Source of the DNA: Methanolinea sp.
GTDB taxonomy: Archaea; Halobacteriota; Methanomicrobia; Methanomicrobiales; Methanospirillaceae
Assembly: GCA_024518585.1 (NCBI GenBank)
Contig: JANIHI010000016.1
Coordinates: 1 to 35,981 of the forward strand
DNA: 35,981 bases
Direction of reading: 5' to 3'
The notes beneath the pieces were generated by a model. The model was not told the DNA's origin. It saw only the letters and a program-made list of their open reading frames with translations, and searched no databases. This document shows positions 1 through 35,981 of this stretch, piece after piece; position 1 is the first letter of the stretch, and each line of letters opens with the position of its first letter. The position numbers and the translations under genes were made by a program.

Positions 1-425
1 CGAGCCCCGCGGTCGTCGATGGCCTTGTGTACGTGGGGAGCAACGACTGGTATGTCTACGCGCTCAACGCCACGACCGGAGAAAAGATCTGGAGTACGTA
101 CACAAACGGCGAGGTCACGTCGAGCCCTGCGGTGGTGGGTGGCGTTGTGTATGTGGGGAGTAACGATCGGCAGGTCTACGCGCTCAATGCTGTGACCGGA
201 GAAAAGATCTGGAGCACGTACACGAACGGGGAGGTTAGGTCGAGCCCCGCGGTCGTCGGTGGGGTTGTGTACGTGGGGAGTAACGACCGGTATGTCTACG
301 CGCTCAATGCCACGACCGGAGAAAAGATCTGGAGCACGTACACGAACGGCGAGGTCACGTCGAGCCCTGCCGTGGTGGATGGCGTTGTCTATGTCGGGAG
401 CAATGACCACAGGGTCTATGCCCTT
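1..425 (+). repeat. 120-bp in-frame tandem repeat encoding PQQ blades
   Basis: Units begin at 1, 121, 241 and 361, each opening with CGAGCCC-GC-GT-GT. The period is exactly 120 bp (40 codons, one propeller blade). Copies differ at few positions, much more alike than the blades at 930-2080, so they look recently duplicated or homogenised. The array continues leftward out of the window. Confidence 0.9.
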
Positions 426-3400
426 GGCACCAAGTTCCCCGTCCCCTCGTTTACCGCGTCCCCGGCGAGCGGGCCCTACCCCCTGACCGTCACCTTTACC
501 GATACATCCACGGGGGACATCACGGGCTGGCACTGGGACTTTGGGGACGGGAGTTCCAGTACCCTTCAAAACCCTGTCCACACCTACCGCAGTCCCGGGA
601 TCTATCCGGTCAACCTGACGGTGACCGGGCCGGCAGGGACACGAAGCCTCGTTGTCCCGGACTCTGTCAGGGTCACTTTTGACTTTTCCGGGACGCCGCG
701 AAGCGGACAACCTCCCCTCACCATTACCTTCACCGACACCCTCCCGGCAGACACAACGGGCAGGAACTGGGACTTCGGGGACGGACAGACGGGCACCGGG
801 CAGAACCCCGTCCATACCTATACGGCCCCGGGTTCCTTCACCGTGACGCTGAATGCGACCGGTCCCGGCTGGGCGGCGACACTCGAAAAGAAGAATTACA
901 TCAGCATGGATGTCATCCCGGCCCCAACCGTGCGCTGGAAAGTCCGGGAAGGTATTACATCGATAGGCTCGCCCCCGGTGATCGACAGCGGGACCGCCTA
1001 CGTTGACGGCGGAACAACTCTTTTTGCCATTGATACCCGGACCGGGACGGAACGCTGGCGTTTTGCGACCGGTGCAGAATGTTCGATTTCAGAAGTCTAC
1101 GGGGGAGTGGTGTTTGTGCGGGCCGGGACAACCCTGTATGCCATCGATTCCCAGAGCGGAGGGGAAAAATGGCGCTTTTCCGCCCCTGAAAAGCTCGGCC
1201 GGCCGTCCCGGTACATAGGGGTCATCTGCCTCAACTCAGGGAATACGGTCTATGGTATTGACCTGTCCACAGGATCCGAGAAATGGCATGTCACCAAGAC
1301 CGAACCCTTCACGGAGGTGACGATTGGTGAGGGGATCGTATCAGGGGATCTCTACGCAGGCTCTGGAAAGACCCTCTATGCCCTCCAGACGCATACCGGC
1401 AGGGAACGGTGGCACAGGGACTATAATGATATCGTGGGGTTGCAGCCGATAGCATCAGACAACCTAGTTATTGCCGGCACGCGGCCGGCGAAAACGGAAG
1501 AGCTACCCTATGACCGCTGGACGTTCCACGCGGTTGACATGAGGGATGGCAAGGAACTCTGGACCACGAGGGTTTATACAGACCCTGTCGGGTATCCACA
1601 GATTGTTGATGGGACCTTCCTGTTTGTGAGTAATGAGAGGTCTAGGGCAGCTCTTCGCGCCATAGATCTCCTGACCGGAAAGGAACTGTGGTCCTATAGC
1701 GAAAGACCTGATTACAGTAGTGATGCGAAGTACATCGCGTCAGGAGATACGATACTCTCCTGTTTTACGATTCACTATACAAAATGCAGTGCAATTTATT
1801 GCAGTGATTGGGATTCCTGGACACTGGTTTCGCTGGATAGGAAGACCGGCAGGAAATTGTGGGAAATGGACCTCTCCGGTGCAGGGGTCAAAGGGCTCCC
1901 CGTCGTTGCCCACGATATCGCGTACATTGGTCTTAAGAAAACAAACAATGGAAACATCCTGGCCTTACATATGAATGGCACCACCGTGTGGTATTCACAA
2001 ATCGGAGGGGGCGATTTTGGTTTCCCTGCGTTCTCCAACGGTGTGGTGTATGGAAAAGGATCCGACGGATACTTCTACGCGGTCGGGAACTCGCTCTCGT
2101 TCTCCGCGACCCCCACCTTCGGGATGGCGCCATTAACCGTGACATTCCGTGACACTACTCCTCAAAAAACAACGGGATGGTCGTGGTCTTTCGGCGATGG
2201 GACAACGGGCACCGGGCAGAACCCCGTCCACACCTACACGCGTCCCGGGACCTATACCGTGAGGTTTTCGGCATGGGATGCGGCCGGGTCCGTCAGCCAC
2301 GAGGAACCTGAATGCATCAGGGTGGATACCAACCTCACATTTTCGCGGATCCAACCAGGTTATGGTATCAGGGGAACAACAGCCCCGGTCACGATCTTTG
2401 GCGGCAATTTCACGGGAGACCTATCAGTTACCCTCACGAGGGGATCGCGTGTCATCCCGGTCACCAACAGTGTAGTGGTGGACAACGCGACCATCTCGGG
2501 CACGCTTGCAATTCCCGGCGACGCACCAATCGGACCCTACGATCTCTCCATCGCCAGGGCATCGGACGGCAATATCCTAAAGGTGCAGGGCGCGTTCATG
2601 GTCCTCCAGTACCCTCCTCCGATCGTTGCGTCTGTTGATCCCTCCTCAACAAAAGCCGGTACCCTGCAGCAGTTCACTCTCAACGGGAGCAACTTCCAGC
2701 TCGGTGCGACTGTGGTCTTTACGAATATAACCGGAGCGGAACTTACCACAACCGCAGTCAAAAACAGCGAGTCCGAGATCATCCTGACCGCTACGTTCCC
2801 GGTCAACGGCGCTGGGCCATGGAATGTCACGGTCACCAACCCTGATGGCGGGACTTCGACGCTTCCGCATGCACTCGATGTGATGCCGTCCAACGTGGAG
2901 ACTCCGCCACCGACTGTCAACTCGGTCAGCCCGGCATGGGGGACTGCCGGCACGTCGCTCGCGATGTCGATCTCCGGTTCGGGCTTTACCCGCGGGTCGT
3001 CGGTGAAACTGTGCAGGGGAGCGTATGAACTTCCCGGCTCCCAGGTCGTTATCCTGAAGCCGACACAGATGCGTGCCACGGTCACGGTCCCTGGCAACGC
3101 CGTCCCCGGACTGTATGACTTCGTGGTCATCAACGGGGAGGGACAGGCAGGGGTGCTCCCGGGCGCGGTTACAATCGGGAACAGGACTTGCCCGATACTC
3201 TCCAGGATCACGCCCGGTACGATGACTGCCGGGACCACAACGGCCTTTTCGCTCACGGGGGACCGTTTCCGGCAAGGGGCGGCGGTTATCTTTTCGAAAA
3301 CCCCCGGCGGGGTCATGATGGCTGACGTGACCAGCGTCAATGAAAAGCAGATAAAAGGGACACTGAGCATCCCGGAGGGAACGGACACCGGGACATGGAG

Positions 3401-3761
3401 TGTCATGGTCATAAACCCCGATGGTGGCACCGGGAGGATTCCTGATGCCGTGACCGTGACAAGCCCATCGGGGGACGGCGGGAGCGGACCTTCTGTCACC
3501 TCTGTGAAACCTGCGAGCGGCTCGGCAGGAAAGACCGTCGGCCTGCTCATCGCGGGCGAGGGTTTCACGAAGGGTTCTTCGGTCAGCATCAGGGACGAGG
3601 GATATGAGGTCACGGCGAGCAGGGTCCTGACAATGGATCCAACAAAGCTGTTTGCTATCCTGAAGATCCCTGCCAATGCAACCCCCGGTGCGTATGACCT
3701 GGTGGTCACCGACAGCGGGGGCAGGTCAGGGACGCTCCCCTGCGGTTTTTCGGTCCTCTGA
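1..3761 (+). CDS. Large PQQ-propeller / PKD / IPT-repeat surface protein (5' truncated)
   Basis: The reading frame is open from base 3 with no start in the window, so the N-terminus and any signal peptide lie upstream; the GTG at 27 is inside a repeat and is not the start. Order of domains: about 3.5 PQQ-like beta-propeller blades (bases 3-425, each with the pattern SSPAVV-GVVYVGSND-VYALN-TGEKIW), two PKD domains (about 430-690 and 690-905, motifs WDFGDG and NPVHTY), a second more diverged PQQ propeller (about 930-2080), a third PKD domain (about 2090-2330, WSFGDG), then five IPT/TIG-like immunoglobulin domains (about 2335-3755, motifs like PSSTKAG, GSGFTRGSSV, NPDGG). Such proteins are typically extracellular adhesins or S-layer-associated proteins of methanogens; no enzymatic residues are seen. 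It ends GFSVL, without a PGF-CTERM tail or C-terminal membrane anchor. The specific ligand is unknown. Confidence 0.85.
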   Translation, partial: SPAVVDGLVYVGSNDWYVYALNATTGEKIWSTYTNGEVTSSPAVVGGVVYVGSNDRQVYALNAVTGEKIWSTYTNGEVRSSPAVVGGVVYVGSNDRYVYALNATTGEKIWSTYTNGEVTSSPAVVDGVVYVGSNDHRVYALGTKFPVPSFTASPASGPYPLTVTFTDTSTGDITGWHWDFGDGSSSTLQNPVHTYRSPGIYPVNLTVTGPAGTRSLVVPDSVRVTFDFSGTPRSGQPPLTITFTDTLPADTTGRNWDFGDGQTGTGQNPVHTYTAPGSFTVTLNATGPGWAATLEKKNYISMDVIPAPTVRWKVREGITSIGSPPVIDSGTAYVDGGTTLFAIDTRTGTERWRFATGAECSISEVYGGVVFVRAGTTLYAIDSQSGGEKWRFSAPEKLGRPSRYIGVICLNSGNTVYGIDLSTGSEKWHVTKTEPFTEVTIGEGIVSGDLYAGSGKTLYALQTHTGRERWHRDYNDIVGLQPIASDNLVIAGTRPAKTEELPYDRWTFHAVDMRDGKELWTTRVYTDPVGYPQIVDGTFLFVSNERSRAALRAIDLLTGKELWSYSERPDYSSDAKYIASGDTILSCFTIHYTKCSAIYCSDWDSWTLVSLDRKTGRKLWEMDLSGAGVKGLPVVAHDIAYIGLKKTNNGNILALHMNGTTVWYSQIGGGDFGFPAFSNGVVYGKGSDGYFYAVGNSLSFSATPTFGMAPLTVTFRDTTPQKTTGWSWSFGDGTTGTGQNPVHTYTRPGTYTVRFSAWDAAGSVSHEEPECIRVDTNLTFSRIQPGYGIRGTTAPVTIFGGNFTGDLSVTLTRGSRVIPVTNSVVVDNATISGTLAIPGDAPIGPYDLSIARASDGNILKVQGAFMVLQYPPPIVASVDPSSTKAGTLQQFTLNGSNFQLGATVVFTNITGAELTTTAVKNSESEIILTATFPVNGAGPWNVTVTNPDGGTSTLPHALDVMPSNVETPPPTVNSVSPAWGTAGTSLAMSISGSGFTRGSSVKLCRGAYELPGSQVVILKPTQMRATVTVPGNAVPGLYDFVVINGEGQAGVLPGAVTIGNRTCPILSRITPGTMTAGTTTAFSLTGDRFRQGAAVIFSKTPGGVMMADVTSVNEKQIKGTLSIPEGTDTGTWSVMVINPDGGTGRIPDAVTVTSPSGDGGSGPSVTSVKPASGSAGKTVGLLIAGEGFTKGSSVSIRDEGYEVTASRVLTMDPTKLFAILKIPANATPGAYDLVVTDSGGRSGTLPCGFSVL

Positions 3762-3763
3762 AA

Positions 3764-3800
3764 GGGGAGGGCTCTCCTCCCCTCCCGGTCGTCGGTTTTT
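3764..3800 (+). terminator. Hairpin and T-run after the PQQ/PKD gene
   Basis: GGGGAGG (3764-3770), a 5-nt loop and CCTCCCC (3776-3782) form a perfect 7-bp stem two bases after the stop codon. A run of five T follows at 3796-3800. In archaea the T-run matters more than the hairpin, so this is a plausible but unproven terminator. The remaining intergenic bases to 3930 show nothing else recognisable. Confidence 0.45.
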
Positions 3801-3930
3801 CCTGCAGGTCCCGGGAGCCCGCCGAAGGCGAGATCCCCGGTCTCGTCGATGAGGCAATAAGGCAGGTGCTTTGGCCCCGGGGAAGCAGCAGCGTCCCCCT
3901 AACCGCGCATTTCCGGCGAAAAAAAAGAGT

Positions 3931-5166
3931 TTACTTGAAGATATCAAAGATCTGGTCGCTTCCCGTCGCGGCAAGCCTGTCGCGTTCCTCGCGTTCCTCG
4001 ACGAGGGCGAGCAGCGGGAGCTTCATGTCGACGCCCGGGACGTGCCCGAACATCTTCTCGAGCTCCACCTGCTGGGCGTGCATGAAGAGCGCGTTCGGGA
4101 TGTCCATGGCGCAGAGCTCCTGGCACTGGCCGCAGTTGACGCAGGAGTCGGCGATATGGGCGAACCGGATCAGGTGGAACATGAAGGTCGGGGGGACCTG
4201 CCCGGGGGCCACGAGGTACGGTTTCTTCGTGCTGCACTCAACGCAATAGCAGATCGGGCAATTCTCGATGCACTGGTAGCACTTGATGCACCGGGAAGTC
4301 TCCTTCACGATCTTCTGGAGGCGCTCCCTGCCGGTCCCGAGCGATGCAAAGTCCTTCTCGCGCCACTTGTCGCCGAGCTTCAGCATGGCGCCCTCGACCT
4401 TCTTGCGCATCTCGATACCCTTTGGATCGGCGGGTTCGGTCTTGATCGCGCCTGCCTTGACAGCTTGGTCGAGAATGGTGGCACCCTTCTCGCTGCAGAC
4501 CTCGACAAACGTGGCCTTGCCGGCCTTGTCGCCAATGACACCCCAGTTCCCGCAGGCAAGGTCTGCCTGGCGGGGGACCTTCATCTTGCAGCGGCGGCAG
4601 TTGGACCTGCGGCCGTAGCCCTCGTCCTCCAGGTCATCGATCTTGATGCCCTTGTGGCCGCCCTCGTACTCGATGATGAACTGGCCCTTGTCAATCTCTT
4701 CTTTGTGGACAGTGTCCGGGTCGACGCCGAACTTCTCCCTGATCATCTTCCGCGCCATGACGGGGCTGACGGTCCCCCCGCAGTTGACGCCGATCATCAC
4801 GATGTTGTCAAGGTTGACCTGCTGCCGCTTGGCAAGCTCGTACAGTCCCATCGCGTCGCAGCCCTTGACCGTCATCGCGATCTTCTTGTTGCCCGCACCA
4901 TCGAGGTACTTCTTGACGATCTTGGAGAGCAGGAGCGTCCCACAGTGGAGTGAACCCGCAGTCTCGTCGATCTTGGCCGGGTCAGTGACGAGGGTGGGGA
5001 CAGCATCGTAGATGTCCTGGCCCCTCCTGACCGCGAGGACCGCGTCAACGATCTTCTTTTCGAGCATGAACTTCAGGAGGCCCGAGACGGCACCGCCGCA
5101 CTCTGCCTTCTTGGCAAGGTTTGCATCCGCAGTCCACGCGTAGAACATGTCACCTTTCTTGGCCAT
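3931..5166 (-). CDS. fdhB: Formate dehydrogenase beta subunit, F420-reducing (FdhB)
   Basis: 411 residues. FrhB/FdhB family: the flavin subunit that passes electrons from formate oxidation, via FAD and iron-sulfur clusters, to coenzyme F420. The N-terminal FrhB-like part has the motif AECGGAVSGLL (residues 21-31) and NCGGTVSP (128-135). Extra cysteines occur at 190, 193 and 205. Two C-terminal [4Fe-4S] ferredoxin motifs are intact: Cys293-296-299-303 and Cys342-345-348-352. The ATG (5164-5166) directly abuts the fdhA stop (5167-5169) with zero bases between; its ribosome-binding site GAGGGGGG lies in the last fdhA codons, so the two are translationally coupled. The protein is cytoplasmic, acting with FdhA in hydrogen-independent methanogenesis from formate and probably feeding the heterodisulfide reductase complex. 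Length is normal for the family. Confidence 0.95.
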   Translation of the reverse strand: MAKKGDMFYAWTADANLAKKAECGGAVSGLLKFMLEKKIVDAVLAVRRGQDIYDAVPTLVTDPAKIDETAGSLHCGTLLLSKIVKKYLDGAGNKKIAMTVKGCDAMGLYELAKRQQVNLDNIVMIGVNCGGTVSPVMARKMIREKFGVDPDTVHKEEIDKGQFIIEYEGGHKGIKIDDLEDEGYGRRSNCRRCKMKVPRQADLACGNWGVIGDKAGKATFVEVCSEKGATILDQAVKAGAIKTEPADPKGIEMRKKVEGAMLKLGDKWREKDFASLGTGRERLQKIVKETSRCIKCYQCIENCPICYCVECSTKKPYLVAPGQVPPTFMFHLIRFAHIADSCVNCGQCQELCAMDIPNALFMHAQQVELEKMFGHVPGVDMKLPLLALVEEREERDRLAATGSDQIFDIFK

Positions 5167-7236
5167 CTAGTTCCCCCCCTCGATCTTCTCGATCTTCACA
5201 GCACAGGCCTTGAACTCCGGGATCTTGGCGATGGGGTCAAGGGCGTTGTTGGTCAGGACGTTTGCGGCGCATTCCTTGTAGTGGAACGGCATGAACGTGA
5301 CACCCTTCATGATATCGGGGGTGACGCGTGCGGGGACGTTGACGGTTCCCCGGCGTGTTGTGGCCTTGACCATGTCGCCGTTCTTGATCCCGAGCGCCTT
5401 AGCGTCCTCGGGGTTGATCTCGATCCAGCCGGTCGGTTCCTCGGCCTCGAGCGAGTGTGACCGGCGAGTCATGGTCCCGGTATGCCACTGCCAGATGCAC
5501 CGGCCGGTCGTGAGGATGAACGGGTACTCGGCGTCCGGGACCTCGGCAGGCGGCTTGTACGGGACGGCGAAGAACTGGCCGAGCCCGTCGGGGTGGGCGA
5601 ACTTCTCCTTGTGGAGGATCGGTGTCCCCGGGTGGTCGGGAGTCGGGCATGGCCAGTGCAGGGCTTCAGGCTTTGCGAGCCGTGCATAGCTCATGCCGGC
5701 ATAGGACGGCGTGAGTTTGGCCATCTCGTTGAAGATGTCTTCAGCACTGTTCCAGGCAAACTGCTTGCCGTATCCCATCCGGGTCGCGATCTCCTTGATG
5801 ATCACCCAGTCGAGTTTTGCCTGGCCGGGCGGATCCTGGGCCTTCCTCCACATCTGGACACGCCGCTCGGTCGAGGTCTGGGTCCCGTCTTTCTCGGCGT
5901 AACAGCACGACGGCAGGACCACGTGGGCGAGTTCCGCCGTCTCGGTCAGGAAGATGTCCTGGACCACCAGGAACTCGAGGGTCTTGAGCCCCTTCTCGAC
6001 GTGGTGGAGGTCGGGGTCAGAGATCATCGGGTTCTCGCCCATGATGTACATGCACTTGAGTTCGCCGGGCTTGTCGGCGAGGACGTCCATCATGACCGTG
6101 ACCTCGTACCCGTTCTTCGGCTCGCAGATGCCGTCCGGGAACCCCCAGGCGTCGGCGAACTTCTTGTGGGCCGCCTCGTCGATCACCTTCTGGTACCCCG
6201 AGAAGACGACCGGCAGGCACCCCATGTCGCAGGCGCCCTGGACGTTGTTCTGGCCACGGAGCGCGTTGACACCCGTCCCCGGCCGGCCCAGGTTTCCGGT
6301 CAGCATCTGGAGGTTGGCGACCGACTTCACGTTGTCGACGCCCGTCGTGTGCTGCGTGATCCCCATTGAGTACAGGATGCAGGCCGACTCTGCCTTCGCG
6401 ATCCACTCGGCTGCCGTCTTCAACTTCTCGACCGGGATGCCCGAGACCTTCGAGACGTTCTCGAGCGAGTAGATCGGTTTCATGACCTCTTCTTTGAGTT
6501 TATCGAAGTCCTTGGTCCGGTTCTTGATGAACTCCTTGTCTTCCCAGCCGTTTTTCAGGATCTCCTGCATCAGGCCGTTGAAGATCGCAACGTCGCTGCC
6601 TGACCGGAACTGCATGTACAAATCGGCCTGCTTCGCCGTCGGCGTGTACCGCGGGTCCGCGTAGATGATCTTTGCACCGTTGGCCTTCGCCTGCATCACG
6701 CGGCGCCCGATCAGCGGGTGCTGCTCAAACGTGTTGCTCCCGATGATGAAACAGCACTTGGACTCCGCGATGTCCCCAATCGAGTTGGTCATCGCCCCGG
6801 ACCCGAACGTCGCCGCAAGCCCCGCGACCGTCGATGCGTGGCACAGCCTCGCGCAGTGGTCGATGTGCCGCGTCTTGAGGACACCGCGTGCAAACTTCAT
6901 CATCGCGTAGTTCTCCTCGTTGGAGACCCTTGCTGACGACAGGCAGGCACACTCGTCCGGCTTGTACTGCTTGAACTTCTTGGCCACGAGGTCGAGTGCC
7001 TCGTCCCAGGTCGCCTCCACGAACTTGCCGTCCTTCTTGATGAGCGGCTTCGTGAGGCGGTCCGGGTGGTTCACGAACTCGTGGGCATACGTGCCCTTCG
7101 GGCAGACCTTCCCCTCGTTGACGGGTGAACGCTGGTAGGGAGCGGTCCCGACGACCTTTCCCTCCTTCACCACGAGGTTGAAGGTACACCCGGTCCCGCA
7201 GTAGGGACAGGTTGTCTGTACGTACTTGACGTCCAT
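5167..7236 (-). CDS. fdhA: Formate dehydrogenase alpha subunit, molybdopterin-type (FdhA)
   Basis: 689 residues, catalytic subunit that oxidises formate to CO2 at a Mo/W bis-pyranopterin centre. The N-terminal [4Fe-4S] site is Cys10-X2-Cys13-X3-Cys17 with Cys45 (CPYCGTGC, VCPKG). The active-site motif reads RLCHAST: Cys132-His133 sits where selenocysteine is found in selenoenzymes such as E. coli FdhF, so this is the cysteine form. Molybdopterin-binding segments follow (GSNTFEQHP, RGQNNVQGACDMG, TGRCIWQWHTGTMT), and the C-terminal dinucleotide-binding domain is complete. It is first in the fdhA-fdhB operon; no formate transporter gene (fdhC) is adjacent. The start ATG at 7236 is preceded by GAGGT six bases upstream. 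No twin-arginine signal is present, consistent with a cytoplasmic F420-linked enzyme. Confidence 0.95.
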   Translation of the reverse strand: MDVKYVQTTCPYCGTGCTFNLVVKEGKVVGTAPYQRSPVNEGKVCPKGTYAHEFVNHPDRLTKPLIKKDGKFVEATWDEALDLVAKKFKQYKPDECACLSSARVSNEENYAMMKFARGVLKTRHIDHCARLCHASTVAGLAATFGSGAMTNSIGDIAESKCCFIIGSNTFEQHPLIGRRVMQAKANGAKIIYADPRYTPTAKQADLYMQFRSGSDVAIFNGLMQEILKNGWEDKEFIKNRTKDFDKLKEEVMKPIYSLENVSKVSGIPVEKLKTAAEWIAKAESACILYSMGITQHTTGVDNVKSVANLQMLTGNLGRPGTGVNALRGQNNVQGACDMGCLPVVFSGYQKVIDEAAHKKFADAWGFPDGICEPKNGYEVTVMMDVLADKPGELKCMYIMGENPMISDPDLHHVEKGLKTLEFLVVQDIFLTETAELAHVVLPSCCYAEKDGTQTSTERRVQMWRKAQDPPGQAKLDWVIIKEIATRMGYGKQFAWNSAEDIFNEMAKLTPSYAGMSYARLAKPEALHWPCPTPDHPGTPILHKEKFAHPDGLGQFFAVPYKPPAEVPDAEYPFILTTGRCIWQWHTGTMTRRSHSLEAEEPTGWIEINPEDAKALGIKNGDMVKATTRRGTVNVPARVTPDIMKGVTFMPFHYKECAANVLTNNALDPIAKIPEFKACAVKIEKIEGGN

Positions 7237-7273
7237 TATAGAACCTCGAACAGAACAATGTCTCCAGCGGACC

Positions 7274-7281
7274 CTATTTAA
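7274..7281 (-). promoter_or_regulatory. Candidate TATA box for fdhAB
   Basis: Read on the minus strand the site is TTAAATAG. Its centre is about 25 bases from position 7252, which would give a leader of roughly 16 nt that still contains the GAGGT ribosome-binding site (7243-7247). Based on consensus and spacing only. Confidence 0.4.
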
Positions 7282-7433
7282 CGATACTGTTTTACAGCGA
7301 AAAATCGATGAATACTGGTGGGTAAATTGTCACCGCTTGCGGTCTCCCGGACCCAAAAAAACAGGGCTGTGAAAGGGGATCGGAAAATGAGGGATCTTTT
7401 CATCGGAAAAGGTGAAGGGAAGGGGATGCGCCC

Positions 7434-7919
7434 GTGAGACCGCCCCGGGTGCCCCCCATGCTCTCAGCCCTCGTGCAGTCGGGTGTCCTTGCCGTGGACG
7501 GGCACGTCTTTTCCCGCCTTGACGCATGCCCTGCCTGCGGGGGGAGGGTGTCAGGCTACGATACGAAGGAAAGGCGCTTTGCCGTTATCCTGGACAGCGG
7601 GGATAAGAGACCGGTGAACGTGTGGGTCCGGCGGTACATGTGCAGGGACTGCGGGCAGGTCAGCCCGGCAGAGGCCCCCTTCTACCCGGAGACGCGCCTT
7701 GGGTCACCCATCGTGGACCTCTGTGTCGTCCTCTCGCGAAGCATGACGCCGGGCCGGGCTGCACGTGTCGCTGAATACCTCTCCCTCGCTATCGACCGGG
7801 GCACGATCCGGGCCTATTCGCGCCGGTGCTTCCCTGAGATCCCGGTCGATACCCTTTTTGGATTCCCAATCCCGCGGTCCCTCCTCTCCCTCTCCCTCAT
7901 GGCGACTTCCCGCCAATGA
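7434..7919 (+). CDS. Zinc-ribbon protein resembling a transposase DNA-binding region
   Basis: 161 residues with GTG start; an in-frame ATG at 7458 (residue 9) is the alternative. A purine-rich tract (GAAGGGAAGGGG) precedes the GTG. A four-cysteine zinc ribbon is formed by Cys32-Cys35 (CPAC) and Cys70-Cys73 (CRDC), with a beta-rich stretch between. After it comes APFYPETRLGSPIVDL and a helical segment (about 93-130) ending in DRGTIRAYSRR. Ribbon plus helix-turn-helix in this order is the layout of the N-terminal DNA-binding part of several DDE transposases, but the catalytic domain is absent and there are no inverted repeats or relics around it. I infer a stand-alone or domesticated DNA-binding protein; the exact family is not recognised. 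It is divergent from fdhA (197-bp gap) and its last 23 bases overlap the 3' end of the next minus-strand gene. Confidence 0.65.
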   Translation: MRPPRVPPMLSALVQSGVLAVDGHVFSRLDACPACGGRVSGYDTKERRFAVILDSGDKRPVNVWVRRYMCRDCGQVSPAEAPFYPETRLGSPIVDLCVVLSRSMTPGRAARVAEYLSLAIDRGTIRAYSRRCFPEIPVDTLFGFPIPRSLLSLSLMATSRQ

Positions 7920-8121
7920 GGGGTGTCCCGTCGTACGGGCAGAACGCGACCTTGCCGTCCGTCGTTGAAAAACCGCAGACAGGGCATGATCGGACCTTCC
8001 TTTCTTGCCAAACCTGCGGGATGAGCGGGATGAAGAGGAAGAGGAAGAAGAACGGGAAACCCGCAAGCCAGAGGATGGCAGTACCAAGGAGCGAGCCCGC
8101 GAGGAGCAGGACGCTCAACAC
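7897..8121 (-). CDS. Small membrane protein with C-terminal zinc ribbon
   Basis: 74 residues, starting at a GTG (8119-8121) that overlaps the mfnF stop codon region by 7 bases; a longer upstream extension in this frame would lie inside mfnF and has no protein-like character. Residues 2-20 and 21-36 are strongly hydrophobic (GFPFFFLFLFIPLIP) and would form two membrane segments or a hairpin. The tail carries CPVCG (Cys46, Cys49) and FCPYDGTPL (Cys61), a rubredoxin-like knuckle in which the fourth ligand position is Asp rather than Cys. A GGAGGTGATG sequence lies about 15 bases upstream, inside mfnF. Overlap with mfnF suggests coupled translation. Function unknown; it could be a membrane-tethered adaptor near the methanofuran enzymes. 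Confidence 0.6.
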   Translation of the reverse strand: MLSVLLLAGSLLGTAILWLAGFPFFFLFLFIPLIPQVWQERKVRSCPVCGFSTTDGKVAFCPYDGTPLIGGKSP

Positions 8122-9050
8122 GTAAGGTCTCGTCTCATCACCTCCCGGACAGCATGGGCGGGAAGGGCCGATACAGCGTCCCCGATGTCCCGTCCGAGGT
8201 CGCGGGCACCCAGCAGGGAGACGAGCAGCCGGGAACCTGTGCCTGCTGCAAGGATTGGGTTCGCCCCTGATGCCTGCTGCACCGTCTGGACGGCGCCTCT
8301 CACCATCTCCCCCTGTGTCTCCCAGAACGATGCTGCAACGGCCATGGCCCCGTCCTCCCCTATCTCCGGCAGGTCGGCACACACGACCCGTGCCAGCCGC
8401 CGGAGGCAGAATTCCCTGTCCTTTCCCCGTCCGTCCGGTGTTTCGCAGGTATACTCTTCCTCGCGGATATGGCCGAGGGCAAGGTGGGCATCAGCGCTCG
8501 TCGCGAAGTACTCGGAACTGACGGGCGTTGGGACGCCGTTGATCTGGACATTCCTGATGACGGCCGGGATCGGGGTCCGGAGGAGTCCCGTATAGAGGAG
8601 GTACCCCCTCTGGAGACGCGCCAGGTCGGAAAGACCCCGGAGGCTTTTGGGGGAGGAGAGGGGAATGATGTCGGTCGTGGTGCTCCCCATGTCGACCAGG
8701 AGACCGCCGGGGCAGAGGGAATGGAGGTAGACTGCTGCGGCGAACCAGTTCGCGGCTGCAAGTGCAGGGGTAGGGGAGTCATGGAACCTGCCATCGGTCC
8801 CATAAAAGAGGGCCCCGGGAAACACTTCCCTGACAGTCCGGACGATCCATGCAATACCCTCCTCCTTGGTGGAAAAGCAGTCGGCGAGTTCCCCACTCAT
8901 GACGACGGCAGCCCCTTCCCTTCCCTCGTCCCTGTAGCGGGAGAGGATGTCCCGGAGTGGCGCCCCCTTCCAGAGCGGGCAGTAGTGGGTGTGGACCCCT
9001 GAACCTGTCACGACCTTGACGTTTGCACCCCCCACGTCGATTCCAATCAC
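8115..9050 (-). CDS. mfnF: Probable methanofuran-core synthase MfnF (hydantoinase/oxoprolinase-like, ASKHA fold)
   Basis: 311 residues from GTG at 9050, which overlaps the upstream gene by four bases (GTGA). The N-terminus GIDVGGANVKVV (residues 3-14) is an ASKHA phosphate-1 loop, LLVDMGSTTTDIIPL (117-131) the phosphate-2 loop, and AAGTGSRLL near the C-terminus the adenosine motif. This matches the family long annotated as 'H4MPT-linked C1 transfer pathway protein' (TIGR03123-like). From memory of the family, the Methanocaldococcus member MJ1427 is MfnF, which joins the pyrophosphorylated aminomethyl-furan unit to gamma-glutamyltyramine, forming the methanofuran core. The adjacent mfnD-like gene supports this. 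The family name rests on motif recognition and context, not on an alignment. Confidence 0.75.
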   Translation of the reverse strand: MIGIDVGGANVKVVTGSGVHTHYCPLWKGAPLRDILSRYRDEGREGAAVVMSGELADCFSTKEEGIAWIVRTVREVFPGALFYGTDGRFHDSPTPALAAANWFAAAVYLHSLCPGGLLVDMGSTTTDIIPLSSPKSLRGLSDLARLQRGYLLYTGLLRTPIPAVIRNVQINGVPTPVSSEYFATSADAHLALGHIREEEYTCETPDGRGKDREFCLRRLARVVCADLPEIGEDGAMAVAASFWETQGEMVRGAVQTVQQASGANPILAAGTGSRLLVSLLGARDLGRDIGDAVSALPAHAVREVMRRDLTC

Positions 9051-9934
9051 AGGAACTCCACCGCCCCGTGGCTGTCGAACCGGGCCCGGCGCCTCATGTG
9101 GACGGACTCCGGGCCCCCGCCCTTCGATGCCTGGACCAGGATGTCGGCGATCTCCTCCTCCATGCATGCCGCAATCCCGATGACACTCGTCGTCACCCGC
9201 GGGTTGACGTCTACAACGTAGGGCCTGTCTGCAAGGACGATATCGATCCCCACGTACCCCTGGCACCCCAGGACCTGGAGAGCCCGGACGGCCGTCCCGA
9301 CGACCTCACCGTGCCGGGGATGGTCAAGGGGGGTCTCCCCGCCCCTGTAATGGAACTCTCCGGAAGGGCCGACACGGACGTCCTGGCGGTTCACCGCGAG
9401 GAGGAGGGGCGGCTTCCCGGTGTAGTACGAACACGCATCGCCGACGACCCTGCTTCCGACCAGGCTCACGCTCAAATTTTCCCCGTCAATGAACTCCTGG
9501 GCGGTCTCGCCCGGACCAGGCTTCTCATCGGAGAGCCGGACATTGACCGACCCGCACCCTGCAACGGGTTTGATGACCTGTTTCCCGGGTGACGGGGCTC
9601 CCGGAACCGGGATACCATGGCGTGCCAGGATGCGGCCGCACTGGACCTTGTCAGCGCAGATAGCCGCGTTCATGCTCCCGCAGCCGACGTTATGCGTGAG
9701 ACGCTCCAGAACGGAGGTATAGGAAAAGAGGAGGTGGTCGGGGGCGATCACGAGCCCGACGTCGCATTCAGGGGCCAGTCGGCGGATCTCGCCGAGGAAA
9801 TCGCTGCCGTCCGGTGTGACAACCTCGTACCCGCACCGGGAAAAGCTCCGGGAGAGGACGTCGAGCATCGCTTTCCCCTCGGGAGCAAGGCGGGGGTCGT
9901 GGAACGTTGCATACTCCGCCAGGAGCGCTTTCAT
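9047..9934 (-). CDS. mfnD: ATP-grasp ligase, probable tyramine-glutamate ligase MfnD
   Basis: 295 residues. The ATP-grasp fold is visible: ADK (95-97) at the entry of the domain, VIKPVAGCGSVNV (120-132) with the ATP-contacting lysine 122 and glycine-rich loop, EFIDGENLSVSLV (147-159), and the metal-binding end YVGIDIVL with VVDVNPRVTTS (Asp231, Asp242, Asn244). MfnD of methanogens (MJ0815) ligates glutamate to tyramine in methanofuran synthesis; coupling here to the MfnF-like gene (4-bp overlap) argues for that assignment. The start ATG at 9932-9934 is chosen because upstream codons in frame look non-coding; AAGGGG lies about 17 bases before it, which is long, and two nearer ATGs are out of frame. 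Other ATP-grasp ligases cannot be excluded by motif alone. It is divergent from surE (81-bp gap). Confidence 0.7.
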   Translation of the reverse strand: MKALLAEYATFHDPRLAPEGKAMLDVLSRSFSRCGYEVVTPDGSDFLGEIRRLAPECDVGLVIAPDHLLFSYTSVLERLTHNVGCGSMNAAICADKVQCGRILARHGIPVPGAPSPGKQVIKPVAGCGSVNVRLSDEKPGPGETAQEFIDGENLSVSLVGSRVVGDACSYYTGKPPLLLAVNRQDVRVGPSGEFHYRGGETPLDHPRHGEVVGTAVRALQVLGCQGYVGIDIVLADRPYVVDVNPRVTTSVIGIAACMEEEIADILVQASKGGGPESVHMRRRARFDSHGAVEFL

Positions 9935-10015
9935 GCCATGTACATTGGTTCCCCTTTCAGATAGGCATGACGATCGATCAACTATTTCTCCCCTTCCTCC
10001 CAATGGGATGGTGAC

Positions 10016-10819
10016 ATGAAACCCCGGGTCCTCCTCACCAACGATGACGGGATCAATTCTGCAGGTCTCTGGGCTGCCTACGAAGCCCTTTCCCCCTTCT
10101 CGGACGTGACCGTTGTGGCACCGGCAACCCAGCAGAGTGCTGTGGGGCGATCGATCTCCATCTTTGAGCCGATCCGGGCACACGAGGTGGAGATGAACGG
10201 TGTCACTGCCTATGCTGTCGGTGGAAAGCCGACCGATGCTGTCATCATCGGGCTCTATGCGCTGGACATCCGCCCCGCGATGGTCGTGAGCGGGATCAAC
10301 ATCGGGGAGAACCTCTCGTTTGAGTCCATCATGACGTCCGGCACCGTCGGAGCAGCACTCGAGGCGGCAAACCAGGGGACCCGTGCAATCGCATTCTCCC
10401 TCCAGGTGGAGGACCAGGGCGACAAGTTCGGCGACCCGCGGAGGCACCGGCAGAGTTTCGAGCCCTCAAAGAGGGTCGTGAGCGAGGTATGCCGGACATT
10501 CCTCGAGAGGCCCTTTCCCCGCGGCGTCGACGTCCTGAACGTGAACATCCCATCGGCTGTGAAGGGCGGGTACGAGATTACGCGCCTCGCGGAGAAGCTC
10601 TTCGCAACAGGCGTGGAAAAGAGGCTTGACCCCCGGGGAAGGCCGTACTTCTGGATCAATGGCCCCCTCATAGCCGATGCGGGAGAGGGGACGGATGTGC
10701 ATGCCATCCGGAAGGGAAACATCTCCCTGACCCCGATTACCCTTGACTGCACGGCAGCGGGTGCAAAGGATGAACTATCCGCTATCTTTTCCCATAACCG
10801 GGAGGGAAAGAGGAGATGA
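10016..10819 (+). CDS. surE: 5'/3'-nucleotidase SurE
   Basis: 267 residues. SurE family metal-dependent phosphatase acting on nucleoside monophosphates in the cytoplasm. The metal site NDDG is at residues 9-12 (Asp10, Asp11), with Ser41 in APATQQSAVG and Asn95 in VSGINIGEN completing the usual ligands; GGKPTDAV (69-76) and TSGTVGAALEA (107-117) are family motifs, the latter with Thr where YSGTV is common. Length is typical. It starts at ATG 10016 behind GGGATGGTGA. Its TGA overlaps the rpiA ATG by four bases (ATGA), so the two form a coupled nucleotide/pentose-phosphate unit. Confidence 0.93.
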   Translation: MKPRVLLTNDDGINSAGLWAAYEALSPFSDVTVVAPATQQSAVGRSISIFEPIRAHEVEMNGVTAYAVGGKPTDAVIIGLYALDIRPAMVVSGINIGENLSFESIMTSGTVGAALEAANQGTRAIAFSLQVEDQGDKFGDPRRHRQSFEPSKRVVSEVCRTFLERPFPRGVDVLNVNIPSAVKGGYEITRLAEKLFATGVEKRLDPRGRPYFWINGPLIADAGEGTDVHAIRKGNISLTPITLDCTAAGAKDELSAIFSHNREGKRR

Positions 10820-11529
10820 GACCCGATCCCCGGGAAAAGGCCAAAATTAATGCCGGCAGGAAAGCCGCCGAGATGGTGGAGGACGGGATGGTGCTTGGCC
10901 TTGGGACAGGTTCAACCACGCACCATTTCATGGTCCAGCTCGCCGAGAGGATACGAAAAGAAGGGATACGCATTGCAGGGGTTCCAACCTCCCTCCAGAC
11001 GGAAATACGTGCCCGTGCACTCTCCATTCCCCTCACAACCCTCGATGACTGCCCCTGTCCCGACCTTGCCGTCGATGGTGCTGACCAGATCGACCCGGGC
11101 TTCCGGCTGGTAAAGGGAAGGGGTGCAGCCCTTACCCGTGAAAAGGTGGTGGCAGCGGCGTCGGCAGGAATTATCATCATTGCCGGTGAGGAGAAGCTCG
11201 TGGAACGCCTTTCCGGAACAGTCCCTGTCGAAGTAATTCCCTTTGCCGTCACCCCTGTCATGAGAGCACTGGAAAGGCTTGGTGGAACCCCCTCCATCCG
11301 GGAGGGAAAGGAAAAGGATGGCCCTGTTATCACGGATAACGGAAATTACATCGTGGACTGTGCCTTCCCCGAGATACCTGATCCTCCCGGCCTGGAAGAG
11401 GAGATCACGGCGCTGCCAGGGGTGCTCGAGTGCGGGCTCTTCTGCCGGTATGCAAAAAAAACACGTGTGCTTGCCGGGAGAGCAGACGGGTGCAGAGTCG
11501 TGAAGAAAAGGCCGGTTCAGGAGATATAG
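10816..11529 (+). CDS. rpiA: Ribose-5-phosphate isomerase A
   Basis: 237 residues. Converts ribose 5-phosphate and ribulose 5-phosphate, supplying ribose for nucleotide synthesis. Motifs: LGTGSTT (29-35, phosphate loop), AVDGADQID (85-93), KGRGAALTREK (100-110, which contains the catalytic glutamate) and TDNGNYIVD. Length and motif order match archaeal RpiA. Translation is coupled to surE by the ATGA overlap. The last 13 bases overlap the 3' end of the convergent regulator gene. Confidence 0.95.
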   Translation: MRPDPREKAKINAGRKAAEMVEDGMVLGLGTGSTTHHFMVQLAERIRKEGIRIAGVPTSLQTEIRARALSIPLTTLDDCPCPDLAVDGADQIDPGFRLVKGRGAALTREKVVAAASAGIIIIAGEEKLVERLSGTVPVEVIPFAVTPVMRALERLGGTPSIREGKEKDGPVITDNGNYIVDCAFPEIPDPPGLEEEITALPGVLECGLFCRYAKKTRVLAGRADGCRVVKKRPVQEI

Positions 11530-11873
11530 TCGCGGACCTGCTGGATCAGCCGGAGCTGGTTTGTAATTTCTCTCTTCTTCTCCTGTTCAATGCTGTCCAT
11601 GATATCGTGGATTGGCCTGGAAAGCCTGTAAATCTTGACGGGCCTCCCCTTGTTCTCTGCCTTTGTCTCCCTGTTCTCCACCCATTTCTGCTCCGTCATG
11701 GTCGCCATCGCGATACTGACCTCGGGCTGACGGAGGTCGGTGCCCCTCTCGATATCACGGGACGTCGCCTCCTCTGTATGGGCCAGGTAGATGAGGACTT
11801 TTGCCACGTTCTTCTTGAGCCCGATCTGGACAAGAAGGTCGGCCAGTTCCTCCTCCCGTGGAGTGAAGTACAT
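11517..11873 (-). CDS. Winged-helix transcriptional regulator
   Basis: 118 residues from ATG at 11873 (MYFTPREEEL), chosen because GAGGA lies five bases upstream; an in-frame ATG at 11891 gives six more residues and ATG at 11921 sixteen, both with weaker sites. The winged helix-turn-helix spans about residues 22-85: KNVAKVLIYL, then ATSRDIERGTDLRQPEVS as helix-turn-recognition helix, and the wing KGRPVKIYRL. A charged C-terminal helix (86-116) may mediate dimerisation. It resembles ArsR/TrmB-like one-component regulators of Methanomicrobiales but has no sensor domain or metal-binding cysteines, so the signal is unknown. It converges on rpiA with a 13-base 3' overlap. Confidence 0.8.
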   Translation of the reverse strand: MYFTPREEELADLLVQIGLKKNVAKVLIYLAHTEEATSRDIERGTDLRQPEVSIAMATMTEQKWVENRETKAENKGRPVKIYRLSRPIHDIMDSIEQEKKREITNQLRLIQQVRDYIS

Positions 11874-11946
11874 AACATTCCTCGATTTCATGGATTGCAC
11901 CGCTTCCAGAATTATTGGCAAAGGTTACATAAAAAGATTATTATTA

Positions 11947-11955
11947 TTTATAAAG
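11947..11955 (-). promoter_or_regulatory. Candidate TATA box of the winged-helix regulator
   Basis: On the minus strand the site reads CTTTATAAA within an AT-rich stretch (TCTCTTTATAAATAATAA). Expected transcription start about 25 bases downstream (near 11925), leaving a leader of about 50 nt before the ATG at 11873. Confidence 0.5.
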
Positions 11956-11981
11956 AGATAAATGACAGATAATAAAATTAT

Positions 11982-12542
11982 TTAAAGGAGTCCAAGGTTT
12001 TTGAGGTCTGTGAGGATCTTCTGGACGGCCTTGCGGGCATCGTCCGGTTCCTTGCCGCCGGTGATGATCAGCTTCCCCGAACCAAAGAGGAGGACGACGA
12101 CTTTTGGGTTCTCCAGCCGGTAAACAAGCCCCGGGAACTGCTCCGGCTCGTACTCGATGCGGTCGAGGTTGAACCCCACTGCAATCTTGTTCAGGTTGAT
12201 CCCTGAGCCAAGGTCCGCGGAAGTGACGATATTCTGGATCTTGTAGGTGAGCTTCTTCGGGATCTCGATATTCAAGCCACGGAGGAGGTTCCCGAGGATA
12301 TCAAGGCCCTGGGAGAGGCTCTCGATACTCTTTGCACCCGTCAGAACAACCTTGCCCGAGCCAAAGACAAGGGCGGCTATCTTTGGCTGTTGCATCCTGA
12401 TGACAACGCCAGGGAACCTCTTCTTATTGTATTCAGCGTCTTTTATCTGGGAGGCCAGGGCAGGGAGATCCAGGTAATCCGTCACCTTGGCAGAGGCAAC
12501 GATGTTTTCAATTTTGAGAGAGTCCTCTGGATTAACCTTCAT
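11982..12542 (-). CDS. tbp: TATA-box-binding protein (TBP)
   Basis: 186 residues from ATG at 12542 (MKVNPEDSLKIENIVASAKV). The general transcription factor that binds TATA boxes and recruits TFB and RNA polymerase. The two-fold saddle repeat is plain: QFPGLVYRLENPKVVVLLFG in the second half mirrors RFPGVVIRMQQPKIAALVFG in the first, each followed by SGK and a T-G (VVLTGAKS, LIITGGKE). Length is standard. Upstream codons up to 12686 are non-coding. A TATA box centred 26-27 bases before the ATG means the mRNA would begin at or next to the start codon. The gene appears monocistronic. Confidence 0.96.
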   Translation of the reverse strand: MKVNPEDSLKIENIVASAKVTDYLDLPALASQIKDAEYNKKRFPGVVIRMQQPKIAALVFGSGKVVLTGAKSIESLSQGLDILGNLLRGLNIEIPKKLTYKIQNIVTSADLGSGINLNKIAVGFNLDRIEYEPEQFPGLVYRLENPKVVVLLFGSGKLIITGGKEPDDARKAVQKILTDLKNLGLL

Positions 12543-12564
12543 ATTTATAAATGAACCCGGGCAG

Positions 12565-12572
12565 TATATAAA
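12565..12572 (-). promoter_or_regulatory. TATA box of tbp, leaderless promoter
   Basis: Minus strand reads TTTATATA, a near-perfect archaeal TATA box. Its centre lies 26-27 bases before the A of the tbp ATG, the normal distance to the transcription start, so the transcript probably has no leader. No Shine-Dalgarno sequence precedes the ATG, which agrees. Confidence 0.6.
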
Positions 12573-12718
12573 CAGTTGGGTGAGAGGGGATTCGCTCTTT
12601 CGGGGAGGGGCGTGCCAGGAGAGAAATACCCGATGGGGACATATTCCCCTTGACGCATTCGAAGGCAGGCTGAGGGAAAGGTACATCAGTGGGTAAAAAG
12701 AAACAGGGGGACTAGTGT

Positions 12719-13561
12719 ATGAAACCTGTCCGGGGACAATCCCAGGGTCTCAACGAGGTCGTTGCATCCATCCTCATGGTCGTCCTTGTCATCGCTCTTG
12801 CGATCATAATCGGGGGTATTGTTTTTGGCTATATCACAATCCAGCCCAAGTCGGCCTACATCCCTCCACGGGTGGAGATGGTTGACTATGCAGGCAAGCA
12901 GGCAATAAGTCTCTATTCCCGGGGTGGGGATAACGCAGCCCTTGACCCGGCCCTGGAGGGAAGCTATGTCCTCGAGATATACCTGGATACAGACCAGGGG
13001 ACATTCAAGGTGATACCGGATGACTCTGCCACAACATGGAACCCGGGCCAGACAATTTACATTTACTACAACCAGTCCCTCTCGCAATACCGCACGGGGT
13101 ATGATGTACCTCAATTCGTGCCGGATGCTTTCCCGGCGGGAAATATCCTCCTCCGGGTCGTTGACCAGAGGGCAAAGTTGCTGGTGTTCAAGGAGGGGAT
13201 AGCGGTGGGTGGCGGTGGGACAGGCATGCCGAAACCGATGGGGACACCTTCATGTGGAACCATTACAGGGAGATTGTATAATTACCAAAACAACAGCGGG
13301 CTTACGGGTTGGACTGTTCAATACCGGTCTAGGAAAAATCAGGGAGACCCATGGTCGCAGTGGACAGGCACAATAACTGGAACAGGAGGAACGTATACAT
13401 TTTCCAACCTCAATTATCAGCCCGCCACCTTTTATGAAGTAGGCGTCGTAATTCAACCAGGGTGGAATTTGCAACAGCCCCAATCCAATTACACATTTTT
13501 ATTAAATCCGGGACAACAATGCTATAGTACTGGAGTTGATTTCGGCGTTCAAAAATCGTAG
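12719..13561 (+). CDS. Archaeal type IV pilin-like protein with C-terminal beta domain
   Basis: 280 residues. The N-terminus is a class III prepilin signal: a short polar leader (MKPVRGQSQG), then LNEVVASILM and a hydrophobic helix VVLVIALAIIIGGIVFGY (21-38). Cleavage by the prepilin peptidase is expected near Gly10. This is the Pilin_N/DUF1628 pattern of euryarchaea. Residues about 45-165 form a beta-rich pilin-type domain; a GGGGTG linker (near 165) is followed by a second domain (about 175-280) starting CGTITGRLYNYQNNSGLTGW that resembles Cna-B/SdrD-like or carboxypeptidase-regulatory-like beta sandwiches. The DNA from about 13250 onward is visibly richer in A/T than the first part, suggesting a domain added by recombination. 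No pilus assembly genes are nearby. Probably a minor pilin or a surface protein anchored by its N-terminal helix. Confidence 0.8.
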   Translation: MKPVRGQSQGLNEVVASILMVVLVIALAIIIGGIVFGYITIQPKSAYIPPRVEMVDYAGKQAISLYSRGGDNAALDPALEGSYVLEIYLDTDQGTFKVIPDDSATTWNPGQTIYIYYNQSLSQYRTGYDVPQFVPDAFPAGNILLRVVDQRAKLLVFKEGIAVGGGGTGMPKPMGTPSCGTITGRLYNYQNNSGLTGWTVQYRSRKNQGDPWSQWTGTITGTGGTYTFSNLNYQPATFYEVGVVIQPGWNLQQPQSNYTFLLNPGQQCYSTGVDFGVQKS

Positions 13562-13698
13562 AAAGGGTATAATAGGGGGCATAAATCAAGAATCACCACT
13601 CTTGTCGGGTAAGAACTCTTTTGATTATTTAAAATTTATACAATTTTTTAGATGAAAAAGAAACATCAGGTCCTAACTTGCTTCCCAAGCACATACCC
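13562..13698. other. AT-rich spacer with weak terminator-like dyad
   Basis: This part of the non-coding stretch is AT-rich. AATCAA (13584-13589) and TTGATT (13621-13626) can pair and a run of six T lies near 13643-13648, a possible end point for the pilin transcript. A reading frame starting at 13652 runs straight into the repeats and is not regarded as a gene. Confidence 0.3.
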
Positions 13699-14360
13699 TC
13701 TCGCCGCATGGGGTACCACAAAGGCGGGGCGTCAGCCCCGAGAGCGTCTGAGAAGGGGAGTGCAGTCTTGTCTTCTGCCCCGAGGGGGAGAATCCCCCTC
13801 CGGACCACCCCCTGGTGAGGATGGTGTGCGGGCAGGGTTGATTGGGGCGGTCATCAGGTGTGATGCATCACGGTCCTTCTCGCCGCATGGGGTACCACAA
13901 AGGCGGGGCGTCAGCCCCGAGAGCGTCTGAGTGTGGAAGTGCGGTTTCATAAATTGACCGGAGGGGGAGAATCCCCCTCCGGACCACCCCCTGGTGAGGA
14001 TGGTGTGCGGGCAGGGTTGATTGGGGCGGTCATCAGGTGTTATGCAGCACGGTCCTTCTCGCCGCATGGGGTGCCACAGCGGCGGGGCGTCAGCCCCGAG
14101 AGCGTCTGAGAAGGGGAGTGCAGTCTTGTCTTCTGCCCCGAGGGGGAGAATCCCCCTCCGGACCACCCCCTGGTGAGGATGGTGTGCGGGCAGGGTTGAT
14201 TGGGCACTTGTGATGTTCAGCCTACCATACCATTCCCTCTCACCATAAGGGGTGCCGCAGTGGCGGGGCAGTGGGTTCCGTCCCGAGAGGTTTGATGGAT
14301 ATGAGTTCTATCTGGTGCAGTGGAATCTTATGTGATGTAGTGACCGGAGGGAAGCAGGAG
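13699..14360. repeat. Non-coding tandem array of 179-bp units (three good copies, one decayed)
   Basis: Copies start at 13699, 13878 and 14057 (TCTCGCCGCATGGGGT), exactly 179 bp apart, with a degraded fourth from 14238 to about 14360. Each good unit has a 6-bp stem CGGGGC-GTCA-GCCCCG (13725-13740 in copy 1) and a strong G/C hairpin GAGGGGGA-GAA-TCCCCCTC (13782-13800); in copy 2 the second stem extends to 11 perfect pairs. A block of about 30 bp between the two hairpins is the same in copies 1 and 3 but quite different, at the same length, in copy 2. Frames open through the array but translate to low-complexity Pro/Gly/Arg sequence and are treated as spurious. Function unknown. Confidence 0.85.
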
Positions 14361-14475
14361 TAAGATCTCGAAATATCGTTTCTTGGGATAATCCACTTAA
14401 AAAATCCACCTCGAAAGGCCGATTAATTGCGCAACCCTGTCAGGGCCGGTATAAAAAACAGGAAAAATTGCCCGT
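14361..14475. other. Spacer between repeat array and TFS gene
   Basis: Nothing coding is seen. A short dyad, CCCTG-TCA-GGGC near 14434-14446, and A-rich tracts lie just past the end of the minus-strand TFS gene. Confidence 0.3.
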
Positions 14476-14787
14476 TCAATCGTATTCGCGCCACGTGTGC
14501 CCGCACTCGCAGCAGCGGAAGAACCTGACCTCACTCTCATCAGCAGCCCGGAGCTGGCGGAGCCACCAGAAGGCGAGGTTATGCTCGCACTTGGGACACT
14601 TGACCGCAATGGTCGGGAGAGTGCGGACAGATCCCTCCTCCTCGACGATCACAATCTCCTTCTCGCGGCGTGACTTTGTGATCTGCATCTGGTCGTTCTT
14701 GTTAATCTTCCTGATGTATCCGCATTTCCGGCATTTCAACTGGCCAGCCGATGAGATCATGAGACTTCCGCATTCCGGACAGAACAT
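14476..14787 (-). CDS. tfs: Transcription factor S (TFIIS/RPB9-like transcript cleavage factor)
   Basis: 103 residues. Stimulates RNA cleavage by backtracked archaeal RNA polymerase. It has an N-terminal zinc ribbon (Cys3, Cys6, Cys19, Cys22; FCPECGSLM and KCRKCGY) and a C-terminal TFIIS-type ribbon (Cys64, Cys67, Cys92, Cys95; KCPKCEHN and RCCECGHTWREY). The catalytic acidic tip Asp83-Glu84 in RAADESEVRFF is intact, so this is an active cleavage factor rather than an inhibitory paralogue. Length is typical. No strong ribosome-binding site is seen before the ATG at 14787, so it may be leaderless. It is divergent from artA (142-bp gap). Confidence 0.94.
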   Translation of the reverse strand: MFCPECGSLMISSAGQLKCRKCGYIRKINKNDQMQITKSRREKEIVIVEEEGSVRTLPTIAVKCPKCEHNLAFWWLRQLRAADESEVRFFRCCECGHTWREYD

Positions 14788-14929
14788 GATGGCTTATGAT
14801 AGGGCACCAGGCAAGATTAAGGCTTGGTTGGAAGAAAATGGATGAGAAACGGGTGAACCCTTTCGCACGGGAACGGGAAAGTGAGTCTGATGGGACCCTT
14901 TTTCTCTTTGAGCCACCCATAGAAGAGGG

Positions 14930-15736
14930 ATGAAAGAGTTCATTGTCCTCTTCTCGTGCATCTTTTTCATTGCATTCCTCTTTCCCTGGAGTCTGCGGCG
15001 GTATTGTGCCATCCTGGGATGGGTGGGGGTAGTGCTCTTTTTATTTGCGGAAATACCGTACTACATCTCGATTAACAATGTCCTTTACCCGGTAATGGCC
15101 GTACTGGCTGTACCTTTTCTCCTGATAACCGTCAAATACCTCCTCTCCGGTGAACCGCTCCTCCTGCAGCTCTCGAGAGCTGCGGCGGTTGCGTTCCTCA
15201 TCTACGCACCGTTTGCCTACACGCCGCTCGGTGACTGGTTGATTGCGGTGGTTGTCGGCCAGACAATCGATGTCCTGGGGTTCGCGGGGTTCGCGGTGGA
15301 CCGGGTTGCGTGGAACATGGTCATGCGCAACGGGTTCCGGGTCGAGATCATCCTCGCGTGCACAGGTATCCAGGCGATTGCCATCATGCTCGGGGTGGTG
15401 AGTGCCGTGAAGACGACTTTTGGTCAGAAAATACTCGCGTTTCTCCTTGTCGTCCCGGTCATTTACGTCCTGAACATCATGCGAAACGTGGCGGTGATCG
15501 TGGCCTACACCGAGCAGTGGTTCCCCTACCTGCCTGAAATCGTTGGGAACGGCGAAACCGGGTACGAGAGCTTTTTCTGGGCCCATAATGTCTTCGCCGA
15601 GGGATTGGCCCTCCTCCTCCTGATCGGGATAGCATGGGGGCTCTTCCGGATTGTCCCGGAACTCGCCTCGTTTGCAACAGACCTCGTGGACCTCTATGCC
15701 GGAGAGGTCAGGAGAGTCGCCGGTAGAGGTACGTGA
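14930..15736 (+). CDS. artA: Archaeosortase A
   Basis: 268 residues with about eight membrane segments. Archaeosortase A cleaves PGF-CTERM surface proteins and couples them to a lipid anchor on the outer membrane face. The catalytic pattern is present: Cys144 in ILACTGIQAI, Arg185 in NIMRNVAVI, and His219 in FFWAHNVFAEG, the Cys-to-Arg spacing of 41 being the one I recall for the haloarchaeal enzyme; the role of His219 as third residue is tentative. Its C-terminal 29 bases overlap the convergent phosphatidyltransferase gene. GAAGAGGG runs right up to the ATG, so initiation may not use a normal ribosome-binding site. No PGF-CTERM substrate gene occurs in the window, so substrates are elsewhere. 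Confidence 0.9.
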   Translation: MKEFIVLFSCIFFIAFLFPWSLRRYCAILGWVGVVLFLFAEIPYYISINNVLYPVMAVLAVPFLLITVKYLLSGEPLLLQLSRAAAVAFLIYAPFAYTPLGDWLIAVVVGQTIDVLGFAGFAVDRVAWNMVMRNGFRVEIILACTGIQAIAIMLGVVSAVKTTFGQKILAFLLVVPVIYVLNIMRNVAVIVAYTEQWFPYLPEIVGNGETGYESFFWAHNVFAEGLALLLLIGIAWGLFRIVPELASFATDLVDLYAGEVRRVAGRGT

Positions 15737-16340
15737 TCCTCTGGATTGCCGAGAGGTTCGTGCAGATTGCGATGATGATGACAGAAAGCCAGATATAGCC
15801 TGTCAACCCGCCGACGAGGAGAACGAGGCACGTCTCAGGCCTCCCGAAGAAACCCACCCCCTCCAGGGGGTCCCCGATCTTTCCATCGATCCTCTCCTGG
15901 TAACCTATCTCGGCGTACACGACCGGTTTGATGAACGTGTTCATCAGTGAGCCGGTGATCGCAAGAGCGACAACGAGGAAGTCCGCGGTCGGGGGAAGGG
16001 AGAACAGTCTGCTGACGAGGGGGATACCCGAGACCCCTATACCGGCGAGTACCAGTGCATCCACGTACTTGTCCACGATCCAGTCAAAGACAGCCCCGAA
16101 GCGGGTCTGGGTCGAGGTCTGCCGGGCCACGGACCCGTCGACGAGATCGAGGACCACCGAGGCGAGGAGTGCTATACTCCCTGCAAGGAACAAGCGGAGA
16201 GAGAAGAGGATTGCACAGAGGATCCCGCAAAGGAGTGCAAGGAACGAGACCTGGTTTGCAGAGAGTCCTGCCCGGGAAAAGAGGACTGCCAACGGCTCGA
16301 TGTACCGCATGAAGCGGGGCCGGAGTGCAGTGATGTTCAT
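15708..16340 (-). CDS. CDP-alcohol phosphatidyltransferase (archaeal polar lipid headgroup enzyme)
   Basis: 210 residues, membrane protein with about six hydrophobic segments. The full family signature D-x2-D-G-x2-A-R-x8-G-x3-D-x3-D is present: Asp65, Asp68, Gly69, Ala72, Arg73, Gly82, Asp86 and Asp90 (DLVDGSVARQ, RFGAVFDWIVD). It displaces CMP from CDP-archaeol with an alcohol such as serine, inositol phosphate or glycerol phosphate; the motif does not tell which, so archaetidylserine and archaetidylinositol-phosphate synthase are both possible. It converges on artA with a 29-base overlap. Lipid headgroup enzymes have been linked to archaeosortase-dependent anchoring in haloarchaea, which makes this neighbour notable. 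Confidence 0.85.
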   Translation of the reverse strand: MNITALRPRFMRYIEPLAVLFSRAGLSANQVSFLALLCGILCAILFSLRLFLAGSIALLASVVLDLVDGSVARQTSTQTRFGAVFDWIVDKYVDALVLAGIGVSGIPLVSRLFSLPPTADFLVVALAITGSLMNTFIKPVVYAEIGYQERIDGKIGDPLEGVGFFGRPETCLVLLVGGLTGYIWLSVIIIAICTNLSAIQRITYLYRRLS

Positions 16341-16472
16341 GTCTAAGTACCATGCCGGGACGGCGGATAATGTTTATCTTGGCAGTGGTGGCAAAACCCA
16401 GGAAAAAGCCGCTTTTCCCCTTTCGATCCCGTGGGCAGGACAGGGGGATCCACCGGGAAACTCAAGGAACTT

Positions 16473-16480
16473 CTATATCC
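16473..16480 (+). promoter_or_regulatory. Candidate TATA element for the riboflavin reductase-sppA unit
   Basis: CTATATCC lies about 45 bases before the GTG start at 16521, placing a transcription start near 16502. It is downstream of the first in-frame ATG (16431), which supports the later start codon. Confidence 0.35.
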
Positions 16481-16520
16481 GAGCAACACGAAACACCTCT
16501 CTCAGGAGACCTGGACTGCC

Positions 16521-17237
16521 GTGAACCAACCGACGCGACGCCCGCACGTCCTGATGATGTCAGAGATCACGGTCGATGGGAAGCTCACCCTGAAGAAAGG
16601 GGCGTCGAGCAAGATCCTAATGAAATACATGGACCATGCCACCGAGATCCTCCTCCACCAGACCCGTGCGGCCTGCGATGCCATCATGGTGGGGTCCCGG
16701 ACCATCCGGATCGATAATTCCTACCTTACGGTGCGGCTCGTTGAGGGAAAGAGCCCTCTCCGTGTGATCCCGAGCAGCATGGCAGACATCCCTCCGGACG
16801 CAAACGTGCTCGGACCCGACGCCCCGACAGTCATTGCCGTCTCGAAGAAGGCACCCCGCGAGAACGTCGAGATGCTCAGGGAAAAGGGGGTCTCTGTCGT
16901 GACCGTGGGAGATGACCGGGTTGACCTCCCCCTCCTCATGGAGACCCTCACCGATGACTTCGGCGTGCGGACCATGATGCTCGAGGGTGGCCCGACACTC
17001 AACTGGCACATGCTCCATCACCGCCTCGTCGACGAGATCCGGCTCATCCATCTCCCCTTCATTGTCGGGGGATCTGACACGCCGTCACTCGTCGGGGGGA
17101 TGCGCATCGAGGACGAGTCACAGATGATCCGCCTGTCCCTTGCCAGGCATTACATGTGCGGGAGTAACCTCGTGACGGAGTGGAGGGTATGCTATGGAGG
17201 GGGAGGAACCAGCAGTGGAGGAGAACAGAGAGCATAA
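16521..17237 (+). CDS. 2,5-diamino-6-(ribosylamino)pyrimidinone 5'-phosphate reductase (RibD C-terminal/RIB7-like)
   Basis: 238 residues from GTG at 16521; the frame is open further up to 16431 but those codons look non-coding and a TATA element lies inside them, while CAGGAGA precedes the GTG. NADPH-dependent reductase of archaeal riboflavin/F420-precursor synthesis, reducing the ribose of the diaminopyrimidinone intermediate. Recognisable are SEITVDGKLTLKKG (14-27), CDAIMVGSRTIRIDNSYLT (52-70, substrate and cofactor pocket) and MLEGGPTLNWHML (153-165). Length matches single-domain archaeal enzymes rather than the bacterial fused RibD. The sppA gene starts 44 bases before its stop. Confidence 0.9.
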   Translation: MNQPTRRPHVLMMSEITVDGKLTLKKGASSKILMKYMDHATEILLHQTRAACDAIMVGSRTIRIDNSYLTVRLVEGKSPLRVIPSSMADIPPDANVLGPDAPTVIAVSKKAPRENVEMLREKGVSVVTVGDDRVDLPLLMETLTDDFGVRTMMLEGGPTLNWHMLHHRLVDEIRLIHLPFIVGGSDTPSLVGGMRIEDESQMIRLSLARHYMCGSNLVTEWRVCYGGGGTSSGGEQRA

Positions 17238-18000
17238 AGATCCCTCCTCCCGGCGCCACGCTTTTGTCCTGGGAATTATCATCGTTCTCCTCGTTGCAGG
17301 TGGCGCAGCAGCCTGGTTCTTTCTCTCGTCCCATTCAAGGGACATGGGCATATCAGTCATCCGTCTGGAAGGGGTGCTCGTGACGGGTGAAGGGGCCGGC
17401 GGGGGATACACCGGGTCGGAATCAATTGGGCGTGCCCTCCGTGACGCTGCGGAAGACCCGTTCGTTGATGCGATTGTCCTGCGGGTCAACAGTCCCGGGG
17501 GCACTCCGGCGGCCGCCCAGGAGATCATCCGGGACATCGCGTATGCAAAACAGAGAAAACCTGTCGTTGTCTCCATGGGAGACATCGCCACGTCTGCTGC
17601 CTATTACATATCAGCCTCTGCAAACCGGATCTATGCAAATCCTGATACCATCACCGGCGGGATAGGGACGTCGTGGACTTTCATCGATATCTCCGAGTGG
17701 CTGCGCGAGAGAAACATCAGCATCGAGATCATCGCCTCGGGGAGCAGGAAGGACATGGGATCAGGGTTGCGTCCACTGACACCCGAGGAGAGGGAATATG
17801 CCCAGAAAATCGTCAACGAGAGTAACGAAAGGTTCCTTGCCGATATCCTTGCTGCCCGGTCAATTAACAGGAGCATCGTTGCGGACGCCCGGGTGATGAG
17901 GGGCCAGGACGCCCTGGATGCCGGACTCGTTGACGAGCTGGGAAACCTCAATGATGCCATCGAGGGGGCACGCCGGCTGGCGTCCGGCGGCTCCCCCTAG
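17194..18000 (+). CDS. sppA: Signal peptide peptidase SppA (S49 serine protease)
   Basis: 268 residues. One N-terminal membrane anchor (about 23-44, FVLGIIIVLLVAGGAAAWFF) leaves the protease domain outside the membrane, where it degrades cleaved signal peptides. Catalytic dyad: Ser134 in GDIATSAAYYIS and Lys186 in SGSRKDMGSG; the spacing of 52 equals that of the Bacillus enzyme. VNSPGG (98-103) supplies the oxyanion loop and TGGIGTS (154-160) follows. The single S49 domain is normal for archaea. The ATG at 17194 has GGAGGG shortly upstream and lies inside the end of the reductase gene (44-base overlap), so the two are probably cotranscribed. An 11-base gap separates it from the convergent truD. 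Confidence 0.92.
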   Translation: MEGEEPAVEENREHKDPSSRRHAFVLGIIIVLLVAGGAAAWFFLSSHSRDMGISVIRLEGVLVTGEGAGGGYTGSESIGRALRDAAEDPFVDAIVLRVNSPGGTPAAAQEIIRDIAYAKQRKPVVVSMGDIATSAAYYISASANRIYANPDTITGGIGTSWTFIDISEWLRERNISIEIIASGSRKDMGSGLRPLTPEEREYAQKIVNESNERFLADILAARSINRSIVADARVMRGQDALDAGLVDELGNLNDAIEGARRLASGGSP

Positions 18001-18011
18001 GGAATACCTGG

Positions 18012-19280
18012 TCACACCATGGCTGCAGGGTCGGCCTTCATGAACTCCCTGCACACCGTCGTCGCATACTGGCCGGGTCCGAGCTCAAAGGAGAGGGTCA
18101 CGTCCGTCCCCTCGATCTGCGATGTCACTGTTGTGCGAAGGGGGACCGGGCGAAGGGCGCCTTCGTACCGCGTCCCGATCAATTCTGATGCCCTGGCAAA
18201 GTCACCGTGAGAGATTCCGTACTGCTCGAGGAGAGACGCCATTACCCGGTCGTCCTCTCCACCGGGGTCTGGGGGATGCGCTCCCGGTATGCGGATGGCG
18301 ACACTGCAGCGGCCCCGGGAGACAAGAGCACGGGCAGTCTGGAGCATTGGTGGCGTGACCCTGTCCTCCCTGCCGTCGGCAAAGAGGAGCCAGTCGCCGG
18401 GTTCCGGGCTCGAAAAATCGGGCTGCCTTTCCATCCGGGTAGAGAGGACGCAGTTGTAGAGGCAGGACTGGAATGCACTGACAAAGAGGGAGAGGAGACG
18501 CGGCGGGAGCGAGAAGAGTGCCCCCCGGTAGTCACCCGGATGGGAAACCAGGTAGTGGAGCATGGCCCTCTCGTAGGTGAGTGTCACCGGGAAGGACCGG
18601 AGGGCAGCGGCGGGATCCTGGGACTGGAGGTACTCCTGGCGTGCAGCGCGGGTCCCGGGCAGCTCGGCAGGGCAGGCCTTGCCGACGTAGCAGTTCACGG
18701 CTCCTTCCAGGTCTCCCCGAAGAATATGGAGTCCTACCAGGTGGGTGATGGGTCGTACCACCCCGAACCGCTGGATACCAAAGTAGTTGGGAATCCCGCG
18801 GCAGCACGTCTCTGTCACCGCGGCCACCTCCCCCCCAAGGTCCGGGGAGTGGCAATCCCTGATAGTAATTGAGAACTTATTTCCGATATGGTCCCCCAGG
18901 GCAAGGGGGTGTTCTGACCTGCCGACAGGGACGATCTCGATATCCTTCAGGGACACCCGTGCCACCTCGTCTTCCGTCACGTTGTAGAGGGCTATCAACT
19001 GGCTGGTGAGGGCGTGGGTGTCCTTTGTCCCCGTCCACGAGACGCGCCGGTGCGAAATCGAGAGTTTTCGCGCGATCTCACGCGCTGCCCGCTGCATCTC
19101 CCAGTTCCTCTTGGTGAGGCGGCAGATAAGGTAGGGCCCTGTCTTCCCTGGCGAAAAAGAGACCTCGTCAACGGCGAAATCTTCCGCCCGCTCCCGCAGC
19201 CTTCCACCGATCCCGGGAGTATCGCTTGCATAGCAGCGCATTCCCACATACCGTTCCAGGGGGTAGGGGCTCTCTCTCAT
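18012..19280 (-). CDS. truD: tRNA pseudouridine(13) synthase TruD
   Basis: 422 residues. TruD isomerises uridine 13 of tRNAs. The N-terminal AEDFAVDEVSF (33-43), the catalytic segment WTGTKDTHALTSQ (82-94, with Asp87 as nucleophile) and PNYFGIQRFG are characteristic. The insertion domain and total length match archaeal TruD. It lies 64 bases downstream of pth2 on the same strand, forming a likely two-gene translation/RNA unit. The start at 19280 (MRESPYPLERYVG) fits the usual beginning of archaeal members. Confidence 0.93.
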   Translation of the reverse strand: MRESPYPLERYVGMRCYASDTPGIGGRLRERAEDFAVDEVSFSPGKTGPYLICRLTKRNWEMQRAAREIARKLSISHRRVSWTGTKDTHALTSQLIALYNVTEDEVARVSLKDIEIVPVGRSEHPLALGDHIGNKFSITIRDCHSPDLGGEVAAVTETCCRGIPNYFGIQRFGVVRPITHLVGLHILRGDLEGAVNCYVGKACPAELPGTRAARQEYLQSQDPAAALRSFPVTLTYERAMLHYLVSHPGDYRGALFSLPPRLLSLFVSAFQSCLYNCVLSTRMERQPDFSSPEPGDWLLFADGREDRVTPPMLQTARALVSRGRCSVAIRIPGAHPPDPGGEDDRVMASLLEQYGISHGDFARASELIGTRYEGALRPVPLRTTVTSQIEGTDVTLSFELGPGQYATTVCREFMKADPAAMV

Positions 19281-19344
19281 GGGTCAGTCAGCAGTCTCCC
19301 GGTAACCTGGGTTGCAGGATCCCGGGCAGGATACCCTGTCCCTG

Positions 19345-19707
19345 TCATAGGAGAGGGAGAGAACTCGTGATCCTGTCCAGGTCCTCTGTTTTTGCAGGTC
19401 CAAGGCCAAGCGCTGTCACCGTCCCCGGGGGGATCTCGGTGAGGCCGGCATCTTGGACCAGGCCTGTTGCGATCCCAGCATGCTCCGCAAGGGACTTCAG
19501 TTCAAGGAGATCCCTTTCGCCGGGGACTTTCAGGACAACTTTTTTCTGGCCTTCCTGGAACCACCTCTTTTTCGTTGCAGGATCAGCCCGCTCGTACGCG
19601 GTGATGGCGGCATGGGCCACCTGTGCGCACGTCTTGCCACAGCTCATCCTGATGTCACTCCTGACGATGATGCACTGTTTCCAGACAAATTGTGGTTCTT
19701 TCTCCAT
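19345..19707 (-). CDS. pth2: Peptidyl-tRNA hydrolase Pth2
   Basis: 120 residues from ATG at 19707 (MEKEPQFVWKQCIIVRSD). Hydrolyses peptidyl-tRNA released from stalled ribosomes. Family signature: Lys10-Gln11, RSDIRMSCGKTCAQVAHAA (16-34), and QDAGLTEIPPGTVTALGLGP (85-104). The frame runs open upstream to 20019, but that part is GC-rich non-coding sequence opposite the next gene's promoter and 5' end. Ribosome-binding site is poor (GGAGGGG is 17 bases away). First gene of the pth2-truD pair. Confidence 0.94.
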   Translation of the reverse strand: MEKEPQFVWKQCIIVRSDIRMSCGKTCAQVAHAAITAYERADPATKKRWFQEGQKKVVLKVPGERDLLELKSLAEHAGIATGLVQDAGLTEIPPGTVTALGLGPAKTEDLDRITSSLPLL

Positions 19708-19911
19708 TGGTGGGAGAATGTTGCCCCTCCGAGGTGAAAAATGGGTGTGAAGGTGGCAGGATTGGGGGCCCAACCAGGGGCAATCCCCTCCCGGGGCCGC
19801 CTGCAGGTGGAAGGAGCATCCCCCAGTGGCCGGGCAGACCGTGGATATCAGGCAAATCCGGGACCCACCGGATCCCTTGATACTCCCTGCTGACCAAGTG
19901 AGAAAGGGAAG

Positions 19912-21075
19912 ATGCCGGAGCAGTTTGACGTCGTCGTGGTCGGCGGTGGCCCGGCCGGAACCGCGTGTGCCAGGCTGTGCGCAGAGCAGGGCCTCTCGGT
20001 CTGCCTCATCGAGGAACACACATCTGCCGGGATCCCTGTCCAGTGCGCAGGACTTCTCTCTCTGGCAGCCTTCGAAGGGTGCAGGGTCTCGCGATCCTCC
20101 ATCATTGGAACAGTCAGGGGGGCCCGGATAGTCTCTTCACAGGGCCCCGTCCTCTCCTTTGATGCCGACGTCCCCAAGGCACACGTGGTCGATCGTGCCG
20201 TCCTTGACCGGGAGATGCTCTGGAACGCTGCCCGGGCCGGTGCAGAGGTCCGGATGAAGACTGCATTTTTCCACCGGGAAGGACACCGCATCGTGACGCG
20301 GGGCGTCAACGGGAAGGAAGAGATTTCGTTTCGGGTCCTGGTTGCAGCGGACGGGGCCCGGAGCAGGATTGCCCGGCTGATGGGGATGCCCCCTCCGGCC
20401 TTTGTCCTTGGAGGCCTCCAGGCAGACATCTCCTGTCCCCTCGAGGGGGGGATGGTCGAGATTCACCCGGATGCATCGCCCGATTTCTTCGGGTGGGCAA
20501 TTCCTATCGGTCCCCGGAGGGCACGGGTGGGTCTTGCAGGTCTGCGTGATGTACAGTCGAGGTTTCTCTCCTTTATCCGGAATTTCTCCGACGGGGGACA
20601 CGAGGCATGCGTCCACCTGGTGAGTGGGGCGATCCCGGTGGGTCCCCGGGCGCGCACGTACGGGAACCGTACCCTCTTTGTGGGTGATGCAGCAGGGATG
20701 GCCAAGCCGACCTCGGGGGGAGGGGTCTACACCGCCGTCAGGGCGGCAGGACACGCCGCAAAAGTCATCGGCGACGCCATATCCCGGAACGATTACGGTG
20801 ACCGGGTACTTTCCCGGTACGAAAAAGCATGGAGGGAAGATTTCGGGCGGGAGCTCTCGCTCGGGTTGAAGCTCTTTTTGGTCCGACAGAAGATGGACGC
20901 CGGTGATATTGCAGCCATCCTCACGCGGCTTGACGACCCCAGGGTCATCGCGGATATCGTTGCCCTCGGCGATATGGACCGGCCGGGACGGATCGTGCGC
21001 CGCCTTGTGACCCGGCCGGAACTTCTCCCCCTGGTGGGTACTATTTTTCGTTCATTGATTTATAAAAAGTATTAA
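19912..21075 (+). CDS. Geranylgeranyl reductase family FAD-dependent oxidoreductase
   Basis: 387 residues. N-terminal FAD-binding Rossmann motif VVVVGGGPAGTACARLCAEQ (7-26), the VLVAADGARSRIAR segment, and GDAAGMAKPTSGGGVYTAVR from about residue 257, which binds FAD and lines the active site. This is the archaeal GGR/digeranylgeranylglycerophospholipid-reductase family, which saturates isoprenoid chains of ether lipids or quinone-like side chains; several paralogues exist per methanogen genome and the exact substrate cannot be read from the sequence. AAAGGGA precedes the ATG. An AT-rich palindrome containing its stop codon may terminate it before the metal transporter genes. Confidence 0.85.
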   Translation: MPEQFDVVVVGGGPAGTACARLCAEQGLSVCLIEEHTSAGIPVQCAGLLSLAAFEGCRVSRSSIIGTVRGARIVSSQGPVLSFDADVPKAHVVDRAVLDREMLWNAARAGAEVRMKTAFFHREGHRIVTRGVNGKEEISFRVLVAADGARSRIARLMGMPPPAFVLGGLQADISCPLEGGMVEIHPDASPDFFGWAIPIGPRRARVGLAGLRDVQSRFLSFIRNFSDGGHEACVHLVSGAIPVGPRARTYGNRTLFVGDAAGMAKPTSGGGVYTAVRAAGHAAKVIGDAISRNDYGDRVLSRYEKAWREDFGRELSLGLKLFLVRQKMDAGDIAAILTRLDDPRVIADIVALGDMDRPGRIVRRLVTRPELLPLVGTIFRSLIYKKY

Positions 21076-21088
21076 TCAATAACTTTTT
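21064..21088 (+). terminator. AT-rich hairpin with T-run at the end of the reductase gene
   Basis: AAAAAGT (21064-21070) and ACTTTTT (21082-21088) are perfect complements around an 11-base loop holding the TAA stop. The five T on the right arm fit archaeal termination. Confidence 0.4.
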
Positions 21089-21129
21089 GAGAGAACAAAT
21101 AAAACATATCAATCGTATCGTAATACCAC

Positions 21130-21135
21130 GGTGAT
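21130..21135 (+). promoter_or_regulatory. Ribosome-binding site that sets the cbiM start
   Basis: GGTGAT followed by four bases and GTG at 21140. It would overlap the alternative GTG at 21131, so it selects the start giving Met-His. Confidence 0.55.
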
Positions 21136-21139
21136 CGTT

Positions 21140-21778
21140 GTGCACATTCCTGACGCGTTCATTCCCCTGCCCCAGGCAGCGGTCTACTGGATTATCGCCC
21201 TGATCTTCATCGCCCTCGCACTCCGGTGGGCAAGGGCCGAGATGAGAGAAGAAAAGGTCCCCCTCGTGGCAGTCCTCGCCGCAGGCATTTTTGCCATCCA
21301 GGCGGTCAACGTCCCGATTCCCTGGGGGACAAGCGGCCACATGATGGGAGCCGCGCTTGCGGCAGTCGTCCTTGGCTCTCCGTTTGCGGCAGTCTTCGTC
21401 CTGACACTCGTCCTCATCGTCCAGGGCGTCCTCTTTGGGGACGGGGGTATCACGGTGATGGGAGCAAACATCATCAACATGGGGGTCGTTGGCGGCTTTG
21501 TCGGGTACTACAGCTACCAGGGATTGAACAGGGTTTTCAAAAACCCGTACCCCTCGGCATTCGTCGCGGCCTGGTTCTCCCTGCTGGTTGCGGCACTGGT
21601 CTGCGCGGTTGAGATGGCAATTGCAGGGACGTTCCCACTCGGCCTCGGCCTCTTCTCCATGGGCCTCTACCATGCCGTCATTGGTGTCATCGAGGGGGCG
21701 ATCACGGCGGCGGCACTCTACCTCATATTCACCGCGCGCCCCGACCTCATATCCACATCAGAGGGGGTGACTGCCTGA
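21140..21778 (+). CDS. cbiM: Nickel/cobalt ECF transporter, substrate-binding subunit CbiM/NikM
   Basis: 212 residues starting [13 protein letters not shown] at GTG 21140. In CbiM/NikM the metal is bound by the N-terminal amine, His2 and a later histidine, so the protein must begin Met-His; the GTG at 21131 would add three residues and destroy the site. His67 in [12 protein letters not shown] is the expected third-loop ligand. About six membrane helices follow; [21 protein letters not shown] is the conserved central helix pair. It imports Ni2+ (for hydrogenase and methyl-CoM reductase F430) or Co2+ (for corrinoids); which one cannot be decided from sequence alone. First gene of the cbiM-N-O-Q operon. 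Confidence 0.92.
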
Positions 21779-22125
21779 TGCAGAGGGACAACCTCCTCAT
21801 TTTTGGTGTCATCATCGCGCTCGCCATTGCAGTGGCGGCCCCCTTCATTGCGTCCAGTAATCCTGACGGCCTTGAGAGCGCATTTTTCGGGATATTCGGG
21901 GCAAAGGATATTCATGGCTCCGAATTGAACGAGGAAGCGGCAGGAGCAGCCGAGGAGCAGGTCACGGAGATAACCGGGAACACGTTCTCCTTTGCGGCCC
22001 CCTTCCCGGATTACTCGATAGAGGGGCTCTCCAAGATGGGCGAGGCCCTCGCGGTAGCCATCGGGACTCTCCTCGTGCTTGCCGTTGCGTTCGGTCTTGG
22101 GCGGGCCTTCTCCCGCACGGAATAA
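21778..22125 (+). CDS. cbiN: PDGLE-domain accessory subunit CbiN/NikN
   Basis: 115 residues. Two membrane helices (about 6-25 and 90-110) flank an extracytoplasmic loop. SSNPDGLESAFFG (26-38) is the PDGLE motif and APFPDYSIEGL the second conserved element before the last helix. This small subunit is needed for metal transfer to CbiM in such importers. Its ATG shares one base with the cbiM stop (TGATG), giving coupled translation. Confidence 0.9.
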   Translation: MQRDNLLIFGVIIALAIAVAAPFIASSNPDGLESAFFGIFGAKDIHGSELNEEAAGAAEEQVTEITGNTFSFAAPFPDYSIEGLSKMGEALAVAIGTLLVLAVAFGLGRAFSRTE

Positions 22126-22177
22126 AAGAATACCTATTTACTTTTTTGGGACCTACCCGTTCCGGGACAATCTGGCC

Positions 22178-23011
22178 ATGCACCTCATCGAGACCAGGGA
22201 CCTCTGTTACGTCTACCCCGGAAACGTCAGGGGACTTGACCGGGTGAACTTCATTGCACCCCGGAACACACGGATCGCAGTGATAGGTGCTAACGGAGCC
22301 GGGAAGAGCACGCTTTTCAAGCACTTCAACGGCATCTTCCAGCCGACATCAGGGAGCGTGCTCATCCGCGGAGAGCCCATCACGAGGGACACTCTCAGGG
22401 AGGTGAGGAAGTTCGTCGGCGTTGTCTTCCAGAACCCCGATGACCAGATCTTCTCCCCCACGGTTGAACAGGACGTGGCGTTCGGCCCCCTCAACCTCGG
22501 TCTCGACGAGGAGACCGTCCGGCACAGGGTCGAGGAAGCACTCCGGGTGGTGGGCATTGCCCACCTCCGGGACCGTGTCCCCCATCACCTCTCCGGGGGA
22601 GAGAAGAAGCGGGTGGCAATAGCCGGTATCATCGCGATGGAACCCCAGGTCCTTGTCCTTGATGAACCGACAGCAGGGCTCGACCCTCACGGGGTCCGGG
22701 ACCTCGTGGACTTCATCAACTCGCTTGCCCGCAGATACGGTATGACCGTGATCTTCTCGACCCACGACGTCTCGCTCGTCCCTGAGATGGCCGACATCGT
22801 GTACGTCATGCACCAGGGGAGAGTGGTCGCGAGCGGCAGCTGCAGGGAGATCTTCGTGCAGCAGGACCTCCTTGCATCGGTCCGCCTGGAAGTGCCGGTG
22901 GTCCCTCGCCTGATCGGTGCCCTCCGGGAGGAAGGTGTCCAGATCACCATGGCTTACACGTTTACCGAGGCAAAGGAAGCGTTTCTCGAGGCCTTCAGGA
23001 GGAAGGGATGA
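22178..23011 (+). CDS. cbiO: Energy-coupling ABC ATPase CbiO
   Basis: 277 residues from ATG 22178. ECF-type ATPase driving metal import. Walker A GANGAGKST (37-45), Q-loop FQNPDDQIF (84-92, the ECF-type DDQ variant), signature LSGGEKKRVAIAG (138-150), Walker B VLVLDEPTAGLDP (158-170) and the switch histidine in FSTHDVSL. Length normal. There are 52 bases between cbiN and this start, with no strong ribosome-binding site; an upstream in-frame extension would overlap cbiN and is not protein-like. It overlaps cbiQ by four bases (ATGA). Confidence 0.94.
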   Translation: MHLIETRDLCYVYPGNVRGLDRVNFIAPRNTRIAVIGANGAGKSTLFKHFNGIFQPTSGSVLIRGEPITRDTLREVRKFVGVVFQNPDDQIFSPTVEQDVAFGPLNLGLDEETVRHRVEEALRVVGIAHLRDRVPHHLSGGEKKRVAIAGIIAMEPQVLVLDEPTAGLDPHGVRDLVDFINSLARRYGMTVIFSTHDVSLVPEMADIVYVMHQGRVVASGSCREIFVQQDLLASVRLEVPVVPRLIGALREEGVQITMAYTFTEAKEAFLEAFRRKG

Positions 23012-23835
23012 TCGAGGACCTCTTTTTCATCGAGAAACAGACATACAGGAAGAGTCCCCTCCACGACCTGGATGCCAGGGCCAAGATCATCCTCTCTTTT
23101 GCCGCGATCATCGCAATGGTTGCAGTCCCCTACTCGCCGCTCGTTTTTCCGGTCGGGGGAACCTTTTTCCTCCTGTTCGTCATCCTCTGGGGGCTCTCGC
23201 GGCTCTCACCCCTCGTCTATGCAGGCAGGATCCTCATGGTCCTGCCTTTTGGCCTCTTCATCATCATCGTCCAGGTCTTTGTGCAGAACCCCTATTACCC
23301 GGCATTTACCGCGATTGCAGACCTTCCCTTCGGTATCCACGTTTACCGCGAATCAGTTGAGTTTGCGACCATTCTCCTCGTCAAGTTCCTGGTCTGCATA
23401 TCGTTCATCGTCCTGCTCTCCTCGACGACACGGGTGCAGGACCTGCTCGAAGGGGCAGGGAGGCTCGGCCTCCCGGCCGAGTTCACCCTTACGCTGGGAA
23501 TGATGATCCGGTACATCTTTGTATTCGGCTACATCTACCGGAAGGTAAACGAATCCCTCGCAGCCCGCTGCTTCTCGCCCTTTGACTCCCGGCTCCCCTA
23601 CCGGTACAGGCTGAGAACGCTTGCATATACCGTTGGCACGCTCTTCATCAGGTCCTACGAGCAGGGAGAACGCACGTTCATGGCCATGCTCTGCAGGGGG
23701 TACGGCCGCGAGAGCCACCTCTACATCAGGAAAAAACCGATGGGAAGGGGTGATTACCTCTTCCTTGCCACCTGCCTGCCGGTGGTCATCTGCACCCCCG
23801 TCATTGCGTGGCTCCTCTCTTCCGGCCTGGTCTGA
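23008..23835 (+). CDS. cbiQ: Energy-coupling transmembrane subunit CbiQ (EcfT)
   Basis: 275 residues. Scaffold subunit linking CbiO dimers to CbiM. Four to five membrane helices plus two cytoplasmic coupling helices; the conserved Ala-x-Arg-Gly motif appears as AMLCRGYGRES (about 228-238), preceded by the related SLAARCFSPF. N-terminal SPLHDLDARAKII is typical for the family. Its start overlaps the end of cbiO by four bases, completing the cbiMNOQ operon. Confidence 0.93.
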   Translation: MIEDLFFIEKQTYRKSPLHDLDARAKIILSFAAIIAMVAVPYSPLVFPVGGTFFLLFVILWGLSRLSPLVYAGRILMVLPFGLFIIIVQVFVQNPYYPAFTAIADLPFGIHVYRESVEFATILLVKFLVCISFIVLLSSTTRVQDLLEGAGRLGLPAEFTLTLGMMIRYIFVFGYIYRKVNESLAARCFSPFDSRLPYRYRLRTLAYTVGTLFIRSYEQGERTFMAMLCRGYGRESHLYIRKKPMGRGDYLFLATCLPVVICTPVIAWLLSSGLV

Positions 23836-23873
23836 ACGAACACTTTTTTTCTTTCGGGGGCGCTCTCTCTCCT

Positions 23874-24182
23874 ATGACAAGCCCGTTTGGACGAGGTTTT
23901 ATCACCAACCTGGTACACATCTGCAAGCACTTTTCCCAGAAACCCGAGGAGGCATTCTACGGGGCGGCCGATCACCTCCAGGACTTCATCGTTCCCGAGC
24001 AGTTCAGGGGCACGGAAGTCGAGGAACTGGCCGACAGGCTGCGAAAACGGATTGTCTGGCACCAGCCGGGGACATTGGACAGGGAGGAAGCAGAAGAGGT
24101 GCGGAAGCTGATCAACAGGCTGATCATTGCCATCGACAAGGGCCTCGGCATCAAGGACCCGGATCTCGGGGAATTCCAGTAA
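23874..24182 (+). CDS. Conserved-looking 102-residue protein of unknown function upstream of gyrB
   Basis: 102 residues from ATG 23874 (MTSPFGRGFITNLVHI). The frame opens earlier, at 23808, but that part lies within cbiQ. The protein is soluble and strongly helical: an aromatic N-terminus, then EEAFYGAADHLQDFIVP, a charged helix (about 47-60), the motif RIVWHQPGTLDREEAEEVRK and a last amphipathic helix LINRLIIAIDKGLG. No metal-binding or catalytic pattern is seen and I do not recognise the family. It sits 38 bases after cbiQ and 104 bases before gyrB on the same strand. Codon use is like its neighbours, so it is probably a real gene. Confidence 0.7.
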   Translation: MTSPFGRGFITNLVHICKHFSQKPEEAFYGAADHLQDFIVPEQFRGTEVEELADRLRKRIVWHQPGTLDREEAEEVRKLINRLIIAIDKGLGIKDPDLGEFQ

Positions 24183-24217
24183 TCATCCCGATTTTCCCCT
24201 AATTAGGCTTATGTGGT

Positions 24218-24246
24218 CGGGCGTCCAATACTTTATGTGACGCCCG
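24218..24246. promoter_or_regulatory. Perfect 8-bp inverted repeat upstream of gyrB (candidate operator)
   Basis: CGGGCGTC (24218-24225) and GACGCCCG (24239-24246) flank a 13-base AT-rich centre that contains TACTTTATG, a possible TATA element. It lies 41 bases before gyrB. No T-run follows directly, so an operator around the promoter is a better reading than a terminator; an attenuating hairpin remains possible. Confidence 0.5.
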
Positions 24247-24274
24247 TTCTGGAGAAAGAAGTGTATTTTTTTAA

Positions 24275-28730
<4,456 letters not shown>

Positions 28731-28740
28731 ATCCTTCTTG

Positions 28741-28757
28741 ATCCCTTTTTTTGGGAT
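28741..28757 (+). terminator. Short hairpin with T7 loop after gyrA
   Basis: ATCCC and GGGAT enclose seven T, ten bases past the gyrA stop. The oligo-T could release RNA polymerase. Weak evidence. Confidence 0.35.
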
Positions 28758-28835
28758 GATTACATGGATTTTAACCTTTTCCCCGAACCTTGTTCACCAG
28801 GCGGGTACCTCTCAAGTGGTGCGAAAAAAAGGGGG

Positions 28836-29099
28836 TCAGTCCAGTGGAATTGTCTCGAGCTGGGAGACCAGTTCCCAGATCCGCGTCCGGGCATGGACAG
28901 GCATGTTCGGATCGTTGCTGATCTCGTCGATCTTCGAGATGGCCTCGGCAGCGCGGAGACCTGATTTTTTGGAATTATTCATCAGCAGCTGGCGGGTCTC
29001 ATCAGCGACCCTCCGGATATTTCGTGGTATGGTGCTGTCATCCATGATGTGCTGAAGCATCTGGATGCAGTTCTCGATGGTCTTTTCAGGGTTGGTCAT
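28836..29099 (-). CDS. UPF0147 family protein
   Basis: 87 residues from ATG 29099, fixed by GGAGGGG six bases upstream; the earlier in-frame starts at 29138 and 29135 are not used. The sequence is all-helical: [31 protein letters not shown] and [15 protein letters not shown] are the family's conserved segments. UPF0147 is widespread in euryarchaea and of unknown function. It is divergent from the UPF0148 gene, with a TATA box at 29164-29172. Confidence 0.9.
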
Positions 29100-29105
29100 G
29101 ACAAT

Positions 29106-29112
29106 CCCCTCC
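29106..29112 (-). promoter_or_regulatory. Ribosome-binding site that decides the UPF0147 start
   Basis: Minus strand GGAGGGG, six bases before ATG at 29099. Confidence 0.6.
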
Positions 29113-29163
29113 GGTGTCGTACATGAAAAACTCATCAATAACGAGTCATTCTTGAACTACTAC

Positions 29164-29172
29164 CTTATATAG
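29164..29172 (-). promoter_or_regulatory. TATA box of the UPF0147 gene
   Basis: Minus strand reads CTATATAAG; a start about 25 bases downstream (near 29143) leaves a leader of about 43 nt. The facing gene may use the AT-rich TAATATAAA at 29180-29189. Confidence 0.5.
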
Positions 29173-29251
29173 AGTACAAATAATATAAACCATGCGAAAT
29201 GTCGGTGATAGGAAAGGGAGAGAGATATCCCGCCGGGAAGGGGAGTGACCC

Positions 29252-29629
29252 ATGACGCGGGAAGACGAGATCATGGCGCGGTACCTCCTGAAAGGGGGAA
29301 AGATGCTCTCTGCAAGTTGTCCAACCTGTGGCTGCCCCCTCTTTGAAGTCGCCGGGAAGCGGCTCTGCGTCGTCTGCCAGGAGAGCAAGGCAGGCGAGGG
29401 AGCACCGGTTACAGGGTGGGAGGGTGATACAGGGGATAGCCCCCCGGAGAAGGGGCCCGTGCCCGCTGAGGCAGGTGTCCTTGGGTGCGCCCTCGAGCGG
29501 GCCCTCGTTCTTCTCTGCGAAAGGATCGGGCAGGAAGAGGACCCATCGCGGGTAAAAATCCTTGTCGATGCGGTTGCCGTCGGCGTGGAAACCCTTGCAA
29601 AGATCCCGCAGGTTTATGACAAGCGGTAG
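29252..29629 (+). CDS. UPF0148 / Sjogren-scleroderma autoantigen 1 (Sssca1)-like zinc protein
   Basis: 125 residues. N-terminal MARYLLKGGKMLSASCPTCG and the four-cysteine site Cys23, Cys26, Cys39, Cys42 (CPTCGCPLF, RLCVVC) are the hallmark of the archaeal UPF0148/Sssca1 family, whose function is unknown. A low-complexity Gly/Pro linker (45-70) leads to a helical tail that ends VETLAKIPQVYDKR. GGGGAGTGA precedes the ATG at 29252. The last 16 bases overlap the end of the convergent hef gene. Confidence 0.88.
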   Translation: MTREDEIMARYLLKGGKMLSASCPTCGCPLFEVAGKRLCVVCQESKAGEGAPVTGWEGDTGDSPPEKGPVPAEAGVLGCALERALVLLCERIGQEEDPSRVKILVDAVAVGVETLAKIPQVYDKR

Positions 29630-31857
29630 TCCCTGCGTGATAATTCCCAGATCTTTCGCGCCCTTTCCTTCCCAATCCCCTTGACGGCGAGGAGCTCTTC
29701 CTCGCTCGCGTTGGTCACGGCCCGGACCGACCCGAAGTGGTCGAGCAGGATCCGGGCATACTTGGGCCCGATGTCAGGGAAAGACGCGATAACCATTTCT
29801 GCCTGGGCACGGGCGGAAGGGGCTGATTTCCTCGCGGGGAGAGTCCGTTCCCTCTCGCCCCCCTCTTCACGGCGGGCAAGTACGCCGATGAGTTGGGCAC
29901 AATCCTCCTCGTCGCGGGAAAAGAGGACACTTATCCCGAGGTCGACGGCGATCGCTGCCAGGGTGCCCCGTATCGCGTTGGGATGGATGTCCCGGAGGGA
30001 ATAGAGGTCCCCGCCCTCGATGATGAGGACAGGCCGGGGGGCACTCTCGGCAAGAACCTTCATCTGGGAAAAGAGGTCGCGTTCGACGAGCGTGTCCACG
30101 AAGTCCCGCGCAGTCTTCCTCTCCACCAGTATCCTGTCCCCGATGCCATAATCCCCTGACGGGAGCCGGCAAATCTCGAGGGAAAAACCCAGTGAGTGCA
30201 GGATCTCCACGACACGAGACGACATCTCCCTGTCATCAACGCGGATGCAAGGTCCCCTGACCGGGTCATCCTCCCGGGATGGGGGGTCCCGGGGCGCAGA
30301 GCGAGTGCCGTAGTCGCCGAGGGTTGCATCGCGGTGCATCCTCCGAATACCCGAGATCATCGACCTCTCCCTGCTCTGGCTGACGTACCGGAAGACCTCG
30401 TCGCTTGTGCCTTTTGTCACGAGGACAACAATCCGCCCCCGACCACTCCTCCCCGTCCTGCCCTTGCGCTGGATGCTCCGGATCTCGGAAGGAACGGCCT
30501 CGTAAAAGACGACGAGGTCCGTCGAGGGGATATCGAGCCCTTCCTCCCCGACAGAGGTGGCGACCAGGACCCTGAACTCCCCCGCCCGGAATTTCTGGAG
30601 TGCCTCTATCTGCTTCTTCTGGGACAGTCCCCTCTCGCTGTCCTTTGTTGCCTGCCCGACGAACCTCTGGCACATGATCCCCCGTGCCGCAAGGAAGTCC
30701 ACGATCTGCTGGACCATGTCCCGGAATGTCGCAAAGACGATGATGCGGCTTTCCGGCGATTCATCGAGCTGATCCTGCACGACGCGTGCGAGTATCTCGA
30801 GTTTCGGGTGGAGTTCCTCTTTCCACGAGATGCAGCGTTCAAGGACACGGATGAAGATCGGGTCCCTTGCGATCCGGGCAGCAGACTTGGTACTGCCGCT
30901 CCCCGACCCCTCGGCGAAGAGGCGGTTGATGTAGGTGCAAAAGACCCTGCTGCCCTGGGATTCTGCCAGCCCCACGGCATGCCGGAGTTTCATCAGCTCT
31001 GCATACAAGGAGGCGGCAGAATACCCTGCAGCATCCCTTGCCTGGATTCGCTCCTGGACCTGCGCGTTAATCGCCTGGAGTGCCTTCATCGAGAGCTGCT
31101 TGCGGGGAGGAACGACAAACCCGAGGTTTTTGAGGTGGACCAGCCGGGAATCGATGAGGGCGTTGATGTCATCGACCGCCCGTTTCAGTTCGTCGGGGAG
31201 GGTGACTTGGATGACCTCGATCTCCCGCTCGTGGATGTACGGGGCAACGTCCGCGTCGGTCTCCGTCCGGCTCTCGACCCGGACGATACCAAGGTTCCTG
31301 CACACCTCCTCGACCTTCTCCCGATCACCCCCCGGTGACGCCGTCATCGCAAGGACAAGCGGCGAGCGGGCAGTCGCCAGGTATTCCTGGGCGAGGTAGA
31401 CGTAGGCATAGTTCCCCACCCCCCGGTGGCACTCGTCAAACACCACCAGGACAACGTCAGAGAGGTCGTAGCTCCCGGAGAGGAGATCGTTTTTGATCAC
31501 CTGGGGTGTGGCAAAGATGACACGAGCCTTCTTCCAGGCCGCGGCGCGGTCGGGGGCCGGGGTCTCACCCGTAAACATGACCAGCGTGTCTTCATCCTGC
31601 CCTGGGATCGCAAGGTGACTGCGGAAGAAACGGAGGTGCTGCTCCACGAGGGGCTTGGTGGGAGCGAGAACGAGCACCCGCCCCCCCCCGGTGTAGAGGC
31701 GGGATGCTGCGACGAGCAGGGCAATCGCTGTCTTTCCAAGGCCCGTGGGGAGGACAACCATCGTGTTCTCCTCGAGGGCCTTCATCGCGATGGAGAGCTG
31801 GTAGGTCCGTGAATCAAGGGAGTTGGGGATGATGTAGGGATGGGATATCGCCGTCAT
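29614..31857 (-). CDS. hef: Hef-type helicase/XPF-family nuclease
   Basis: 747 residues. Acts on stalled or branched replication forks. N-terminal SF2 helicase: PTGLGKT (37-43), DECH (141-144), MTASPGG (171-177), and the second RecA fold with SVGEEGLDIPSTDLVVFYE and RKGRTGRSGRG. The insertion typical of Hef/FANCM lies between. C-terminal XPF nuclease has RVDDRE and the catalytic VERKTARDFVDT (about 577-588), followed by tandem helix-hairpin-helix motifs (FPDIGPKYARILLDHFG, VKGIGKERARKIWEL). Both enzymatic halves look intact, unlike many euryarchaeal proteins that kept only one. The start shares four bases with the glyS stop (ATGA), so hef is translated from the glyS transcript. Confidence 0.95.
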   Translation of the reverse strand: MTAISHPYIIPNSLDSRTYQLSIAMKALEENTMVVLPTGLGKTAIALLVAASRLYTGGGRVLVLAPTKPLVEQHLRFFRSHLAIPGQDEDTLVMFTGETPAPDRAAAWKKARVIFATPQVIKNDLLSGSYDLSDVVLVVFDECHRGVGNYAYVYLAQEYLATARSPLVLAMTASPGGDREKVEEVCRNLGIVRVESRTETDADVAPYIHEREIEVIQVTLPDELKRAVDDINALIDSRLVHLKNLGFVVPPRKQLSMKALQAINAQVQERIQARDAAGYSAASLYAELMKLRHAVGLAESQGSRVFCTYINRLFAEGSGSGSTKSAARIARDPIFIRVLERCISWKEELHPKLEILARVVQDQLDESPESRIIVFATFRDMVQQIVDFLAARGIMCQRFVGQATKDSERGLSQKKQIEALQKFRAGEFRVLVATSVGEEGLDIPSTDLVVFYEAVPSEIRSIQRKGRTGRSGRGRIVVLVTKGTSDEVFRYVSQSRERSMISGIRRMHRDATLGDYGTRSAPRDPPSREDDPVRGPCIRVDDREMSSRVVEILHSLGFSLEICRLPSGDYGIGDRILVERKTARDFVDTLVERDLFSQMKVLAESAPRPVLIIEGGDLYSLRDIHPNAIRGTLAAIAVDLGISVLFSRDEEDCAQLIGVLARREEGGERERTLPARKSAPSARAQAEMVIASFPDIGPKYARILLDHFGSVRAVTNASEEELLAVKGIGKERARKIWELSRRDYRLS

Positions 31858-33578
31858 GGGGCCTTGAGGGAGGCAAACGTTTGTGTACCGCGGACCAGGC
31901 CGGCGATGAGGGACGCGATCCCCTCCCTCCTGACCCTGACCTGCTCCATGCTGTCCCGGTCGCGGAGTGTCACCGTCCCGTCCTCCGGCGTCTGGTAGTC
32001 GACGGTGATGGCAAACGGCGTCCCTACCTCGTCCTGCCTCCGGTACCTCCTCCCGATTGCACCCGAGTCATCATACTCGGCCATGATACCGTCCTCCTTG
32101 AGAGCCCGGGTTATATCCCGGGCTATCTCGGGCAAACCGTCCCTGTTCATCAGGGGAAAGACTGCTGCCTGGATGGGCGCAACGCGGGGCGGGAGCCGTA
32201 GGACACGGCGTTCCTCACCCCTGACGACCTCCTCGACGTAACTGTGCTCGAGGACGGCATAGATCATCCGGTCAATGCCGTAACTGGGCTCGATGACGTG
32301 GGGGGTGACGTCCTCCCCCGGGACCTCGACCTCCTCCTCGCGGACGTCGTAGAGGTCAGGGGAGATGAAGAGAGACTCACCACCAACGGTGACCGAAAAA
32401 CCCCCCTCGATGGGTTGAGCGGCGGCCATTGCATCGGCAATCGACTTTGCCCTGTCCCGAAAACGGGGTCCGAGTGCCCCCATCCGGGGAACAACCCGTA
32501 TCCTCCTCTCCTTCCGGGGTGTCGTGTAGGGGATAAAGACGGAGAACCTCTCCCCGCTCTGGGCCTCGTGGGCCCGGAGGTCATAGTCTGTCCGGTCGGC
32601 AATCCCCACAGTCTCCACCCACCCGAAACGCTCGGAGAAGACCTCGGCATCCCAGCAGTCCATCGCGTAGTGGGCCCTTTCGTCGGGGAGGTGCTGACGG
32701 AACCGGAGTTTCTCTGGTTTGACACCGATTGTGACCAGGAGGTCATGGGTGAGGGCAAGGAAATAGGCAATGAAACTGTGGGCAACAACCCCGGAATCAA
32801 CGGCCTCTTGCATGGTCATTTCCACGGCGGGGGAGTCTTCCTGCTGCTGTTTGATGCCCAGGAGGGGCATGCGGTACGAACTGTAGCGTTCGAAACATGG
32901 GTGGTCCTTGCGATCAGGGTGCACGAAGATCTCTGCCTCGGCCTGGGTGAACTCCCGGAGCCGGATCATCCCCTGGCGAGGTGAGATCTCGTTCCTGTAC
33001 GACTTGCCGATCTGGACCGCACCAAATGGGAGTGTGTCCCGGTAGAAACGGAGGAGCCGCGCAAAGTCGGTAAACATCCCCTGTGCCGTCTCCGGACGGA
33101 GGTATCCCCTCCTCTGGGAGCCAGGCCCAATAGAGGTCTCGAACATGAGGTTGAAAGAAAAAACTTCCACCTCACCGAGTACCTCCCCACAGGCCGGGCA
33201 GGGTACGTCTTTTAAGAGGCGGGCGAGGTCGGCAGCGTCCATTGTCGATGCACCCCGGATCCCTGCCCTTTCGGCGACGTGGTCTGCCCGGAAGTATTCC
33301 CTGCAGCGGGGACACTGGCACATCTTGTCGGAAAAACCCTTGACATGCCCGGAAGCGATGAATATCTCCTCCTGGCCGATCGTGGGGCACTCGATCTCGT
33401 AGTAGCCCTCCCGTATAACGTAGAATTCCCGCCAGATGTCCTCGATCCGCCGCTTCATCATGGAGCCGAGCGGGCCGTAGTCAATGAAGCCGGCAACGGA
33501 ACCGTAACATTCAGATGTCGGCCAGATGAACCCCCTCCGCCGTGCAAGGTCCATTATTGTATCGTAAATGTCGCTCAT
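31854..33578 (-). CDS. glyS: Glycyl-tRNA synthetase (archaeal/eukaryotic alpha2 type)
   Basis: 574 residues from ATG 33578 (MSDIYDTIMDLARRRGF); the upstream in-frame ATG at 33662 would add 28 unlikely residues and lies upstream of the TATA element. Charges tRNA-Gly with glycine. Class II motif 1/2 regions: ECPTIGQEEIFIASGHVKGF, YLRPETAQGMF (159-169) and YRNEISPRQGMIRLREFTQ (194-212); motif 3 is EPSYGIDRMIYAVLEH. A four-plus cysteine zinc insertion (Cys87, 89, 92; Cys127, 130) is present. The C-terminal anticodon-binding domain is complete. Leads a two-gene operon with hef. Confidence 0.96.
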   Translation of the reverse strand: MSDIYDTIMDLARRRGFIWPTSECYGSVAGFIDYGPLGSMMKRRIEDIWREFYVIREGYYEIECPTIGQEEIFIASGHVKGFSDKMCQCPRCREYFRADHVAERAGIRGASTMDAADLARLLKDVPCPACGEVLGEVEVFSFNLMFETSIGPGSQRRGYLRPETAQGMFTDFARLLRFYRDTLPFGAVQIGKSYRNEISPRQGMIRLREFTQAEAEIFVHPDRKDHPCFERYSSYRMPLLGIKQQQEDSPAVEMTMQEAVDSGVVAHSFIAYFLALTHDLLVTIGVKPEKLRFRQHLPDERAHYAMDCWDAEVFSERFGWVETVGIADRTDYDLRAHEAQSGERFSVFIPYTTPRKERRIRVVPRMGALGPRFRDRAKSIADAMAAAQPIEGGFSVTVGGESLFISPDLYDVREEEVEVPGEDVTPHVIEPSYGIDRMIYAVLEHSYVEEVVRGEERRVLRLPPRVAPIQAAVFPLMNRDGLPEIARDITRALKEDGIMAEYDDSGAIGRRYRRQDEVGTPFAITVDYQTPEDGTVTLRDRDSMEQVRVRREGIASLIAGLVRGTQTFASLKAP

Positions 33579-33596
33579 GGGTACAGGGTCACTCTC

Positions 33597-33604
33597 CTTA
33601 TATC
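33597..33604 (-). promoter_or_regulatory. TATA box of glyS-hef
   Basis: Minus strand GATATAAG, centred about 22-23 bases before the ATG at 33578. The predicted transcription start coincides with the start codon, so the mRNA may be leaderless or nearly so. Confidence 0.45.
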
Positions 33605-33747
33605 TGGTTCTGCTGCCACAAAAACTGTGTGGACACGGGGGAGCAGGCCAGTGAAAACCCAAAAAATATTTCTAGGAGAAAGCCCCTCTCATCAGATCAT
33701 GCCCCGAACCGGTGGCAATCCTGCCGGAATAGAGCGGAAAGATAGTG

Positions 33748-33756
33748 TTAAATATA
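33748..33756 (+). promoter_or_regulatory. TATA box of the double-HTH gene
   Basis: TTAAATATA with predicted start near 33777, giving a leader of about 20 nt that includes GTGAGGT (33787-33793) before the ATG at 33797. Confidence 0.5.
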
Positions 33757-33796
33757 TTGCTGGGCATCTTATTCGGTAATTCACCAGTGAGGTTTC

Positions 33797-34405
33797 ATGC
33801 AGGACGAGAAGAGAAAAAAAGAGCTCCTCCAGTTGTTTTCCAACATCTCCGGGAAGACAAAGATCGTGGAACCCATGAAGAAGATCCACGGGACTCTCCG
33901 GGACCGTGATGCCGTGGAGAGGGAGATTGCACTTGTCATGCGTGAGATCCTTGAACAGGGCTTTTTCAAGACAAAGTTAAAACCCATCCAGCTCGCCCGG
34001 CTCATCTCCTCCTACTATGCGGGGAAGAACGATACCGAGATCGCACGGGAACTGGGTGATGAGAAGCTGTCAAAGACCGTGGCACGGGCAAGGGTCAGGC
34101 TCAAGCTCTTCCGGGACCTGGACTTCAAGATGCCCTTTGACCAGGAGCGCATGGAGGAACTCCTCTCCTCCGGCAAGACGATGAAGGAGATCAGCGAGGA
34201 GCTCGGGGTCAGCCCGTCCACGCTCCGCGAGTACCGCCACGTCATCGAGCAAAGGGATGACACGACGATCGACCCGTTCCTCGAGAGGATACGCGATGTC
34301 ATGGAGGACCGCGACCTCTCCGAGCAGATGACCCGGAGTGCGACAAAGGACAGCCTTGGCGAGTCCATTGACATCACAGAGGCAGAACTGATCGACGTCA
34401 CTTAA
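33797..34405 (+). CDS. Double helix-turn-helix protein, resembling conditioned-medium-induced protein 4 (Cmi4)
   Basis: 202 residues, no membrane segment. A charged N-terminus (1-60) is followed by two HTH-like units: LARLISSYYAGKNDTEIARE (66-85) continuing to KTVARARVRL, and MEELLSSGKTMKEISEELGV (119-138) continuing to SPSTLREYRHVIE. The second is a classic sigma-like helix-turn-helix. An acidic, polar tail (160-202) completes the protein. The layout, including the phrase about a 'growing and declining' AEI-x-ELG motif, reminds me of haloarchaeal Cmi4, but I cannot verify this by alignment. Probably a DNA-binding regulator; target unknown. Start supported by GAGGT and a TATA box. Divergent from glyS. 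Confidence 0.7.
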   Translation: MQDEKRKKELLQLFSNISGKTKIVEPMKKIHGTLRDRDAVEREIALVMREILEQGFFKTKLKPIQLARLISSYYAGKNDTEIARELGDEKLSKTVARARVRLKLFRDLDFKMPFDQERMEELLSSGKTMKEISEELGVSPSTLREYRHVIEQRDDTTIDPFLERIRDVMEDRDLSEQMTRSATKDSLGESIDITEAELIDVT

Positions 34406-34454
34406 ATTGGCATGGAAAACGCCCCCCTCCGAAAAAAGGGAGAGTCTTTTCCCG

Positions 34455-34464
34455 TGGCATGCCA
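34455..34464. promoter_or_regulatory. Perfect 10-bp palindrome in the spacer before the UPF0173 gene
   Basis: TGGCATGCCA. A related half, TGGCATG, recurs just upstream at 34408-34414. It could be a regulator site for the downstream hydrolase, but no regulator is known and chance is possible. Confidence 0.25.
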
Positions 34465-34600
34465 TAAAAAAGGCAAAATTTTAGCCCTCCTGCACTATTT
34501 TCCCCCCTCCCTGACTAGACCTGCGTGGTGCCCGGGAGATCCATATTTTTTTCCACTTCCCAAACAACCTCTGGGGTGTGGCGAGAAGGAGGGATGAAAG

Positions 34601-35254
34601 ATGAAAATAACGTGGCTTGGCCACTCGTGCGTGGTTCTCTCCGGGAGCAGGACGGTCCTCATTGACCCCTTCGTCCCGGAAGGTGAAATCCGGGCAGACC
34701 CCGACGTGGTCGCCGTCACCCACGGTCACGCCGATCACATGGGGTGCGTTGCTGACTTTTCCGCACCCGTTGTTGCCATCAACGAGGTTGCAAAGTACCT
34801 CCGGTCACGGGGGAATGAAGCAGAGGCGATGAACATCGGGGGCACGATCGAGGTAAAGGGCGTGCAGTTCACCATGACCCCGGCCATCCATTCGTCCTGG
34901 ATCGAGGAGGCCGGACCCGGTTTCAACGGAGGGGGGGCCGCGGGCTTTGTCGTGAGGATGGACGGAAAGTCAGTGTACCACGCCGGTGACACTGCACTTT
35001 TCTCTGACATGGGGCTCATCGGGAGGCTCTACCACCCGGATGCCGCACTCCTCCCCATCGGGGGGCGCTACACGATGGGGCCGGCGGAAGCGATGGTGGC
35101 AGCCCAGATGGTCGGGGCACCGGTCGTCATCCCGATCCATTACAATACATGGCCCGTCATCGCACAGGATGCCAGGGAATTTGCCCGGGCCCTCGAGCGG
35201 ACAACGGACTGCAAGGTGCGCCTCCTGGAACCGGGGGAGAGTACCACTCTGTGA
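34601..35254 (+). CDS. UPF0173 metal-dependent hydrolase (metallo-beta-lactamase fold)
   Basis: 217 residues. The metal-binding motif THGHADH is at residues 40-46 (His41, His43, Asp45, His46). AIHSSW (around 95-100), HAGDTALFSDM and the last metal histidine in IPIHYNTWP complete the site. The N-terminus MKITWLGHSCVVL is typical of the UPF0173 group of small UlaG-like hydrolases. Substrate unknown. Start chosen at 34601, eight bases after GGAGGG; a second ATG seven bases earlier is in another frame. Monocistronic as far as visible. Confidence 0.9.
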   Translation: MKITWLGHSCVVLSGSRTVLIDPFVPEGEIRADPDVVAVTHGHADHMGCVADFSAPVVAINEVAKYLRSRGNEAEAMNIGGTIEVKGVQFTMTPAIHSSWIEEAGPGFNGGGAAGFVVRMDGKSVYHAGDTALFSDMGLIGRLYHPDAALLPIGGRYTMGPAEAMVAAQMVGAPVVIPIHYNTWPVIAQDAREFARALERTTDCKVRLLEPGESTTL

Positions 35255-35338
35255 AAATGACCCTCAGGTCCATTTTTTCCTGGGCGTTCGCCCGTAACGG
35301 TTGATCCCCACGTCCGTGAGACAGACTCGGGCGATATA

Positions 35339-35346
35339 TTTATATA
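35339..35346 (+). promoter_or_regulatory. TATA box for the small membrane peptide
   Basis: TTTATATA within GATATATTTATATAG, matching the archaeal consensus. Its centre is about 25 bases before the GTG at 35368. Confidence 0.5.
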
Positions 35347-35367
35347 GTGATATCCACGGATGATGGA

Positions 35368-35472
35368 GTGTGCGAGTGTGAAAAAGTGGAACTCGATGGC
35401 AAGACCGTTATCGGGGCCGGGGTTATCCTCTTCATTGTGGTCGTCGGCCTCTGGTATGTATTTCTCAAGTGA
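35368..35472 (+). CDS. Predicted 34-residue single-pass membrane peptide with CxC motif
   Basis: Starting at GTG 35368 the frame reads MCECEKVELDGKT, then a hydrophobic helix VIGAGVILFIVVVGLWYVFL and a final Lys before TGA. A TATA box 25 bases upstream would make the mRNA leaderless at this GTG; an in-frame GTG at 35347 would add seven residues but falls next to the TATA box. The N-terminus has two cysteines in Cys-x-Cys. The compact polar-then-hydrophobic pattern and the positioned promoter favour a real gene; no family is recognised. Too short for codon statistics. Confidence 0.5.
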   Translation: MCECEKVELDGKTVIGAGVILFIVVVGLWYVFLK

Positions 35473-35981
35473 CAAGGGAAAAAGGCGAAAAGGATAGATC
35501 CTCGCTCGTATGGAGGGTTGGCAGGGACACAACGGGGAGGGTCCCGCCCCCACTCTCCAGTGAGGAAGCCACCCCGCGGAGGGCACCCCGGCGGTGGTCC
35601 ATATGAGGGATTTGTCAGGATAGCCTTTTGATCAACCCCTATGAACCGGGAAGGGTCTAAAAAGATACGGAGGTCTCACCCCGCAAGGACGATGAGAGAA
35701 AAATTGTCTCATCGGTTTATTTTCGGGGAATTTTGATTTTTCCGGTTTCATAGTGCCATATACTACAGGCGAATAATCTCCCATCAAGCGGATCTGAACT
35801 TTTTCATGACCGGGATATTGCAGGAACGGGGAGACAAAGAAAGGTTAGCCCCCACCCCAGATCACCACTCAGATAACTTCTGTAATTGAATCTTTTCACC
35901 AAATCCTAGAGAAATGACGAGTCCGAGTAAAAGTACATTCAGACAAACGGTCTTTTTCACAGATCTCGTTGTATACTTGTG
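35473..35981. other. Non-coding right edge with GC-rich and hairpin segments
   Basis: No convincing gene is seen. Bases 35510-35600 are G/C-rich with local dyads and phrases similar to the 179-bp repeats (CCCCCACTCTCCAGTGAGG compared with CACCCCCTGGTGAGG). From about 35700 the sequence becomes AT-richer, as upstream regions of genes often do; the next gene presumably starts beyond the window. Confidence 0.4.
35690..35714. terminator. Perfect 8-bp hairpin in the right-hand non-coding stretch
   Basis: CGATGAGA (35690-35697), a 9-base A-rich loop and TCTCATCG (35707-35714), followed by GTTTATTTT. It could end an upstream transcript or be part of a structured RNA; no direct evidence. Confidence 0.35.

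What the first reader, a model, noticed from the sequence alone, without database searches (positions are those of the whole stretch)
13699..14360. Non-coding tandem array of 179-bp units with two hairpins and an exchangeable core
Three near-identical units at exact 179-bp spacing plus one decayed unit. The outer parts, including a stem with a GTCA tetraloop and a very stable G/C hairpin, are almost invariant. The roughly 30-bp block between the hairpins is shared by copies 1 and 3 but replaced at equal length in copy 2, where the second hairpin grows to 11 perfect pairs through matching changes on the left arm. This looks like selection on structure rather than on coding, with copy conversion. 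It may be a repeat family dispersed in the genome, a structured RNA, or a protein-binding array.
Basis: seen in the sequence. Interest (0 to 1): 0.65.

Follow-up and report, generated by a model that had tools for sequence, protein, structure and literature searches.

The report
Tandem palindromic transposon-derived repeats, not RNA
The array is a local cluster of a repeat family, built from a folding DNA palindrome, that is scattered through methanogens of one family; in sister genera the same block sits inside a small parasitic transposon, so it is most likely mobile-element-derived DNA and not a working RNA.

Summary
Three units sit at 179-bp spacing (13699-14204) with a decayed fourth, both hairpins are present, and a ~29-bp block is shared by copies 1 and 3 but not 2. 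The family is large: 95 profile hits in the Methanolinea loci fetched, and covariance-model hits in 43 of 108 genomes of the host family. In two sister genera the module is single-copy inside ~265-bp elements with terminal inverted repeats GGCTTTGTTGA(A/C)A and 8-bp target duplications, i.e. MITEs. Methanolinea arrays lack those ends, are presence/absence-variable at an orthologous locus, cluster by genome rather than by locus, and favour convergent gene pairs. The stems covary strongly, but G.U and A.C mispairs are about equally common (146 vs 163), which argues against a functional RNA on one strand. Best reading: a MITE-derived palindromic module amplified in tandem, with arms kept alike at DNA level. 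No autonomous partner, Y1 transposase or matching Rfam family was found. I rate it a new variant of a known kind, of modest interest.

The parts
13679..14351 (+). whole array: a half module, three modules, and the first bases of a further one; lies between convergent genes
13679..13765 (+). leading half module (right half only)
   Evidence: covariance-model hit 13679-13748, 36 bits; profile hit starts 13699
13774..13944 (+). module 1 (left arm, loop, right arm)
   Evidence: extraction; covariance-model hit 13780-13927, 114.8 bits
13953..14123 (+). module 2
   Evidence: covariance-model hit 13958-14106, 136.5 bits
14132..14310 (+). module 3, right half decayed
   Evidence: covariance-model hit 14138-14293, 90.5 bits
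13958..13982 (+). G/C hairpin P1 of module 2, 11 perfect pairs; weaker equivalents at about 13779-13803 and 14137-14161
   Evidence: sequence; family-wide helix 1, 91.6% paired
13905..13918 (+). GTCA-loop hairpin P4; equivalents at 13726-13739 and 14084-14097
   Evidence: sequence; helix 6, 89% paired
   Evidence: all copy-2-specific differences fall at unit positions 55-83; arrays elsewhere begin and end in this zone
14342..14351 (+). start of a further module (GACCGGAGGG), truncated
   Evidence: sequence

Best explanation
The array is a TIR-less tandem amplification of a ~170-bp palindromic module that belongs to a family-wide set of MITE-type non-autonomous mobile repeats. SHOWN: the same module is single-copy inside ~265-bp elements with terminal inverted repeats and 8-bp target duplications in two sister genera; in Methanolinea it forms tandem arrays without those ends; copies are most alike within a genome whatever their locus; and pairing is kept with no preference for G.U over A.C on either strand. 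INFERRED: ancestral copies were moved in trans by a DDE transposase with IS6-like ends that is now missing or undetected. In Methanolinea the module then multiplied by duplication, unequal crossing-over and gene conversion. Its arms are kept complementary by DNA-level processes acting on either strand, such as template switching at quasi-palindromes and copying from young source copies. It accumulates between convergent genes because insertions there do least harm. A side effect on transcription ends is possible but not required.
For: Family: 95 nhmmer hits in the fetched loci; DNA matches in 15 of 101 relatives; covariance-model matches in 43 of 108 family genomes, many of them dispersed single copies in G019 and G043. 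MITE form: the TIR pattern occurs 54 times in G019 and 140 times in G043, against 3 and 0 for the reversed control, but only 1 and 3 times in Methanolinea G000 and G011. Flank identity peaks at exactly 8 bp, 0.62 against 0.38 for mispaired flanks, n = 14. Presence/absence: arrays at the pilin-TFS locus in G000, G003 and G006; a decayed or half copy in G012 and G004; none found in G007, G008 and G011. Concerted evolution: 15 G006 copies from four loci form one clade, SH-aLRT 95. Strand symmetry: 146 G.U against 163 A.C, p = 0.36. Orientation: 28 convergent, 19 tandem, 8 divergent; convergent enriched at p = 0.0008 and divergent depleted at p = 0.0005.
Against: No autonomous element with these ends was found: PF13610 is absent from the eight genomes checked first and from all 13 Methanolinea genomes, and the PF01609 transposase loci read lack the TIR. 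The Methanolinea arrays have no TIR or target duplications, so their descent from the MITE form rests on module homology; the reverse (a MITE captured an existing module) is possible. Arrays persist at orthologous loci in several species, which could mean function.
Confidence: 0.68

Rival explanations
1. A structured non-coding RNA made as a polycistronic array, each module folding into a P1 hairpin, a long P2 stem, and P3/P4 hairpins.
For: 29 of 40 pairs have compensatory changes, 0 of 500 shuffles as high. Two subfamilies swap both arms of P2. Module fold z averages -2.2.
Against: The reverse strand folds as well (z -2.3). G.U 146 against A.C 163, while the crude tRNA control shows 22 G.U and no A.C (a control biased by ARAGORN's own scoring). 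No Rfam match. Absent at orthologous sites. Covariation was counted on an alignment fitted to the model.
Confidence: 0.1
2. A domesticated DNA structure: cruciform-forming arrays at convergent gene ends act as binding sites or topological or transcriptional barriers.
For: Enriched in convergent and depleted in divergent intergenic regions; strand-symmetric conservation of pairing; arrays persist at shared loci in several species.
Against: Orthologous sites lack it in sister species. The bias is also what harmful insertion near promoters would give. No cognate protein was sought or identified.
Confidence: 0.14
3. An integron-like cassette array with the module as the recombination site and the junctions as cassettes.
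For: Arrays begin and end at module boundaries. One junction in G000:C26 holds a hicAB toxin-antitoxin pair. The module is a long imperfect hairpin like attC.
Against: Nearly all junctions are far too short for a gene. Module ends read CGGTC/GACCG, not the attC core-site motifs. No integrase search was run. The hicAB pair looks decayed.
Confidence: 0.04
4. REP/BIME-type repeats moved by a Y1 (RAYT) transposase.
For: Palindromic, extragenic, biased to convergent regions like known REPs (PMC3733652).
Against: No Y1_Tnp (PF01797) hit in eight genomes, while the controls ring; the module is 4-8 times longer than a REP; sister-genus copies have TIRs and target duplications.
Confidence: 0.02

Closest known systems
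MITEs of the IS6 family (8-bp duplications, GG tips; two MITEs of 227 and 336 bp listed in PMC7986276)
   Same: Sister-genus copies are ~265 bp, have GGCT(C/T)TGTTGA(A/C)A ends and 8-bp duplications, occur in many copies and lie almost entirely between genes
   Different: No PF13610 transposase in the genomes carrying the high-copy forms; the ends lack a clear CAAA motif; the interior is an elaborate conserved palindrome; Methanolinea arrays have no such ends
REP/BIME elements, including CGTC-tagged REPs (PMC3733652)
   Same: Extragenic palindromes, biased to convergent and downstream positions, a GC hairpin followed by GCGTC
   Different: ~170 bp instead of 20-40 bp; head-to-tail arrays; no Y1 transposase; that survey's REPs were found in bacteria
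Integron attC arrays / SCI cassettes
   Same: Long imperfect hairpins at regular spacing, one hicAB between modules
   Different: Junctions almost always gene-free; no attC core motifs; no integrase shown

Membership tests
MITE (tested on sister-genus copies) | terminal inverted repeats | tested here: met
   GGCTYTGTTGAMAT 54 and 140 hits against 3 and 0 controls in G019 and G043
MITE (tested on sister-genus copies) | target-site duplication | tested here: met
   flank identity 0.62 at 8 bp against 0.38 mispaired, n=14, degraded
MITE (tested on the window array) | terminal inverted repeats at array or module ends | tested here: not met
   1 and 3 pattern hits in whole genomes G000 and G011, none at the arrays
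MITE | autonomous partner with the same ends | tested here: not met
   extinct or undetected
REP/RAYT | Y1 transposase in the genome | tested here: not met
   PF01797 absent from eight genomes
Structured ncRNA | compensatory changes in stems | tested here: met
   on a model-fitted alignment
Structured ncRNA | G.U tolerated over A.C on the RNA strand | tested here: not met
   146 against 163; also 61:52 and 49:105 in two other sets
Structured ncRNA | known Rfam family | tested here: not met
   only a sub-threshold match, E 0.31
Structured ncRNA | transcription | not testable with these tools
   no RNA-seq available
Integron attC array | cassettes with genes between sites | tested here: not met
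   one hicAB among more than 70 junctions
Integron attC array | integron integrase | not tested
   no search run

The most novel reading that the evidence does not exclude
The arrays are domesticated: strand-symmetric DNA cruciforms placed at convergent gene ends that serve as a chromosomal or transcriptional boundary in methanogens, or that capture genes such as hicAB by an unknown hairpin recombinase.
Probability: 0.1. Interest if true: 0.65.

Novelty: new variant of a known kind. Interest (0 to 1): 0.36.

Why it matters
It describes a palindromic mobile-repeat family spread through a family of methanogens, for which I found no earlier description in the papers searched. It also gives a worked example of strong stem covariation without the wobble asymmetry expected of an RNA. 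That pattern is a trap for RNA discovery by covariation alone and a testable sign of DNA-level palindrome maintenance. The arrays also break many draft assemblies at repeats.

Tried and rejected
RNA reading: tested through covariation, strand energy, wobble asymmetry and Rfam; not supported. REP/RAYT: no Y1 transposase. IS6 and IS5 partners: PF13610, PF13737 and PF01609 searched; some genes found, none with matching ends. In Methanoregula-like genomes two PF13610 loci each show one GGTTCTGTTAACTT end, too thin to use. Module phase test by arm energies (upstream against downstream partner) was uninformative because copies are alike; the phase was settled by array ends and by single copies. RNAalifold on the MAFFT alignment of all modules failed because C-runs misaligned. 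A first target-duplication script mixed orientations and was replaced. A sequence-based tRNA wobble control was noisy (23 G.U, 11 A.C); the ARAGORN one is biased by its scoring. The exact unit pattern had no match in viral contigs.

Full report
OBSERVATION. The tandem array exists as described: period 179, 13699-14204, 2.8 copies, with a decayed further copy to 14351. Pairwise identities and the 29-bp block that sets copy 2 apart were recomputed. Both hairpins are there; the 11-pair form in copy 2 is the common form in the family, so copies 1 and 3 carry the weakened version.

PHASE. Iterated nhmmer over related loci gave 95 hits. Many arrays begin near profile position 75 and end near position 74-92, so the natural unit runs from the G/C hairpin P1 (GACCGGAGGGGG..CCCCCTCC) through a variable loop to the GTCA hairpin P4 and GAGTGCGG. 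Single copies in other genera contain exactly this stretch. The 'exchangeable core' is therefore the junction between two modules (listed).

FAMILY. By DNA similarity the family occurs in 15 of 101 relatives, mostly the same genus. The genus is Methanolinea, from the titles of named records with an exact conserved pattern. A covariance model from ten modules finds it in 43 of 108 genomes of the host family. Copy counts there are lower bounds, because only 28 candidates per genome were scored.

MITE FORM. In G019 and G043 (two other genera of the family) copies are dispersed, mostly single and on both strands. Many sit in elements of about 265 bp whose ends are GGCTTTGTTGA(A/C)A and its reverse complement. 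The end pattern occurs 54 and 140 times, against 3 and 0 for the reversed-pattern control, and only 1 and 3 times in Methanolinea G000 and G011. Taking the 14 copies with two good ends, chosen without looking at the flanks, flank identity peaks at exactly 8 bases (0.62 against 0.38 for mispaired flanks). L159 has TATTAATC on both sides. Eight-bp duplications, GG tips and a TGTT motif resemble the IS6 family (PMC7986276). That affinity is a lead only: no IS6-type transposase was found in those genomes, nor any PF01609 locus with these ends.

STRUCTURE. Modules share P1, a long P2 stem (..CCACCCCC-GTGTGAG-GATAGG / CCTATC-GCCACAC-GGGGTG..), a small P3 and P4. Two subfamilies differ on both arms of P2 (TGTGAGGATAG/CTATCGCCACA against ATACGCGATAG/CTATCGCGTTT); native arms pair better than shuffled partners (-23.2 against -20.2 +/- 0.47 kcal/mol, relatedness not corrected). 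On the model-fitted alignment 29 of 40 pairs show two-sided changes.

WHY NOT RNA. If one strand were a working RNA, G.U should be tolerated far more than A.C on that strand. Counts are 146 G.U and 163 A.C (p = 0.36), although the model favours G.U on the + strand. Two further sets give 61:52 and 49:105. Neither strand folds better (z -2.2 and -2.3). tRNAs of the host genome give 22:0, a control biased because ARAGORN scores pairing. Rfam gives nothing. Strand-symmetric covariation fits processes that make inverted-repeat arms alike, such as template switching (PMC8604942, title and abstract only). That step is inference.

TURNOVER. At the window's locus (archaeal pilin gene 12719-13561, TFIIS-type zinc-ribbon gene 14476-14787) arrays occur in G000, G003 and G006, a decayed copy in G012, a lone hairpin half in G004, and nothing recognisable in G007, G008 or G011. 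G003's copies lie at a contig end. In a quick tree the 15 modules of G006 from four loci form one clade (SH-aLRT 95) instead of grouping with orthologous loci, which means concerted evolution or repeated re-seeding.

POSITION. With a home-made hexamer gene finder, elements lie in convergent regions 28 times, tandem 19, divergent 8, against about 16/25/32 for the remaining intergenic regions obtained by subtraction (p = 0.0008 and 0.0005). This resembles REPs (PMC3733652) and is also what selection against promoter insertions gives.

VERDICT. MITE-related palindromic module, amplified in tandem in Methanolinea, arms kept alike at DNA level. Shown: family, module boundaries, TIRs and target duplications in sister genera, presence/absence, within-genome similarity, strand symmetry. 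Inferred: direction of descent, transposase type, template switching, lack of function. The window array itself is not filed as a MITE, because the terminal repeats were tested and not found there.

Noticed in passing
L030 (G000:C26) 9850-10274: A hicA toxin gene (no clear start) and a short hicB-like antitoxin remnant sit between two modules, flanked by half modules; cassette-like, but only one case seen.
   Followed up: partly
L030 9518-9552 and 10409-10443; also L073, L077, L144: A second hairpin type, CCGCAGTTGGGGCT..GCCCCAACTGC, replaces the upper part of some modules; one copy (L144) has GTTGGATC/GATCCAAC, again matched on both arms.
   Followed up: no
L121, L134, L138 (G019): Some G019 copies end in a different flanking sequence (..AATGGGGGAACAACCCCTAATATAAGGAGATTT) shared between loci, perhaps another repeat fused to the element.
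   Followed up: no
L059, L065, L066, L068, L069, L070: Several Methanolinea draft contigs begin or end inside these arrays, so copy numbers are probably underestimated and assemblies break there.
   Followed up: no
window 1-408: A 120-bp tandem repeat inside a large open reading frame (27-3761).
   Followed up: no
L059 8772-9182, L062 4092-4487, window 12719-13561: Type IV pilin-like genes (Pilin_N, found for the L059 and window genes; L062 by sequence likeness) lie near several arrays; the window locus also has TBP next door.
   Followed up: no
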